A stretch of 64,000 bases of DNA, taken from the NCBI GenBank assembly GCA_900315425.1, contig OMZA01000008.1:62001-126000 (forward strand). The letters are read 5' to 3'. Source of the DNA: an uncultured Eubacteriales bacterium. GTDB lineage: Bacteria > Bacillota > Clostridia > Lachnospirales > Lachnospiraceae. The notes below the pieces were generated by a model. The model had not been told where the DNA came from and made no database searches. It worked only from the letters and a program-made list of their open reading frames with translations. Each line of letters opens with the position of its first letter. Position 1 is the stretch's first letter. Both the position numbers and the translations under genes were made by a program. Shown in pieces: positions 1 through 64,000 of the stretch.

Positions 1-59
1 ATAAGAAATAATTTTAGTTAATAAAATTTTATAAAAAATTTTTGAAGAGAGAGTATAAA

Positions 60-1451
60 ATGGAAAAGAAATTATCTAAATATGTTTTAGTAGTATTGTA
101 TTTATTATTTGTATTAACGGGAGTGCTATTTGTTATTAATGATTATAGAATATCTTTATTTATGCCGTTATCACCAATAATATATACAATATGTTTTTTG
201 ATTGTATATCGAAAAAGAAGGAAAGCCTTTAATTCTGTTGTTGTGGTAATTATATATACTATGTTTTTTTTAAGAATGGTAATTGTTCCTGTTATTTACG
301 TAGCCTCTGGGTATACTTCTGTAATCAGAACTGCATCGGGAGTTCAATATCTAAATGAAGCTGTAATGCTTGTTGGGTTTGAATTTATATGTGTAACATT
401 GTTTATACTTTCTAGTAAGAAAATAATAGATATTACATCTTACTCAATTGTTACAGATATTGATGGCGACATAAAAATAAAAAAATATGTAAAAACAATT
501 ATAGTTATATTAATATCAATAGGGATTATATGTATTTTATTAGATAAATCAGTATTAGTAATAGTCTCAACTGTTTTCAACCGATTTACTGATACTGAAC
601 AGATGAATATAAAAAATAGACAAATGCTTATTGAAGTAAAAGAAAAATCGTCGATTGTATTTAATCTATTTATACAAGTAGTGTTTTATTTGCAAATATT
701 AATACCCGCATATGTTATCTCATATGTAACAAGAAAAAGAAGAGAGCAAAAAAACAAAGGATTTATTTTAGGATTATTAGTTGCTTTTTCTTCAGTAATG
801 ATTGTTACAAACGACAATATGAATTCAGTATGTATTATGTTAGCGTGTTTGTTAGTAATGTTTTCGGCATATGAAAAAAAAATGGCCAAAGTTTTGCCAA
901 TAATTGCAACAATTGTTGTGGTATTCGTTTTTTTGTTTTTATTAAAAAAGGTTGGATATAATAATGGTAAAACAAGTTTTTCTGATATTTCAAAGGTTTT
1001 ATGTGCATATTTTGCAGCTTATCCTAACGTAAGCACAGGGTTTGCTGTTCAATATAATGATAAAATTGCATCTTTTTGTGGAGATATTGTTTCGGGAATT
1101 CCATATATGATGGTATTCTTTCCAGGTTTTCCAAAATCAGTTGCCCTATACAATATTGCGGTGCATGGATATTCAGGTATAGTAAATCAAATAATGCCAT
1201 TAATATCTTATGGTTATCAATACTTGGGGATATTTGCACCGTTATTTACCATAATAGTATACAATATGGCATTATGTTTGGAAGAAAAATATAGAAAAAC
1301 AGATAAAACATTTAACAGAATGTTATATGCGTTGATGTTTATAAATTTTGCGATTGGGCCATGTATTTTTGGATTCCCCAGTACCATAAAAAGAGTATGT
1401 TATTTTATACCTTTATTATTGCTAATAAAAATAAATAAAGATAGGAATTGA
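60..1451 (+). CDS. Wzy-like O-antigen/exopolysaccharide polymerase
   Basis: Predicted polytopic membrane protein of about 463 residues, almost entirely hydrophobic segments joined by short basic loops, with a longer polar loop around residues 180-205. The size, the repeated transmembrane helices and the position beside a flippase, a glycosyltransferase and a pyruvyl transferase fit a Wzy-type polymerase that joins repeat units on the outer face of the membrane. Wzy proteins share little sequence, so the call rests on topology and context. I prefer the ATG at 60 over a TTG at 42, because the purine-rich GAAGAGAGAG just upstream is well placed for it. The gene is very AT-rich, like the following genes and unlike the ribosomal region. 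Confidence 0.6.
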   Translation: MEKKLSKYVLVVLYLLFVLTGVLFVINDYRISLFMPLSPIIYTICFLIVYRKRRKAFNSVVVVIIYTMFFLRMVIVPVIYVASGYTSVIRTASGVQYLNEAVMLVGFEFICVTLFILSSKKIIDITSYSIVTDIDGDIKIKKYVKTIIVILISIGIICILLDKSVLVIVSTVFNRFTDTEQMNIKNRQMLIEVKEKSSIVFNLFIQVVFYLQILIPAYVISYVTRKRREQKNKGFILGLLVAFSSVMIVTNDNMNSVCIMLACLLVMFSAYEKKMAKVLPIIATIVVVFVFLFLLKKVGYNNGKTSFSDISKVLCAYFAAYPNVSTGFAVQYNDKIASFCGDIVSGIPYMMVFFPGFPKSVALYNIAVHGYSGIVNQIMPLISYGYQYLGIFAPLFTIIVYNMALCLEEKYRKTDKTFNRMLYALMFINFAIGPCIFGFPSTIKRVCYFIPLLLLIKINKDRN

Positions 1452-2024
1452 TGTTAAGGCGTCTAATACTATAGCAAAGATAGTTATAATAGCAATATTA
1501 TCTATGATAGGAATGGTATTTCCTCAATTTGGCAATAGGATGCCATTATCATTAGATATTTCTTTGGTTGGTTTGATTTTCGTATTTGTGGGAAGAATGT
1601 TTAAAAAAATATATACTAATTTTCTTGTAAAAAATATGCGTTTTTTAGCATAATTGGTGTTATTTGTATTTCTACGACGATAGAATTAAATGATTTGGTA
1701 AATATGCGATTAGGAATTTATGGTAATGAATTTTTATTTTATGTAAATGCAATTTTAATGACATTATTTTTGTATTTATTATGTAAGTTTATTTCAAATT
1801 TTAAAAGTTGTTTTATAAATGAAATAGCATATATTGGTAAAAATAGTATTGTATATTTAGGTTTCAATCAATTAATACTTATTTTTTTAAAGAAAATAAG
1901 TGTAGATAACAATTGGTTGAATTTTCTTTTAAAGATATTATCGTTAATGCTGTGTTTAGGATTATTACATTGTATAACAAAGGTAATCATGAATAGTAAA
2001 CTAAAGATACTAATAGGAAAGTAA
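1452..2024 (+). pseudogene. Remnant of an acyltransferase-3 family membrane protein
   Basis: Two open stretches in different frames look like the C-terminal half of an integral-membrane O-acyltransferase. One runs to a stop near 1653 and contains a hydrophobic FPQFGNRMPLSLDISL stretch. The other runs to 2024 and contains IAYIGKNSIVYLGFNQ, typical of the fucose/oligosaccharide O-acetyltransferase family. The N-terminal half is absent, and the reading frame abuts the end of the polymerase gene, which suggests a deletion plus a frameshift near 1650. It probably once O-acetylated the surface polysaccharide. The family call is by motif appearance; the broken state is seen directly. Confidence 0.55.
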
Positions 2025-2043
2025 CTAAGATACGAGGTAAAAT

Positions 2044-3183
2044 GTGAAAGTTTTATATATAGGTGGAGATAGCCTTCCAACAGGAGCAAGTTTTTCGATG
2101 GAAAAGTTGATAGAGGAAGAGGAAAAACTTGGAATTGAGGTGATACCAGTTGTTCATGAGGGAAATACAGAACAGTTACTAAATAAAAAAGGGAAAAAGC
2201 ATTATGTAGTGAATTCTTGGTCTTGGATGGTTGGAAATAATTATTCTAGGATGAAAGTGTTAATATATAGGATAATAAAAAGTTTTTTGAATATTCCATG
2301 TTATTATCAGTATAAAAAAATAATAAAAAAAGAAAATCCAGATATTGTACATATAAATGCAATTACAACATATGTAGGTTTAAAGGCCGCAATAAAACTA
2401 AAAAAAAGAACAGTTTGGCACATACGAGAATTACTAGAAGAAGACTTAAATGGTCGATTTTGGAGTAAAAAACAGGCATATAGATTAATGGGAAAAACAG
2501 ATTATTTTATTGCAATTTCGAAATGTGTAGAAGAAAAATATAAAAAAATTGTTGGTAGTAAAAGAATAAGTTGTATATACAATGGTATAGATACAAATTT
2601 GTTTTACAATGAAAAACATCGTATTCTTATAAATGACAAAATTATAATAACAATGGCGGGAAGATTAACAAAGGAAAAAGGACAGAGTCTATGTTTGGAT
2701 GCATTAGCACCGTTATTAAATGAAAATAGTAATATTGTCTTGCAATTTGCTGGAGAAGGAGATAAAGAAGTTATAGATGAAATAATTCATATAAAAAATA
2801 AATATAATTTGGGGGATAATAGAGTAAAATTACTTGGATTTATAAATGATATGGCTAGTTTATGGAGTGAAACTGATATTGCAATAGTATATTCTAAATG
2901 TGAAGCATTTGGTCGAGTAACTATTGAGGCAAAAATGGCGGGAGCTCTAGTTGTTGGATATGATAGTGGAGGAACAACTGAATTAATAGAGGATGGATTA
3001 GATGGGTATTTATTTAACGACTCAAAAGTATTATTATATGATGTTGTCAAAAACTGTATATTAAATGCTGATGAGTCAAGAAAAGTTGCTGAACGAGGTA
3101 GAGATTTGGCTTCAAAAAAATTTACGTCTGAAAACAATGCAAAACAAGTTTATAAATTATATCAGAATATTTTAAAAAAATAG
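2044..3183 (+). CDS. GT4-family glycosyltransferase
   Basis: A 379-residue cytosolic glycosyltransferase of the GT-B fold, GT4 (group 1) family. The N-terminal Rossmann domain begins MKVLYIGGDSLPTGAS. The C-terminal nucleotide-sugar domain has TMAGRLTKEKGQ and the family's E-x7-E signature in CEAFGRVTIEAKMAG, followed by GGTTELIEDGLDGYL. It would transfer a sugar from a nucleotide donor to the lipid-linked repeat unit. The start is GTG at 2044; the ATG two bases upstream runs straight into a stop. It lies 20 bp after the acyltransferase remnant and 24 bp before the flippase, as in an operon. Donor and acceptor sugars cannot be read from the sequence. Confidence 0.85.
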   Translation: MKVLYIGGDSLPTGASFSMEKLIEEEEKLGIEVIPVVHEGNTEQLLNKKGKKHYVVNSWSWMVGNNYSRMKVLIYRIIKSFLNIPCYYQYKKIIKKENPDIVHINAITTYVGLKAAIKLKKRTVWHIRELLEEDLNGRFWSKKQAYRLMGKTDYFIAISKCVEEKYKKIVGSKRISCIYNGIDTNLFYNEKHRILINDKIIITMAGRLTKEKGQSLCLDALAPLLNENSNIVLQFAGEGDKEVIDEIIHIKNKYNLGDNRVKLLGFINDMASLWSETDIAIVYSKCEAFGRVTIEAKMAGALVVGYDSGGTTELIEDGLDGYLFNDSKVLLYDVVKNCILNADESRKVAERGRDLASKKFTSENNAKQVYKLYQNILKK

Positions 3184-3207
3184 TAGCAAATTATTTGGAG
3201 GAAGAGA

Positions 3208-4716
3208 ATGCGACGTAAGAACATATACAAAAGCGCAATAGCAGGATTGCTTGAAGAGGGAATAGCAGTTATATGTGGCTTTATTTTGCCTAGAATGATT
3301 TTATCTTATTTTGGCTCAGATTATAATGGAATTATTGCATCTGTTACACAATTCATAGGATGTATTGCACTTTTAAAATCAGGAATAGGGATGGCAACAA
3401 AAGCGGCGTTATATGAACCTCTGTATAATAATGATAACAAAAGAATAAGTGAAATAATGGCGGCAACTACAAAGTTTTTGAGAAAAGTTGCATTTATTTT
3501 TGTTTTAGGAATAATAATTTTTGCTTGTGTATATCCAATGTTTGTTAAGGAAAGTTTTGACTGGGGATTTACTGCTTCACTTGTTTTAATTATAAGTTTA
3601 GGCACTTTTTTTCAATATTATTTTGGGTTATCAAATCAATTATTGTTAGAGGCAGATCAAAAATACTATATAGTGTCGATAATAACAATTGTTAATATTG
3701 TTTTTAATACAATTATATCTGTAATTTGTATGAAACTAGGAATGTCTATACATGGTGTGAAATTGTGTAGCTCAGTGGTATATTGTAGTACTCCTATCGC
3801 TTTAAATTATTATGTTTATAAAAAATATAATTTAGATAAAAAGGTAGAGCCAGATTGGATGAGTATTTCAAAGAGATGGGACGCATTTGGAATGCAACTA
3901 GCAAATTTTATTAATGATAATACGGATATTATAGTCGCTACTCTTTTTTTGAATATGAAAGAAGTTTCGGTATATACAATTTATTATTTGGTTATAAATG
4001 GCATAAAAAAAATTATATTTCGAATTTCAAAAGGAGTCGAGTCGGCATTAGGTAACTTAAAGGCGGAAAAAAATGAAATAAAATTAAGGGAGATTTTCAA
4101 GGAATTTGAATTTGTTTTGAATGGAATATGTACATTCGTTTTTTCTTGTTTAATTACGCTAATTGTGCCATTTGTAGGGGTATATACAAAAGGTGTAACG
4201 GATGTTAATTATACAAGATATGTATTTGCGTTTGTGGCATGCTGTGCAGAATTATTTTATTGCTTGAGATTAGCTTATACATTTATGGTACAAGCGGTAG
4301 GTGCTTTTTCTGAAACAAAAAAATATTTTTACATAGAGGCGATAATTAATATAATATCATCTGTTATTCTTGTGAAATTTATGGGACTTGTTGGCATTGT
4401 TGTTGGTACATTGATTGCTATGATTTATAGGACATATATTTTTGCATATTATGTTTATAATGAAATATTAAAGATTTCTTTTACAGGATTCTATAAAAGT
4501 ATTGTTATAACGATTGGGGGTGTTTTTACAAATGGAATTATAGGTATGTTTATAATGAGCAGTGTAGATGTGAATAATTACTTACAATGGTTTGGAGTAG
4601 CTTTGCTTGTGGCATTGGTTGATTTGATTATAACAATTTTGATTTATTATATATGTAACGCAGAATTTTTTATGAAAACATTAAAATTATTAGTAAGGAG
4701 GGTAAAAAATGAATAA
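3208..4716 (+). CDS. Wzx-type polysaccharide flippase (MATE/MOP superfamily)
   Basis: A 502-residue protein with about 12-14 hydrophobic helices, a basic N-terminus (MRRKNIYKS) and the usual length of the MOP-superfamily polysaccharide transporters. It would move undecaprenyl-linked repeat units across the membrane for polymerisation by the neighbouring Wzy-like protein. A GGAGGAAGAG ribosome binding site precedes the ATG. Its last 8 bp overlap the pyruvyl transferase start, so the two are translationally coupled. The family call is strong on topology and context; the substrate is unknown. Confidence 0.8.
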   Translation: MRRKNIYKSAIAGLLEEGIAVICGFILPRMILSYFGSDYNGIIASVTQFIGCIALLKSGIGMATKAALYEPLYNNDNKRISEIMAATTKFLRKVAFIFVLGIIIFACVYPMFVKESFDWGFTASLVLIISLGTFFQYYFGLSNQLLLEADQKYYIVSIITIVNIVFNTIISVICMKLGMSIHGVKLCSSVVYCSTPIALNYYVYKKYNLDKKVEPDWMSISKRWDAFGMQLANFINDNTDIIVATLFLNMKEVSVYTIYYLVINGIKKIIFRISKGVESALGNLKAEKNEIKLREIFKEFEFVLNGICTFVFSCLITLIVPFVGVYTKGVTDVNYTRYVFAFVACCAELFYCLRLAYTFMVQAVGAFSETKKYFYIEAIINIISSVILVKFMGLVGIVVGTLIAMIYRTYIFAYYVYNEILKISFTGFYKSIVITIGGVFTNGIIGMFIMSSVDVNNYLQWFGVALLVALVDLIITILIYYICNAEFFMKTLKLLVRRVKNE

Positions 4717-5857
4717 AATAGGAATAGCATCCCCATATCGAGTTGCTAATTATGGAACAAAGTTACAAGCATATGCGATTTCAGAATACATAAAAAATAT
4801 TACAGGAAAAGAGACAGAAATAATTAATTTTGCACCTAGCGACGATCATAGGATACAAGTGATTTTACGTAAAGTATTTTCGTGTAAGAGAAATATTGCA
4901 AGAATTAAAAAAATTGTTATGGACAAAAAAAATAAAAAAAATGATATTTCAAGAAAACAACTAGAACGTGTTAGAGCCATAAATAAATTTGATGATATGT
5001 TACCGCTTGGTGAAAAAATTAAGAATTGGAATGAGTTGAAAGAATCTTCAAAACAATACGATTGTGTTATATGTGGGAGTGATCAGATATGGTTGCCGGA
5101 TAATTTGAAAGATAGATACTATACATTGGAGTTCTGTGACGATGATGTAAAAAAAGGTTCCTATGCAGCAAGCTTAGGAGTAGAAGTTCTTAATAATAGG
5201 CAGAAAAAAAAATATGCCAAATTTTTGAATAAACTTGATTTTATTTCTGTTAGAGAAAATATTGGACGGGATTTATTAAAATCGTTTTTTAATAAAAAAG
5301 ACGTTACATGGGTATGTGATCCAACATTGTTATTAACTAAAAAACAATGGTCTGATGTAGAAGAGAGACCAAAAGTATTGGACAGTATATCTGGTGATTA
5401 TGTGTTTTGCTATTTTTTAGGAACTAATGAAGAACATCGTCAGGTTGTTTATAAATATGCTAAAGAAAAAAAATTAAAAATTTTATCAATAGCAAATTTT
5501 AAAGGGATTTGTGAATCAGATACTAAATTATCGGATTTTCAATTATATAATCTTACAGTAAATGAATTTTTATATTTAATACATCATTCAACCATGGTGT
5601 GCACAGATTCAATGCATGCAACAATCTTTTCTATAATATTTGAAACAAATTTTATTACTTTTGAAAGATTTAAAAATAGTGATAGTGATTCTAGAAATTC
5701 AAGAATATACTCATTGTTGAAAGTTATGAAGTTGGAGGATAGACTTTATAAAGGAGAAAAAATTTTAGAAAAACAAATAGATTATGATGAAAATATAGAT
5801 ACTCGAGAAAAATATATTAATTACTCGAAAGACTATATTATGAAAGAGATAGTATAG
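4709..5857 (+). CDS. Polysaccharide pyruvyl transferase family protein
   Basis: A 382-residue protein of the CsaB/WcaK-type family that adds ketal-linked pyruvate from phosphoenolpyruvate to a sugar of the polysaccharide, or of the glycosyltransferase-like relatives in this family. Recognisable features are the N-terminal YRVANYGTKLQAYA segment, the VICGSDQIWLPD motif near residue 125, and the C-terminal DSMHATIFSIIF block near residue 310. The AAGGAGGG ribosome binding site lies inside the end of the flippase gene, and the start overlaps it by 8 bp. A pyruvate ketal would make the surface glycan acidic. Confidence 0.8.
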   Translation: MNKIGIASPYRVANYGTKLQAYAISEYIKNITGKETEIINFAPSDDHRIQVILRKVFSCKRNIARIKKIVMDKKNKKNDISRKQLERVRAINKFDDMLPLGEKIKNWNELKESSKQYDCVICGSDQIWLPDNLKDRYYTLEFCDDDVKKGSYAASLGVEVLNNRQKKKYAKFLNKLDFISVRENIGRDLLKSFFNKKDVTWVCDPTLLLTKKQWSDVEERPKVLDSISGDYVFCYFLGTNEEHRQVVYKYAKEKKLKILSIANFKGICESDTKLSDFQLYNLTVNEFLYLIHHSTMVCTDSMHATIFSIIFETNFITFERFKNSDSDSRNSRIYSLLKVMKLEDRLYKGEKILEKQIDYDENIDTREKYINYSKDYIMKEIV

Positions 5858-5941
5858 TTTATATTGGAAAATTGTATATTATTTTTTCAAATTTGTAATG
5901 TATCTTTTGAAACACTTGCGAAAAATACGAAAGATAATTGA

Positions 5942-6079
5942 AAATATATATATCTAAAAGATAAAACAAGGTGGATTGTTGCTCCGGTTTTACGTAATGC
6001 TAGATATTATAATAAACATCTAAATAAAAGTACAAAATTAAAAATATTAATATTAGATAATAAAAATATTTTATCGTAA
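5942..6079 (+). pseudogene. Possible C-terminal remnant of a glycosyltransferase
   Basis: In the 259-bp gap before the RmlC-like gene, one frame stays open for 45 codons and ends at 6079. It reads RWIVAPVLRNARYYNKHLNK followed by a Lys/Ile-rich tail, resembling the C-terminal tail of family 2 glycosyltransferases. There is no start codon with a ribosome binding site, so it is at most a fragment left by recombination at the edge of the variable locus. The match is weak and by eye only. Confidence 0.25.
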
Positions 6080-6116
6080 ATATAATTGTAATTAAATAAT
6101 AGTATTTAGGAGTGTT

Positions 6117-6695
6117 ATGAAACTACTTTCCACCAAACTCTCTACTCACCTTCTTGAACCTGCCGTCATTCCTGATGTTCGTGGTTGGTTCCAAGTGGCG
6201 TTTAGTATAGAGGACTTACACAAACTTAATATTCCTTTTAACTCAGTTTACCAGCTGAACCATTCTTATACAGAGCATAAGGGTGTTGTTAGAGGTCCTA
6301 ATTACCAGATGAGACCATATAATCAGGCTAAGGTTATTCGAGTGGTTAAAGGTGCTATCTATTCTGTGGGAATTGATATTGATCCTGAAAGCGAGAATTA
6401 CGGGCATTCTGTGGGTTTTTATTTATCAGCAGAGAATAAGTATCTTATGTACGTTCCTAACACGTATGCCCATGGATTTACGTCTTTAGAGGATGATACA
6501 GAGATTGAATACTTTACAGATAACGTGTATTGCTATGAAGCGGCTAAAAGCTTTAGATTCGATGATAAGGCCCTTATAGACGAAAGTGGGGCACAGGGGA
6601 TAGACTGGACTATGGGAGGCAAAGTGAATCTTAACCTTTCTATTAGGTCAGATAAGAATTCTAATGCACCGGATTTTAAGTATTGTGAATTTTAA
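6117..6695 (+). CDS. RmlC-like cupin (dTDP-4-dehydrorhamnose 3,5-epimerase family), altered active site
   Basis: A 192-residue cupin with the family's order: VRGWFQ near 21-26, the GVVRG-x-x-YQ block at 57-64, YVPNTYAHGF at 112-121 and EYFTDNVY near 131. Normal RmlC proteins have RGLHYQ, whose His is the catalytic base. Here it reads RGPNYQ, so Asn62 replaces that His while Tyr132 is kept. It may catalyse a different sugar isomerisation or be inactive. The ATG follows TTAGGAGTG. Base composition is less AT-rich than the upstream genes, so it probably belongs to the stable flank. It converges on the epimerase and shares a terminator with it. Confidence 0.65.
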   Translation: MKLLSTKLSTHLLEPAVIPDVRGWFQVAFSIEDLHKLNIPFNSVYQLNHSYTEHKGVVRGPNYQMRPYNQAKVIRVVKGAIYSVGIDIDPESENYGHSVGFYLSAENKYLMYVPNTYAHGFTSLEDDTEIEYFTDNVYCYEAAKSFRFDDKALIDESGAQGIDWTMGGKVNLNLSIRSDKNSNAPDFKYCEF

Positions 6696-6708
6696 TTAAG
6701 ATAAACAG

Positions 6709-6749
6709 AGAACTTCTTAACAGCATAATATATGCTATCAAGAAGTTCT
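6709..6749. terminator. Bidirectional rho-independent terminator
   Basis: Inverted repeat AGAACTTCTT ... AAGAAGTTCT, with an inner palindromic TAGCATATATTATGCT-like core. It is followed by a T-rich tail on the plus strand and preceded by an A-rich stretch serving the minus strand. It sits between the convergent RmlC-like and epimerase genes. Confidence 0.8.
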
Positions 6750-6755
6750 TTTATT

Positions 6756-7841
6756 TTATGAACAGTAAAACATCTTATACCATTCTGCGAATTTTCTTAA
6801 TCCATCTCTAAGACTCGTACTTGGTTTAAAACCAAAGTCTCTTTCTAGGGCTGTTGTATCTGCATATGTAACTGGTACATCACCAGGTTGCATTGCTACT
6901 AGTTTTTTATGATTTTCAAAGTCGTAATCCTCAGGAAGAACCTTTGCTCTTACAAGTTCTTGTTGAAGGATGTCCACAAAGTCTAGTAGATTCTCTGGTT
7001 TGTTATTACCGATGTTATAGATGGAATATGGTGGAATAGGAAGTCCATCCTCGCCGTCCTTTCTCTCAGGTGGTGCCTGCATTACCAGAGTTACACCGTG
7101 AACGATATCATCTATGTAGGTAAAGTCTCTTTGGCAATTACCATAGTTAAATATCTGGATTGTCTCTCCCTTTAACAACTTATTTGTAAAGCCAAAGTAT
7201 GCCATATCAGGTCTTCCTGCGGGACCGTATACTGTGAAGAATCTTAAACCTGTTGATGGTATGTTATATAATTTTGAATACGCGTGAGCCATAAGCTCGT
7301 CGCTTTTCTTAGTTGCTGCATACAATGAAACTGGGTTATCCACCTTGTCATCAGTGCTATAAGGTATTTTTTTATTGGTGCCATATACAGATGAAGAAGA
7401 TGCATACACTAAGTGTTCTACACCCTTATTTCCATTGTCATAGCTGTGTCTACAAGCTTCTAATATATTGTAAAATCCAATGAGGTTGGACTGAATATAG
7501 GCATCTGGGTTGGCGATGGAATATCTTACTCCAGCCTGGGCACCTAGATTTACCACAATATCTGGATTGTATTTGGTAAATATATCATCAATGGTACTTT
7601 TATCTGCTAAATCGCCTTTTACAAATGTATATGATGATTCGGGATGCGCATCCACACATTTATCTATTTCTTTCATACGCCACTTTTTTATATTTACATC
7701 GTAGTAGTCATTTACATTATCAAGTCCGATGATGTTAATTGGAGAGTGAGTTTTTAAAAGTTCCAGTACCAAGTTGCTGCCAATAAATCCTGCAGACCCA
7801 GTGATAAATATAGTTTTGTTTTGTAAATTGATTTTGTTCAT
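6756..7841 (-). CDS. UDP-glucuronate 4-epimerase-type NAD-dependent epimerase
   Basis: A 361-residue extended short-chain dehydrogenase. The N-terminal NAD site reads TGSAGFIGSN. The catalytic SSS-x-VYG near 148-154 and YAATK near 172 are present. The RFFTVYGPAGRPDMA and GNCQRDFTYIDDIVHG blocks are typical of UDP-glucuronate 4-epimerases. It would convert UDP-glucuronate to UDP-galacturonate as a precursor for surface glycans. It lies 26 bp downstream of the UDP-glucose 6-dehydrogenase gene, which makes its substrate, so the two form a pathway operon: UDP-Glc to UDP-GlcA to UDP-GalA. Confidence 0.88.
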   Translation of the reverse strand: MNKINLQNKTIFITGSAGFIGSNLVLELLKTHSPINIIGLDNVNDYYDVNIKKWRMKEIDKCVDAHPESSYTFVKGDLADKSTIDDIFTKYNPDIVVNLGAQAGVRYSIANPDAYIQSNLIGFYNILEACRHSYDNGNKGVEHLVYASSSSVYGTNKKIPYSTDDKVDNPVSLYAATKKSDELMAHAYSKLYNIPSTGLRFFTVYGPAGRPDMAYFGFTNKLLKGETIQIFNYGNCQRDFTYIDDIVHGVTLVMQAPPERKDGEDGLPIPPYSIYNIGNNKPENLLDFVDILQQELVRAKVLPEDYDFENHKKLVAMQPGDVPVTYADTTALERDFGFKPSTSLRDGLRKFAEWYKMFYCS

Positions 7842-7867
7842 TGTATATTCTCCTAATGAAGTACGTA

Positions 7868-9340
7868 TTAATCTCTTTTGAAAATATCTCTGGTATATAC
7901 TTTGTCTGCTACATCATCAAGACATGTATCATATCTGTTTGCTATGATTGCCTGGCTTAGTTTTTTGAATTTTTTAAGGTCGTTCACTACTTCTGAACCA
8001 AAGAAGGTTGTTCCGTTTTCCAATGTAGGTTCGTAAATAATTACTGTAGCTCCCTTGGCTTTGATTCGTTTCATAACTCCTTGGATTGATGATTGACGGA
8101 AGTTGTCAGAGTTACTCTTCATTGTTAAACGATATACACCAATAACTACTTCGTGTTCTTTGTTAGGATCCCAGTTGCTGTTCTCTCCATAGGCACCGGA
8201 TAATTCAAGGATTCTGTCTGCGATGAAGTCTTTTCTAGTTCTGTTAGATTCTACAATGGCAGATATCATGTTCTGAGGTACGTCCTGGAAGTTTGCCAGG
8301 AGCTGCTTGGTATCCTTTGGCAAGCAGTAGCCGCCATATCCGAAGGATGGATTGTTGTAGTGGGTTCCAATACGTGGGTCTAAGCACACGCCGTCTATGA
8401 TTTGCTGAGTGTTAAGACCTTTAGTTTCTGAATAGGTATCCAGCTCGTTAAAGTATGATACACGTAAAGCCAGATAAGTATTTGCAAATAGTTTAACAGC
8501 CTCGGCCTCTGTAAATCCCATGAATAGCGTCTTTACGTCTTTCTTTATAGCACCCTGTTTAAGTAACTTTGCAAATGTCTCAGCCTTTTCTCTTGTAGCT
8601 TCATCGCAGGATACGATGATTCTGGAAGGATAAAGGTTATCATACAGTGCCTTGGATTCTCTAAGAAATTCAGGACTGAAGATTATATTGTTAGTATTGT
8701 ATTTTTTCCTAACAGATAAAGTGTAGCCAACAGGTATTGTTGATTTTATAATCATGGTTGCCATTGGATTTACTTTTAATACAAGTTCGATAACAGCTTC
8801 CACAGCAGAGCAGTCAAAGAAGTTCTTTTTGCTGTCATAGTTGGTTGGCGCTGCGATGATTATGTAATCAGCATTTGCGTAAGCACTTTCTCCATCTAAT
8901 GTAGCTGTAAGATCTAGATCTTTTTCAGCCAAATATTTTTCTATATAATCGTCCTGAATAGGGGATTTTTTGTTGTTAATTAACTCCACCTTTTCTGGAA
9001 TTATATCTACCGCTGTAACATGGTTGTGCTGGGCAAGAAGTGTTGCCAAAGAAAGTCCTACATAGCCAGTACCAGCTACTGCGATATTATATTTTTTCAT
9101 AGGTGTGGTGCTTGTAGAATCTGAAGTATCTTCTACAAAAAGATTAGTTAAGTCGAAGTCTAGAACTTCTGCAAGTTTCTCTAACTGGTTAATAGTTGGT
9201 GTGTATTCTAAATTCTCAATGCGACCAATCATAGAACGATTGATACCGGTAAACTCAGATAAACGAGCCTGAGTAAGGTTCATTTCCTTGCGCTTTGCAG
9301 AGATAGTATCTGCAAGAAGCTGGTTAGATAATTTTTTCAT
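7868..9340 (-). CDS. UDP-glucose 6-dehydrogenase with N-terminal XRE-type HTH domain
   Basis: A 490-residue fusion. Residues about 8-65 form a Cro/C1-type helix-turn-helix ([20 protein letters not shown]). From Met81 onward it is a complete UDP-glucose/GDP-mannose dehydrogenase: NAD site [10 protein letters not shown] near 88, central FSPEFLRES, and the catalytic Cys in [11 protein letters not shown]. The enzyme oxidises UDP-glucose to UDP-glucuronate with two NAD+. Ordinary enzymes start where Met81 lies, so the HTH is an addition; no clear ribosome binding site precedes Met81. The AGGTTACCATG context supports the upstream start. A regulatory role for the HTH, perhaps on its own promoter, is inference. 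Confidence 0.9.
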
Positions 9341-9666
9341 GGTAACCTCTCATATAATTGATGATGTTTTAAATAGCATCGAGTAGCTATTCGATATGAA
9401 AAGATTATATAACATGATGCTGTGAATAGCAAGATGGGAGAGGGGATTTAATTGGATGGGTGGACATGAACTTTTGCAAACTAGAACCTCAGATTTTAAT
9501 TAAGCCAACTACGACAATGATTATCAATAAGGTATATAATCATAACGCAATGAAGCGTTAATATTGAATTATAAGTTAAAAATACAAAAGAAACGAAAAA
9601 AAACATTGCGTTTGATTTAGCGAGATGTTAGTATGTAGGTACGTCTAATAGAAAGGATGTGGCAGT
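9341..9666. promoter_or_regulatory. Divergent intergenic region with two promoters and an operator-like repeat
   Basis: Minus-strand promoter for the HTH-dehydrogenase at 9404-9432: TTGCTA, 17-bp spacer, TATAAT. Just downstream, around the expected start point, lies the inverted repeat ATCGA-N8-TCGAT (9378-9395), a plausible operator. Plus-strand promoter for the ATPase/TOPRIM pair at 9606-9634: TTGCGT, 17 bp, TAGTAT. A GAAAGGATG ribosome binding site precedes 9667. No further gene is seen in the gap. Promoters were assigned by consensus match only. Confidence 0.5.
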
Positions 9667-10953
9667 ATGAAAATTCAGGCTGTTGTAATTGATGGATTTA
9701 AAAATTTATCAAATGTTAAAATCCGTTTTGATAATATTACAGCGCTTGTAGCGCTAAATAATTTTGGTAAATCAAATGTTCTCTCAGCAATTGACTTTGG
9801 AATTGCATTTATTAAGGCAAATGGTGAGAATAAACGATTGATGATGGCTAACTCTAACTTCATACCAATGAATACAACAATGCTTGGTCGTAATTATAAA
9901 TACGAGATGGAAGTATCTGCTGAGATAGATTCTGTTGAGTATATGGTACGATATGGATTTGAGTTTGAGTGGAAAGATTCGATTGATAAAAATCCAAAGA
10001 TTGTTTGGGAATCTTTAAAAGTAAAATTAAACGAAAAAGGTCAGAAATACACACAGTTGATAAGCAGAACTGTTGATAATGCATTGTATAGAAGGGCAGA
10101 GACAGGAAGATGTTCTTCAAAAATTAATGTTGAGCCATCGGAACTTGTTGTAAATAAGTTAATGGCATTTGATGATATTTATTACTATGGAATTATTAAA
10201 AGATTAAATAATTTGAAAATATATATGGAAAATAATCTTGATGCAAGACCTTTTTATCAGCCAGATCCAATTATTAGAAAGGGTCTGGAAAATGAAATGG
10301 TAAACGCAGATAATCTACCACGCGTTATTTATAATTTGAAGACTCAGTATCCGGACAGATTTGAATTACTAAAAGATGTGTACACACAGCTTTTTCCAGA
10401 TATCGAGGATGTTTTAGTGAAACAAATCCCGATAAATGGATCAAACGAGAATAACATTTCGGATGAGGTACCTTTTATATTTTCAAAATTTATTCATGTA
10501 TTATATGTAAAGGATCGTAATTTATCAAATTCTATTAATTTTGCATCTATGTCAGATGGTGCCAAGAGAGTATTTATGATTCTTACTAAGATTATTGTAT
10601 CTAATGTTAGTAATGTATCATTGATTGCAATTGAAGAGCCAGAGAACTCAGTTCATCCAGGATTATTTCAGGCGTATATTCGAATTATCAGCCAGTTGTT
10701 AGATGATTGCAAAGTAATTATTACGAGTCATTCTCCTTATGTTGTAAGCTACTTAGATCCAGCATGGATACATGTTGGAATACATAAAACACCTGGAGTA
10801 GCAGAATTCTTTTCTTTTAAAAAATCAGGAGCAAAACAATTACAGAATGATGCTGTTCGGTTTGATATGGGCATGGGAGATTATTTGTTTTCAATTCTTT
10901 CTGACTCAGATGATAGTTTGGTTGAATATCTGGAGTGTGATTCAAATGAATAA
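9667..10953 (+). CDS. OLD/RloA-type AAA ATPase
   Basis: A 428-residue ABC/SMC-like ATPase of the AAA_15/AAA_21 type. The N-terminus MKIQAVVIDGFKNLSN is the usual start of these proteins. The P-loop is ALNNFGKSN (residues 29-37), with Ala in place of the first Gly of the Walker A motif. The signature-like SMSDGAKRVF, the Walker B LIAIEEPENSVHP and the H-loop IITSHSPYVV follow in order. There is no C-terminal TOPRIM in this chain; that activity appears in the next gene, which overlaps by 8 bp. Split ATPase/TOPRIM pairs occur in anti-phage systems such as PARIS (AriA/AriB) and the RloA/RloB pair. The family is clear; the defence role is inferred. Confidence 0.8.
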   Translation: MKIQAVVIDGFKNLSNVKIRFDNITALVALNNFGKSNVLSAIDFGIAFIKANGENKRLMMANSNFIPMNTTMLGRNYKYEMEVSAEIDSVEYMVRYGFEFEWKDSIDKNPKIVWESLKVKLNEKGQKYTQLISRTVDNALYRRAETGRCSSKINVEPSELVVNKLMAFDDIYYYGIIKRLNNLKIYMENNLDARPFYQPDPIIRKGLENEMVNADNLPRVIYNLKTQYPDRFELLKDVYTQLFPDIEDVLVKQIPINGSNENNISDEVPFIFSKFIHVLYVKDRNLSNSINFASMSDGAKRVFMILTKIIVSNVSNVSLIAIEEPENSVHPGLFQAYIRIISQLLDDCKVIITSHSPYVVSYLDPAWIHVGIHKTPGVAEFFSFKKSGAKQLQNDAVRFDMGMGDYLFSILSDSDDSLVEYLECDSNE

Positions 10954-11536
10954 GTGTCTTGTGTTATTTGTAGAGGGTGATACAGAAGTTGAATTTTATA
11001 AAGCTGTAATTACATTCGCAAGAGAAAAAAGAGAGAACAAGATGTTTGATACACATATTGAGTATAAGAATATCAAAGGAGTAGGAGGCTTTAAAAATAT
11101 AGCTCTTAGAAAGTTTGTAAAAGAAATAAAACCAAAGTATGACAAAGATTGTATATTCACAGTTGTTTTGTGTAGCGATACGGATGTGTTTGAACTAGAA
11201 CAGAAGCCACCTGTTAACTGGAAAGATATAAAGGATAGTATGATTTCTGCCGGAGCAAAGAACGTTATTATGGTAAAAGCAAAAAAATCAATAGAAGATT
11301 GGTTCTTATATGATGCAGAAAACATTATATCTTTTTTGAGATTAAAAAAGAATACTAAAATATCTGGAAATAGCGGATATGATAAATTGAAAAATTTATA
11401 CAAACAAGCCAATAAAATGTACATTAAGGGAATGAAAAGCAATGGGATGGTTGAGAAATTGGATATTGAAAAGATTTCAATCGCAGTAAAAGATCAGCTG
11501 GCTCCGTTATACAAAGCATTAGGTGTAAAATTATAA
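10946..11536 (+). CDS. Small TOPRIM-like protein partner of the ATPase
   Basis: A 196-residue protein. The start is ATG 10946, inside the end of the ATPase gene. Its N-terminus NKCLVLFVEGDTEVEFY has the TOPRIM glutamate (Glu10) after a hydrophobic strand, and VVLCSDTDVFE supplies the D-x-D pair (Asp78, Asp80). This is the layout of RloB/DUF4435/DUF4276-type TOPRIM proteins, many of which are nucleases or nucleic-acid binders. A Lys-rich stretch near 110-115 precedes SIEDWFLYD. It is shorter than DUF4435 proteins, so I leave the exact family open. It is co-transcribed with the ATPase and ends before a strong terminator. Confidence 0.6.
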   Translation: MNKCLVLFVEGDTEVEFYKAVITFAREKRENKMFDTHIEYKNIKGVGGFKNIALRKFVKEIKPKYDKDCIFTVVLCSDTDVFELEQKPPVNWKDIKDSMISAGAKNVIMVKAKKSIEDWFLYDAENIISFLRLKKNTKISGNSGYDKLKNLYKQANKMYIKGMKSNGMVEKLDIEKISIAVKDQLAPLYKALGVKL

Positions 11537-11602
11537 TATATCGAAAACTTATATTCAAAAACAATACTCTTATTTTCCCACCCACAAGAAAAGAAGTAAG
11601 AA

Positions 11603-11648
11603 AAAAGCAGCCCTACATTGGTCATTTCCAATGCTGGGCTGCTTTTTA
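11603..11648. terminator. Rho-independent terminator between convergent genes
   Basis: A long two-part stem: AGCAGCCC pairs with GGGCTGCT and CATTGG with CCAATG, around a TCATTT loop. It is flanked by AAAAAA on the left and TTTTT on the right, so it can serve both the TOPRIM gene and the protease gene. Confidence 0.85.
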
Positions 11649-11683
11649 GCTTTTAGCTTCGATTTACATTTTCATTTTTATGA

Positions 11684-14600
11684 TTATGAAAGACTTGTTA
11701 CGTTTCCGTTTGAGATTCCGTATGTTCCAGCTGTTACATAGTAGTTAGCACCGTTTCTGCTATCCCACCAGTTGTTTCCGTTGTTGAAACATACCTGTGC
11801 GCCTGACTGTGTGCCAAGGTCGATTGTATACATCCATTTATATCCGTTGCGGTTGCTTGATGTCATTGCAACACCAGGAACGTTTGTCCATGAACCGTTG
11901 TTTACACAGTAGTGGATGTTAGCGTTGCTCCATGAGCTATTGTTGTAATATACAGTAACTGTATTTGAAGCCTTAACAACATACTGGATTGAAGTAGATG
12001 TTGTAACTCCGTTAAATGATCTAAAGATTGCTGTTAATGTATATGTACCTGCTTCAGTTGGTGTCCATGTTGCAGTTGCCACGTTATTTGATACTGAAGT
12101 ATCTAATGATTTTGTTGTGGTTCCGTTATTCACAGTAAAGCTGTATGAGTTATATGGATCCGGCTGGAAATTTTTAAATGATGCTGAAAGTGTAATTGCT
12201 GTATTAACATTCTGTGGTGATGCCACGCTTGTTGTAAAGTAATCAAACATTTCGCCTTCTACAACATAGTTGTTAATAACGTCTGTTGCTACATTTCCAT
12301 TAGTATCTTTAACTTCAACTTCGATTGTGTATGTTCCAGCAGTATATGGTGTCCAGTTGTAGAAGTTGTAAGTTGAATTTGTTGTTCCGTATCCAACTGA
12401 CTTTGTAGAGCCTGCTGGATAAATGTAGTATGAATATGTTGCTGGTGTTCCATTCGCTGTCTCTACTGTAAATGATGATGTGTTGTATTTTCCACCAACC
12501 TCCTGGTCTGCTGTCAATGTTGCTGTGAATTCAAGATCTAACTCTGTAACTGTGCCATCCTTGATGCCATATGTTCCTGCTGTCACATAATAGTTTGCAC
12601 CATTTCTGCTATCCCACCAGTTGTTTCCATTGTTGAAACATACCTGTACGCCGCTTTCTGTTCCAAGGTCGATTTCATATTTCCATGTGTATCCGTCTAT
12701 ATCGCTTTCTTCCATTGCAACGCCGGGAACGCTTGTCCACGAACCGTTGTCTACACAGTAGTGAATGTTTGCGTCGCTCCATGAGTTGTTGTTATAGTAA
12801 ATAGTTGCGATGCTATTTTCAGGAACAACTGTGATTGAAATAGTTGATGTTGCACTCTGGCCAAGGTAATCGCTGATTGTATATGTTATATCGTATGTTC
12901 CTGTCTCTGTTGGTGTAAATGAATCCGAGTATCCTGTTGAAGATGAATCTACTGTAAGTGTTGTAGTCGCTCCGTTATGTGTGTAAGAAAATACTCTTGG
13001 GTTGTATCTATAAGTTGCCTCATTTTCTACAGTTACTGCAAGGTCTACCGGCTCGCCAATAACATATCTTCCGCTGTCTGTTGTTGCTGTAAAGCTTGTT
13101 ATTTTCAAGCCTTCAACTTCGTAATCTTCAATTGTCTGTCTGATTGTTTCATTTGTCTCAGTATCTGTGATGTCTACGTATAGTGTGTTATTTCCTACCA
13201 ACACTGATGAACCTGCATAAAATTGTGTGTCCGGATATGACAATTTTACTGATACTGACGATGAAGTTGTATTTTCACAATATGGAAATACATATGTTGT
13301 TCCATCATGGATTGCTCCATATGTGTATGTATAGTTTCCGCTTCCGCCTTTTGCGGATGCGCTTAATGTAACTGTGTCTGTAATACCTGGTGCATCGTCT
13401 GACACCTCAAATCCATCTGCTCTCAAGGCAGCTTCCTTAAATTTATATGATTTTGAACTGTTGTTAATTGAAGTGTTGTCGATTGTTACATCGTAGATGA
13501 TATTCTTACTTGTTTCGATATATGCATCTTCTAATGTGACTGTATAGTCATCATTATAATTGTCGTATATAGTCACTGACCATGTGTACTCGTCTACATT
13601 TTCTTCTGTAATGGAGTCTCCAAATAGGTTATTCAAATCATATGTGATTGTTCCTGATGTTGATGATGTGTTTCCATCCAACGCATACTCAAGATAGTTG
13701 TATCCGAAAAGTGGATATGTGTAGGCTGATCTTGAATTGCCATTTGCATCAGTGCCTGTTATATATATTCTTGCGTATTTTCTATTTGCTGTGTTAAGTG
13801 TTGTTACAAGGTTTACATTTGATGCCTTTGATTCACTATCCACACTTCTTACAGCAAATGAATACATTGAGCGAATTCTGTTACTATTTGTCACGCTTGC
13901 TGCTGATGTGTAGTTCATTGAATCGTAGGAAACCCAGATATATCCATTATTCTTATATGATGTTCCCCATGAGTTTGCTATCTTAAACGCACCTCTCTCA
14001 GAATCCTCAATTGTTCCGTTGCCATTAAGGTCACAGTAAATATTGTCGTCATATCCTACAATTGTCATTCTGTGTCCGCCATTTGCTGAACTTGCTGATT
14101 TAACAATGTATTCGCCACTATGCGAAGATCCTGAAGGTATTGTTGTATAATTCCATCCTAATACTTTTGATGAAAATGTTATAAGATATCCTTCACTAAG
14201 GTATTTCTTGAATGATTCCAAATCTTCATCATCTATTGATGAGATTGTGCTTGGGTTATTAATATATGTATAGCTTGCAATTCTATTTTCTGAAGCTTCC
14301 TCCCAAATATCTTTCTCAGGGAACCATGTTTTACAAGCAGCCTCTGATGAATAACTTTCAAAATCTGCTGTATTCTTTGAAGGTGCACCTACTTTTGAAA
14401 GGTTCTCCAACGCTGCATCATAATAAGTTCCACCAGTAGGTACCTTTATATGATTGTAAACAAATGCCGGCGACATTATATTGTCCCCAGTTGCCTCTAT
14501 ATCAAGAGCCTTACATCTTTCATATGTAAATGCATAGTAAACTTCTGCAAAACATACGCAAGATCCAATGGATTTCTGATTGCCAATAGCTGGGAAATAC

Positions 14601-14986
14601 TTTGAAGTACTTAAATCTACTGAAGAAGGGTAGTCACTGTCAGTATCAGCATCTGTGTTGTCGGTGTCCATATTTGCCTCGTCATCGCTGTCTGTTTCGT
14701 CGTTGTTGATACCAAGGCGTTCCTGGTATTTTTCGACGTCGTCTGCAATAACCTCGTCAAATTCTTCTTCAGCCACTGCATACTCTGAATTGCTAATAAG
14801 TCTTTCTACTGATGTGTTAGCTGGTGTCAAATCTCCTGTTGCAAACTGACTAAACTCATCAGTTGTTGTTTGCTCTGCGGCATTAGTCTTTACTGTAAAA
14901 GTCATACCAAAAAGACCAGAGCTTACCATTGCTGTGCTTAAAAGCAATGATGTAAAACGTTTTTTCATAGAAAAATGTTTTTGCAT
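11684..14986 (-). CDS. Secreted papain-like (C1) cysteine peptidase with starch-binding-type repeats
   Basis: An 1100-residue exported protein. A signal peptide (basic MKKRF, hydrophobic core, NAA near 35-37) is followed by an acidic, Asp-rich propeptide-like region (75-120). A C1-peptidase domain follows: oxyanion Gln137, nucleophile Cys143 in GSCVCFA, His305 in GGHRMTIVGYD and Asn338 in ANSWG. An EF-hand-like DLNGNGTIEDSE loop (319-330) is inserted between His and Asn. Next come several Ig/PKD-like beta domains. Two near-identical ~85-residue modules (about 733-820 and at the C-terminus) have YYNN-x-SW, NIHYC and NGNNWWDSRNGANYY, resembling CBM25/26. No LPXTG anchor was seen. Likely substrates are proteins on starch-bound or cell-surface material. 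The AGGAG ribosome binding site sits 7 bp before the chosen ATG. Confidence 0.8.
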   Translation of the reverse strand: MQKHFSMKKRFTSLLLSTAMVSSGLFGMTFTVKTNAAEQTTTDEFSQFATGDLTPANTSVERLISNSEYAVAEEEFDEVIADDVEKYQERLGINNDETDSDDEANMDTDNTDADTDSDYPSSVDLSTSKYFPAIGNQKSIGSCVCFAEVYYAFTYERCKALDIEATGDNIMSPAFVYNHIKVPTGGTYYDAALENLSKVGAPSKNTADFESYSSEAACKTWFPEKDIWEEASENRIASYTYINNPSTISSIDDEDLESFKKYLSEGYLITFSSKVLGWNYTTIPSGSSHSGEYIVKSASSANGGHRMTIVGYDDNIYCDLNGNGTIEDSERGAFKIANSWGTSYKNNGYIWVSYDSMNYTSAASVTNSNRIRSMYSFAVRSVDSESKASNVNLVTTLNTANRKYARIYITGTDANGNSRSAYTYPLFGYNYLEYALDGNTSSTSGTITYDLNNLFGDSITEENVDEYTWSVTIYDNYNDDYTVTLEDAYIETSKNIIYDVTIDNTSINNSSKSYKFKEAALRADGFEVSDDAPGITDTVTLSASAKGGSGNYTYTYGAIHDGTTYVFPYCENTTSSSVSVKLSYPDTQFYAGSSVLVGNNTLYVDITDTETNETIRQTIEDYEVEGLKITSFTATTDSGRYVIGEPVDLAVTVENEATYRYNPRVFSYTHNGATTTLTVDSSSTGYSDSFTPTETGTYDITYTISDYLGQSATSTISITVVPENSIATIYYNNNSWSDANIHYCVDNGSWTSVPGVAMEESDIDGYTWKYEIDLGTESGVQVCFNNGNNWWDSRNGANYYVTAGTYGIKDGTVTELDLEFTATLTADQEVGGKYNTSSFTVETANGTPATYSYYIYPAGSTKSVGYGTTNSTYNFYNWTPYTAGTYTIEVEVKDTNGNVATDVINNYVVEGEMFDYFTTSVASPQNVNTAITLSASFKNFQPDPYNSYSFTVNNGTTTKSLDTSVSNNVATATWTPTEAGTYTLTAIFRSFNGVTTSTSIQYVVKASNTVTVYYNNSSWSNANIHYCVNNGSWTNVPGVAMTSSNRNGYKWMYTIDLGTQSGAQVCFNNGNNWWDSRNGANYYVTAGTYGISNGNVTSLS

Positions 14987-15043
14987 AAAAAATCTCCTAT
15001 CTAGTATATTCTCTCGTTGTGTAAGTCAGCACAACAGATACAC

Positions 15044-15072
15044 ATTATACAGATAGGAGTTAATTATTTCAA
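15044..15072 (-). promoter_or_regulatory. Sigma-A-type promoter of the secreted peptidase
   Basis: Read on the minus strand: TTGAAA, 17-bp spacer, TATAAT. It lies just beyond the stop of the zinc-ribbon gene and about 60 bp before the peptidase start, so the peptidase has its own promoter. A short GTTGTG/CACAAC hairpin (about 15016-15035) falls in the leader. Confidence 0.65.
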
Positions 15073-15079
15073 GTTATCG

Positions 15080-15799
15080 TCAATTGTTTAGTTGTTCCAA
15101 GACATATACAACTTCCCCATTTTCTTTTAGTGTTAGAGTATTTGTATCGGCATCATATAAAAGAAGCTGGTTGTTATTCTTATTAATTGTAAAAGTAGTA
15201 TTATCTTGTTTTTGTATAGTTATGTCCTCATTTCTCACAAGCTCGTCATTTTCATAAATCTTTAAGGTTCCCTTGTTGTTCTTAATTTTAATAATGCATC
15301 TCGAGGAATCCTCAATAGCCGCATAGCTTCCATCAATTGAATAAGAACTATAGTTAACAAAGTAATATACAAATATTCCCAAGGCAATTAACAAAACAAT
15401 AGTAGCAATCACCCCAATAGTAATAGCCTTCTTCCTATTATCAGCAGCTTCCATTATTTCTTGTTGGTGCTTAGTAGGCCTCTTTGACTGTTGATTTATA
15501 GGCCTCTTTGGCTGTTGATTAGTAGGTTTCTTTGATTGTTGATTTATAGGCCTCTTTGACTGTTGATTAGTAGACCTCTTTGTTTGCTGGTTAGCAGGTC
15601 TCTTTGATTGTTGTTCGGTAGGTCTCTTTGATTGTTGACCTCTTTGACTATTGGCTTGGCGAGGCTGAATCTGCTTTGCACTACTAGTCTTTCCTTGGGA
15701 TTTTTTATTCTTTAGTTTATTGGAAGGTACATTAGCATTACATGCAAAACAAGCCAGTGCACCATCTGGAATCTCTTTTCCACAATTATGACACTTCAT
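15080..15799 (-). CDS. Zinc-ribbon membrane protein with (NQQSKRP)n repeats
   Basis: A 239-residue protein. The N-terminal zinc ribbon is MKCHNCGKEIPDGALACFAC (two C-x2-C knuckles). Residues about 45-112 are a low-complexity basic region built from a heptad-like NQQSKRP[TI] unit repeated about eight times. A single transmembrane helix follows near 128-150 (ITIGVIATIVLLIALGIFV). The outer C-terminal domain of about 90 residues begins at DGSYAAIEDSSRC and resembles the small beta-domains of clostridial lipoprotein-like proteins. Function unknown. The nucleotide repeat is a likely slippage or recombination site. Own ribosome binding site and promoter are plausible; a minus-strand TATAAT lies about 35 bp upstream. 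Confidence 0.7.
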   Translation of the reverse strand: MKCHNCGKEIPDGALACFACNANVPSNKLKNKKSQGKTSSAKQIQPRQANSQRGQQSKRPTEQQSKRPANQQTKRSTNQQSKRPINQQSKKPTNQQPKRPINQQSKRPTKHQQEIMEAADNRKKAITIGVIATIVLLIALGIFVYYFVNYSSYSIDGSYAAIEDSSRCIIKIKNNKGTLKIYENDELVRNEDITIQKQDNTTFTINKNNNQLLLYDADTNTLTLKENGEVVYVLEQLNN

Positions 15800-15967
15800 A
15801 TGAAACGCTCCAATTCTTTATTTGTAATAATTATATTATAAGGAATTTTTTGTGTCCACTTTTATGGAGGATACAAAACCTCTAGTTACTAGGCAAGCCA
15901 TCTGGAAGCTAAAATCAAAGACAGTAGGTTAGTTATGATGGCTGGCACTATGTTGAGAATTAGCTTG

Positions 15968-16426
15968 TACAGTATTATAGGCAAAACCACCAATTATACT
16001 GTATTGCACTATGTTGAGAATTAGCTTGTTTTGTGACGTGTACAGCATTATAGGCAAAACCACTAATTATACTGTATTGCACTATGTTGAATGTTGAGAA
16101 TTAGCTTGTTTTGTGACGTGTACAGTATTATAGGGAAAACCACTAATTATACTGTATTGCACTATGTTGAGAATTAGCTTGTACAGTATTATAGGCAAAA
16201 CCACCAATTATACTGTATTGCTCTATTCTTAGAAGAAGTGAGAGTACAGTATATTAGCCAAAACTTCTTGATATGCTGTAGTGTCTAAATTTATTGAGAT
16301 ATTTTAAATCCAACTTAAACAGTAGATTTGGAAAAAATTCATGATATGCTGTACAATTTTGAATTTAGCCATGTGGAAGCTTTTCTTGAGAACAGTAAAA
16401 TTTCAAAAAACTCATGATGTGCTGTA
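15968..16426. repeat. Array of seven 36-bp imperfect palindromes
   Basis: Seven units, each exactly 36 bp, lie at 15968, 16041, 16121, 16182, 16245, 16318 and 16391. The consensus begins [TA]ACAGTAT and ends ATATRCTGTA or ATACTGTA, so each is an inverted repeat. In units 1-4 the arms reach 14 bp with two mismatches around a CAAAACCA-type loop. Units 5-7 are diverged but keep the ACAG...CTGT ends and the length. Gaps are 37, 44, 25, 27, 37 and 37 bp. The first three gaps share TTGCACTATGTTGAGAATTA, so they are not unique CRISPR spacers. No coding capacity is seen in 15800-16531. GGCAAGCCA occurs three times at the borders (about 15892, 16433, 16451). Confidence 0.8.
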
Positions 16427-16471
16427 AACCAAGGCAAGCCACTCCCCCCAAGGCAAGCCACTAACCTTCAT

Positions 16472-16500
16472 TTGCATAGTTAATTAAGATAGAGTAGAAT
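16472..16500 (+). promoter_or_regulatory. Promoter of the small gene at 16532
   Basis: TTGCAT, 17-bp spacer, TAGAAT, ending 31 bp before the ATG. GAAAGAAGGAAT serves as the ribosome binding site. Confidence 0.5.
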
Positions 16501-16531
16501 AAAGCAGATATGTAGAAAGAAGGAATAAATT

Positions 16532-16756
16532 ATGAATCTTGACCCAATGAAAATAATGAAAGTTAAAAAAGCTAAAGATACTTTTGTGGAGAATCATCCA
16601 AAGTTTCCGCTATTTTTGGGAGCTGTGAAACAGCAGGCGTTGGTAGAGGGAACCGTAATGGCCATTACAGTGACTACTCCGGATGGAAGAAAAATAGAAT
16701 CTAACATAAAGTTACAGGCTTCTGATATTGAAGCTATGAATGAAATATTGGGTTAA
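16532..16756 (+). CDS. Small conserved-type hypothetical protein (74 aa)
   Basis: A 74-residue protein of unknown function. The first half is basic (MKIMKVKKAKDTFVENHPKF); the second half is predicted beta-rich (VMAITVTTPDGRKIESNIKL) ending in an acidic helix. There is no transmembrane segment, signal peptide or metal motif. A promoter and a GAAGGAAT ribosome binding site precede it, and the codon pattern is normal for the region, so I believe it is expressed. It lies directly upstream of the S10 operon leader. I do not recognise a named family with certainty. Confidence 0.65.
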   Translation: MNLDPMKIMKVKKAKDTFVENHPKFPLFLGAVKQQALVEGTVMAITVTTPDGRKIESNIKLQASDIEAMNEILG

Positions 16757-16806
16757 ATTGTACTTAATAAAATACAATTCTAATTATGTTTTTTTGTTTT
16801 TTTTGA

Positions 16807-16835
16807 TTGCATTCTTTTTGTAAATACATTATTAT
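16807..16835 (+). promoter_or_regulatory. Promoter of the S10-spc-alpha operon
   Basis: TTGCAT, 17-bp spacer, TATTAT about 250 bp before rpsJ. It is the best consensus match in the gap and would give a long structured leader. Confidence 0.45.
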
Positions 16836-16841
16836 AGTTCT

Positions 16842-17084
16842 TGCTGTGACATGATAGCGTTGAAGCGTGAGGTTGCTGCATTGATTGCAGGTTTTCCGTG
16901 GAGCGAATGTCAAGTTAGGAAACTGACGGCAAGTCACTGTACTAGGTAAATCGTCCACTAGATGTGGAAACAACGTGTAAGTTGCTCTTTTTTATTAACC
17001 CAACTGAGCGACACACACGGAAACGTGTACAGTCACCGCTTGTCGTACTGATTTCAAAAGTACGAAAAGGAGGCGACTTTTTTT
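16842..17084 (+). ncRNA. Structured leader of the S10 operon (putative autoregulatory mRNA leader)
   Basis: About 240 nt between the promoter and rpsJ hold no ORF with a ribosome binding site but several pairing segments, for example GAAAGCG/CGTTTC-like stems around ACACACGGAAACGTGTAC near 17013-17030 and GTCGTACTGATTTCAAAAGTACGAAAAGG before the start. Ribosomal protein operons are often controlled by binding of one of their own products (L4 for S10 operons in some bacteria). I infer such a leader here from length, position and GC-richer composition. No specific Rfam class can be named by eye. Confidence 0.4.
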
Positions 17085-17405
17085 ATGGCAAAAGAAGTTA
17101 TGAGAATCACATTGAAAGCTTACGATCACAAATTAATCGATCAGTCAGCTGGAAAGATCATCGAGACTGTTAAGAAGGCAGGAGAGAAGGTTAGCGGACC
17201 AGTACCTCTTCCAACAAAGAAGGAAGTAGTTACAATCTTGAGAGCCGTACATAAGTACAAAGATTCTAGAGAACAGTTCGAGCAGAGAACTCATAAGAGA
17301 CTCATCGATATCGTATCACCATCAGCAAAGACAGTTGATGCGTTGACAAGATTAGAGATGCCAGCAGGTGTCTATATCGATATCAAGATGAAAGGCAACA
17401 AGTAA
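17085..17405 (+). CDS. rpsJ: 30S ribosomal protein S10
   Basis: A 106-residue S10, first gene of the ribosomal cluster. The [24 protein letters not shown]-terminal block (split here across residues 7-29), [16 protein letters not shown] and THKRLIDI are diagnostic. S10 is part of the 30S head and, in many bacteria, an antitermination partner of NusB. The AGGAGG ribosome binding site stands about 11 bp before the ATG. The 148-bp gap to rplC is longer than elsewhere in the cluster and may hold a processing or regulatory site. Confidence 0.97.
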
Positions 17406-17553
17406 TTAGCAAGTAATCCTGAAGGGTTTAGATATAGAAGCAACACTCCTAAAATATAGTGTTCCACTTATATTTGGCTGTTCTAGGATGTTTCCACTTA
17501 TTACCTATAAATAAGAGGAAACCGCTGTAGATTAAACCAGGAGGTAAAGAAAG

Positions 17554-18189
17554 ATGAAGAAAGCTATATTAGCTACAAAAGTCGGAATGACTCAGATCTT
17601 CAATGAAGACGGTGTTTTAACACCAGTTACTGTACTCCAGGCTGGACCATGCTACGTTACTCAGGTAAAGACAGTAGATAAAGATGGTTATAGCGCAGTA
17701 CAGGTAGGTTATGTTGACAAGAGAGAAAAATTAGTTAACAAACCACTTAAAGGAATGTTCGATAAGGCAGGAGTTTCTTACAAGAGATATGTAAGAGAGT
17801 TCAAGCTTGAGAACGCAGAAAGCTTTAATTTAAATGATGAAATTAAAGTAGATCAGTTCGAGGTTGGCGATAAGATCGACGCAACTGCAATCACAAAAGG
17901 AAAAGGCTTCCAGGGTGCTATTAAGAGACATGGACAGTCTAGAGGACCTATGGCTCATGGTTCTAAGTACCATAGACATGCAGGTTCAAACGGTGCTTGT
18001 TCTGATCCAAGTAAGGTATTCAAAGGAAAGAGAATGCCTGGACATATGGGATCTAAGCAGGTAACAATTCAGAACCTTGAAGTTGTTAGAGTTGATGCTG
18101 AGAACAATCTGCTTTTAGTAAAAGGTGCAGTTCCTGGACCTAAGAAAGCATTAGTAACTATCAAAAACACAGTGAAAGCTGCTAAATAG
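17554..18189 (+). CDS. rplC: 50S ribosomal protein L3
   Basis: A 211-residue L3: [16 protein letters not shown] at the start, the [20 protein letters not shown] loop that reaches the peptidyl-transferase region, and [20 protein letters not shown]. Full length. The strong CAGGAGGTAAAG ribosome binding site follows an unusually long 148-bp gap after rpsJ. Confidence 0.97.
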
Positions 18190-18213
18190 GTATAGGAAAG
18201 GAGGAACAACACA

Positions 18214-18834
18214 ATGGCAAAAGTATCCGTATTCAACATGGAAGGAAACGAAGTTGGAGATATCGAGCTTGCTGATTCAATCTTTAATGTAGAAATCAAC
18301 GAGCATTTAGTACATATGGCTGTAGTAAGTCAGCTTGCTAACAACCGTCAGGGCACACAGAGTGCAAAGACTCGTTCAGAAGTTAGCGGTGGCGGAAAGA
18401 AGCCTTGGAGACAGAAAGGAACTGGTCATGCAAGACAGGGTTCTACAAGATCTCCACAGTGGACTGGTGGTGGAGTAGTATTCGCACCAAAGCCAAGAGA
18501 TTATTCAATGAGTCTTAATAAGAAAGAGAAGAGAATTGCTCTTAAGTCTGCTCTTACATCAAGAGTTCAGGAAGGCAAATTCATCGTAATCGATTCTCTT
18601 AAATTAGATGAGATTAAGACAAAGGCATTAGTTAACACACTTAATAGCCTTAACGTAAACAAAGCATTAGTTGTTCTTAATGAAAATGATGCAAATGTTG
18701 TTAAGTCAGCAAAGAACATCCCAGATGTAAAGGCTGCATTAACAAACACAATAAATGTTTACGATATTTTGAAATATGACACAGTAGTAATTGATAAAGC
18801 TGCTGTTGAAACTATCGAGGAGGTGTATGCATAA
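18214..18834 (+). CDS. rplD: 50S ribosomal protein L4
   Basis: A 206-residue L4 with the long extended loop rich in Gly/Arg ([20 protein letters not shown] and following, residues about 57-85) that lines the exit tunnel. The stop overlaps the rplW start by one base (TAATG), which implies coupled translation. L4 is the usual repressor of S10 operons in species where this is known; whether that holds here is untested. Confidence 0.97.
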
Positions 18835-19133
18835 TGGCAAATATTCAGTATTATGATGTAATCCTTAAGCCAGTCATCTCTGAGAAGAGCATGAACGAAA
18901 TGACAGATAAGAAATATACATTTTATGTTCATCCAGATGCAAACAAGACAATGATTAAAGAAGCAGTTGAGAAAATGTTCGCTAATACAAAGGTTTCAAA
19001 GGTAAATACAATGAACCTTGACGGAAAAGAAAAAAGAAGAGGCAGAACATCAGGAAAGACTGCTAAGAGAAAGAAAGCCATTGTTCAGTTAACTGCAGAT
19101 AGTGCTGATATCGAGATTTTCGAAGGACTATAA
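18834..19133 (+). CDS. rplW: 50S ribosomal protein L23
   Basis: A 99-residue L23: [18 protein letters not shown], then [19 protein letters not shown] and the basic [18 protein letters not shown] loop. It forms the tunnel-exit docking site for signal recognition particle and trigger factor. The start overlaps the rplD stop. Confidence 0.97.
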
Positions 19134-19205
19134 AATAAGTTAACGGATTAATTAAATATACGCAGGAAAAGCGTGATAATAAACATTCTGAAAGGAGATA
19201 CAACA

Positions 19206-20036
19206 ATGGGAATTAAGACTTTTAAGCCTTATACACCTTCAAGAAGAAACATGACAAGTCTTGACTTCAGTGAGATTACAAAATCAACACCTGAGAAATC
19301 ACTTACAGTTTCTTTAAAGAAGAATTCTGGACGTAATAACCAGGGTAAGATAACAGTTAGACACCATGGTGGCGGATCTAGAAGAAAATATAGAATTATA
19401 GATTTTAAGAGAAAGAAAGATGGTATTCCAGCAACAGTAACAGCTATCGAATACGATCCAAATAGAACAGCAAACATCGCACTTTTAACATATGCAGATG
19501 GTACAAAGGCATATATCCTTGCTCCTAACGGATTAAAGGTTGGCGCTGTAGTATCAAACGGCGAGAATGCTGAAATCAAAGTTGGTAACTGCTTACCATT
19601 AGCAAACATCCCAACTGGTACAGAAGTACACAATATTGAGCTTTATCCAGGTAAGGGCGGACAGTTAGTTCGTGCAGCTGGAAACTCAGCACAGCTTATG
19701 GCTAAGGAAGGAAAATATGCAACATTAAGACTTCCTTCAGGAGAAATGAGAATGGTTCCAATCAACTGCCGTGCAACAATCGGAACAGTTGGAAACATTG
19801 AGCATGATCTTGTAAATGTTGGTAAAGCTGGACGTAAGAGACATATGGGTATCAGACCTACAGTTCGTGGTTCTGTTATGAACCCTAATGATCATCCACA
19901 CGGTGGTGGTGAAGGTAAGACTAGCATTGGTCGTCCAGGTCCATGTACACCTTGGGGCAAACCTGCACTCGGTCTTAAGACAAGAAAACAGAAAGCTTCA
20001 GACAAGTTGATCGTTAGAAGAAGAAACGGCAAATAA
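19206..20036 (+). CDS. rplB: 50S ribosomal protein L2
   Basis: A 276-residue L2 required for subunit association and peptidyl transfer. The start is ATG 19206 ([15 protein letters not shown]), preceded by AAAGGAGATACAACA; an ATA/ATG-like extension upstream is not conserved in the family. [16 protein letters not shown] appears here as [20 protein letters not shown], containing the conserved His. Confidence 0.97.
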
Positions 20037-20051
20037 TAAAGGAGGTAACCT

Positions 20052-20327
20052 ATGGCTCGTTCATTAAAGAAAGGTCCATTCGCAGACGAGAGTCTGTTAA
20101 AGAAAATAGACGCTATGAATAAGGCAGGCGAGAAGTCAGTTATTAAGACATGGTCTCGTCGTTCAACAATTTTCCCTACAATGGTTGGACATACAATAGC
20201 AGTTCATGATGGAAGAAAGCATGTACCTGTATATGTAACAGAAGACATGGTAGGACACAAACTCGGTGAGTTCGTAGCAACAAGAACTTATAGAGGTCAT
20301 GGAAAAGACGAGAAGAAGTCTAGATAA
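20052..20327 (+). CDS. rpsS: 30S ribosomal protein S19
   Basis: A 91-residue S19: [38 protein letters not shown] and [16 protein letters not shown]. Located in the 30S head near the decoding site. AAAGGAGGTAACCT precedes the ATG by 15 bp of intergene. Confidence 0.97.
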
Positions 20328-20354
20328 TTATGATATTGAAAGGAGGTCAAATTC

Positions 20355-20750
20355 ATGGCTAAAGGACATAGATCCCAGATCAAAAGAGAAAGAAATGAAA
20401 ATAAAGATACTAGACCATCAGCTACATTATCATACGCTAGAGTATCAGTTCAGAAAGCATGTTATGTATTAGATGCCATTAGAGGTAAGGATGTTACTAC
20501 TGCATTAGGTATCGTAGCATACAACCCAAGATATGCATCATCACTTATAGAGAAGTTATTAAAATCAGCTATCGCAAATGCTGAGAACAATAACGGCATG
20601 AGCGCTGACAATCTTTATATTGCAGAGTGCTATGCAAACCAGGGTCCAATTATGAAGAGAATTAGACCAAGAGCACAGGGTAGAGCATATAGAATCGAGA
20701 AGAGAATGAGTCACATCACAATCGTTCTTGATGAGAAAGCAGCTCAGTAA
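20355..20750 (+). CDS. rplV: 50S ribosomal protein L22
   Basis: A 131-residue L22, slightly long at the N-terminus (MAKGHRSQIKRERNENKDTR) before the normal core SYARVSVQKACYVLDAIRGK. It ends with the beta-hairpin RIRPRAQGRAYRIEKRMSH that lines the exit tunnel. Ribosome binding site GAAAGGAGG. Confidence 0.96.
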   Translation: MAKGHRSQIKRERNENKDTRPSATLSYARVSVQKACYVLDAIRGKDVTTALGIVAYNPRYASSLIEKLLKSAIANAENNNGMSADNLYIAECYANQGPIMKRIRPRAQGRAYRIEKRMSHITIVLDEKAAQ

Positions 20751-20819
20751 TAAACCTGATAAGGAAATGCGATAAATACTCAAATATGCGTTTCCGTAGA
20801 ATTTGAAAGGAGATACAAC

Positions 20820-21473
20820 ATGGGACAGAAAGTTAATCCTCACGGCCTTAGAGTCGGAGTAATTAAAGACTGGGACTCAAAATGGTATTCAGAAACAGAT
20901 TTCGCTGATAATCTTGTAGAAGATAATAAAATCAGAAAATACCTTAAGAATAAGTTATACAGCGCTGGAATTTCAAAGATTGAAATTGAAAGAGCAGCTG
21001 GTAGAGTAAAAGTTATAGTTTATACAGCTAAGCCAGGTATCGTAATCGGTAAAGGCGGAGCAGAAATAGAGAAAGTTAAAGCTGAAGTTCAGAAACTTTC
21101 TACAAGCAAAGTTCTTATTGATGTCAAGGAAGTTAAGAGACCTGACAAGGATGCACAGCTTGTTGCTGAGAACATCGCTTCACAGCTTGAGAACCGTGTA
21201 TCATTCAGAAGAGCAATGAAATCTTCAATGTCTAGAGCAATGAAGAGTGGAATTAAAGGAATCAAGGCAAGCTGTGCAGGCCGTCTTGGTGGAGCAGATA
21301 TGGCTCGTAGAGAAACTTACAACGAAGGAACTATTCCTCTTCAGACATTACGTGCTGATATAGATTATGGATTCGCTGAAGCAGCAACAACTTATGGTAA
21401 AGTTGGTGTTAAAGTTTGGATCTATAAGGGCGAGGTACTTCCTACAGCAACTAAGGAAGGGAGCGATAAATAA
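20820..21473 (+). CDS. rpsC: 30S ribosomal protein S3
   Basis: A 217-residue S3: [20 protein letters not shown], the KH domain [15 protein letters not shown], and the C-terminal [12 protein letters not shown]. It forms part of the mRNA entry site. The 69-bp gap before it contains a short GC hairpin-like stretch and the ribosome binding site AAAGGAGATACAAC. Its stop overlaps the rplP start (TAATG). Confidence 0.97.
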
Positions 21474-21922
21474 TGTTAATGCCAAAGAGAGTTAAGCGTC
21501 GTAAACAGTTCCGTGGATCTATGAGAGGCAAAGCCTTAAGAGGAAATAAGATCACAAACGGAGAGTTCGGCCTTGTAGCAACAGAACCAGCTTGGATTAA
21601 ATCAAATCAGATCGAAGCAGCCAGAATCGCTATGACACGTTACGTTAAGCGTGGTGGTAAGGTTTGGATTAAAATATTCCCTGATAAGCCAGTTACAGCT
21701 AAGCCAGCTGAAACAAGAATGGGTTCAGGAAAAGGTAGCTTAGAGTACTGGGTAGCAGTAGTTAAACCAGGACGCGTTATGTTTGAGATAGCTGGTGTTC
21801 CAGAAGAAACAGCCAGAGAAGCTTTACGTCTTGCAATGCACAAATTACCTGTTAAGTGTAAGATTGCTTCTAGAGAGTCTTTAAACGCATCTGTAGAAGG
21901 CGGTGATAACAGTGAAAATTAA
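21473..21922 (+). CDS. rplP: 50S ribosomal protein L16
   Basis: A 149-residue L16: [38 protein letters not shown] and [21 protein letters not shown] choose ATG 21473 because GGAAGGGAG in the end of rpsC is spaced about 8 bp from it; the second ATG at 21479 is too far away. Confidence 0.96.
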
Positions 21923-22112
21923 TAAATATGTAGAAGATTTAAATACAAAATCAGCTGCAGAATTAAATGATGAATTAGTAGCTGCTAAAAAGGAACTTTT
22001 TAATTTAAGATTTCAGAACGCAACTAACCAGTTAGAGAATACAAGCAGAATTAAAGAAGTAAGAAGAAACATTGCTAGAATTCAGACTGTGATTGCACAG
22101 AAAGCTAACTAG
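21912..22112 (+). CDS. rpmC: 50S ribosomal protein L29
   Basis: A 66-residue L29. The start is GTG 21912 ([20 protein letters not shown]), inside the last codons of rplP with GAAGGCGG upstream; the earlier GTG at 21903 would add three residues not seen in the family. Core [19 protein letters not shown] is typical. Confidence 0.95.
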
Positions 22113-22150
22113 GATAAATTTCCATAATCATTTGAAAGGAGGAATTAGTT

Positions 22151-22408
22151 GTGGCAGATAGAAACTTAAGAAAAACCAGAGTTGGTAAAGTAGTAAGTGA
22201 TAAAATGGACAAAACGGTCGTAGTTGCAGTAGAGGATCATGTTAAGCATCCACTTTACAAGAAGATCGTTAAAAAAACATATAAATTAAAAGCACATGAT
22301 GAGAATAATGAGTGCGGTATCGGTGATACTGTTAAAGTAATGGAGACAAGACCAATCTCTAAAGATAAGAGATGGAGACTTGTTGAAATCATCGAGAAGG
22401 CTAAGTAA
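22151..22408 (+). CDS. rpsQ: 30S ribosomal protein S17
   Basis: An 85-residue S17 starting at GTG 22151 ([20 protein letters not shown]), with [20 protein letters not shown] and the conserved [13 protein letters not shown]. Ribosome binding site AAAGGAGGAAT. Confidence 0.96.
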
Positions 22409-22430
22409 TTAGTAGAAAGGAGATATTATT

Positions 22431-22799
22431 ATGATTCAACAGGAAACAAGACTTAAAGTTGCTGATAATACAGGCGCTAAAGAGTTACTTACGATCAGAG
22501 TAATGGGCGGTTCTACTAGAAGATATGCCAGCATTGGTGATGTCGTAGTTGCTTCAGTTAAAGATGCAACACCAGGCGGTGTTGTTAAAAAGGGTGACGT
22601 AGTTAAAGCCGTTATCGTTCGTTCAGTAAAGGGCGCACGTCGTAAAGATGGTTCTTATATCAGATTTGATGAGAACGCAGCAGTTATTATTAAAGATGAT
22701 AAGACACCAAGAGGAACTCGTATATTTGGACCAGTTGCCAGAGAGCTTAGAGATAAGCAGTTTATGAAGATTGTATCTTTGGCTCCTGAGGTTTTATAG
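22431..22799 (+). CDS. rplN: 50S ribosomal protein L14
   Basis: A 122-residue L14: [40 protein letters not shown] and [20 protein letters not shown]. It sits at the subunit interface. Ten bp separate it from rplX. Confidence 0.97.
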
Positions 22800-22809
22800 G
22801 AGGATTAAG

Positions 22810-23121
22810 ATGGCAACAAATAAATTAAAGAAAGGCGATACAGTTAGAGTTATCGCTGGTAAAGATAAAGACAAAGAAGGAAAGATCCAGTCAATTAACG
22901 TTAAAGACAACACAGCAATCGTTGAAGGCGTTAATATGATAACAAAACATACAAAACCAAGCGCAGCTAATGCACAGGGTGGTATCGTTACTACAGAAGG
23001 ACCTATCAACCTTTCAAATCTTATGTATGTTGTTGGTGGCAAAGTTACAAGAATTGGTTTTTCCGAGAAAGATGGAAAAAAAGTTCGTGTTGCTAAAGCA
23101 ACAGGCGAAGTTATTGATTAA
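22810..23121 (+). CDS. rplX: 50S ribosomal protein L24
   Basis: A 103-residue L24 with the KOW motif KKGDTVRVIAGKDKDKEGKI. The ATG at 22810 is preceded by TAGGAGGATTAAG; an upstream in-frame extension lies within rplN and is not used. It helps nucleate 50S assembly. Confidence 0.96.
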   Translation: MATNKLKKGDTVRVIAGKDKDKEGKIQSINVKDNTAIVEGVNMITKHTKPSAANAQGGIVTTEGPINLSNLMYVVGGKVTRIGFSEKDGKKVRVAKATGEVID

Positions 23122-23143
23122 TTAAGAGAGGAGGTCTAGAACA

Positions 23144-23683
23144 TTGAGTAGACTTAAAGATACTTACAATAATGAAATCGTAGATGCGATGATGAAAAAG
23201 TTTGGTTACAAGAATGTTATGCAGGTACCAAAGCTTGACAAAATCGTTATAAATATGGGCGTTGGAGAAGCTAAAGACAACGCAAAGGTTCTTGATTCAG
23301 CTGTAAAAGATCTTGAGACAATCACTGGTCAGAAGGCTGTTTTAACAAGAGCTAAGAATTCAGTAGCTAACTTCAAAATCAGAGAAGGACAGGCTATTGG
23401 ATGTAAAGTAACATTAAGAGGCGAGAGAATGTATGAGTTCGCTGATCGTTTGATCAACCTTGCATTACCTCGTGTACGTGACTTCAGAGGCGTTAATCCT
23501 AACGCATTTGATGGACGTGGAAATTATGCTCTTGGTATTAAAGAGCAGTTGATTTTCCCAGAAATCGAGTATGACAAAGTAGATAAGGTAAGAGGTATGG
23601 ATGTTATATTCGTAACAACAGCAAATACTGATGAAGAAGCTCGTGAATTATTGACATTGTTCAATATGCCATTTCAGAAATAG
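23144..23683 (+). CDS. rplE: 50S ribosomal protein L5
   Basis: A 179-residue L5: [40 protein letters not shown] and the 5S-rRNA contact region [20 protein letters not shown]. The start is TTG 23144, with GAGGAGGTCTAG upstream; the rare start codon may tune its expression. Confidence 0.96.
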
Positions 23684-23699
23684 TTAGGAGGAAAATCAC

Positions 23700-23885
23700 A
23701 TGGCTAAAAGTGCTATGAAAGTAAAGCAGCAGCGTAAAGCAAAATTCTCTACACAGGAATATTCACGTTGTAGAATTTGCGGACGTCCACATGCTTATTT
23801 AAGAAAATATGGAATCTGCAGAGTATGTTTCCGTGAGTTAGCATACAAGGGCGAGATCCCAGGTGTTAAGAAAGCAAGTTGGTAA
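23700..23885 (+). CDS. rpsZ: 30S ribosomal protein S14, zinc-binding type
   Basis: A 61-residue S14 of the short type Z. Four zinc cysteines are present in [20 protein letters not shown]. This form is usual in Firmicutes; a zinc-free longer paralogue, if any, is not in the window. Confidence 0.96.
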
Positions 23886-23917
23886 TATAGATAAGTCAGA
23901 AAGGAGGACGTTTTTAA

Positions 23918-24319
23918 ATGACAACTAATGATCCAATAGCAGATATGCTTACAAGAATCCGTAACGCTAATACTGCAAAACATGATATTGTAGATGTTCC
24001 AGCGTCTAAGATTAAAGTTTCTATAGCAGAAATCCTTCTTAATGAAGGTTATATAAAGAACTATGAACTCGTTGATAACGGTTCATTCAAAGATATCCGC
24101 ATCACATTAAAATATGGTGCTGATAAGAATGAGAAAATCATTTCAGGAATTAAGAGAATTTCTAAGCCAGGTCTTCGTGTATACGCAGGCAAGGATGAAC
24201 TTCCTAGAGTTCTTGGAGGATTAGGAATTGCAATTATTTCTACAAACCAGGGTGTTGTAACTGACAAAGAGGCTAGAAAGCTTCAGGTTGGTGGAGAAGT
24301 ACTTGCATTTGTATGGTAA
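23918..24319 (+). CDS. rpsH: 30S ribosomal protein S8
   Basis: A 133-residue S8: [40 protein letters not shown] and the C-terminal [15 protein letters not shown]. In E. coli S8 represses the spc operon; no matching site was identified here. Confidence 0.97.
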
Positions 24320-24359
24320 TCAATTAATTAATATAAACTCAAATTAGGAGGTGCACGGC

Positions 24360-24899
24360 ATGTCACGTATAGGAAGAATGCCTATCGCTATTCCAGCAGG
24401 TGTTACTGTTGATTTAGCAGAAAATAATAAAGTGACTGTAAAGGGACCAAAGGGTACTCTTGAAAGAGTATTACCTTCAGAGATGGAGATTAAGGTTGAA
24501 GGTGCTGAAGTTACAGTTTCAAGACCTAATGATCTTAAGAAAATGAAATCTCTTCATGGTCTTACAAGAACACTCATCTATAACATGGTAGTTGGTGTTA
24601 CTGATGGATATGAAAAAACACTTGAAATCAATGGTGTAGGTTACAGAGCGCAGAAACAGGGTAAGAAATTAGTTCTTTCTCTTGGTTACTCTCATCCAGT
24701 AGAGATGGAGGATCCAGAAGGCCTTGAGACAACTGTTGAAGGTAACCTCATTAAGGTTAAAGGTATTGATAAAGAAAAGGTTGGCCAGTATGCAGCAGAG
24801 ATCAGAACAAAGAGAGCTCCAGAGCCATATAAAGGCAAGGGTATCAAATATTCTGATGAAGTTATCAGACGTAAAGTTGGTAAGACTGGTAAGAAATAA
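24360..24899 (+). CDS. rplF: 50S ribosomal protein L6
   Basis: A 179-residue L6 starting [20 protein letters not shown] at ATG 24360; TTAGGAGGTGCACGGC gives the ribosome binding site, and an in-frame GTG at 24351 overlaps it. C-terminal [19 protein letters not shown] is diagnostic. Confidence 0.96.
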
Positions 24900-24916
24900 T
24901 TGAAGGAGTGACAGAC

Positions 24917-25285
24917 ATGGTTAGTAAAAAATCAAGAACAGAAGTTCGTTTAAAGAAACATAGAAGATTACGTAATCGTTTCTCAGGTACAGCCCAGAGA
25001 CCACGTTTATCTGTTTTCAGAAGTAATAATCATATGTATGCTCAGATTATTGACGATACAGTCGGCAACACTTTAGTATCAGCTTCAACATTAGACAAAG
25101 CTGTTAAGGCTGAAGTTGAAAAGACTAACAACGTTGATGCAGCAGCATATTTAGGAAAAGTTATCGCTGAGAAAGCATTAGATAAAGGAATCAAGACTGT
25201 CGTATTCGATAGAGGCGGATTTATTTATCAGGGTAAGATTAAGGCTTTAGCAGACGCAGCAAGAGAAGCCGGTTTAGAATTTTAA
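24917..25285 (+). CDS. rplR: 50S ribosomal protein L18
   Basis: A 122-residue L18: [40 protein letters not shown] and [20 protein letters not shown]. It binds 5S rRNA with L5. Start ATG 24917; an in-frame GTG at 24908 lies in the GAAGGAGTGACA ribosome binding region. Confidence 0.96.
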
Positions 25286-25306
25286 TTCCAAAAGGAGGAC
25301 AATTAG

Positions 25307-25816
25307 ATGAAACGAGAAATAGTTGATGCTAGTCAGCTCGAATTGGAAGAAAAAGTTGTATCTATCAAACGTGTTACAAAAGTTGTAAAAGGTGGACGTA
25401 ACATGAGATTTGCGGCTTTAGTTGTTGTTGGCGATGGTCAGGGACATGTAGGCGCAGGTCTTGGTAAAGCAGCTGAAATTCCAGAAGCTATCCGTAAGGG
25501 TAAGGAAGCAGCTACAAAGCACCTTGTAACAGTTGCTATAGATAATAACTTAAGTATTCCTCACGATACAATTGCAAGATTTGGTGGAGCAGAAGTACTT
25601 CTTAAGAAAGCTCCAGAAGGTACTGGAGTTATCGCTGGTGGTCCAGCACGTAACGTACTTGAGCTTGCAGGTATTAAGAATATCCGTACAAAATCTTTAG
25701 GATCTAACAATAAGCAGAACGTTGTTTTAGCAACAGTTAAAGCTTTAGCAAGTATTAAGACTCCTGAAGAAGTAGCCAGACTTCGTGGTAAGTCAGTAGA
25801 TGAAATTTTAGGCTAA
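25307..25816 (+). CDS. rpsE: 30S ribosomal protein S5
   Basis: A 169-residue S5: [40 protein letters not shown] and the C-terminal [16 protein letters not shown]. It acts at the mRNA entry and decoding accuracy region. Confidence 0.97.
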
Positions 25817-25831
25817 TAGGAGGAATAAAAA

Positions 25832-26014
25832 ATGGCAGATAAGTTGAAGATTACACTTGTTAAATCACCTATCGGCGCTATTCCAAAGCATAAAAAGACA
25901 GTTGAAGCTTTAGGTTTAAGAAAACTTAACAAGACTGTTGAAATGCCTGATAACGCAGCTGTAAGAGGTATGGTTGAACAGGTAAGACATTTAGTAAAAG
26001 TTGAAGAGATTTAA
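25832..26014 (+). CDS. rpmD: 50S ribosomal protein L30
   Basis: A 60-residue L30: [20 protein letters not shown] then [20 protein letters not shown]. Ribosome binding site TAGGAGGAATAAAA. Confidence 0.96.
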
Positions 26015-26044
26015 TAAATAAACAGAATTAGAAGGAGGTGCGAC

Positions 26045-26485
26045 ATGGAATTATCTAATTTAAAACCTGCAGCAGGTTCAGTTCATAGCGATAATTTTAG
26101 AAGAGGTCGTGGTCATGGCTCTGGAAATGGAAAGACAGCTGGTAAGGGACACAAAGGTCAGAAAGCTCGTTCAGGAAGCCCAAGACTTGGTTTCGAAGGT
26201 GGCCAGATGCCTTTATATAGACGTATTCCTAAGAGAGGTTTCACTAACAGAAACACTAAAGTTATCGTAGGAATTAACGTTTCTGCTCTTGAGAGATTTG
26301 ACAATGGAGCAGAGGTAACTGTTGATACTTTAATCGAAGCAGGAATCGTTAAAAACCCAAGAGATGGTGTTAAAATTCTTGGAAACGGCGAGCTTACAAA
26401 GAAGCTTACAGTTAAAGCAAATGCATTTAGCGAAGGTGCAAAGAATAAGATTGAGGCACTTGGCGGAACCTGTGAGGTGATTTAA
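26045..26485 (+). CDS. rplO: 50S ribosomal protein L15
   Basis: A 146-residue L15: the Gly/Arg-rich [20 protein letters not shown] tail, [20 protein letters not shown], and a compact C-terminal domain. The stop overlaps the secY start, so membrane-translocon synthesis is coupled to it. Confidence 0.97.
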
Positions 26486-27816
26486 TGTTAAAGACGGTTA
26501 GGGATGCATTTAAGGTCAAAGAGATTCGTCAAAGAATTTTTTATACATTTTTGATGCTTATTGTAGTCAGAATTGGTTGTCAGATTCCATTACCTAACAC
26601 AACAACAGAGACTATCAAGTCAGTAACAGATGGTTTCAGTAATGGTGCACTTGGATTTTTCAATGCAATGACTGGTGGTTCTTTTGAACGTATGTCAATC
26701 TTTGCATTGAACATTACACCATATATTACGGCTACAATTATTATACAGCTCCTAACTATTGCAATTCCAAAATTGGAAGAGCTTCAGAAAGAAGGAGAAG
26801 AAGGAAGAAAGGTAATCAACAAGATTACAAGAGTGTTAACTGTAGCACTCGCTATTCTTCAGTCAGCAGCCACAGCACTTAGCTTTGGTAACAGAGGACT
26901 TTTTGGAGATAGAGCTACTATTAGCGAGAAGAAATTTGTATTATATATTGTTATTTCAGTAGCAGCTATGACAGCAAGTGCCGCATTCTTAATGTGGTTA
27001 GGTGAGCAGATTACTGAAAAGGGTGTTGGAAACGGAATTTCTATTATCCTCCTTATTAACATCGTGGCTAGAATGCCAGAGGATTTTGCTAACTTATATG
27101 AGAATCATGTAAAGACAGCATCTTCAATCGGTGGAAAGGGACTTGCAGCAGTAGTTATTGCTTTTGTAGTAGTTGCTGTAGTAGTACTTGTAGTTTTACT
27201 ACAGGATGCAGAAAGAAGAATTCCAGTACAGTATGCTAAGAAGATGCAGGGAAGAAGACTTGTAGGAGGTCAGGGTTCACATATTCCTCTTAAAGTAAAT
27301 ACAGCTGGTGTTATTCCGGTTATCTTTGCTCAGTCGCTTCTTATGTTCCCTGTTGTTATCGTTCAGTTAGTAAAGGGAACTACACCAAGTTGGACAAACT
27401 ACCTTACATCAAACAATTGGTGGAAGTTCAACTCAGTTAGCATTAAGTATTCTATTGGATACATCGTTTATGCATTAATGGTAATTGGTTTTGCATATTT
27501 CTATACTTCAATTACATTTAATCCAATTGAAGTTGCAGATAATATGAAGAGATCAGGCGGACAGATTCCAGGAATCAGAACTGGAAAACCAACAGAAGAT
27601 TTCCTAAGCAATATGCTTAAATATGTTATCTTCATCGGTGCTATAGGTCTTCTTATTGTTGCTACATTACCAATCGCATTTGGTGGTATATTCAATGCTG
27701 ATGTATCATTTGGTGGAACATCACTTATCATCGTGGTTGGTGTTGTACTTGAAACAATTAAGAATATTGAAGCTAAGATGGTCGTTAGAAACTATAAAGG
27801 TTTTTTAACTAATTAA
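26485..27816 (+). CDS. secY: Protein translocase subunit SecY
   Basis: A 443-residue, ten-helix SecY, the channel of the Sec translocon. LGFFNAMTGGSFERMSIFAL contains the plug region, NITPYITATIIIQLL helix 2, and QDAERRIPVQYAKKMQGR the ribosome/SecA-contacting cytosolic loop. Its overlap with rplO and the gap with a hairpin after it suggest it closes a transcription subunit. Confidence 0.97.
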   Translation: MLKTVRDAFKVKEIRQRIFYTFLMLIVVRIGCQIPLPNTTTETIKSVTDGFSNGALGFFNAMTGGSFERMSIFALNITPYITATIIIQLLTIAIPKLEELQKEGEEGRKVINKITRVLTVALAILQSAATALSFGNRGLFGDRATISEKKFVLYIVISVAAMTASAAFLMWLGEQITEKGVGNGISIILLINIVARMPEDFANLYENHVKTASSIGGKGLAAVVIAFVVVAVVVLVVLLQDAERRIPVQYAKKMQGRRLVGGQGSHIPLKVNTAGVIPVIFAQSLLMFPVVIVQLVKGTTPSWTNYLTSNNWWKFNSVSIKYSIGYIVYALMVIGFAYFYTSITFNPIEVADNMKRSGGQIPGIRTGKPTEDFLSNMLKYVIFIGAIGLLIVATLPIAFGGIFNADVSFGGTSLIIVVGVVLETIKNIEAKMVVRNYKGFLTN

Positions 27817-27824
27817 TATAAGAA

Positions 27825-27850
27825 ATGGGACGGAACTTATTCCGTTCCAT
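27825..27850 (+). terminator. Hairpin between secY and adk (terminator or attenuator)
   Basis: ATGG-G-ACGGAA, a 4-base loop, then TTCCGT-T-CCAT: a perfect 11-bp stem if G-T pairs are allowed. The following run is only TCTGTTATAAAAT, so termination may be partial, letting some transcripts through to adk and the alpha genes. Confidence 0.5.
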
Positions 27851-27922
27851 TCTGTTATAAAATAAGGATTCCAATTTGATAGACCATTTACGGTCCAATA
27901 TAAGAAAGTAAGAGATAAATAT

Positions 27923-28567
27923 ATGAAAATAATTTTGTTAGGTGCTCCAGGAGCAGGTAAAGGAACTCAGGCCGGAATTATTAAAGAGAAGTTCAATATT
28001 CCACATATCTCAACAGGAGATATTTTTAGAGCTAATATTAAAAATAATACAGAATTGGGACAGAAAGCTAAAACTTACATGGATAAGGGCGAGCTTGTTC
28101 CAGATGAATTAGTTGTTGATCTTGTTATTGATAGACTTGAGCAGGATGATTGTAAAGATGGATATATCCTTGATGGTTTCCCAAGAACAATCCCACAGGC
28201 TGAAGAACTTGACAAAGCACTTGCAGCTAAGGGCGACAAGATTGAATATGCTATCAATATTGAAACTCCAGATGATTTTATTATCAACAGAATGGCAGGT
28301 AGAAGAGCGTGCGTCAACTGTGGTGCTACATACCATACTTCATTCATGCCACCAAAGACAGAAAACATCTGTGACAAATGTGGCGAGAATCTCATTTTAA
28401 GAGATGATGACAAGCCAGAAACAGTTAAGAAGAGACTTGAAGTATATCATGATCAGACAGAACCACTTATCGATTATTACAAAGGCACAGGTATTCTTTC
28501 ATCACTTGATGGAACTAAGGATTGTGAAGTAGTATTCGCTGAAATATGTGATGTTGTTGAAAAGTAA
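27923..28567 (+). CDS. adk: Adenylate kinase, zinc-lid type
   Basis: A 214-residue long-form adenylate kinase (2 ADP = ATP + AMP). The P-loop is [14 protein letters not shown], then [23 protein letters not shown] and the lid domain 126-163 with four zinc ligands in [15 protein letters not shown] and CDKCGENL. Position between secY and infA is standard for Firmicutes. The usual map gene (methionine aminopeptidase) is absent after it. Confidence 0.97.
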
Positions 28568-28577
28568 TAGGTTACAC

Positions 28578-28856
28578 ATGACAGAATACGAAGTTGGTCA
28601 GTTGGCAAGAAGTCTTGCTGGACATGATAAAGGACAAATATTTGTCGTAGTTAAAATAGAAGAGGATTATATATGGTTAGCAGACGGTAAAAATCGTCTG
28701 CTGACAAATCCTAAAAAAAAGAAGATTAGGCATATACAGAAAATAAATACGAATATTTATGATCTGTCCAGAGATGTCGATATACATAATTTCAAGGATA
28801 TCGACGTCAGGAATTCAATAGAAATGTATTTGAAGAAGATTTCAGGAGGTTTATAA
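28578..28856 (+). CDS. KOW-domain (L14e-like) RNA-binding protein
   Basis: A 92-residue protein starting [20 protein letters not shown] at ATG 28578, an SH3-like KOW fold: [20 protein letters not shown], then a Lys-rich segment ([12 protein letters not shown]) and an acidic linker. Proteins like this sit between adk/map and infA in many Clostridia and are annotated as L14e/L6e/L27e-related RNA-binding proteins; the role is unknown, probably in ribosome function. Eleven bp separate it from adk, and it is two bases from infA. Confidence 0.8.
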
Positions 28857-28857
28857 A

Positions 28858-29076
28858 ATGGCGAAATCCGACGTTATTGAAATTGAAGGAACAGTTTTAG
28901 AAAAGTTACCTAATGCTATGTTTAAGGTTGAACTTGAAAATGGGCATCAAGTATTAGCACACATCAGTGGTAAATTAAGAATGAACTATATCAGAATTTT
29001 ACCAGGTGATAAAGTAACAATGGAATTATCTCCATATGATCTTTCAAAAGGCAGAATTGTCTGGAGAGATAAATAA
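28858..29076 (+). CDS. infA: Translation initiation factor IF-1
   Basis: A 72-residue S1-like OB-fold protein: [56 protein letters not shown]. It binds the 30S A site. Ribosome binding site CAGGAGGTTTATAA inside the preceding gene. Confidence 0.97.
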
Positions 29077-29171
29077 TTTAACAAGTGTTTATTTTCAAAA
29101 TATTTATGCTTGATTATAAAATTATTTTATGATATATTAACAAATGGACTTTTTTGAAAGGAGGTTTTGAC

Positions 29172-29285
29172 GTGAAGGTTAGATCATCAGTTAAACCAAT
29201 CTGCGAAAAATGCAAAGTTATCAGAAGAAAGGGAAGCGTAAGAGTAATCTGCGAAAACCCTAAGCACAAACAGAGACAGGGATAA
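29172..29285 (+). CDS. rpmJ: 50S ribosomal protein L36, zinc type
   Basis: A 37-residue protein beginning at GTG 29172: [20 protein letters not shown] followed by [17 protein letters not shown]. The C-x2-C ... C-x4-H zinc ligands (Cys11, Cys14, Cys27, His32) are all present. AAAGGAGGTTTTGAC is the ribosome binding site. Confidence 0.96.
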
Positions 29286-29501
29286 TTGTGTTTTTGTTTG
29301 TTTTTTGTGCCGTTTAGGTACATTTTATTTTGCGGCTGCAGTGATGAAACGCCAGGATAGGTTGTTTATCACTATTATATAAAAACTTTAACAGTAAGTT
29401 ATAGTCTGCGCACAACATTTCAGACGTCAGCGATGGCGGGCTGCGTATGGTTATTTACTTACAAAATTTGAATTAACGATTAATGGAGGTGCAAAACACA
29501 C
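29286..29501 (+). ncRNA. Possible leader of the rpsM-rpsK-rpsD-rpoA unit
   Basis: A 216-nt gap, long for this cluster, with a T-rich start after rpmJ and then a GC-richer structured stretch (GCGGCTGCAG near 29332-29341, CAGCGATGGCGGGCTGCG near 29428-29445 pairing in part with it). No ORF with a ribosome binding site. It may hold a terminator/leader used for feedback by S4, as for alpha operons elsewhere. Pairing was seen by eye only. Confidence 0.3.
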
Positions 29502-29870
29502 ATGGCTCGTATTTCAGGTGTTGATTTACCAAGAGAAAAACGTGTTGAGATCGCTTTAACTTATATCTATGGTATAGGTAGAGTTAGTGCTGAGCGTATC
29601 CTTGCTGAGGCAAAGGTTGATCCTAGTACACGTGTTAGAGACTTAACAGATGAAGAAGTTAAGAGAATTAGTGAAGTTATTGATGCAACACAGACTGTAG
29701 AAGGTGATTTAAGAAGAGAAATCGCTATGAACATCAAGAGATTACAGGAAATTGGTTGCTATAGAGGAAAAAGACATAGACAGGGACTCCCTGTTCGTGG
29801 ACAGAAGACAAAGACAAACGCTAGAACTAGAAAAGGTCCAAAGCGTACAGTTGCTAATAAGAAGAAATAA
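29502..29870 (+). CDS. rpsM: 30S ribosomal protein S13
   Basis: A 122-residue S13: [40 protein letters not shown], and the basic C-terminal tail [20 protein letters not shown] that contacts tRNA. Confidence 0.97.
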
Positions 29871-29912
29871 TTGATTTTAGATTTATAAACCCACAAGGGA
29901 GGTTAAAGTTCA

Positions 29913-30305
29913 ATGGCTAAAGTTGCAAAAAAAGTAACAAAGAAGCGTGTTAAGAAGAACGTTGAGCATGGACAGGCTCACATTCAATCATCTTTTAATA
30001 ATACAATAGTAACATTAACAGACAATGAAGGAAATGCTCTTTCTTGGGCCAGCGCAGGTGGACTTGGATTCAGAGGATCTAAGAAGTCTACACCATATGC
30101 AGCTCAGATGGCTGCTGAGACAGCAACAAAGGCTGCTCTTATTCATGGCTTAAAGACAGTAGATGTTATGGTTAAAGGTCCTGGTTCAGGACGTGAAGCT
30201 GCAATCCGTGCATTACAGGCATGTGGTCTTGAAGTAACAAGTATCAAGGACGTAACACCTGTTCCTCATAACGGATGTCGCCCACCAAAACGTAGAAGAG
30301 TCTAA
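29913..30305 (+). CDS. rpsK: 30S ribosomal protein S11
   Basis: A 130-residue S11 with an extra-basic N-terminus ([20 protein letters not shown]), then [20 protein letters not shown] and the C-terminal [16 protein letters not shown]. Confidence 0.97.
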
Positions 30306-30320
30306 TAGGAGGATTAAAAG

Positions 30321-30914
30321 ATGGCAGTTAATAGAGATCCAGTTCTTAAAAGATGTAGATCGCTTGGTTTAGATCCAGCGTATTTAGGAATAGATAAAAA
30401 GTCAAGAAGACAGTCAACAAGAGGCAATAAGAAGATGAGCGAGTATGGTCTCCAGTTAAGAGAGAAACAGAAAGCAAAATTCATCTATGGCGTATTAGAG
30501 AAGCCTTTCAGAAATTACTATGCAAAAGCTCAGAGAATGCAGGGTATGACAGGTGAGAACCTCATGATCCTCCTTGAGCGTAGACTTGATAATGTAATCT
30601 TTAGATTAGGTTATGCAAGAACAAGAAGAGAAGCTAGACAGATAGTTGATCATAAGAGTGTATTAGTTAACGGTAAGAAAGTTAACATTCCATCATATTT
30701 AATCAAAGCTGGCGATAAGATTGAGATTGTCAAATCTGATAAGACAGCTCAGAGATTCAAAGATGTACTTGAAGTTACAGATGGAAGAATTGTTCCAGAA
30801 TGGTTAGAAGCAGATCACGAGAATCTTACAGGAGAAGTTAAAGAACTCCCTACAAGAGAAATCATTGATGTACCTGTTGATGAGATGCTTATCGTCGAGT
30901 TGTACTCTAAGTAA
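30321..30914 (+). CDS. rpsD: 30S ribosomal protein S4
   Basis: A 197-residue S4 with the S4 RNA-binding domain near 90-150 (LERRLDNVIFRLGYARTRRE). The N-terminal zinc-type cysteines of some S4 proteins are reduced to one (KRCRSLGL), so this is the zinc-free form. It is an assembly initiator, and in many bacteria the repressor of its own operon. Confidence 0.97.
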   Translation: MAVNRDPVLKRCRSLGLDPAYLGIDKKSRRQSTRGNKKMSEYGLQLREKQKAKFIYGVLEKPFRNYYAKAQRMQGMTGENLMILLERRLDNVIFRLGYARTRREARQIVDHKSVLVNGKKVNIPSYLIKAGDKIEIVKSDKTAQRFKDVLEVTDGRIVPEWLEADHENLTGEVKELPTREIIDVPVDEMLIVELYSK

Positions 30915-30958
30915 TAAGCATTAGTTGTTCCTAAAATAAGGAAAAGGAGGAGCTTTTA

Positions 30959-31924
30959 GTGTTCGATTTTCAAGTACCTAAGATTACAATGGAAGAAGTT
31001 TCTGAAGATGGTAAATACGGAAAATTCGTAGTTGAACCATTGGAAAGAGGTTATGGTCTTACTCTTGGTAATTCACTTAGAAGAATAATGCTTTCTTCAT
31101 TACCTGGAGCTGCTGTAAGCCTTGTAAAGTTTGATGGTGTTTTACATGAGTTCAGTACAATTCCTGGTGTTAAGGAAGATGTTACTGATATCATTATGAA
31201 TATCAAAAGTCTTCACATTAAAAATGAAAGCGAAAGTGACGCACCAATCGTTGGTTACATTGATGTAAAGGGCGATGGAGTTGTTACAGCTGAAGATATT
31301 CAGGTTCCACCTGAAGTTGAGATTGTTAATAAAGATGCTGTTATTGCTACATTAAGTGGTGGTTCAGATAGCAAATTCTATGCTGAATTAACAATTACAA
31401 AGGGTAGAGGTTATATTAGCGCTGATAAGAATAAGAGTGATGATCTTCCAATCGGAGTTATCGCAATTGATTCTATCTACACTCCAATCGAGAGAGTTAA
31501 TATGAAGGTTGAGAATACCCGTGTAGGTCAGATAACAGATTATGATAAGCTTACTTTAGAAGTTTATACAAATGGTACACTTACTCCTGATGATGCTGTA
31601 AGTCTTGCAGCTAAGGTTTTAAGTGAGCATCTTAAATATTTCATTGACCTTTCAGAAGCTGGTTCAGCAATGGACGGTCCTGTTATGCAGCCAGAACAGA
31701 CAGATGATTCTGGTAAGATATTAGATATGAATATTGATGAACTTGAGTTATCAGTTCGTTCATACAACTGCTTAAAGAGAGCAGGCATCAATACAGTTCA
31801 GGAATTAGTTAACAAGACTCCTGATGAAATGATGAAAGTTAGAAATCTCGGACGTAAGTCATTAGATGAAGTTCTTAACAAGTTAGTAGAGTTAGGTTTA
31901 CATCTAAGAGATAGTGAGAATTAA
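30959..31924 (+). CDS. rpoA: RNA polymerase alpha subunit
   Basis: A 321-residue alpha subunit. Start GTG 30959 after AAAAGGAGGAGC. The N-terminal dimerisation domain contains [20 protein letters not shown] and the C-terminal domain ([32 protein letters not shown]) binds UP elements and activators. Sits between rpsD and rplQ as in most bacteria. Confidence 0.98.
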
Positions 31925-31938
31925 GGAGGTAAGTAACA

Positions 31939-32475
31939 ATGGCAAAGTATAGAAAGCTTAGCAGAACTTCTTCTCAGAGAAAAGCAATGCTTAGAATTCT
32001 TGCATCACAGCTTATTGAAAACGGTAAAATCGTTACAACTGAAGCTAGAGCTAAAGAAGTACGTAAGTTAGCTGAAAGCCTTATCGCACTTGCTGTTAAG
32101 GAAAAAGATAACTTCGAAGAAGTTACAGTTCAGTCTAAAGTATATATTAAAGATAAAGATGGTAATAGAGTTAAAGAGGTTATCGACGGAAAAAAGGTCG
32201 ACAAGGTAGAGATGCAGGATAAGACAATTAAGAAGGATAGCCCTTCAAAACTTCATGCAAGAAGACTTATTATGAAATCTCTTTACAATCCTACAGTAGT
32301 TCCTACAGATGCTGCAGGCAAGAAGAAAGGAACTAAGAAAGTAGACTTAGCTCAGAAATTATTTGATGAAATTGCACCTAAGTACGAAGGCAGAAACGGT
32401 GGATACACAAGAATCGTTAAGATTGGCCAGCGTAAAGGTGATGCTGCTATGGAAGTTGTACTTGAGTTAGTTTAA
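31939..32475 (+). CDS. rplQ: 50S ribosomal protein L17, long form
   Basis: A 178-residue L17, about 50-60 residues longer than the usual ~120. The N-terminal core MAKYRKLSRTSSQRKAMLRI and the C-terminal YTRIVKIGQRKGDAAMEVVL are standard. Between them, at about 65-125, lies an insertion with KVYIKDKDGNRVKEVIDGKK and a Lys-rich GKKKGTKKVDL. It is followed by a strong terminator that closes the alpha unit. Confidence 0.95.
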   Translation: MAKYRKLSRTSSQRKAMLRILASQLIENGKIVTTEARAKEVRKLAESLIALAVKEKDNFEEVTVQSKVYIKDKDGNRVKEVIDGKKVDKVEMQDKTIKKDSPSKLHARRLIMKSLYNPTVVPTDAAGKKKGTKKVDLAQKLFDEIAPKYEGRNGGYTRIVKIGQRKGDAAMEVVLELV

Positions 32476-32522
32476 TCATTGTATAATTATCAATGAGATT
32501 TAGTATGGTAACATATTAATTT

Positions 32523-32552
32523 AAAAAAGGAGCTGGTTTTCAGCTCCTTTTT
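32523..32552 (+). terminator. Terminator after rplQ
   Basis: AAAAAAGGAGCTG, TTTT loop, CAGCTCCTTTTT: a perfect GC-containing stem with flanking A and T runs. Confidence 0.9.
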
Positions 32553-32596
32553 AAATTATATAAATCAACGGTTATGAGATTACAGGCAGGTTTATT

Positions 32597-34369
32597 ATGA
32601 GTTTAATAAAGGTCGCAGGTTTAAAGAAAATATTTACAAAATATGATGATAATAACGAAATAGAAAGTTCCAGAGAAGTTCTTAGAGATATTAATATGGA
32701 TGTGGAAAAAGGGGATTTTGTTGCCATTTTGGGTTCTAATGGCTCAGGTAAGACTACATTTGCAAGACATTTAAATGCCTTGCTTTTTTCTGATGAAGGA
32801 ACCGTAACCATTGATGGAGAAGATACGAAATCTGTAAAAAATATTTGGGAAATTCGTAAGAAGTGCGGCATGGTCTTCCAGAATCCCGACAACCAGATTG
32901 TTGGCGTGACTGTGGAAGAGGATGCGGCCTTTGGGTTGGAAAACCTGGGAGTAGAACCTGTAAAGATGCAAAAGAGGGTTAATGAATCCCTTAATAAAAC
33001 TGGTCTGGGTAAATATAAGCAAAAGTCTCCTTCGAGGCTCTCCGGTGGGCAAAAGCAACGATTATCTATAGCTTCTTCAATAAGTATGAGACCAAAATGT
33101 CTGATTCTAGACGAGCCTACAGCCATGTTAGATCCGGCTGGTAGAAAAGATGTCATGAAGATTGTAAAAGAGCTCAATAAAGAAGACAAAATGACTATTA
33201 TTTATATAACCCACCATATGGATGAAGCTGCAAAAGCAGATAAAATATTTGTGTTAAACAAAGGAGAAGTAGTTACCTGTGGAACGCCTTTTGAAGTGTT
33301 TCAAAAGGTAGATGTGCTTGAACAGGCAAAACTTACAATACCATATGTCACAAAAGTGGCTAAAATCATGAATAATTGTGGATTCTTAAAGGCTTATAAC
33401 TACTATAATGTGGATGAACTTATTGAAAATTTTTCCAAGGAAAATGATGTAAGTTCCTTTAATAGTAAAATCAGAAAGGCATCAGAAGTTAGTTCGAGAA
33501 AAAAGGATTTAAAAAAAGAAACAGATATTTCCAGAGATTGTATTCTTAGTATTTCGAATGTGTCGCTTTGTTACGATAAGGGATTGTCCTTTGAAAATAC
33601 AGCTATAAATAACGTAAGCCTTAACATTTACAAGGATGAATTTATTGGAATCATTGGTCATACAGGTTCTGGAAAATCCAGTCTTGTGCAGTTGATGGAT
33701 GGTTTAATAAAACCCACGGATGGAACTGTTAAATTCAAAGGCATGGATATTAATGACAAGGATTTTAATAAAAGGGAATTGCATTTTAAGGTAGGAATGG
33801 TCTTTCAATATCCTGAAAACCAGCTTTTTGAAGAGTCTGTTATTAAGGATGTAATGTTTGGTCCGTTAAATCAAGGAATTTCCCAAGAACTGGCCCAAAA
33901 TAAAGGGGAGAAGGCTTTGGAAATAATGGGAATTTCCAAAGATAGATTTGAAGCTTCGCCTTTTGAACTTTCCGGTGGAGAAAAACGTAGGGTGGCCATT
34001 GCAGGAGTTATCGCTATGGAGCCGGAGATTATTATTCTAGATGAGCCGGTGGCAGGATTGGATCCGGAGACTTCCAGTATATTGCTGTGTGCCTTAAAGG
34101 ATTTAAGAGACAAGGGCAAGACGGTTATTTTGATTTCCCATGATATGGAAAATGTGGCAGAGTACACAGATAGAGTATTGGTTATGAATCAGGGTAGCGT
34201 TGTGATGGATGATACTACTGAAAATGTATTCAAAAATCAGGTGAAGCTTAAGGAGATAGGGTTAGATATTCCAATTCCTAAAGAGGTTATGTTACGCCTT
34301 TATAAGGCAGGTTACAATGTTAACACTAATGTCCTTACTCTTAAGGACATAGAGAAAGAGTTGAAATGA
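32597..34369 (+). CDS. ecfA: Fused ECF transporter ATPase (EcfA1-EcfA2)
   Basis: A 590-residue tandem ABC ATPase. Domain 1 (about 1-260): Walker A GSNGSGKTT, Q-loop FQNPDNQIVG, signature LSGGQKQR, Walker B LILDEPTAMLDP. A charged linker (about 285-315, KKDLKKETDISRD) joins domain 2: Walker A GHTGSGKSS, FQYPENQLFE, LSGGEKRR, IILDEPVAGLDP. These are the two ATPases that power vitamin and cofactor ECF transporters with EcfT, here in one chain instead of two genes. Both sites look intact. It follows the rplQ terminator and runs straight into ecfT. Confidence 0.93.
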   Translation: MSLIKVAGLKKIFTKYDDNNEIESSREVLRDINMDVEKGDFVAILGSNGSGKTTFARHLNALLFSDEGTVTIDGEDTKSVKNIWEIRKKCGMVFQNPDNQIVGVTVEEDAAFGLENLGVEPVKMQKRVNESLNKTGLGKYKQKSPSRLSGGQKQRLSIASSISMRPKCLILDEPTAMLDPAGRKDVMKIVKELNKEDKMTIIYITHHMDEAAKADKIFVLNKGEVVTCGTPFEVFQKVDVLEQAKLTIPYVTKVAKIMNNCGFLKAYNYYNVDELIENFSKENDVSSFNSKIRKASEVSSRKKDLKKETDISRDCILSISNVSLCYDKGLSFENTAINNVSLNIYKDEFIGIIGHTGSGKSSLVQLMDGLIKPTDGTVKFKGMDINDKDFNKRELHFKVGMVFQYPENQLFEESVIKDVMFGPLNQGISQELAQNKGEKALEIMGISKDRFEASPFELSGGEKRRVAIAGVIAMEPEIIILDEPVAGLDPETSSILLCALKDLRDKGKTVILISHDMENVAEYTDRVLVMNQGSVVMDDTTENVFKNQVKLKEIGLDIPIPKEVMLRLYKAGYNVNTNVLTLKDIEKELK

Positions 34370-34370
34370 T

Positions 34371-35165
34371 ATGCTAAGAGATATAACTTTGGGTCAGTAT
34401 TATAATGGTGATTCCATAATTCACAGGTTAGACCCAAGAACCAAGATATTTTTTACATTTGCATATTTGATAATGCTTTTTATGGTAGATAATTTTAAAG
34501 GTATTGTGTTTATGACGGCGGTGGTGACTGGTGTGATAATCATTTCTAAAGTACCTTTTCGATACATTTTCAAAGGCCTTAAAGCTATTATTTATATTAT
34601 AATAATTACGGTATTTTTTAAGCTGTTTTTCAGTACCAGTGGAAATGTGGTGTGGCAGTGGAAGTTTCTTAAAATTACCGACGAAGGTGCTAAGGAGGCA
34701 GTATTTATTGCTGTCAGATTTGTGCTTATTGTAATTGGTACTTCAGTTATGACATTAACTACTACACCTAACAGTCTTACTGCAGGTTTGGAAAAATCCT
34801 TGAGATTTCTTAGTTATATAAAGGTTCCGGTACATGAAATTGCTCTTATGATGTCTATTGCTCTGCGTTTTATTCCGGTGCTCATGGAGGAAACCAATAA
34901 AATTATGAAAGCACAAACTGCCAGAGGGGCGGATTTTGAAAGTGGAGGAATCATGAGAAAAGCCAAAGCCATGGTGCCTATAATTGTGCCACTTTTTGTG
35001 TCCGCATTTCGTAAAGCAAATGATTTGGCCACAGCTATGGACGCCAGATGTTACCACGGTGGTAATGAAAGAACGAAACTTCATCCTTTGCATTATATGA
35101 AAGCTGATGGAGTTGCCTATGTGTTAGTGGCAGTTATGGTGGGATGTTGCGTGTTTGTTTTGTAA
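34371..35165 (+). CDS. ecfT: ECF transporter transmembrane component EcfT
   Basis: A 264-residue membrane protein with five to six helices. It has the two Ala-Arg-Gly-type coupling motifs: TARGADFESGG in a cytosolic helix and AMDARCYHGG near the C-terminus. It couples ATP hydrolysis by EcfA to the exchangeable S-components encoded elsewhere. One base separates it from ecfA. Confidence 0.92.
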   Translation: MLRDITLGQYYNGDSIIHRLDPRTKIFFTFAYLIMLFMVDNFKGIVFMTAVVTGVIIISKVPFRYIFKGLKAIIYIIIITVFFKLFFSTSGNVVWQWKFLKITDEGAKEAVFIAVRFVLIVIGTSVMTLTTTPNSLTAGLEKSLRFLSYIKVPVHEIALMMSIALRFIPVLMEETNKIMKAQTARGADFESGGIMRKAKAMVPIIVPLFVSAFRKANDLATAMDARCYHGGNERTKLHPLHYMKADGVAYVLVAVMVGCCVFVL

Positions 35166-35182
35166 TATATGGAGGCTTGTAT

Positions 35183-35389
35183 ATGACAGTAAAAAAGAAG
35201 GCTGACAATAGTTTTGTTGGAGATTGTAACAGTTGTAGCTTTTATGTGTATGATGAAGATTATGATGATTATATGTGCCAGGTAAATATGGACGAGGATG
35301 ATGCTATTCGTCTTATGATGGATGAGAAATATCAGTGTCCTTATTATCAGGCAGATGATGAATATAGAGTTGTCAGAAAACAGATGTAG
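35183..35389 (+). CDS. Small acidic Cys-containing protein (DUF6472-like)
   Basis: A 68-residue protein starting at ATG 35183 with GGAGG upstream. Four cysteines (CNSC, MCQ, QCPYY) suggest a metal-binding knuckle in a very acidic chain (YDEDYDDY, DEDDA). Such proteins sit next to ecfT/truA in many Lachnospiraceae; the family label is from memory of that context. No function is known. Confidence 0.65.
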   Translation: MTVKKKADNSFVGDCNSCSFYVYDEDYDDYMCQVNMDEDDAIRLMMDEKYQCPYYQADDEYRVVRKQM

Positions 35390-35409
35390 TCTGGCAGTTA
35401 GGATGTTTT

Positions 35410-36147
35410 ATGAGAAGAATTAAGCTTATCGTCAGCTATGACGGAACTAATTATGTGGGATGGCAAAAGCAGATAAATGGGATTGCCGTTGAAGAGATTA
35501 TTAATAAGGCCCTTTCCAAACTTCTTAATGAGGATATTGAGGTTATTGGTGCCAGCAGAACGGATTCCGGCGTTCATGCTTTGGGAAATGTTGCGGTATT
35601 TGACACGGAGTCCAGGATTCCAGGTGATAAGTTTTGCTTTGCCCTAAATCAATATTTACCGGAAGATATAAGGATTCAGGAGTCCTGTGAGGTGGAGAAG
35701 GATTTTCACCCTAGATTCTGCGATACTATAAAAACGTATGAATATTCTATTTTAAATCGTAGGTTTGATATTCCAACTTCCAGACTGTATCATTATTTCA
35801 TGTACATGCCTTTAGATGTGGAGAAAATGCAGGCTGGTGCTGTTTATATTAAAGGTGAACATGATTTTAAAAGCTTTTGTTCTGCCAGAAGTCAGGTTAA
35901 AGATACTGTTAGAGAAGTTACGGATATACAGGTGTTTAAAGAGGGAGAGTATGTCAAGATACGTGTAAGTGGCACGGGATTTCTCTATAACATGGTGCGT
36001 ATCATTGCCGGGACTTTAATTAAAGTAGGCCTGGGAGTGTATCCGCCTGATTATGTTAAGGAGATATTAGATGCCAAGGATAGAAATGCAGCAGGTCCAA
36101 AAGCTCCAGCCAGAGGACTGACTCTAATAGAGATAAAATATTTATAA
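35410..36147 (+). CDS. truA: tRNA pseudouridine(38-40) synthase TruA
   Basis: A 245-residue TruA: YDGTNYVGWQKQINGIAVEE, the catalytic Asp in GASRTDSGVHALGNV, the KTYEYSI and GTGFLYNMVRIIAGT blocks. It isomerises uridines in the anticodon arm of many tRNAs. It ends just before the rplM promoter. Confidence 0.96.
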   Translation: MRRIKLIVSYDGTNYVGWQKQINGIAVEEIINKALSKLLNEDIEVIGASRTDSGVHALGNVAVFDTESRIPGDKFCFALNQYLPEDIRIQESCEVEKDFHPRFCDTIKTYEYSILNRRFDIPTSRLYHYFMYMPLDVEKMQAGAVYIKGEHDFKSFCSARSQVKDTVREVTDIQVFKEGEYVKIRVSGTGFLYNMVRIIAGTLIKVGLGVYPPDYVKEILDAKDRNAAGPKAPARGLTLIEIKYL

Positions 36148-36154
36148 AAATTTA

Positions 36155-36183
36155 TTGACATAGAATTTAAATTATAATATAAT
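36155..36183 (+). promoter_or_regulatory. Near-perfect sigma-A promoter of rplM-rpsI
   Basis: TTGACA, exactly 17 bp, TATAAT: full consensus at both hexamers. It gives a leader of about 105 nt before rplM. Confidence 0.85.
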
Positions 36184-36189
36184 TCACAA

Positions 36190-36297
36190 ATGTGGCGTCT
36201 TATGTCATAAGTGCGCCTAAAATCGCATGTAAGTGCTTAAGCCATAGCCCCGGTAAGAGCATTTATAATATATTAGAATTTAATAGGAGGAATTACC
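36190..36297 (+). ncRNA. L13-type leader RNA candidate
   Basis: The 5' UTR of rplM contains GGCGTCTTATGTCATAAGTG and CGCC, which can fold as a stem, followed by a second segment with GCTTAAGCC and GCCCCGGTAAGAGC. Firmicutes often carry an L13 leader here that is thought to bind L13. Position and stem support this; the exact Rfam fit is untested. Confidence 0.5.
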
Positions 36298-36726
36298 ATG
36301 AAGAGTTACATGGCTAACCCATCAAAGATTGAAAGAAAATGGTATGTAGTTGATGCTACAGACTGTACATTAGGTCGTTTAGCTTCAGAGATAGCTAAGG
36401 TATTAAGAGGAAAAAACAAACCAGAATATACACCACACATTGACACAGGCGATTATGTAATCGTTGTTAATGCAGACAAGATTAAAGTTACAGGTAAGAA
36501 ATTAGACCAGAAGCTTTACTACAGACATTCTGATTATGTTGGTGGTTTCAAAGAGACAACATTAAAAGAGATGCTCGCTAAAAAGCCTGAGAAGGTTATC
36601 GAGCTTGCAGTTAAAGGAATGCTTCCAAAGGGACCTTTAGGAAGAGAAATGATCACAAAGCTTCATGTATATGCAGGACCAGAACACAATCATGCAGCAC
36701 AGAAGCCTGAGACATTAACATTTTAA
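36298..36726 (+). CDS. rplM: 50S ribosomal protein L13
   Basis: A 142-residue L13: [40 protein letters not shown], and [20 protein letters not shown]. Ribosome binding site TAGGAGGAATTACC. It forms an operon with rpsI. Confidence 0.97.
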
Positions 36727-36752
36727 GGTTAAATTGGAAGGAGGAATTATAA

Positions 36753-37148
36753 ATGGCTAAGACAAATAAGTATTACGGAACAGGTAGAAGAAAAAAGAGT
36801 GTTGCCAGAGTATATTTAGTACCAGGAAAAGGTGACATCACTATCAATAAAAAATCAATTGATGAATATTTTGGATTAGAGACATTAAAGGTTATCGTTA
36901 GACAGCCTTTAGTAGCTACATCTACAACAGATAAATATGACGTTATCGTAAATGTTAAGGGTGGCGGATACACAGGCCAGGCCGGAGCAGTTAGACACGG
37001 TATCGCAAGAGCTTTACTTGAGGTTGACGAGGCATATCGTCCAACACTTAAGAAAGAGGGATATCTTACAAGAGATCCAAGAATGAAAGAAAGAAAGAAG
37101 TATGGTTTAAAGAAAGCACGTCGTGCACCACAGTTCTCAAAGAGATAA
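36753..37148 (+). CDS. rpsI: 30S ribosomal protein S9
   Basis: A 131-residue S9: [40 protein letters not shown] and the conserved C-terminal tail RRAPQFSKR that contacts P-site tRNA. The last five codons (from 37133) belong to the 96-bp repeat found twice more downstream. The 3' end is thus an integration site that leaves the gene product unchanged. Confidence 0.98.
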
Positions 37149-37228
37149 TTGTTTCACAACGTATTACGTCTTTGGACAATCATATACGACTTATTACACC
37201 TCAGGACAACTGTCCTGGGGTGTTTTTT
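37133..37228 (+). repeat. Attachment-like repeat, copy A (rpsI 3' end plus terminator)
   Basis: Starts GTTCTCAAAGAGATAAT (the FSKR-stop end of rpsI) and runs through TCACAACGTATTACGTCTTT to the terminator ACACCTCAGGACAA ... TGTCCTGGGGTGTTTTTT. Copies B (39865) and C (43245) match it except at about five single bases. It contains the native rpsI terminator (37196-37228). Confidence 0.88.
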
Positions 37229-37265
37229 ATCATATGGGAATCGAGAATGGAATTAGATGTAAATT

Positions 37266-37415
37266 AGTGAAATTCAGGTCGTTATCTGTGTAGATGACGG
37301 ATTTTTTGTATTGTGTGACAGGCTTGTTTATGCGGATGAGACGAATAGTGTCATGCATGTTATTAAGGAGAAAAACAAGGAAAAGCAAAAGCTCCCCGGG
37401 CAGCTATTTGACTGA
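37266..37415 (+). pseudogene. Short protein remnant at the left end of island 1
   Basis: One frame remains open for about 49 codons (IQVVICVDDGFFVLCDRLVY ... KQKLPGQLFD then stop) without a start codon or ribosome binding site. It looks like the C-terminal end of a protein otherwise deleted. No family is recognised. Confidence 0.3.
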
Positions 37416-37431
37416 TGCGAGAAGAAAGAGG

Positions 37432-37490
37432 TTGACATGGAGTACTCTGAGGTATAATATATATCAAAACGATATATCTATTTGATATAT
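37432..37490 (+). promoter_or_regulatory. Promoter and operator of the ferredoxin/PadR/flavodoxin operon
   Basis: TTGACA at 37432, 17 bp, TAATAT at 37455. Directly downstream lies the inverted repeat ATATATCAAA-N12-TTTGATATAT (37459-37490) with a smaller palindrome GATATATC exactly in its centre. It overlaps the -10 and start site and is a good candidate target for the PadR-family protein of the same operon. Confidence 0.6.
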
Positions 37491-37505
37491 GCGAAGGAGT
37501 ATTCA

Positions 37506-38237
37506 ATGAAGCGTCAGACAATAAGAAGAACGATTATTTTCATATCATTCCTGCTGTTTCCCATAACAGCGTGGTACTTTTCACCATACCTGATAATCAT
37601 GGCAGCATCAGAGCATATCATGAACGGAAGCTTTATAGTCTTTATGAGCTTGCTTATTTTTTCGATGTTTTTTGGACGTGCTTTTTGCGGATACCTCTGT
37701 CCTGCAGGTGGATTACAAGAATGCGTCCTAAGATGCAATGAAAAGCCTGCGAAACAGGGCTGGAGAAATAAGATTAAATACGTTATCTGGACACTGTGGA
37801 TTTCTGCTATAATTGTGACTTTTATCCTCGGGAAAAACCATGTAACTATAGATCCTTTTTTCATGACAGACCATGGTATTTCTGTGACAGAAATACATAA
37901 CTATATCATCTATTACGGAGTGCTTCTGATACTGGTGCTTCCGTCATTGATACATGGAAGAAGGGCGACTTGTCATTATCTCTGCTGGATGGTTCCGTTT
38001 ATGGTAATCGGGAGCAGTATAGGGCGATTCCTTCATCTGCCGCAGCTTCATGTTGAAGCATCCGCAGCGGACTGCATTTCTTGTAACAGGTGTTCAAAGG
38101 CTTGTCCCATGGGGCTTGACGTCGCACATATGGTACAGGAAGGCAGCAACTCAAAGTGCACCGAGTGTATATTGTGCGGAGCTTGTGTTGATGAATGTCC
38201 GAAAAAAGTTCTAAAATACTGTTGGAGGTGGAAATAA
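37506..38237 (+). CDS. NapH-like membrane ferredoxin (4Fe-4S) protein
   Basis: A 243-residue membrane protein with about five helices and the NapH/NosR-type motifs: two paired cysteines in GRAFCGYLCPAGGLQE and CHYLCWMVP, and a C-terminal domain with two 4Fe-4S clusters (CISCNRCSKACP and CTECILCGACVDECP). It would pass electrons from or to the quinone-side of the membrane to soluble carriers. The downstream flavodoxin is a likely partner. Start ATG 37506 after GAAGGAGTATTCA. Higher GC than the neighbouring AT-rich islands. Confidence 0.85.
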   Translation: MKRQTIRRTIIFISFLLFPITAWYFSPYLIIMAASEHIMNGSFIVFMSLLIFSMFFGRAFCGYLCPAGGLQECVLRCNEKPAKQGWRNKIKYVIWTLWISAIIVTFILGKNHVTIDPFFMTDHGISVTEIHNYIIYYGVLLILVLPSLIHGRRATCHYLCWMVPFMVIGSSIGRFLHLPQLHVEASAADCISCNRCSKACPMGLDVAHMVQEGSNSKCTECILCGACVDECPKKVLKYCWRWK

Positions 38238-38773
38238 TGGCCAAAGACAGAAAGATAGACATGGTGATTTTGGGATTGTTATCCCATGATGATCTGACCG
38301 GATATGATATTAAAAAACAGATTGACGGAAGTATAAGGTTCTTCTGGAAGGGGAGCTTTGGTAGCATTTATCCGGCTCTTGCGGAACTGGAAAAACAGGG
38401 CAGCGTAAGGCGCCTTAAGAGTAATGACGGTGGCGGCCGGGAGAAGATCATTTACAGCATTACCAGTCAGGGAAAGGAAATACTCAAAGCCTGGGTAAGA
38501 GATGAAAAGGCAAGTAATGATCTTAAATATGAGACTTTGATGAAACTGTTTTTCGGAGGAGTGGAAAGCAAAGAGACATCACTTAAGAATATAGAAGTTT
38601 TTGAAGAGCAGATAAAGGCTGACCTTAAGGTATTGCAGGTATATAAGGCTAATATTGAAAAGGCTCTTGATGAAGAAGATCATGTGTATTTTTATCTTAC
38701 AATCTTGTTTGGAATAGAAACCTATGAGGCATACTTGGAATGGTGCAACAAAGCAAGAAAGGTTCTGGCATGA
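38237..38773 (+). CDS. PadR-family transcriptional regulator
   Basis: A 178-residue PadR protein: winged-helix domain (MVILGLLSHDDLTGYDIKKQ, GSIYPALAELEKQGSVRR) and a C-terminal helical Vir-like dimerisation domain. The start overlaps the ferredoxin stop (TAATG), and its end overlaps the flavodoxin start (ATGA). It probably controls this operon via the 37459-37490 palindrome; the inducer is unknown. Confidence 0.88.
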   Translation: MAKDRKIDMVILGLLSHDDLTGYDIKKQIDGSIRFFWKGSFGSIYPALAELEKQGSVRRLKSNDGGGREKIIYSITSQGKEILKAWVRDEKASNDLKYETLMKLFFGGVESKETSLKNIEVFEEQIKADLKVLQVYKANIEKALDEEDHVYFYLTILFGIETYEAYLEWCNKARKVLA

Positions 38774-39252
38774 AAAGAATTGTAGTTTATTTCTCACTAG
38801 AAGGTAACACAGAGTATATAGCAGATGAACTGGCAAAGGCACTTCCGGCAGATAAATTAAAGCTTGTTCCAAAGAAAGCGTATTCTACAAGTGGATTCTC
38901 AAAGTTTTTCTGGGGCGGGAAGAGTGCTGTTATGGCAGAAAAACCCGAGCTTGAACCTTATGATGTGGACTTGTCAGTTTATGATGAGATCATTTTTGGA
39001 TTTCCTGTTTGGGCAGGAACGTTCACGCCTCCGCTTCGGACGTTTATTTTGGAGAATAAAGTGAATTTGAAAAATAAGACTATAGCTGCATTTGCCTGCC
39101 AAAGCGGTTCCGGGGCAGAGAGAGCTTTTTCTAAGCTAAAGGATTGCATTGGAACCACCAGCTTTGCCACGACTGCGATTTTCATTGATCCGAAGGATAA
39201 ACCTTCAGAAGATAATGCGCATAGACTAAGAGAATTTTGTCAAATGCTATAG
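38770..39252 (+). CDS. Flavodoxin
   Basis: A 160-residue flavodoxin with the FMN phosphate loop SLEGNTEYIADEL (T/S-x-x-G-N-T), the FGFPVWAGTFTPPLRTFI aromatic loop and a C-terminal AFACQSGSGAERAF. Its product likely exchanges electrons with the membrane ferredoxin upstream. Translation is coupled to padR by a 4-bp overlap. Confidence 0.88.
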   Translation: MKRIVVYFSLEGNTEYIADELAKALPADKLKLVPKKAYSTSGFSKFFWGGKSAVMAEKPELEPYDVDLSVYDEIIFGFPVWAGTFTPPLRTFILENKVNLKNKTIAAFACQSGSGAERAFSKLKDCIGTTSFATTAIFIDPKDKPSEDNAHRLREFCQML

Positions 39253-39271
39253 CTGATTTTTTTATAGTGTA

Positions 39272-39307
39272 AAACAGACCTATATCTGTGTAAAGGGAGG
39301 TCTGTTT
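39272..39307 (+). terminator. Terminator of the flavodoxin operon
   Basis: AAACAGACC ... GGTCTGTTT, 18-base loop, ending in a T-rich stretch, 20 bp after the flavodoxin stop. Confidence 0.7.
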
Positions 39308-39323
39308 CTGGTTTTAAGATAAT

Positions 39324-39685
39324 ATGAAATCAAGAGAAATAAAAAGGCAAATGATGACTGAAACAGGCAGAATTAGAATATATCCTGCTAGTAGAGAGCA
39401 GATGGAACACATATCGGAGATCTGTGTTTCAAGGGGCTTGAGGAGAAAAATCCTGAAATCGGATACGGAATTCTAGATGAGTTTCAGGGACATGGCTATG
39501 CAACAGAGGCTGTGAGCCTGGCTATAAAATGGGCATTTGAACATCCGGAAATAGTGGTTGTTGAGGCAGAGAGAGATCCTGACAATGCGGCATCTCAAAG
39601 AGTGCTGATGAAATGTGGATTTGTAGCTAATGGAGAAATCGGAGAAGAGGGTCCCAGGTTTATTGTTTATAAGGAGCAGGAATAA
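39324..39685 (+). pseudogene. GNAT acetyltransferase with internal deletion
   Basis: The N-terminal 35 residues (MKSREIKRQMMTETGRIRIY ... QMEHISEI) are followed, after a deletion and frame change near 39428, by the C-terminal part of a RimJ/RimL-type acetyltransferase (IGYGILDEFQGHGYATEAVS, the acetyl-CoA loop, and DNAASQRVLMKCGF). The middle strands are missing, so it cannot be functional. Confidence 0.7.
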
Positions 39686-39764
39686 TATATTTCAAGAAAT
39701 ATACGGATGTGACCAATGAGCAGATGAATGACAAGAGGTTCTTGAAGTTGATACAAGCTGTCAG

Positions 39765-39820
39765 CAGTTGTGTACAGTAGCCCTGAGCTTTCTACCGTAC
39801 ACAACAGGTAAACAGCAACT
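39765..39820 (+). repeat. Island terminal repeat, copy 1 (palindromic)
   Basis: A 56-bp sequence starting CAGTTGTGTACAGTAG and ending GGTAAACAGCAACT, repeated at 43135 with one difference. It contains an inverted repeat: TTGTGTAC-A-GTAG and CTAC-C-GTACACAA around an 11-base CCCTGAGCTTT loop. It ends 44 bp before attachment repeat B and looks like a protein-binding element end. Confidence 0.75.
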
Positions 39821-39864
39821 CAACTTGAAAATGCTGAAAATACGGCACTTTCGAAGCATTAATC

Positions 39865-39960
39865 GTTCTCAAAGAGATAATAGTTTCACAACGTATTACG
39901 TCTTTGGACAATCATATGCGATTTATTACACCTCAGGGCAATTGTCCTGGGGTGTTTTTT
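39865..39960 (+). repeat. Attachment-like repeat, copy B
   Basis: Second copy of the rpsI-3'-end sequence, from GTTCTCAAAGAGATAAT to the GGGGTGTTTTTT of the terminator. It is not attached to an rpsI coding region here, so it is a duplicate left by integration. It separates island 1 from island 2. Confidence 0.88.
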
Positions 39961-39986
39961 TATTGAATTATGATAATCGCTAAAAG

Positions 39987-40063
39987 TGTAGAATTCTACA
40001 ACTTTGTTGATTAAGATAATGCGAAGTGGTAATATGTAATTGATAAAAATGTAGAATTCTACA
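39987..40063 (+). promoter_or_regulatory. Promoter flanked by two perfect 14-bp palindromes
   Basis: TGTAGAATTCTACA occurs at 39987-40000 and again at 40050-40063, both perfect palindromes, with centres 63 bp apart (about six helical turns). Between them is a sigma-A-type promoter, TTGATT at 40007, 17 bp, TAATAT at 40030. The second copy lies just before the TTAGGAGATTAT ribosome binding site of the ATPase gene. This is a classic layout for cooperative repression or looping. Confidence 0.75.
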
Positions 40064-40077
40064 ATTTAGGAGATTAT

Positions 40078-41385
40078 ATGATAAAACGAGATAGATATCT
40101 AAATCAGTTGATTAATGCTAAAAATAATGGATTTCCGAAAGTGATAACAGGCGTAAGAAGATGTGGAAAATCTTTTCTTCTTAAGGAGATTTATAGAGAA
40201 TACTTGCTTTCGGAGAACGTTCCAGAGAATAGGATAATTATCATGGAATTAGATGATGATAAAAATAGTAAGTATCGTGATCCTTTGGAATTAGGAGCGT
40301 ATATAAGGGAAAGATGTAAGGAAAAAGAAAATTATTATGTATTTATTGATGAGATACAGAAGGTATATCCTATAATCAATCCTAATTTCACTGACGGCAA
40401 ACATGTTTTAGCAGATGCTAATGATACTGAGGTAATATCATTCGTTGATGTTGTACTTGGGCTATCAAGAGAAAAGAATATAGATTTATATGTAACGGGA
40501 TCAAATTCTAAAATGTTGTCTTCAGATATTGTTACTGAATTTAGAGATAAGGCAACAAACATTCAACTTTCTCCGTTGTCATTTGAAGAATACTATGGAT
40601 ATATTGGAGGTTCAGCAACAGAGGCAATATATTCATATATGCAATATGGTGGAATGCCGTTAGCTGTATTAAAAAGCGACGAAGAGAAAAAAGAATATCT
40701 AAAGAGCTTGTTCGCTACGACATATTTTGCTGATATTGTTGAAAGAAATCAGTTGAAAAAAGGAGAGGCCTTGGATGAACTCTGTAATATTATTAGTTCT
40801 TCAACAGGCTCGTTACTTAATTCAGAAAAAATAGCCAATACATTTGAAAGTGTTAGACATGAAAATATCAATAAACAGACAGTTGAAAATTATATTGGTT
40901 TCTTTAAAGATGCTTTTCTTTTGCGTGAGGCAAAACGGTATGACTTAAAGGGGCGAAAAGAAATCGGCGCACTCAGAAAGTATTATTTTATTGATACCGG
41001 ATTACGAAATGCTCGTTTAAATTTTGCGTTTCCGGATGAAGGTCAAATGCTTGAAAACATTGTCTATAATGAGCTTTGTTATAATGGATATTCTGTTAAT
41101 GTTGGTGCATTTGATACTGTAGAAAAAGATAAAAATGGAAAATCAATAAGGAAGAATAATGAAGTGGATTTCTATGCGACTAAAGGACTGAGATCTCTTT
41201 ATATACAGGTGACTGCTGATATCTCTAATGCAGAAACAAGAGAAAGAGAAATACGACCGTATTTTAAGTTGAACGATCAAGTACAAAAGATACTTGTTGT
41301 AAATAGACCAATTAAAGAAACCATGGATGAAAATGGGTTCACGATCATTGGAATTACTGATTTTTTATTAAAATATATTAGATGA
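40078..41385 (+). CDS. AAA ATPase with DUF4143 domain
   Basis: A 435-residue protein of the AAA_14/DUF4143 family. Walker A GVRRCGKSFLL (near 24-34), Walker B YYVFIDEIQKV (near 92-102), sensor region LYVTGSNSKMLSSD, then the winged helix and, at the C-terminus, a nuclease-like DUF4143 core with NEVDFYA and YIQVTADI (a PD-(D/E)xK-type pattern). Family members are common on mobile islands; their role is unsettled. The adjacent AbiTii gene suggests a defence-related cassette. Expression is probably controlled by the paired TGTAGAATTCTACA sites. Confidence 0.85.
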   Translation: MIKRDRYLNQLINAKNNGFPKVITGVRRCGKSFLLKEIYREYLLSENVPENRIIIMELDDDKNSKYRDPLELGAYIRERCKEKENYYVFIDEIQKVYPIINPNFTDGKHVLADANDTEVISFVDVVLGLSREKNIDLYVTGSNSKMLSSDIVTEFRDKATNIQLSPLSFEEYYGYIGGSATEAIYSYMQYGGMPLAVLKSDEEKKEYLKSLFATTYFADIVERNQLKKGEALDELCNIISSSTGSLLNSEKIANTFESVRHENINKQTVENYIGFFKDAFLLREAKRYDLKGRKEIGALRKYYFIDTGLRNARLNFAFPDEGQMLENIVYNELCYNGYSVNVGAFDTVEKDKNGKSIRKNNEVDFYATKGLRSLYIQVTADISNAETREREIRPYFKLNDQVQKILVVNRPIKETMDENGFTIIGITDFLLKYIR

Positions 41386-41406
41386 GTAAATAAGGATGGT
41401 ACATAA

Positions 41407-42408
41407 ATGGATAGGATAGAAAACGCCTTAGTTGCATGTGAAAAAGTAATCAATGGAATTGAAGATGAAACAATTTCTACATCTTCAGCATTATTACAGT
41501 GTTCAAAGATTGCCAGACTAACAAACGATGAGGAAGCAATCATTTGGTTTCAGTATGAGTATGGGGGATATCCAAGAACAAATGATGGTCATATTAAGAA
41601 GAATGCATGGGAGATGGCTTATCAAAACGGACGAGGATACATTGAGGACGGTAAGCCGTATATTTTTACAGAGTTAGCTTCAGAATTAGAAGAGAAAATA
41701 AGAGCACAGCAAGATGCAATAAATAACTATACCACGCAAGGAACTTCTGTTGGCGGTGAATATGCATATGTTGCGATGAATAAATTAACTAATTCTGTAG
41801 AAAATTCAACTAATTATTTGATTAGAAGTATAACTAATAATCAAAAGAGATTAGCGTTACTTAAATCTAAGTATTATGAATATGCAATAAAAAAGCAAAT
41901 AGAGCTTTCTTTTGGCAATGTTGCCGAAGATGTTTTTAGGAAATATAGAAAGAAAGTAGATAACGCTTTTTCGAGTTTATCAAAAGAAACATTACTAAAG
42001 CTTCAGGCAATAGAGGGTAAATTAGATACAAATAATCCTGAATCATACTCACAGGCGATAACAACTTGTAGGAGGCTTTTTGAATCTACGGCAAATGAGT
42101 TATTTGAAAAATATTATCCTAATTATACGATGAAAACATATAAAACAAAATCAAGTAAAGAAATAGATATAAGTGGAGACCACTTTAAGAATAGGCTTTC
42201 GGCTGTTATTGAAATATTAGAAGATAAATCAATGAAAAGGACACTTGTCGGGAGTAATATTATATATTTGTTAGATTGGATTGATAAAGTGAATGAACTT
42301 CAATGTAAAGGAGTGCATGATAATATAACGAGGAACGATGCTGAGAGATGTATTATTCAGACATATATCTGTTTAGGAGATGTTCTGAATATGCAAGTTG
42401 AAGACTGA
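41407..42408 (+). CDS. AbiTii-domain protein
   Basis: A 333-residue protein whose N-terminal ~180 residues match the AbiTii pattern as I recall it: DRIENALVACEKVINGIEDE, SSALLQCSKIARLTNDEEAI, WFQYEYGGYP. The C-terminal part is helical (RLFESTANELFEKYYPNY, a DUF- or HEPN-like block). AbiTii is linked with abortive-infection proteins against phages; the mechanism is unknown. Twenty-one bp separate it from the ATPase, so they form an operon. Confidence 0.7.
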   Translation: MDRIENALVACEKVINGIEDETISTSSALLQCSKIARLTNDEEAIIWFQYEYGGYPRTNDGHIKKNAWEMAYQNGRGYIEDGKPYIFTELASELEEKIRAQQDAINNYTTQGTSVGGEYAYVAMNKLTNSVENSTNYLIRSITNNQKRLALLKSKYYEYAIKKQIELSFGNVAEDVFRKYRKKVDNAFSSLSKETLLKLQAIEGKLDTNNPESYSQAITTCRRLFESTANELFEKYYPNYTMKTYKTKSSKEIDISGDHFKNRLSAVIEILEDKSMKRTLVGSNIIYLLDWIDKVNELQCKGVHDNITRNDAERCIIQTYICLGDVLNMQVED

Positions 42409-42624
42409 TTGTTTAATTATTTATGAGCATTGAAAAGGGGCTACAGTGAATAGAGGGCATAAGGTGGGAGGAATATTAAAGTGGAAATAGAATATGATAT
42501 TGAAGATGATTTAGTAAAATGTTTTATATAATTATGGTTTTGATATAATATATTCCGTTAAACTCTAAATAGATAGTTGACAGAAACTCAATACTTAAAT
42601 GTAAGTTTTGTGGGGAGGTTATGT

Positions 42625-42982
42625 ATGATAGATAAGGATGTTATAGCTATAGCTTCACCAATACTTTTGAGTGTAGGTGGTGCGAGCGTTATGATATGCG
42701 CTTTCAATGGCTATTTGTGATGCACAGAATACACTTTTTGAGAATGCAGCTTTCATTCCAAAAGATATATACAATGACTATTACGAATTAGACATTAAAA
42801 CAAATGCGTTCTTTTGGAAAATGCAAGAAAAAATCAAGGAGTTTCCTCCGATCGGAGACGCTTTAGACGAGACTACTGTTAAGTGTGATAAGACACTGGC
42901 AAAAGTAATCGAAATGGAACTGGGAGAAATTAACAAGAAGGTTAGAAAACGAATGGAGTCATTGGCTATAATACAAAGCTAG
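42625..42982 (+). pseudogene. Frameshifted small membrane protein
   Basis: An AUG at 42625 (ribosome binding site GGGGAGGTTATGT) opens a 31-residue hydrophobic segment (MIDKDVIAIASPILLSVGGA...) that stops at 42720. The other frame then continues as MAICDAQNTLFENAAFIPKD ... to 42982. This reads as one protein, an N-terminal membrane helix plus a soluble helical part, broken by a single frameshift near 42705. Further decayed coding pieces (for example MEISELGKQYQEIMNEMESE) follow to about 43095. Unrecognised family. Confidence 0.45.
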
Positions 42983-43134
42983 GAATTGATACAACCATTA
43001 CTATGGAAATTAGTGAGTTAGGAAAACAATACCAAGAAATTATGAATGAGATGGAAAGTGAATGCTATGTCACCACAGCTTATGTAAACAGGTAGATAAA
43101 AAATGAAAGGCGTAACTCAAAGATGTATTGCCAC

Positions 43135-43190
43135 CAGTTGTGTACAGTAGCCCTGAGCTTTCTACCGTATACAACAGGTAAACAGCAACT
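43135..43190 (+). repeat. Island terminal repeat, copy 2 (palindromic)
   Basis: Second copy of the 56-bp CAGTTGTGTACAGTAG ... CAGCAACT element (one T for C inside the right arm: GTATACAA). It ends 54 bp before attachment repeat C. The intervening bases also keep a similar TGGCACTTTC core, so element ends are conserved over about 100 bp. Confidence 0.75.
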
Positions 43191-43244
43191 TGATGTGGGA
43201 ATGCCTTAAATATGGCACTTCAATATCTCGAAAAGTTCTCAAAG

Positions 43245-43329
43245 AGATAATCGTTTCACAACGTATTACGTCTTTGGACAATCATATGCGATTTATTACA
43301 CCTCAGGGCAATTGTCCTGGGGTGTTTTT
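43245..43329 (+). repeat. Attachment-like repeat, copy C
   Basis: Third copy, GTTCTCAAAGAGATAATCG... to GGGGTGTTTTT. Together with B it brackets island 2 (39961-43244). The single-base differences between copies (B and C share four of them against A) suggest B and C come from mobile-element ends and A is the chromosomal site. Confidence 0.88.
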
Positions 43330-43350
43330 ATAGATTTAATGTATTACCTT

Positions 43351-43382
43351 AAAGGAACTCAAATTATTTGAGTTCCTTTTTT
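43351..43382 (+). terminator. Terminator-like hairpin
   Basis: AAAGGAACTCAAA, TTA loop, TTTGAGTTCCTTTTTT: near-perfect stem with T run, between repeat C and the AlbA-domain gene. The rest of 42983-43493 contains the repeats and decayed pieces already listed; no other gene is seen. Confidence 0.7.
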
Positions 43383-43493
43383 AGTTATTGGAACTGATTT
43401 GAGATTTTATTTTAGTTGTTGCTTAAAAATTTAAGTTTGTTGACTTAACTTAAATATAGTATTAAAATATAAAAAAAGATTGGAGGAACTAAA

Positions 43494-44933
43494 ATGACAA
43501 CTGAAGAATTAATTGAAAAATTAGAGTTGATACAGAAACTAAAATGCGAAACACCAACATTAGAAATAAAAAGTGCAGAAAAAGGATGTCCCAAACATCT
43601 TTATGATTCATTGTCAAGTTTCTCTAATCAAGATGATGGTGGAGTGATTGTATTTGGTGTGGATGAGGAACAAGATTTTAAAGAAGTAGGAGTATATGAT
43701 CCGCAGGATATACAAAAGAAAATTAATGAACAATGTCTACAAATGGAGCCTGTTGTTAGACCATTACTTACTGTGGCTGAAAAAAACGGACTTTTTTTTG
43801 TGGCAGCAGAGATACCAGGTGCAGATATTACAGAAAGACCAGTATTTTATCAGGGTAGAGGTAGAGTAAAAGGTTCATTCGTTCGAGTGGGCGATAGCGA
43901 CGAACCTATGACTGAATACGAGGTATATAGCTACGAAGCCTATAGAAAAAAGTATCAGGATGACATTAGAGTTGTTGAGAGGGCTACTTTTGCAGCGTTA
44001 AATCAAGAATCAATCTTAAATTATATTGAATTACTAAAAATTGGAAAACCTAAGCTGGCAGCAATTCCTGATGATGAAATATATGAGTTAATGAGTATCA
44101 AGAGGAATAATCAAATTACACTGAGTACAGTAATGAACTTCAGCCCATATCCACAGGCATATTTTCCGCAACTATGCATCGTTGCAACAGTTGTTCCAGG
44201 TAAAGAAATGGGAGAAATAGGAGAGCAGGGCGAGAGATTTTTGGATAATCAACGTATAGAGGGAAGTATCCAGGAAATGCTGGATGGTGCTATGCAATTT
44301 GTAAACAGGAATATGCATACAAAAACGATTATAGATCCAAATACCGGAAAACGAGAAGACCGAACTGATTATCCGATTACAGCTTTAAGAGAAGCTATTC
44401 TTAACGCTTTGGTTCATCGTGATTATAGTGTTCATACTGAGGGAATGCCCATACAAATCACGATGTATGAAGATAGAATTGAGATTAAGAATCCTGGTGG
44501 CTTATATGGAAGAATCAAGATAGACCAATTAGGGAAAGTGCAACCAGATACTCGTAATCCAATAATAGCAACTGAGTTGGAAGTGCTAAAAGTAACAGAG
44601 AATAGATACTCTGGAATTCCGACAATTAGAAGAGCAATGCAAGAATACGGATTGCCACAGCCAGAGTTTTTAGAGGAGAGAGGTAGTTTTATTGTAAAGC
44701 TGTATAAGTATGGAGAAAACATATCATCTATTCAGAATGAAAATAGTAAAAACAACGAACTGGTTTTGTTTTGCAAGATTCCGAGGACGCGAACTGAGAT
44801 ATGTGAGTTTTTAGGTTTAAGTTCTGTTACTTATGCCATTCAGACTCATGTTATGCCATTGGTGGAACAAGGAATACTAAAAATGAGCATTCCGGATAAG
44901 CCAAAGAGTCCAAAGCAATTATTCTATAGCTAA
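43494..44933 (+). CDS. AlbA/Schlafen-type ATP-binding protein (COG2865-like)
   Basis: A 479-residue protein. The N-terminal AlbA_2 (Schlafen-like) domain has LEIKSAEKGCPKHLYDSLSS, SNQDDGGVIVFGVDE, and GSFVRVGDSDEPMTEYEVYS. A HATPase_c_4-type region follows (REAILNALVHRDYSVHTEGM and IEIKNPGGLYG), then a C-terminal winged helix (RTRTEICEFLGLSSVTYAIQ). Such proteins are frequent in mobile and defence regions; activity is unknown. GATTGGAGGAACTAAA is the ribosome binding site. A decayed paralogue lies at 61464. Confidence 0.8.
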   Translation: MTTEELIEKLELIQKLKCETPTLEIKSAEKGCPKHLYDSLSSFSNQDDGGVIVFGVDEEQDFKEVGVYDPQDIQKKINEQCLQMEPVVRPLLTVAEKNGLFFVAAEIPGADITERPVFYQGRGRVKGSFVRVGDSDEPMTEYEVYSYEAYRKKYQDDIRVVERATFAALNQESILNYIELLKIGKPKLAAIPDDEIYELMSIKRNNQITLSTVMNFSPYPQAYFPQLCIVATVVPGKEMGEIGEQGERFLDNQRIEGSIQEMLDGAMQFVNRNMHTKTIIDPNTGKREDRTDYPITALREAILNALVHRDYSVHTEGMPIQITMYEDRIEIKNPGGLYGRIKIDQLGKVQPDTRNPIIATELEVLKVTENRYSGIPTIRRAMQEYGLPQPEFLEERGSFIVKLYKYGENISSIQNENSKNNELVLFCKIPRTRTEICEFLGLSSVTYAIQTHVMPLVEQGILKMSIPDKPKSPKQLFYS

Positions 44934-45005
44934 TATATGTAGAGACAGGCGGTTGGGAAATGGAAAGGCTACCAATAAAAGATGGTGAGTAAGAAGGAGA
45001 AAAAA

Positions 45006-45596
45006 ATGTTGGAAGAAATATATTCACGACGCAGTATTAGAAAATATACAAATGAACCAATATCATGTTCTATTATAGAGAAAATTATTGATGCAGGGAG
45101 AGTGGCACCATCAGCGAAGAATCGACAGCCCTGGAAGTATCTTGTATATAGTGGGGAAGCAAAAGTTAGATTGCTTAGCATTATGAAAAAGGGTATTGAG
45201 ATGGAAGAAATAAATCCAAGACTTCCTTTATCAGTGAATGGAATTCCGGATGCTAAAAATACCCTTCGGATTATGGAAAATGCACCGGTCGTAATTGTTG
45301 TTCTTAATACAAATGGAAAATCACCATTTGTTCAGTTAGATGTGGATGGTAGATTTTCGGAAATGAATGATCTATTATCGATAGGAGCATCAATAGAAAA
45401 TATGTTACTTAAGGCAGAGGAATTAAATATAGGAACATTGTGGATAGGTAATACATGTTTTGCATACCAAGAGCTGATGGAGTATATTGGGGGCACGGCA
45501 GAATTGATAGGAGCGATTGCTCTAGGATATAAGGCAGAGACTCCAGCTATGCGTCCAAGAAAGAAAATAGAGGATATTATTGTGTATTTTGATTAG
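45006..45596 (+). CDS. Nitroreductase-family protein
   Basis: A 196-residue FMN-dependent nitroreductase-like protein: MLEEIYSRRSIRKYTNEPIS and GRVAPSAKNRQPWKYLVYSG (FMN site), and SIGASIENMLLKAEELNIGTLWIGN. Start ATG 45006 with AAGGAGAAAAAA; an upstream in-frame start would include the ribosome binding site. Substrate unknown. Confidence 0.85.
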   Translation: MLEEIYSRRSIRKYTNEPISCSIIEKIIDAGRVAPSAKNRQPWKYLVYSGEAKVRLLSIMKKGIEMEEINPRLPLSVNGIPDAKNTLRIMENAPVVIVVLNTNGKSPFVQLDVDGRFSEMNDLLSIGASIENMLLKAEELNIGTLWIGNTCFAYQELMEYIGGTAELIGAIALGYKAETPAMRPRKKIEDIIVYFD

Positions 45597-45725
45597 ATTT
45601 TATGTTAAAGAGTAACGATTAAAAATATAATTCAACTCGTGGTTGAACTATGATTTCAAACTCCCTTCCGCGGTTATTGTTATCTGGCTGAAAGGTAAAC
45701 TAAAAATAAAAACGGAGGTATTTAT

Positions 45726-45857
45726 ATGCTAGACAGTATTAAAGTTGGTAATTTTATAATGGAAAAACGTAAGTCTCTTGGGTTGACACAGCAACAGCTG
45801 GCTGACAAACTAAATGTTTCTTTTCAGGCAATTTCGAAATGGGAGAATGGAGATTGA
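45726..45857 (+). pseudogene. Truncated XRE-family HTH regulator
   Basis: 43 codons from ATG 45726 (ACGGAGGTATTTAT upstream): MLDSIKVGNFIMEKRKSLGL then TQQQLADKLNVSFQAISKWE and a stop, which is a complete helix-turn-helix without its usual C-terminal domain. The bases after it keep regulator-like coding remnants only briefly (to about 45930). A stop mutation or deletion removed the rest. From 45858 to 46154 no gene is seen beyond this and a hairpin. Confidence 0.65.
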
Positions 45858-46002
45858 GATATAATAGTGACAAGCTTAAGAAAGCCTTATAAATAGGGCG
45901 TTTCAGAGGTTATTCCAAATTTATCTTATTAATCAGTTACGGTAAAATTGGTGGAGAAAGGCACCAGCAAACTGAATATGAAATCAAGAGTGGGTATTGG
46001 AC

Positions 46003-46060
46003 TACACCATCTTAAGCTTAGACTTTGATAAGAAGTTAGTTTGGGATGGTGTATTTTTTA
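46003..46060 (+). terminator. Terminator-like inverted repeat
   Basis: TACACCATC at 46003, 33-base loop, GATGGTGTA at 46045, followed by TTTTTTATCC. Confidence 0.5.
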
Positions 46061-46154
46061 TCCTTCCGATGCGTGGCTACATTGGAACAAGTAGTGATGA
46101 CATTTCCTTAAGTTTGGTCACTTGTAAGGAAAATGCCTGAAAAGGAGGTCCTGT

Positions 46155-46316
46155 ATGGGATTAGGAAGCATTTTGATTGCAGTAGTGAAATTTCTTTTGA
46201 AGAGTGTGCTTTTTATTTTAAAGGAAGTTCTTTACGGAGCAAAGTTGTTTTTGTTGTTAGTTGTGCTGGTGGCAAGGGTCTTTCTGATTTTTACGAAAGC
46301 AGCAGTACCACAGTAG
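46155..46316 (+). CDS. Small hydrophobic mobile-element protein (53 aa)
   Basis: A 53-residue membrane peptide, MGLGSILIAVVKFLLKSVLF... with two adjacent hydrophobic segments and basic residues, and AAAGGAGGTCCTGT as ribosome binding site. Small proteins like this are commonly found next to the lipoprotein and relaxase genes of Clostridia conjugative elements, as here. No function is assigned. Confidence 0.5.
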   Translation: MGLGSILIAVVKFLLKSVLFILKEVLYGAKLFLLLVVLVARVFLIFTKAAVPQ

Positions 46317-46331
46317 AAGGAGGAGATTTCT

Positions 46332-47010
46332 ATGTTAAAGAAAGTATGGTTTATGTTTGTGTTGTGGAGCGTTTTGATGGTTTCGGGATGCTCCGGTGGT
46401 ATGAAAAAGGATAATACAGAGAGCGTGGCTGTTACAGATGATGTGGTTTCGGATTTGATTATGGCTGAGGCTGAATCGGATGTAGTATTGGAAACTGATG
46501 TTGATGCAGTAGAAAATTCTAATACATCTGAGACAGAGGAGCAGAGTGGAAATAGTTATAAGGTGGAAGCTTCAAATACGGAAGAACCTACAGCAGATAC
46601 GATTACAATAGAAGCTGATGATAGCCATCAAGTACAGAGGCACCAAGCGAGCCGGAAACGATTACTACTCAGCCTGCCACACCACCTGAGGAACAACAAC
46701 CAACCACACCGGAGCAGACACCACCATCACCTGAAGCACCGGTTACGGAAGAAGATACTGAGCCTGCGACAGATGATAGAGGAAATCCTGCGGACGGAAG
46801 TCCGGTATTTGAGATTACCTTCAACATACCACAGGCAGAATATGGGGGATATGATGCGGACCGTGTGGCAAGGCTTGCTGTGAGGAAGAGATTGCAGACT
46901 ACATAGCAGGTATGATGGTACTGGAAGTGGAACCTTACTTTTATATTGAGTGTTCCGGAGTTTATCAGGGCAATAGCATAGAATTTTATGAGTTCCGTTG
47001 CTATCGTTAA
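46332..47010 (+). pseudogene. Lipoprotein of a conjugative element, frameshifted
   Basis: Starts at ATG 46332 with a lipoprotein signal (MLKKVWFMFVLWSVLMVSGC, lipobox VSGC) and an acidic, Thr-rich stretch. At about 46627 the frame shifts to one reading EPETITTQPATPPEEQQPTT and then FEITFNIPQAEYGGYDADRV. A second shift near 46880 leads to IADYIAGMMVLEVEPYFYIE, ending at 47010. The original protein of about 220 residues resembles the CD1107-type mobile-element lipoproteins. Two frameshifts make it non-functional. Confidence 0.6.
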
Positions 47011-47043
47011 GGCGGATATTTTGAGAGAGGAGGCGATGAAATT

Positions 47044-47256
47044 TGAGAAAGATCGATATTCCTTATGTGGAAAAGGATGGTATTCTGTATTCGTTACTTA
47101 CTATCCCTGCTGACCGAAATTGTCGGCAGTAGGAAAGTACGGACTGCTGTGGTTATCTTATATGAAGCAAAACCACAAGGGAAGGTTTCGGACGATCACA
47201 AGGCATTGGATGAGGTAATACAGATGATGAAGCAGTTAGTGGAAAGGTGGAGATGA
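47044..47256 (+). pseudogene. TnpV-like transposon protein, frameshifted
   Basis: Starts TTG 47044 with LRKIDIPYVEKDGILYSLLT, broken by a stop at about 47130. The next frame has VGKYGLLWLSYMKQNHKGRF, and a third ends DEVIQMMKQLVERW. Together they match the TnpV pattern (a small protein of integrated transposons: IPYV..DYYIP.L..., GKYGRMRLEYLKEH..., EQMMNQLV). Its 3' end abuts the relaxase start. Confidence 0.55.
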
Positions 47257-47258
47257 TT

Positions 47259-49137
47259 ATGGCGATAACAAAGATTATGTGTATGAAGTCAGCAGAGTAT
47301 GGGAATGTGGCTGCACATCTGAAACATTCCATAGCTTATATTTGTAATGAAACAAAGACGGAAAACGGAAGTCTGGTGGGCGGTATTAACTGTCTGCCGG
47401 ATTTTGCTTATGAGCAAATGATAGGGACAAAGGAAATGTTTGGGCAAACCGGGGGAAGGCAGTGATATCATTTTATTATATCCCTGAAGCCGGGAGAGGG
47501 AACCAGGGAGCAGATGTATGAGATTACCAGACGATTTGCAGAAGAGTTTTTGGGTGGTGAATATGAGGGTGTATTCGGTGTTCACACAGATAAGGATCAC
47601 CTTCACGGACATCTTGTATATAACAGTGTAAATATGGTTACCGGTAGGAAATACAGCTATAAAAAAGGGGACTGGAAGGATGTGATACAGCCCATAACCA
47701 ACAGACTGTGTGAGGAATATGGTTTGTCCATTGTTGCGGCTGAATACAGCAAAGACCCTGTGAATATGAACCGCAAGCAGTGGGAAAAGGAGCAGAGCTG
47801 GGGGCGATTTTATCACGGGAGATATGCAGTATTGCAGGAATAAGGCAGAAAGCTTTTAAAAATTTATTTTTCTTATGGAAAAGCTTGGGTATGAGGTTAA
47901 GGTAGGTACCCATATTTCCATAAAAGCAGAATGTATGAGGCGTAGCAGGAGACTGGATACGCTGGATGAAGAATTTTCGGTGCAGAATCTACAGACCTAT
48001 TATGAGCAGGAGCGGCCCTATAAGTATGTGGAGCCGCCTGTATATCATTCGGGCTATGCTTTGCATAAGAAACCGGCTAATGCTTTTCAACAGCGGTATT
48101 ATGGAAAGTTGTATCGTATGTGTGTGGTGCAGAAATGCCGATTTCAATACAAGTACACAAGGTATCAGCAGGACCTTATCCGCATGAAGGAGTTGCAGGA
48201 GGAGTATCTTTTCTTAAAACGTGAGGGTATAAATGGCTGGGAGGATGTATTCCAGGCAAAGCAGACGGTGGAACAGAAGATTGTAGATATTGATGCAAAA
48301 AAGAAGGAGCTTTACAAGGAGCATGCCCGATACAAGTACCAATACGAAAAGGATGGGGATGTGAATATTTGCCTGTATCATGAGGCTCATTATAGGGAGC
48401 AGCTGGAAGAACTTAAAGAGAGGCGGAAGGTAGCAAAAAGGGAATGTGCAACAATTAACCGCTGTATCAGTGAAAGTACCTTTGCTCATATGGAAATTCC
48501 CCTTGATGTGGATGTGGAGAATCTTTATATGGTGGATATGCCGGAGTTTGAGGGAAATGAGATTTCGTATGCGGAGAGTATGGATTATGACGAGACTACA
48601 GAATATGGAGCAGCAGAGACAGATGAGTATACAGAGTCATATGACGAAGAAAAAATATCTAAGGCGGATTCAACTGTTATTGATGGTGTGCTGTCTGAAG
48701 CAGATGTTGTAGTGACAGATTCGTCTATAACTGAAATTTTACACGAAGAAATAGATATGATTGTACAAGAAGTTTACAATGATATCGATGAGTCGGAGAT
48801 AGTCGAATTGCCTTATGAACCAGAAAATGAACTTATAGAGGCGATAGTTGAAGGTGAAGCAAATTTGCAGACGGTGGAAGCTCTTGATATGACAAAGGAA
48901 TGCTATGAAGCACTTACGGATAAAGAAAAAGTGGAATGGCTTGGAATAGCAGATTGCAGTGTACAGGAGGCTATTCAAAAATTTATAAGTAAGCTTGATT
49001 CCATAGGTGTTGTTTATCGGTATAGTGATGATATGTTGGATGAATTTATGAGACTTGAGTCGGTGAAGGAACTGATGAAAAGTGGAGAAAAAAGCGAACA
49101 AACACAAAGAAGTGCACAAAAAGAAAGGCGAAAATAG
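47259..49137 (+). pseudogene. Relaxase/mobilization nuclease (VirD2-like), frameshifted
   Basis: ATG 47259 opens MAITKIMCMKSAEYGNVAAH ... to a frameshift near 47462. The next frame gives FIISLKPGEGTREQMYEITR and the relaxase histidine triad in FGVHTDKDHLHGHLVYNSVN, ending at 47843. A third frame (47875-49137) is the 420-residue C-terminal part, coiled-coil with acidic C-terminal repeats. At least two frameshifts or deletions prevent a full product. It nicked oriT of the parent element when active. Confidence 0.75.
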
Positions 49138-49235
49138 ATAAAGTATATTTACTATGGATGAAGTAAAAGAATTATGAAATTTCCATAGATAAAGAGAGTA
49201 AGAAGAAATGTAAATCACATAGGATTTTTAGAATA

Positions 49236-49284
49236 AAGGAAGCATCGCTCCATAACTAATAGTTATAGGAGCGACACTTCCTTA
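49236..49284 (-). terminator. Terminator downstream of the lanthipeptide precursor
   Basis: Stem GGAAGCATCGCTCC / GGAGCGACACTTCC with two mismatches, with an inner ATAACTA/TAGTTAT palindrome. It ends 13 bp from the precursor stop on the minus strand. Few T residues follow, so it may also act as an RNA stabiliser. Confidence 0.65.
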
Positions 49285-49296
49285 TTGTTGATAATC

Positions 49297-49494
49297 TTAA
49301 CAACTCTGGGTTAAATTACATTCGGCAGAAATTGAACAAAAAGCACCATAGCTACCCAATGTTGCGCGTTTGCAATATTTTTTAGAACTTTTTTTTGTAT
49401 ATGTACCACCTAATGTCTGGCGCATATCCTGTTCATTTAATTCATCTAAAAGATTACCTACGGGATTTTCTTTAAAAAAGTCATTTTTTTTCAC
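49297..49494 (-). CDS. Class II lanthipeptide precursor (plantaricin C-like)
   Basis: A 65-residue precursor. The start is GTG 49494 with AAGGTGGTGA upstream. Leader of 30 residues: MKKNDFFKENPVGNLLDELN then EQDMRQTLGG, the Gly-Gly site cut by C39 peptidases. The 35-residue core starts TYTKKSSKKYCKRATLG and ends CSISAECNLTQSC. CSISAEC matches the lipid II-binding CTLTSEC block of mersacidin/plantaricin C-type lantibiotics, and TYTKKSSKKYC resembles the KKTKKNSSGD start of plantaricin C. Ser/Thr residues are available for rings to Cys. It lies on the strand opposite to the modification genes, which are found at 54176-59390. Confidence 0.85.
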   Translation of the reverse strand: MKKNDFFKENPVGNLLDELNEQDMRQTLGGTYTKKSSKKYCKRATLGSYGAFCSISAECNLTQSC

Positions 49495-49688
49495 AGTGTC
49501 ACCACCTTTCTGAGTATAATTTGCAAAACTGCTTTTTTATGCTAGTGGAAAATAGAAGAAATGTCAAGAAAATTCACAGAATAATTTCTTGGAAAAATGA
49601 AAATGGGTTACAGTACAGACGTTAGCTTGAACTGAATAAAACGATGGTATAAACTTGAGCTGTAATCAGGTTTGACCATCGGTTTTCT

Positions 49689-50993
49689 TTATCCAAAAAT
49701 CTTGGATACTCTGTCAAATACATTTGTCTCATTATTTCTGCGCATCATTAACAGCATGCTCATGCTTTGACAGAGGTAATCGATGCTTTCAAAACTCCGG
49801 AATGACACGGCCTGCTTTTGTTTCCGTTTGTATGATCTTAGATCTCTTTCGGCTTCATTATTAGTGGCTGGAACCCTGTTATCGTGAAGAAACAGGAGAT
49901 GGTTTTTCATATATTTAGCCATTCTTTTATAATGATTGAAACCATCTTTATAATAATCACTTGGTTGTTCGTACTCGTATTCTTCTTTTGCAATAATTCT
50001 TCTGAAGAATCAAGTCCGTTTCCGTAATGCAGCATTTCTTTTATTAATGCAAGCATTTGCGTACTCCATGTTTTATCCTGTTCATTTGCATCAGAATCCT
50101 TGAGATAACGTTCCACATGAGCCATACATTCCTGATGATCCGAACAATATTTATAGAATGTTTTCTCATGGTCATGGACGATGATACCTGCATAATCTTC
50201 AGCAGGAAAAGAAATGCTTTGATGCTACCATCATAATTAATATCATTTACAACTCCGTCAGGAAAAGCGGCATGCAGTCGTTCACCCGTTTTTGAGTTGT
50301 AGTATACATCAGCACAATATTCAACTATATCCAGAGCTAATCGTATTCCGACCACCTGCTTTGTGATAGTCTTTTTTGTTTTCTTAAAATCCGGATCATT
50401 CAGGACTTCTTCCGGAGCAGGCAGATTTACAACCTTTGCAGGAGTATGTTTTTTTCTTCCATATCCTTTATGGCCCGGCTGGGCACCCTGTTTTCAGCCT
50501 GTTTTCTCACGGCTGTTTGAAATCTTTTTTATGTTTGTGCTCATTGAGGATGGAATGGACGAATTCTCGTAATTATGGTTTAACTGGGCAGTGCGTTTCT
50601 TATTTTTTTCCTTTTCTTCCTCCAATTCCACTCCGAGTCTGTATTTTTCGAGCCTTTCTTCTTTGAGCTTATCAAGTGCACCATCGCGCTGTATTTCGGC
50701 ATTTAAAGCACTTTTATCAGGTCTTTGTCTGCTTTGGCAAGCTTTTCCTCGCATTCTTTATCAAAGTCATCCGTTACTTCAATCCAATAGTTGCGTACAG
50801 TTACAGTCTCAGCATGTGCTCTTTCAACTTCCTTTTCCAGAGCCTTGATTCTGGTTTCCTGTTTTCGGATAATACTCTGGTAATAAGCTTCCATCTGAAT
50901 ATATTTTTTTTCACTTTTAAAAGCAGCTATTTGGTTTTCAGCTGCTTTTAAACGGTATTGAAGAGTTGAAATACATTCAAATGAACTGTTCAT
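49689..50993 (-). pseudogene. IS66 transposase, multiply frameshifted
   Basis: Starts ATG 50993 (MNSSFECISTLQYRLKAAEN, a coiled-coil). Then in different frames follow AQLNHNYENSSIPSSMSTNI (the N-terminal signature of IS66 TnpC), VVGIRLALDIVEYCADVYYN, AHVERYLKDSDANEQDKTW, and the C-terminal VPATNNEAERDLRSYKRKQK. At least four frame changes break it, so it is inactive. Confidence 0.85.
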
Positions 50994-51013
50994 TTCGATT
51001 TTTTCCTTTCTGC

Positions 51014-51214
51014 TTATTCAAGTGCTCTCAGGAGGTTGACTGAATCGTGTATCTTTTCTACGTATTCCTGCTGCTGGGTAATCTGTATTTTCTGATAATC
51101 AATGATTTCTTTCTGGGCTTCAATCAGTTCACTTTGAACATCTATGGCGTGTTCCAGATCTTTGATATAGTTCTGTGTTTTTTTATCAAGTTTACTAATA
51201 TCCACTCTTTTCAC
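51014..51214 (-). CDS. Small coiled-coil ORF at the 5' end of the IS66 element
   Basis: 66 residues: KRVDISKLDKKTQNYIKDLE then HAIDVQSELIEAQKEIIDYQ, coiled-coil. It precedes the transposase start by 21 bp and ends in a stop of its own. It may be an accessory ORF of the element or the separated N-terminus of the transposase. Confidence 0.4.
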   Translation of the reverse strand: MKRVDISKLDKKTQNYIKDLEHAIDVQSELIEAQKEIIDYQKIQITQQQEYVEKIHDSVNLLRALE

Positions 51215-51258
51215 CTCGCTTTGTATCTGATAACTATTGTATCGAATTTACAAAAAAA

Positions 51259-51299
51259 GGCATTTATGAAATACTATCAACATGATATTCATAAATGCC
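51259..51299. repeat. Long hairpin inside the IS66 end
   Basis: GGCATTTATGAA(A)TA ... TATTCATAAATGCC, a 14-bp stem with one bulge and an 11-base loop, between the small ORF and the right end. Such internal hairpins can shield the transposase from outside transcription. Confidence 0.5.
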
Positions 51300-51405
51300 A
51301 AAGATTATCCACGAAAAAATTTTTTTAAATTCAGCAATTTAGACAATGGTTATTTATGGGGTGTGTACAGTAACGAAAATGGGAAGCAAATTTGAAAAGA
51401 GCAAC

Positions 51406-51434
51406 TTGATTAATTGTAAAATTTAGAGTACAAT
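51406..51434 (+). promoter_or_regulatory. Promoter of the lanthipeptide operon
   Basis: TTGATT, 17 bp, TACAAT, just right of the IS target duplication and 36 bp before the ABC ATPase gene (ribosome binding site GAAAGGAGAATTG). Confidence 0.6.
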
Positions 51435-51469
51435 ATCTGCTTGTTTGAAAAGAAAGGAGAATTGATAAT

Positions 51470-52204
51470 ATGATTAAACTTAATGATTTACATAAAGTTT
51501 ATACTGCTCTTGGAGGGGTAAATTGTACGGCTTTGAACAATATAAATCTTCAAATTTATGACAATGAATTTTTGGCTATTATGGGAGAATCGGGTAGTGG
51601 AAAATCAACAATACTTAATATGATTTCTATGATAGATTCACCAACGTCTGGTAATATAGTGTTTGATGAAATAAATAATTTGAAAAATATGACAGAAAAT
51701 CAGAAAGAAGAGTATAGAAGGAAGAAGATTGGAATGATATTTCAGGATTTTAAATTATTAAATAAATTTAGTTTAAAAGACAATATATTATTGCCACTTC
51801 TTATGCAAGGCTTTAAGTATGAAAGTATTGAACCAGAATTTGTAAAAATAGTCGAGATGCTTAATTTGGATTTTTCATTAGATAAATATCCCTATGAGAT
51901 ATCAGGAGGACAACAACAAAGGATTGCCATTGCAAGAGCATTGATAAAAAAACCAGAGATTATATTGGCTGATGAACCAACAGGAGCATTAGATTCGAAA
52001 AATAGTGAGATTATTTTGAAATTGCTTAAAGAAATAAATAAAACAGGACAAACAATTTTGATGGTAACACATAGTGTTAAAGCGGCAAGTTTTGCTGATA
52101 GAATAATAATATTAAAGGATGGATGCATAGATAACGAAATCCGTAATGAAAACAAAAATCCAGAAGAAATCATGAGGAATGTAACGGATTATTTCTGTTT
52201 TTAG
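51470..52204 (+). CDS. BceA/LanF-like ABC transporter ATPase (self-immunity candidate)
   Basis: A 244-residue ATP-binding protein of the MacB/BceA type: Walker A GESGSGKSTIL, signature ISGGQQQR, Walker B LADEPTGALDS. It pairs with the FtsX-like permease that starts 15 bp later. In class II lantibiotic loci such transporters (LanFEG or BceAB) protect the producer by clearing the peptide from the membrane. No BceRS-type sensor is encoded nearby. Confidence 0.88.
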   Translation: MIKLNDLHKVYTALGGVNCTALNNINLQIYDNEFLAIMGESGSGKSTILNMISMIDSPTSGNIVFDEINNLKNMTENQKEEYRRKKIGMIFQDFKLLNKFSLKDNILLPLLMQGFKYESIEPEFVKIVEMLNLDFSLDKYPYEISGGQQQRIAIARALIKKPEIILADEPTGALDSKNSEIILKLLKEINKTGQTILMVTHSVKAASFADRIIILKDGCIDNEIRNENKNPEEIMRNVTDYFCF

Positions 52205-52218
52205 TAAAGAGAGGGATT

Positions 52219-54183
52219 ATGTATAATAATAGATGTATAGAATTGGCTATTACAAATATCAGAAGTAACAAGAAGTTTTACGTGCCATATTTTGTTGCAT
52301 GTATATGTTTGATGATAATAACTGGCATATTAATGTTATTGTCAAAAAGTGAGTGTGTTTGCAATTTGAGTTTTGGCAGTACATTGTCAATGATTTTTTC
52401 TAAAGCATCAATATTGGCGAACATCATGTTGTTATTATTTATGTTTTTAGGAAATAGAGTATTATTGAAAAACGAGACATATTTTATTGGACTATTACAA
52501 TGTGTAGGCATAAAGAGAAAAACTGTTTTGGTAGTATATTTAGTTGAGCAAACTATTATTTTTATTGCGGCAGGAATAGCAAGCGTTTGTCTTACACCTG
52601 TTTTATTTTATGTGTCAATGTTTGGCTTGAGGAATTTAATGAATTTAGAGGGGGTGTTGCAAGAAAATGTTGATTTTTATACATTGCTAAAAAGCTTTAT
52701 GATACACTTGTGCTTTTTTATATGTGTTCAAGTGGGGAATTGTATATACATAAAGAAAAATAATCCGCTTAGTACAATGTTGAATGAGGTAAGAAGTGAG
52801 GCGCATACTGTTAAAAAAATGACTAAAGGGTGGTATGTGCTATCGTTAGGGATAATAACGCTGGGGTATTATTTTCCTCATATGATCAAAGCTGATTTTC
52901 AAATAGTACTTTATATGTTTGGAGCGGCGATGCTGTTGATTTTTGGAACAATATTGCTTTTTAAAAAAGGGATAATTGATATATTATTAAGCATAAAAAA
53001 AAGGAAACTTTTTTATAATAAAAAAGTTTTTTTTGTAGTATCAGATCTTTTGTATGGCGTAAATAAAAATGCAATGGCTTTAGCCATGTTAACTATATTG
53101 TTAACTGGAATTTTAACGGTTCTTTTAGGTGGAACAGCATTATATTTAAGCGTTTATGATAATATTGAACAAAAATATGCATATGACATACAGATTGATG
53201 AATATGAGCAAAATATTGCTGTTTTTGACGAAGAGACACTTGACGAACTAGCCAATGAAGCAAAAGTTGAAATAAAGACATATAAGATTGTTTCATATTG
53301 CAATTCTGTAATGAGTTATTCAGAGAGTTCATTGAATGAGTGGGATGGCGTGTACGATCACGAACAATTGATTGATGTTTATTTTATCCCTGTAGAAAAA
53401 AGTATAATCGAAAATATAGGAGCAACTAATGATATAGTAATATATGATCCAGAAAATAGAATTACTACATCAGATCTTTTGATTGGTGGCGTGAAATATA
53501 ATGTTATAAGAGAAGAACATAGTGAAATTCAAGTAATAAAAGATGGTGGAAAAAGTGATTTAGATGAAATATATATATTTGCTCATATGGAACAATTAGA
53601 AAAGATGGATGTTAATAAGTATAGCTATAATCAATGGATAGGTGTTAACATATGTGATGCGAAACAAATGTCAAATACATTATGTGAATTAATAGAAGAA
53701 TATATATTGGAATCAAATCAAGAAAATGTTTTTTATAGTAGTAGACAAGAGGCTATAGAGGAAACATATCAGATGTATGGCGGATTATATTTTGTTTCGA
53801 TAATATTGGGTATATCATTGATTATTGCGTTTGTTATTTTGTTGTTTTATAAACTAAATGATGATTTATTGGATAATAGACACAATTATCGCACGATGTA
53901 TCATCTTGGCATGTCTCGACGGGAATTAAATGCTTTAAGTAAAGATTATATAAAAGTTGTATATTTGGTTCCAATTATTATATCTACCGCCCACTATTTG
54001 TTTATGGCAATGGCAGTAAAGATTATATTGAATAGAGAAGTGAGTGTATCGAATTTATATTATATTCAAATATGTATTATGGTATTATTAGTAGTGGTTA
54101 TCATTGTTTTTCTGTTATATAAAGGATTACTTGCTGTATTAACGCAAAATGATATTATGACAATGGGAGAGTGTTATGAGTAA
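52219..54183 (+). CDS. BceB-like FtsX-domain permease
   Basis: A 654-residue membrane protein with ten predicted helices in the BceB arrangement: two FtsX modules (near 20-160 and 530-640), and a large extracellular domain (about 310-520) rich in charged residues, thought in BceB proteins to recognise the peptide. Ends overlap lanM by 8 bp. Immunity or sensing is the likely role. Confidence 0.8.
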   Translation: MYNNRCIELAITNIRSNKKFYVPYFVACICLMIITGILMLLSKSECVCNLSFGSTLSMIFSKASILANIMLLLFMFLGNRVLLKNETYFIGLLQCVGIKRKTVLVVYLVEQTIIFIAAGIASVCLTPVLFYVSMFGLRNLMNLEGVLQENVDFYTLLKSFMIHLCFFICVQVGNCIYIKKNNPLSTMLNEVRSEAHTVKKMTKGWYVLSLGIITLGYYFPHMIKADFQIVLYMFGAAMLLIFGTILLFKKGIIDILLSIKKRKLFYNKKVFFVVSDLLYGVNKNAMALAMLTILLTGILTVLLGGTALYLSVYDNIEQKYAYDIQIDEYEQNIAVFDEETLDELANEAKVEIKTYKIVSYCNSVMSYSESSLNEWDGVYDHEQLIDVYFIPVEKSIIENIGATNDIVIYDPENRITTSDLLIGGVKYNVIREEHSEIQVIKDGGKSDLDEIYIFAHMEQLEKMDVNKYSYNQWIGVNICDAKQMSNTLCELIEEYILESNQENVFYSSRQEAIEETYQMYGGLYFVSIILGISLIIAFVILLFYKLNDDLLDNRHNYRTMYHLGMSRRELNALSKDYIKVVYLVPIIISTAHYLFMAMAVKIILNREVSVSNLYYIQICIMVLLVVVIIVFLLYKGLLAVLTQNDIMTMGECYE

Positions 54184-57100
54184 GAATGAAGTAATAAGTT
54201 TGTGGAAAAAATATTTGTATGAAATTGATAAAGAAGAAAAATATGAAATGCATATGAAAAGTTGTTTTAATATGACAATAAATGAACTATTTGAGCAACG
54301 AAAAGAAGAAAAACCGAATGAAAAATTAATTAGTGATATTTTAAAACAACGTAATGAGAATTTGTACTTAGAAGAAATTATTAAGTATAATGAGTCAATG
54401 TTTAAGAATATTCCATTTTGGAATTTCTATAAGCCAATTTTATTTTATTATTTTGAGGGAAAGTCAAAATTTGAGGAATATCAAGAACAAGTTTTAGATA
54501 TTGATAATTTTATGTGTAGAATGCTTATTCAGGGATATCTGTATTTGCATAATTATGGAAAAAGAAGCATAATATTCGAATTGAATTATGCTAGGGAAAA
54601 TAAAGAATTGCATGGTGATAGTGCAGAAGAAAGATATCATTTTTTTAATGAAGAGATGTTGTCTGATGATATGTTTTTAAAAGATCTGTATAGTGAATAT
54701 TCAGAATTATTTAAAGTTTTAACACTAAAGGCTAATCAATATGTGGAGTATGTAATTGATATATTGGAATCATATAGGAGAGAATGCCATCAAATAAAAA
54801 AAGTGTTTGGTTTTGAAAAAAACGAAAAAATTGTTGATGTGAAATTGGGACAGGGAGATTTGCATAAAGGTGGAAAAACAGTAGCAATTTTACAGTTGGA
54901 GAATAATTTAGTGGTATATAAGCCAAATAAATTGGGAATTGAAATTGCTTATTATGAACTGATAAAGTGGATTAATCGTAAGATAGATATTAACTTGGCA
55001 GCAGCAAAATCATATTTTACAGGCAGTGCAGTGTGGATGGAATATATGGAAACATCAGCATGTAAAACAGAAGAAGACATTAAGGAGTTTTATTTAAATA
55101 TTGGCATGATAATGTGCATATTATATTCGTTAAATGCTACAGATTTTCACCACGAAAATATTTTGGCATGTGGAAGAAAGCCAGTATTGATTGATTTGGA
55201 AACATTAATTACTCCCTTTATTGAAGAGGAAAATAAGGATGCACTATCTGTTGTGAGTGCTATTTTAGATCGTTCCATTGCAAGTATGCATTTATTGCCA
55301 GAACATATTATCAATACAAATGATCAAATTTTTGATGTTAGTGGTTTAGGGGCTATAAATGAGCAACAAAGTCCATATAAAGTTGAAGTTTTAGCTAATG
55401 TTGGTATGGATACAATGAGGGTGGAAAGAAATTTTGTACAAATAAAATCTAAAAATAATAATCCTGTTTTTGAAAATAAAAAAATTGAATCCGTAAAATA
55501 TCTTCCTGAAATTAAATTGGGATTTGAAAAGATGTATTATTGGATTGTTGAAAATCGTAGTGAATATAAAGAGAAAGTATTAGCTATTTTCAAAGGGACA
55601 TCTTGTAGATATATTGCGAATGCAACTGCCATATATGCTAATTTGTTGAGTTCAAGTTTTCATCCTGATGTATTAAGGAATAGTATAGATAGAAAAGTGT
55701 TATTGTCTAGAATTGCATTTTCTCAGGAAGAAATATCACCTCTGGTTAAGTCAGAGATAAATGATATGTATAATGGAGATATTCCGTATTTTAGTGTGGG
55801 ATTTGATGATAGAAATATATTTGATTCCGAAGAACATATGGTACAAGAGTATACATTTTCATTGTCACCGAAAGAAAATTTTATTAGGAAAATAAATGAA
55901 TTTTCAGAAAGAGATTTGGAAATTCAATTATCGATTTTAGATTTTACGTATTTATATACCGTAGACGATGTTGAATTCTATAAAGAAAGAACATTGCCTA
56001 AGGGAATTTATGGTGACTATCAAGATTGTATTGATTCAAGTAATGAGTGGATTGAATTATCTCAAAAAATTGGTAAGCATATTTTCGAGCAGAGCATTAA
56101 GGGTAAGAATGGAGAATATATAGATAGAAGTTGGATAGGTCCTGTGTTTCTGGTAAAAAAAGAAATATATGTTAATGTGAAAAATATAGGTTTAGACATG
56201 TATAAAGGCAACAGTGGGTTGGCGTTGTATTTTGCATCAATATATAAGATCACAGGGTTGGAGTATTTTAAAATTGCAGCTATTGAGACACTTAATACAG
56301 CGCTAACTCTTTCGCAAAATGTTGGTTTAGATGCTATGAAGGAATATGCGATAGGCGTGGGAGCTTTTAATGGTTTAAGTGGAATTGCATATTCTGCTTT
56401 TTGGGTAGGTGTACTTCTTGGTGAAAAACAATATATAGATTTTGCTAAAGATTTTTTATTGGAATTGATAATGGGAAAAAATTCATACCCTAAGGATGCT
56501 CTAGATGTAATATCTGGATTGGCAGGATTATTAAGTGTATTGATGGCTTTAGTTAATAACTCTGAAGGATATATAACGAAAGAAGATGTTAATAAATTAG
56601 TTGAATGTTCTGATATAGTGTATTCTCAAATGGAGCAAAGTTTAACAGAAGATGAATTTTTTGGATGTGATGGACTTACGGGATATGGACATGGAACTAG
56701 TGGAATATGTACAAGTTTGTATAAATATTATTTGGTAAACAAAGATGATAGTGTGTTGAAATATGTGCGAATTTTATTGGAATACGAAAGAAACATGTAT
56801 TCAACGGAACTCAATAATTGGTATTTAGATAGGCAAAAAGATGATGTCTCATATGGCTGGTGCCATGGAAGTTCTGGTATTTTGTTAAATAGGCTATTTT
56901 TATATGGAAATGGCTATTTTGATAATTATATTGAAAATGAAATACAAATCGCACTGAAGGAAACACTAGAAAAAGGTTTTGGCAATAATCCGACATATTG
57001 CCATGGTGATCCCGGTAATTTTGAAATAATTATGTATGCTACTCATATATTGAAGGATACTATGTTGGAACAACAGGTAAAAAGAGCATTTGGTCACTAT

Positions 57101-57247
57101 GTAAATAATTATATTATGCAAAATTGGGATAAACCATTATTAGGACATGCGGAAGTATTTGCTTTGATGAGTGGAATGGCTAGCATAGGTTATTCACTTA
57201 ATAAGTTTCTTGATAAAAAGTTGCCTAATATTTTATTGTTGGAGTAG
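54176..57247 (+). CDS. lanM: Class II lanthipeptide synthetase LanM
   Basis: A 1023-residue bifunctional enzyme. N-terminal dehydratase (DUF4135): VVYKPNKLGIEIAYYE and the kinase-like DFHHENILACGRKPVLIDLE near 322-341. C-terminal LanC-like cyclase with zinc-ligand motifs GYGHGTSGI (near 837), WCHGSSGI (near 894) and CHGDPGN (near 941). It dehydrates Ser/Thr and joins them to Cys in the precursor at 49297. All key motifs are intact. Translationally coupled to the permease gene by the 8-bp overlap. Confidence 0.93.
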   Translation: MSKNEVISLWKKYLYEIDKEEKYEMHMKSCFNMTINELFEQRKEEKPNEKLISDILKQRNENLYLEEIIKYNESMFKNIPFWNFYKPILFYYFEGKSKFEEYQEQVLDIDNFMCRMLIQGYLYLHNYGKRSIIFELNYARENKELHGDSAEERYHFFNEEMLSDDMFLKDLYSEYSELFKVLTLKANQYVEYVIDILESYRRECHQIKKVFGFEKNEKIVDVKLGQGDLHKGGKTVAILQLENNLVVYKPNKLGIEIAYYELIKWINRKIDINLAAAKSYFTGSAVWMEYMETSACKTEEDIKEFYLNIGMIMCILYSLNATDFHHENILACGRKPVLIDLETLITPFIEEENKDALSVVSAILDRSIASMHLLPEHIINTNDQIFDVSGLGAINEQQSPYKVEVLANVGMDTMRVERNFVQIKSKNNNPVFENKKIESVKYLPEIKLGFEKMYYWIVENRSEYKEKVLAIFKGTSCRYIANATAIYANLLSSSFHPDVLRNSIDRKVLLSRIAFSQEEISPLVKSEINDMYNGDIPYFSVGFDDRNIFDSEEHMVQEYTFSLSPKENFIRKINEFSERDLEIQLSILDFTYLYTVDDVEFYKERTLPKGIYGDYQDCIDSSNEWIELSQKIGKHIFEQSIKGKNGEYIDRSWIGPVFLVKKEIYVNVKNIGLDMYKGNSGLALYFASIYKITGLEYFKIAAIETLNTALTLSQNVGLDAMKEYAIGVGAFNGLSGIAYSAFWVGVLLGEKQYIDFAKDFLLELIMGKNSYPKDALDVISGLAGLLSVLMALVNNSEGYITKEDVNKLVECSDIVYSQMEQSLTEDEFFGCDGLTGYGHGTSGICTSLYKYYLVNKDDSVLKYVRILLEYERNMYSTELNNWYLDRQKDDVSYGWCHGSSGILLNRLFLYGNGYFDNYIENEIQIALKETLEKGFGNNPTYCHGDPGNFEIIMYATHILKDTMLEQQVKRAFGHYVNNYIMQNWDKPLLGHAEVFALMSGMASIGYSLNKFLDKKLPNILLLE

Positions 57248-57254
57248 ATGTGTT

Positions 57255-59390
57255 ATGTTTAAGAAAAAAATACCATATATACAGCAAATAAGTTATACAG
57301 AGTGTGGAATTTGTTGTGCCGGAATGTTGCTTGGATATTATGGTATAAATTACTCGTTAAATGAATTAAGAGATTACTTTGATGTAAGTAGAGATGGTGT
57401 TGATTTAAAACAGATAAAGGATTTTATTGATTCTCATGGTTTGATTACAAAAGCTATATCTTGTGAAACGGAAATGTTATTAAATGTTCGAGGTCCTGCT
57501 ATTATTTTTTGGGAGAACAGTCATTTTGTTGTTTTAGAAAAAACGACGAAAAATTGCGCTTATGTAATTGATCCTGTATATGGTAGGAGAACAATAGAAC
57601 TTGAAAAGTTTAAAGCATCTTTTTCAAGAAAAGCATTATTGGTTGCAAAAAAAGGTAAAATTAATAAAAAAGGTAATATAAATCATACAAAGCTATGGAA
57701 AATTTATAAAGTAAATAGCTTCGATGTTTTTAGTGCTGTTTTTTTGTTGATTTTATCAATGATAGGTTATTTATTTACCATAGGTATTCCAATAATTACA
57801 CAAAATATTATAGATTTTACCGTAGAAAAGGGATATGTTAAGAAGAGTTATATTGGACTTATGTGTTTAGTGATACTCATTAGTGTGGCAAATGGGATCA
57901 TTAAGAATTTAAGGACAATAGATATGCGCATTAAAATTGACCGTTTTATAAATAGAACTATTTTTTCACGTTTGTTACATGTTCCGTATATGTATTTTGA
58001 TACGAGGGCACAGAGCGATATAATATATTCCCTAAATGGTTGTACGATTATTAGGGATGTTTATATAGAAAGATTATTTCAGTGTATGCTTGATGTGGGA
58101 GCTATTATATTTTTAACTATATATTTGCTAAAAAAATCATTGTGGATAACAGTTATAGTGTTGTGTTTGGCAATGATAGATTTGTGGATAGTATTGTATT
58201 CTAGAAAAAAAATGATGGAAGCTGAAAATTCTAAATTAATTGAACAAGGACGTGTTCAAGGAATTCAAACTGAAACAATATTCTCAATTTTGGGTGTAAA
58301 GATGAGTGGTTTGGAGGAAGATATACTAAATAGGTGGGATAAAGAGTATGATGATTTTGCCAAAATGTATAGGCGAAGTGAATATATTGAATTCGTGGTT
58401 GCTGAAATTCAACGAGGGATAAGTCAATTTTCTCCAATATGTGTACTGATAGGCGGATTATTTTTGATGGTAAAAGGATCTTTTTCTTTAGGAGAACTGA
58501 TTGTTATGTATTCTTTAAACATCACTTATTTTTCTCTTATAATGTCAGTATTTTCCAGTTGTAATGCTTTTGTTACCGGAAAATTGTATATGGATAGAAT
58601 ATATGATATTCTTGATACGCAGGAAGATGATAGTTCGAAAGGAGAAAAAACAGAGTTTGAAGGGAATATTTTTCTTCAAGATGTAAGTTTTAAATATAGT
58701 AAAAATTCAAAAGAAGCCATTTCAAAAATAAATATTGACATCAAAAAGGGAGAGTGCGTTGCTATAGTAGGAGAATCGGGTTCGGGAAAAAGTACAATAG
58801 CTAAAATAATAGCGGGTTTATATATGCCTACGGACGGAAAAGTGTTTTATGACAATTGTGATAGTAGTAAAGTTGATTTGTCAGAAATTAGAAAAAAAAT
58901 GGGCATAGTACCACAAGAAGTTTCTCTTTTTAATAGAACTATTTTAGAAAATATCAGATTAGATCGTACTGAATATGAGTTGAGTGATGTTCAAAAGATA
59001 TGTGAAATTGTTAATATCCATGAAGATATAAGCAATATGCCATTGGGATACAATACGATAATATCTGAAATGGGAGTTAATTTGTCAGGTGGTCAGAGAC
59101 AGCGAATAGCATTAGCTAGAGCATTGTTATCTAGTCCTAAAGTAGTGTTGTTAGATGAAGCAACAAGTTCATTGGATACTATAAATGAAAATAAAGTAAT
59201 GGATTATTTTAAAAGTATAGGGAGTACAAGAATTATAATAGCTCATAGATTATCTACAGTAAAAGATGCTGACAAAATATTTGTAATTGATCAGGGGGGT
59301 ATTTATGAAATGGGAACCCACAATGAATTGATGGCTAGTAGGGGAAAGTATTATGAGCTATACAATAGATACTATGTTGAAAATTTTTAA
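57255..59390 (+). CDS. lanT: Peptidase-containing ABC transporter LanT
   Basis: A 711-residue exporter starting at ATG 57255 (MFKKKIPYIQQISYTECGIC). C39 peptidase: Gln11, Cys17, His near 89 in NSHFVVL and Asp near 107 in VIDPVYG. Six membrane helices (about 155-440) and an ABC domain with GESGSGKSTIA, LSGGQRQRIALARALL and VVLLDEATSSLD. It removes the leader at Gly-Gly and exports the lantibiotic. Starts 7 bp after lanM. Confidence 0.92.
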   Translation: MFKKKIPYIQQISYTECGICCAGMLLGYYGINYSLNELRDYFDVSRDGVDLKQIKDFIDSHGLITKAISCETEMLLNVRGPAIIFWENSHFVVLEKTTKNCAYVIDPVYGRRTIELEKFKASFSRKALLVAKKGKINKKGNINHTKLWKIYKVNSFDVFSAVFLLILSMIGYLFTIGIPIITQNIIDFTVEKGYVKKSYIGLMCLVILISVANGIIKNLRTIDMRIKIDRFINRTIFSRLLHVPYMYFDTRAQSDIIYSLNGCTIIRDVYIERLFQCMLDVGAIIFLTIYLLKKSLWITVIVLCLAMIDLWIVLYSRKKMMEAENSKLIEQGRVQGIQTETIFSILGVKMSGLEEDILNRWDKEYDDFAKMYRRSEYIEFVVAEIQRGISQFSPICVLIGGLFLMVKGSFSLGELIVMYSLNITYFSLIMSVFSSCNAFVTGKLYMDRIYDILDTQEDDSSKGEKTEFEGNIFLQDVSFKYSKNSKEAISKINIDIKKGECVAIVGESGSGKSTIAKIIAGLYMPTDGKVFYDNCDSSKVDLSEIRKKMGIVPQEVSLFNRTILENIRLDRTEYELSDVQKICEIVNIHEDISNMPLGYNTIISEMGVNLSGGQRQRIALARALLSSPKVVLLDEATSSLDTINENKVMDYFKSIGSTRIIIAHRLSTVKDADKIFVIDQGGIYEMGTHNELMASRGKYYELYNRYYVENF

Positions 59391-59422
59391 AATTATCGAC
59401 ACTTACTCTCGTATTAGATATA

Positions 59423-59902
59423 GTGCATCAAATGTTTTTGTATTCTGTAAGTGACAGCAAAATGCCAATCGATGCAAAATGTGCTTTCTTGTTTGAACTT
59501 GCTGAACTCTTGGTGGAAGTAGTGAAAGTACATACTCATTTGTATTCATCATTAACACCAGGAGAGCGAGGGACTTCGTTGAAGATGTGTGTTGATGCAT
59601 TGATTTCAAAGTATGGCACTTTGATTTTTCGGAAATAAATTGCTGATAATTATGATAAATTTCTTCAAGTTGTTGTTAATAGCAGAGTTCGCATCATGCA
59701 TATAAAAAGGCAACAGAAGGGGATTTATTTTGATGGTCCTGAATCAGTTCTGTATTCTCAAAAGATGACATTGCTTTATAGGATTATTATATTTGAAATG
59801 CTAGGCATTGAGGAAGAACTGTATAAAGATAGTATGCTAAAATTAATTGATTGTTTAGATAGTTGGAATGATATACAGGAAAAGTTTTTAGAAAAATTAT
59901 AA
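59423..59902 (+). pseudogene. HEPN-like protein remnant (ApeA-type?) with in-frame stop
   Basis: Two open stretches in the same frame are separated by one TAA at 59636. Joined they read LFELAELLVEVVKVHTHLYS, then FLQVVVNSRVRIMHIKRQQK, and YRIIIFEMLGIEEELYKDSM. RVRIMH gives the R-x4-H pattern of HEPN nucleases, and the surrounding helices look like the C-terminal HEPN domain of ApeA-type proteins. The N-terminal part is missing and no ribosome binding site precedes it. Family call is tentative. Confidence 0.45.
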
Positions 59903-59930
59903 TAATAGAGTATCTGTATTGGAGGCACAT

Positions 59931-60884
59931 ATGATATCACGAGGTTTATTGATTTGTAGTTTTTATCTAAAAAAGAAGTATTCACGTTCAGAGGATGATA
60001 TTCTTAATTTGAATGAGGAATATGAATATGACGGGGTGGTTTACAGTGATTTTATTGATATGTTCAAAGGATTTATAATTAATTTTTCGGAATTGTCTGA
60101 TGATGAAAAAATGATGAAGATGTTTGCGATAGATGATGGTAGTGTTAAAAATCAAAGAAGAGAAGGTTACTCTATTTTGTCTGGAATTATAAACGCTGGT
60201 GCATATGGAATAGAAGGAGAAATAACCAATAAAACTACAAAAAAGGTCGTATATAAGCGAAATAAGGATGATGCGGATATTAAAAACTTTAATTATTTGA
60301 TTTATATTCCAGAAGATGTTGAAGACAAACATGTGATTAAAGGAATAATGCTTTTTGAAACGATCGGAACATATGGGGTTAAAACCATCACAATTCAAAA
60401 TATGAAAAGGTTTTTCTCGGAGAAATATGGATTGACTTTGGAAACAAGAAGTATTTCTGTAAGGATTTTTCTTGAGAAACTTTTAAGAGAAGACAAGTTG
60501 AGTAGAATAACTTTGGTAAAAAATAATGTTTCAAGAGATCCATCAGATAATATGTTTTATAATGTGGGTAGAGAAGAAAAAGCATATATTAAACCAAAAT
60601 TAAAAGATGGATGGATAAGCATGCTATTAGAGAAAATAGATGGTATCAGGGAAACGGAGATTTTTGAAATTGAAGACGAAAAATATGATGATATTAAGAT
60701 GTCATTTTCTCATGCAGGAAGGACTAAAACGGTAAGATTAATGGATATTGATCGATTTAGTATGATTGAGGATATACCAGAAAGCGTGTATCCAAAGAAT
60801 CCTGGTGATAGAAAAAAATTATTAGATTATATGGAAAATACTGCTGGTCAGTATGCTGATAAAATGATTTTTGTACAACAGTAA
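59931..60884 (+). CDS. Uncharacterised soluble protein, first gene of a two-gene cassette
   Basis: A 317-residue protein starting at ATG 59931 (MISRGLLICSFYLKKKYSRS) with TTGGAGGCACAT upstream. Predicted mixed alpha/beta, no membrane segment or signal peptide. Conserved-looking stretches are YEYDGVVYSDFIDMFKGFII, SILSGIINAGAYGIEGEITN, GIMLFETIGTYGVKTITIQN and KKYGLTLETRSI-like. No NTPase or nuclease motif is visible. Only 13 bp separate it from a four-helix membrane protein, an arrangement seen for example in Kiwa (KwaA/KwaB), but I see no DUF4868 signature and the order is reversed. Function unknown; a defence pair is a hypothesis. Confidence 0.75.
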   Translation: MISRGLLICSFYLKKKYSRSEDDILNLNEEYEYDGVVYSDFIDMFKGFIINFSELSDDEKMMKMFAIDDGSVKNQRREGYSILSGIINAGAYGIEGEITNKTTKKVVYKRNKDDADIKNFNYLIYIPEDVEDKHVIKGIMLFETIGTYGVKTITIQNMKRFFSEKYGLTLETRSISVRIFLEKLLREDKLSRITLVKNNVSRDPSDNMFYNVGREEKAYIKPKLKDGWISMLLEKIDGIRETEIFEIEDEKYDDIKMSFSHAGRTKTVRLMDIDRFSMIEDIPESVYPKNPGDRKKLLDYMENTAGQYADKMIFVQQ

Positions 60885-60897
60885 GTTGGAGGTTTAT

Positions 60898-61443
60898 ATG
60901 GGGAAAACACAAATAGGTATTATTCTTATTATTGTGTCATCAATATTGCTTTGGATGGGATTGTTTAGGAAAAAGAATAATTTTATTGATTTAAGAAGTG
61001 TTTTGATTAGTCATTTTAAAATGTTCAGATGTGCTAAAATCCAGTTTTTTGTCATTTATATATGCACGCTAGTTATGGCAATAGGCATTTCTTTGATTTA
61101 TATTGCGGATATTACATTGTACCAAAATATCATTGTTGTAATGAGTATATTTGTGTCTATGCTGATGGCGATGTTAAGTTTGATTAAGGCGAAAGACTAT
61201 TCATATTTAAATGAAACTCAGCGAAAAAATGTGATAGAAGTGATAAAAGAAGTCGATAATCAGGTTGTGTATTGTTCATTTGTTAGCGTTGTTGTAATCA
61301 TTTTTTCTCTCATAATGATTGCTTTATCAAAAATTGATAACCCTATTTTGGATATAATTACTTCAATGATTGTGTATTATTTGGTCGAGGTATTGTTGCT
61401 TAATATTTTGCTAATTATGAAAAGAATGAGTAAATTATTATAA
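60898..61443 (+). CDS. Four-helix membrane protein, second gene of the cassette
   Basis: A 181-residue membrane protein starting at ATG 60898 (TTGGAGGTTTAT upstream). Four hydrophobic segments: near 7-24, 49-70, 74-95 and 133-175 (possibly two). Between helices 3 and 4 is a charged cytosolic loop ([20 protein letters not shown]). It could anchor or be gated by the preceding protein. No named family is recognised. Confidence 0.75.
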
Positions 61444-61463
61444 AAAAAAGTGAGGTATCGGTC

Positions 61464-62847
61464 TTGATTCCATTAAAAATAGAAACATTACTGGAAGGTC
61501 GTGTTGTAGAGCATTATCGAGTTGAATATAAAACTGGCTGGAATCCTAATGATATTATTCATTCTATCTGTGCCTTTGCTAATGATTATGATAATAATGG
61601 TGGTTAGATTGTTATTGGCGCAAAGGAAAAGAATGGAATGCCAGTATTTCCGTTAGTAGGTGTTCCAAAGAAAAATCTAGATTCTATTCAGCAGGAGATA
61701 GTGGTCCATATCAGGCACCAAAGGTTGTATATGCTGAAAAAGGCGAGAAGGTTGATTAGAACCTGAAATACTGGATACGACCAGAATCACTTACAACAGA
61801 AGCGAAACAGGACGAAATATCAGAGTTGTTTGGTAAATTTAATTCGGTACCATTTGACGATAGAGTTAATAGAAAAGCTACTATAGACAGTATCAGAAGA
61901 GGTTATCTTGAAGATTTTATTCGTAAAAGTAATAGTAGTCTGGTACAAGAAATAAACAGTAGCTCTATTGAAAATTTGCTTCTTGCGGAAGAAGTAGCAA
62001 ATGAAACAGATACAGAACTTGATATTAGGAATATAGGTGTATTGATGTTCGCTGAACATCCAGAGAAGTTTATTCCAGGGGCGCAAATTGAACTTATAAA
62101 GTTTAATACGGAAGAAGCAGAGGCTTCTGATGATTTTATTGAGAAAGTATTTACAGGACCAATATGGAAGCAGGTTGAGGATGCATTAGATTATATTAAA
62201 ACGAATGTAATCGAAGAAAAAGTTGTAAAAATATCAGGTCAAGCAGCTGCAGAGCGTTTTTTAATTATTCGTATAATGCGCTTGAGGAAGCTTTGGGAAA
62301 TGCTGTTTTTCATAAATCATATCGAGAAGCTGAACCTGTTGAGATTCGTATATATGTGGATAGTATACAGATTCTTAACTATCCGGGAATTGCAAAATGG
62401 ATTAGTCTTGATAAATTTAAGGAAGGCAAAATTAGAGGAAGAAAGTATTGTAATAGAAGAATCGGTGAATTGTTTAAAGAAATCGATTTGTCCGAAAAAA
62501 AAGGTACTGGCATTTCAAAGATTTTAAGAGAATTAAAGAAAAATGGCTCGCCTGAAGTAGAATTCGAGATGGATGATGATAGAAATTATCTTAATACGAT
62601 TATTCATATTCATGATGGGTTTGAAAAAAGGGACATAATGTACGAATCAATGTCCGAATTAGAAAAAGCAAGAATGAAGGTTGTGTTGGATTACTTGGGT
62701 GTTAATTCCTCTATTAATAGTACAAAGGCAGCCGAATTGTTGAATGTTGAGGTTAAGACTGCAAGTAGATTGTTAGCAAAAGCAGAAAAGATACAAATTC
62801 TTAGGAGTGAAGGAAAGACTAAGAAAAAAGTATACCATATGGGTTAG
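61464..62847 (+). pseudogene. Second AlbA/Schlafen-type protein, decayed
   Basis: A paralogue of the intact gene at 43494 in type: [20 protein letters not shown] and [16 protein letters not shown] at the N-terminus, then a TAG at 61606 and another stop near 61759. Next come ISELFGKFNSVPFDDRVNRK and NVLMFAEHPEKFIPGAQIEL-like segments, a frameshift near 62260, then NALEEALGNAVFHKSYREAE and a C-terminal winged helix. Two stops and one frameshift inactivate it. Confidence 0.7.
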
Positions 62848-62900
62848 CAAGTACAGTAACGATAATATAGATTATTTATGAACTTGGGAGGTATAGAGAT

Positions 62901-64000
62901 ATGAATTTAGTTGGCTCGGAGATAAATGGATATAGATTTGAGGAAGCTCTAGGAAGTGGAAGTTTTGGTTCTGTATATAAAGTTTCTAAAGAAGGTCAAC
63001 TGTATGCTGCAAAGGTTTTGGCTGAAACTTATATTCTCGATGAATTTAAAAATGATCAAAATAGGATAACCAGAGAAATTGATGTATTGAAGAAGGTCAA
63101 AGGTGATAATCTGATAAAATTTCAGGAAGATTTTTTCTTTGAAAATGAATTTGGTATAAAAGAATATGTGATTGTAATGGAATATTTTTCAGGAAAAACT
63201 CTTAGAAAATATTTGAAAGATGATGTTGAATTGGATGTCTTGATTTCAATTTTTGTTAAAGTTTTGAATGGAGTAAAACAATTGCATAATACAATTATTG
63301 ACACTGAGGGAATAATACATAGGGATCTAAAGCCTGATAATATATTAATTGATGATAGTTTAAATGTGAAAATCATAGATTATGGATTGAGTAAAATAGT
63401 TGATTTTTCATCAATAACTTCTACAGGAACACAAATAGGATCACCACTATATATGTCTCCAGAACAGTTGAAGGACAGTAAACATATTGATTATAGAGCA
63501 GATATATATGCTTTGGGTGTAATACTATACGAAATGGTGACAAAAAATATTCCGTATAAAGCAACAACTTTACCAGAGCTATTAATGAAGATATTGAATG
63601 AACCAATTATACCACCGAAACAGTATAATGATAAAATAAGCGATGAATTGGAACATATAATAATAAAGGCTACCGCCAAGGAGCAATTTGCGAGGTTTCA
63701 AACCATAGACGAATTTATTGATGCGTTTAATAGTAAAGCAATACAGGATGAATTGAAAACTTTAGGAAAATATTATGCATGGGTATATAAAGAAAAAGAT
63801 GTTACAATTCAGTATGAAAAGGATAATGAAGCAGATATAATATATCCTCTTCATGTACAGGGTTGGCAGAAAGGATTGCATAAGTATTTGCTTGAGAAGG
63901 AATTTGCCAATGTTATTATTGATCCGTCGACCCAAAGGCTATCATATGTTGCATTTGGTAATACGAAAGGATTGGTAGAACTTCCTTATGCGCCAGAAGT
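62901..64000 (+). CDS. Hanks-type Ser/Thr protein kinase with C-terminal extension (partial, runs off the edge)
   Basis: At least 366 residues from ATG 62901 (GGGAGGTATAGAGAT upstream). Kinase domain 1-285: Gly loop LGSGSFGSVYKV, Lys in YAAKVL, catalytic loop IIHRDLKPDNILID, metal loop IIDYGLS (DYG instead of DFG), APE-like SPLYMSPEQL. After about 285 an extra domain begins (YYAWVYKEKDVTIQYEKDNE and QGWQKGLHKYLLEKEFANVI) that has no PASTA repeats and continues beyond the window. Such kinases with unusual C-terminal domains occur in phage-defence regions; the function here is open. Confidence 0.85.
   Translation, partial: MNLVGSEINGYRFEEALGSGSFGSVYKVSKEGQLYAAKVLAETYILDEFKNDQNRITREIDVLKKVKGDNLIKFQEDFFFENEFGIKEYVIVMEYFSGKTLRKYLKDDVELDVLISIFVKVLNGVKQLHNTIIDTEGIIHRDLKPDNILIDDSLNVKIIDYGLSKIVDFSSITSTGTQIGSPLYMSPEQLKDSKHIDYRADIYALGVILYEMVTKNIPYKATTLPELLMKILNEPIIPPKQYNDKISDELEHIIIKATAKEQFARFQTIDEFIDAFNSKAIQDELKTLGKYYAWVYKEKDVTIQYEKDNEADIIYPLHVQGWQKGLHKYLLEKEFANVIIDPSTQRLSYVAFGNTKGLVELPYAPE

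Follow-up and report, generated by a model that had tools for sequence, protein, structure and literature searches.

Two genes in a 64 kb window (the whole stretch of DNA that was analysed) raise the question of whether they belong together: lanA, encoding a small lanthipeptide precursor, and lanM, encoding a lanthipeptide synthetase, lie on opposite strands and are 4.7 kb apart. The explanation we favour, and consider probable, is that they are parts of an apparently intact class II lantibiotic cluster, made up of lanA and bceAB-lanMT, which was split by an insertion of the IS66 family that has since decayed (Table 1).

Table 1. Features of the split lantibiotic cluster, with positions in the window
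Feature	Position	Strand	Description	Basis
Terminator-like hairpin	49236..49283	-	directly 3' of lanA	fold -31.3 kcal/mol
lanA	49297..49494	-	65-aa precursor, GTG start	ORF
lanA core peptide	49300..49404	-	35 aa	
CSISAEC block	49318..49338	-	variant of putative lipid II-binding (C)TXS/TXD/EC motif	alignment
lanA leader peptide	49405..49494	-	30 aa, ends GG	sequence, GG site
lanA ribosome site	49502-49509		AAAGGTGG, upstream of GTG start	sequence
Promoter-like site, lanA	49539..49567	-	TTGACA-17-TAGCAT	consensus scan, 10/12
Target-site duplication, left	49599..49606		GAAAATGG	
IS66-family element	49607..51374		decayed, 1768 bp, between lanA and bceA	Pfam piece, ends, duplication
Target-site duplication, right	51375..51382		GAAAATGG	
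Promoter-like site, bceA	51406..51434	+	TTGATT-17-TACAAT	consensus scan, 9/12
bceA	51470..52204	+	BceA-like ABC ATPase, 244 aa, probable self-immunity	Pfam ABC_tran E 2e-34
bceB	52219..54183	+	BceB-like permease, 654 aa, probable self-immunity	PDB sequence match
lanM	54176..57247	+	class II lanthipeptide synthetase, 1023 aa	TIGR03897 725.8 bits, cut-off 304
lanT	57255..59390	+	ABC exporter with N-terminal C39 leader peptidase, 711 aa	Peptidase_C39 E 3.3e-34

The precursor gene

The only ORF of the window to pass a precursor filter (a small ORF that has a ribosome site and encodes an acidic GG/GA/GS leader and an end containing Cys and Ser/Thr, a combination that may overlook atypical precursors) was lanA. 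Its product matched the NCBIfam model NF000539 ('plantaricin C family lantibiotic') at 53.1 bits (E 3.3e-14; curated cut-off 29), and this model had matches in none of 14 control genomes. The score against Pfam L_biotic_typeA (15.3 bits) was under the cut-off of 21.7, and a PDB sequence search with LanA gave no match at E <= 10. The core, TYTKKSSKKYCKRATLGSYGAFCSISAECNLTQSC, includes 4 Cys and 10 Ser/Thr residues, carries a net charge of about +4 and, with the GG-type leader, gives LanA the build of a class II precursor. The first-pass annotation had described such a GTG-started precursor on the minus strand and its distance from lanM correctly.

Upstream of lanA, a promoter-like site was found within the stretch spared by the insertion and may drive expression of the gene, in DNA where such sites are frequent (16 observed versus 8.6 expected). 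The hairpin on the 3' side has 22 pairs with one base unpaired, and its lower part was also flagged in a second scan.

Modification and export genes

LanM, the gene for which overlaps bceB by 8 bp, contains both the DUF4135 dehydratase and the LANC_like cyclase domains (Pfam) of a class II enzyme, and matches in the PDB included LicM2 (E 2e-88) and CylM (E 2e-44). All 12 of the catalytic and zinc residues checked against CylM, using the set given in the available part of PMC4550811 and a by-eye count on the alignment, were identical. CylM residues D252, H254, K274, D347, H349 and N352 correspond to LanM D228, H230, K249, D323, H325 and N328, and CylM D364, R506, T512, C875, C911 and H912 to LanM D340, R478, T484, C896, C942 and H943. 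LanT also carries the ABC_membrane and ABC_tran domains (Pfam), and motifs that we take to be those of its peptidase and ATPase were located. The matches to NF000539 and TIGR03897, the Pfam domains and the conserved residues are in agreement with the original view of this region as a complete class II lanthipeptide locus with intact LanM and LanT.

No second LanM was found in the same genome, which is 96.38% complete, by either LANC_like or LanM searches. A second LANC_like gene (C36) was rejected as a lanthipeptide enzyme because its neighbours were read as sulfur-amino-acid genes and its 15.4-kb contig held no match to the precursor filter.

Relatives of the precursor and its synthetase

The pairing of lanA with lanM is well supported by comparison with relatives. 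The only plasmid record that matched LanA, at a modest 43.9% over 57 aa (E 4e-3), was the Priestia megaterium plasmid pFDU301E (NZ_CP045267.1), which was also the best plasmid match for LanM (35.1%, followed by 30.9% for the next of 192 records matched). On that plasmid the precursor gene and lanM are adjacent, their annotations read 'plantaricin C family lantibiotic' and LanM, and in a tree of 24 sampled LanMs the two enzymes are sisters (99/97). Among related genomes, a LanM match was found in nine of the ten that were positive for NF000539 (8/9 when the window's own genome is left out), compared with 16/294 overall. The identity of LanM to the LanMs found in 293 other related genomes was at most 30%. 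Pattern scans confirmed no close relatives of LanA in genome contigs and found none in phages, and confirmed none of LanM in genome contigs or viral contigs.

The LanA leader could be aligned with those of the Priestia and plantaricin C precursors. The Priestia region resembles the locus in bringing together a precursor with the SAEC block, LanM, an ABC exporter of the peptidase type and a pair of ABC ATPase and permease. It differs in that its genes are on one strand with lanM directly after the precursor, its motif is CTWSAEC with Thr and it has no Lys-rich tail. As described in the available text of PMC6107846, plantaricin C from Lactobacillus plantarum LL441 shares the leader style (MKKN, GN-x-LEELN, GG), the Lys-rich core start, the KK(N)SSxxxC arrangement, a TSEC/SAEC block and a LanM-type enzyme, but it has a core of 27 residues lacking the TLGSYGAFC stretch, the motif CTLTSEC with Thr, and an operon in which lanM and then four ABC-transporter genes come after plnC. 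The term 'plantaricin C-like' used in the first-pass annotation is apt for the leader and the Lys-rich start, whereas the middle stretch is closer to that of two-component alpha-peptides and of the Priestia relative.

The resemblance to alpha-peptides is the basis of a different explanation, which we judge unlikely: that the LanA product is one of two components, the alpha peptide, weak or partner-dependent alone, with a beta precursor and second LanM that have been lost or lie elsewhere. The core stretch LGSYGAFCSISAEC is like the alpha-type peptides of three related genomes (G017, G155 and G015) and less so that of G139, with LG-x-x-G-x-x-C followed by a C-x-x-x-x-E-C block, and the loci of all four also carry beta-type precursors. 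In addition, the window LanM falls within a 10-row clade (100/100) that holds the M1 enzymes of the two-component relatives; M1 and M2 are our own labels and, for G017, rest on the tree, as its LanMs and precursors are on different contigs. However, the same clade includes the systems of G090 and G161, both without a beta match, and in Priestia, the nearest relative, a single LanM is found beside the precursor while the second adjoins a type A2 peptide. In contrast to the four relatives, the window LanA has Ser in place of Thr and a Lys-rich tail, and its genome yielded neither the second LanM nor a beta precursor at E <= 1, using a profile with a reach that was checked on its source genomes (it finds beta peptides in 5 of the 10 genomes searched, all five being sources of its rows).

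A BceAB-type transporter

The first-pass annotation included neither the transporter genes preceding lanM nor the IS66-family element. In the PDB sequence search the permease matched BceB across residues 8–629, most of the protein (E 2.1e-11), and also PsdB (E 3.4e-9), which identifies it as BceAB-type; the match to Pfam FtsX was under its cut-off, and identity to the other matches listed in the family-genome search was at most 28%. The ATPase, which reached no NCBIfam cut-off among the 25 of 207 matches listed, was assigned the role of BceA because it adjoins the BceB-like permease. As in BceAB and PsdAB, a single ATPase is combined with a single large permease, but here no BceRS-type pair was present among the neighbouring ORFs tested.

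Transporters of this type give protection from inhibitors of the lipid II cycle. According to the available part of PMC7038271, BceAB guards the cell from mersacidin and actagardine, both of which bind lipid II. BceB-type permeases are common, being found in 177 of the 397 family genomes, and hence the presence of one next to lanM is weaker support for a lipid II target.

An IS66-family element separates lanA from bceA

The sequence between lanA and bceA includes one piece (49689–49922) that matched Pfam DDE_Tnp_IS66 at 25.9 bits (cut-off 23.1). The termini of the element match at 12 of 14 positions and are flanked by an 8-bp target duplication, the length produced by IS66 elements, and the transposase match with these clean ends places it in the IS66 family. 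No other arrangement of such termini with an 8-bp repeat was present at 1–3 kb in the window, and none arose in 30 shuffles. An inverted-repeat search with 7-base seeds missed the ends, as the exact runs they share are only five bases. The longest minus-strand frame is 149 aa, too short for a transposase, and a second copy was not found in the same genome.

If the element is left out, lanA and bceA are divergent with a spacer of 199 bp. The insertion thus accounts for the 4.7 kb now separating lanA and lanM, and the original layout would have been lanA and bceAB-lanMT transcribed divergently about 200 bp apart. An empty site of the whole cluster was not seen among nine same-genus genomes, the window's own included, because the flanks match the other genomes only in pieces (42 to 1173 bases); with the own genome counted, matches were found in 3/9 for the right flank and 6/9 for the left.

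An insertion in a divergent control region could have removed a control sequence or separated the genes, leaving a relic whose product is no longer made. Relaxase gene fragments adjoin the cluster, and no regulator gene was seen within it, while in Priestia sensor and regulator genes are found beside the ABC pair. Nevertheless, all five lan/bce frames are open whereas the element has decayed, an indication that the cluster has outlasted the insertion, and promoter-like sites persist on both sides of the element. We consider it improbable that the cluster is a relic, and it may have continued to function after the insertion. The opposite strand, the distance and the intervening element could also point to a rearrangement that placed a stray lanA near a LanM to which it is unrelated. 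This is very improbable, as the clean target duplication speaks for simple insertion, the best plasmid relatives of LanA and LanM stand side by side and the LANC_like search revealed no further LanM in the genome.

The core peptide and lipid II

The (C)TXS/TXD/EC motif is described as putatively lipid II-binding in the available text of PMC3918158. In the CSISAEC block the first Thr of this motif is replaced by Ser and the remaining positions agree, which leaves it outside the mersacidin-type motif; the other eight of the nine aligned precursors keep the Thr. The match to CTLTSEC originally proposed for this block holds for the Glu and both Cys residues, but not for the ring-forming Thr. What the conserved Glu contributes to lipid II binding is described as unclear in the available part of PMC9863751, the simulations of which showed no contact by this residue. 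A text search of one open-access library matched no paper containing the string SISAEC. Taking the motif, the ring position and the BceAB-like genes together, lipid II, as the first-pass annotation predicted, is most likely the target of the LanA product.

In the intact, split cluster that we favour, LanM would dehydrate Ser and Thr residues of the core and close up to four thioether rings, and LanT would then cleave after Gly-Gly and export the peptide. The predicted rings join S6 or S7 to C11, T15 to C23, S24 to C29 and S26 to C35. The unmodified 35-residue core has a calculated average mass of 3829.4 Da, which would fall to 3757.3 Da or less with the minimum of 4 dehydrations that four rings require, and to 3649.2 Da with ten. 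Outside the cell the SISAEC ring most likely binds lipid II, blocking cell-wall synthesis, and the BceAB-like transporter would release the producer's own lipid II. A tentative extension is that the product is a one-peptide lantibiotic of mixed build, with a plantaricin C-type Lys-rich tail and first ring (SSKKYC), a second ring of the alpha-peptide/mersacidin type (TLGSYGAFC) and a lipid II ring in which Ser gives a lanthionine where Thr would give a methyllanthionine.

Significance

In a rumen collection, lanthipeptides of class II are reported to be more abundant than those of any other class and to occur mainly in Bacilli and Clostridia (available text of PMC13289728), and apart from the Ser-for-Thr change and the IS split the cluster is an ordinary member of this well-studied class. 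It is a candidate for a new lipid II-type lantibiotic with a complete set of genes for making, export and probable immunity. The split by an IS66-family element is a warning that a precursor gene is easily overlooked if it is on the opposite strand and an insertion element lies in between. With Ser in place of Thr in its putative binding ring, the peptide offers a natural experiment on the importance of the ring methyl group. If the mixed build is correct, lipid II binding would withstand the missing methyl group, and one peptide would combine lipid II binding with membrane damage.

The precursor and its core peptide

A single ORF in the window, lanA, passed a filter of our own making (small ORF, ribosome site, acidic leader of the GG, GA or GS type, Cys and Ser/Thr near the end), which unusual precursors could escape. 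Its product scored 53.1 bits against the NCBIfam model NF000539 (plantaricin C family lantibiotic, cut-off 29), which matched nothing in 14 control genomes, confirming the precursor reported in the first-pass annotation. The match to Pfam L_biotic_typeA was weak (15.3 bits, under that model's cut-off). A ribosome site (AAAGGTGG) lies upstream of lanA, and a hairpin of 22 pairs with one unpaired base (computed fold, -31.3 kcal/mol) follows the stop. The promoter-like site is only suggestive as a lanA promoter because 16 such matches were found in the region scanned versus 8.6 expected.

Features of the lan region
Feature	Position	Strand	Basis
lanA precursor	49297-49494	-	ORF; leader / core = MKKNDFFKENPVGNLLDELNEQDMRQTLGG / TYTKKSSKKYCKRATLGSYGAFCSISAECNLTQSC
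Promoter-like site of lanA, TTGACA-17-TAGCAT	49567-49539	-	consensus match
IS66-family element, 1768 bp, between lanA and bceA	49607-51374		ends, direct repeat, Pfam piece
BceAB-like pair, 244-aa ATPase and 654-aa permease	51470-54183	+	PDB sequence matches of the permease
lanT, 711 aa	ATG at 57255	+	C39 peptidase, membrane and ATPase domains

The description of the precursor as plantaricin C-like held for the leader and the Lys-rich start (KKSSKKYC, KKNSSGDIC in plantaricin C; PMC6107846) but not for the middle stretch TLGSYGAFC. This has no counterpart in plantaricin C and resembles LGNKGxxC in the alpha-type peptides of three related genomes (G017, G155 and G015) and LGRNYGETC in a precursor from Priestia megaterium plasmid pFDU301E (NZ_CP045267.1). 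Similarly, the CSISAEC block, likened earlier to CTLTSEC, retains the Glu and both Cys but has Ser at the Thr position of the published motif, (C)TXS/TXD/EC (PMC3918158). Thr occupies this position in eight of nine aligned precursors, an alignment that included neither the weak G142 and G022 matches nor the SYEC-type precursors from G090 and G161. Lacticin 3147 alpha, mersacidin, actagardine and haloduracin alpha were each inactive once the Glu was changed to Ala (PMC3918158). The core reads as a mixed plantaricin C/alpha-type peptide whose putative binding block is a Ser variant, and by analogy a ring pattern of S6/S7-C11, T15-C23, S24-C29 and S26-C35 is likely. A text search of one collection of open-access papers for SISAEC found no paper, and it is named in no title or abstract start among the literature matches listed.

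An IS66-family element separates lanA from bceA

The termini of the element, GTTACAGTACAGAC and, on the opposite strand, GTTACTGTACACAC, are alike at 12 of 14 positions, dropping to 13 of 20 further in, and the direct repeat GAAAATGG flanks it on each side. The window contains 6387 pairs of direct repeats of 8 bp enclosing 1-3 kb. Only the pair around the element had ends at least 12/14 alike, and none did among 146976 pairs from 30 shuffles. An inverted-repeat search of the window did not list the termini because their exact shared runs are only five bases. An inner piece (49689-49922) exceeded the Pfam IS66 transposase cut-off; three of four other pieces searched had no match and one had weak coiled-coil matches under cut-off. 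The transposase is broken, as no stop-free frame on the element's minus strand exceeds 149 codons. A search of the window's own genome yielded no second copy (40 of 48 first-look candidates scored).

Without the element, lanA and bceA would be divergent and 199 bp apart. The IS66 insertion split a divergent lanA/bceAB-lanMT locus, which accounts for the distance of lanA from lanM. Decay of the element while the five lan/bce frames stayed open suggests retention of the cluster.

In G015 (locus L024, G015:C15:33000-52500) an alpha-type precursor is likewise separated, by about 3.7 kb, from its LanM, and we read ORFs in the gap as reverse-transcriptase-like and transposase-like. Adjoining the lan locus, 47247-49137 contains a fragmented relaxase gene (Pfam Relaxase 70.8 bits at 47514-47843; 19.5 bits, under cut-off, at 47247-47465) and is a mobile-element remnant; G+C is 41-43% at 46-49 kb versus 26-32% at 51-60 kb. 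Genes with a HATPase_c_4 (RecG C-terminal-like) domain flank the region: 43494-44933, which also has an AlbA_2 domain, and 61826-62847, apparently split over two overlapping frames with the match in 62293-62847 only. The start of a Ser/Thr protein kinase gene (Pkinase E 7.6e-49) occupies 62901-63998, the rest lying past the window edge.

LanM, LanT and the BceAB-like transporter

The 1023-aa LanM exceeded the TIGR03897 cut-off with both domains present. Its two relatives of solved structure, by sequence, were LicM2 (E 2e-88) and CylM (E 2e-44). Twelve CylM residues have reported roles in phosphorylation, elimination or zinc binding (PMC4550811), and all were matched in the alignment, counted by eye (D228, H230, K249, D323, H325, N328, D340, R478, T484, C896, C942 and H943). 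LanM is thus intact with its catalytic motifs, as first annotated, and so is LanT, with all three domains.

The permease aligned with BceB (E 2.1e-11) and PsdB (E 3.4e-9). BceAB, proposed to free the antibiotic's target, guards against mersacidin and actagardine, both lipid II binders (PMC7038271). The pair deserves limited weight, since 177 of 397 genomes from the family carry related permeases. Given an 8-bp bceB/lanM overlap and a 7-bp lanM-lanT gap, bceAB-lanMT is probably one operon.

Pairing of the precursor with LanM

In the plasmid collection the lanA product matched one record only, pFDU301E (43.9% over 57 residues, E 4e-3), also the top match of LanM (35.1%; next 30.9%, among the best 15 of 192 matching records). 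There the precursor gene, annotated as a plantaricin C family lantibiotic, adjoins one annotated as LanM, with an ABC pair ahead and a peptidase-type exporter behind. In a 24-row LanM tree, the window and Priestia enzymes were sisters (support 99/97), although Priestia was among eight rows flagged for letter make-up. They fell in a 10-row clade (100/100; inner forks weaker, 91/91 and 84/86) with M1 enzymes of two-component systems, while five M2 enzymes formed a separate clade (99/98), M1 and M2 being our own labels. The rows were 21 of 24 LanM matches from related genomes (L049, L050 and L051 omitted) plus the Priestia, G681 and whole G142 enzymes, the last entered from L023, as L049 and L051 are parts of it; other plasmid LanMs were left out.

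Among 294 related genomes, NF000539 matched in 10 (E <= 0.01; seven over cut-off), LanM in 16 (E <= 1e-10) and both in nine. Excluding the window's own genome, eight of nine precursor-positive genomes have LanM (p about 5e-11, a hypergeometric count that ignores relatedness); the exception, G022, has a weak match within a 1008-aa frame. Of 392 genomes in a second sample, drawn from the order, three had a match at E <= 0.001 (G161, G681 and the window's own genome). Three loci of G090 and G161 (L020, L022 and L025) each carry one to four similar precursors near LanM genes, most of which combine a SYEC block (AIQLTLAGKC...SYEC) with a GA leader site. The cluster is accessory in the genus, as eight other genomes of the genus had neither a precursor nor a LanM match.

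One or two components

A profile of six beta peptides found no beta precursor at E <= 1 in the window's own genome, where a LANC_like search found only this LanM and one stand-alone LanC-like gene. Given a profile that recovered beta peptides in the five genomes serving as its sources, and a completeness of 96.38% for the window's own genome, a beta partner of the lanA product may still exist. The stand-alone gene (G000:C36:11936-13318, L026) encodes a 460-aa protein with, by eye, YHG where the CHG of lanthionine cyclases is expected. It has relatives in six of nine genus genomes, its own included, and lies between what we take, from reading the sequence, to be O-acetylhomoserine sulfhydrylase-like and cysteine synthase-like genes.

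The first-pass interpretation, a complete class II lanthipeptide locus, was mostly right; this analysis adds to it a BceAB-type pair, the division of the locus by an IS66 insertion, a Priestia relative with both genes side by side, and the correction of the binding block to a Ser variant. The lan locus is a further member of an already known lantibiotic class.
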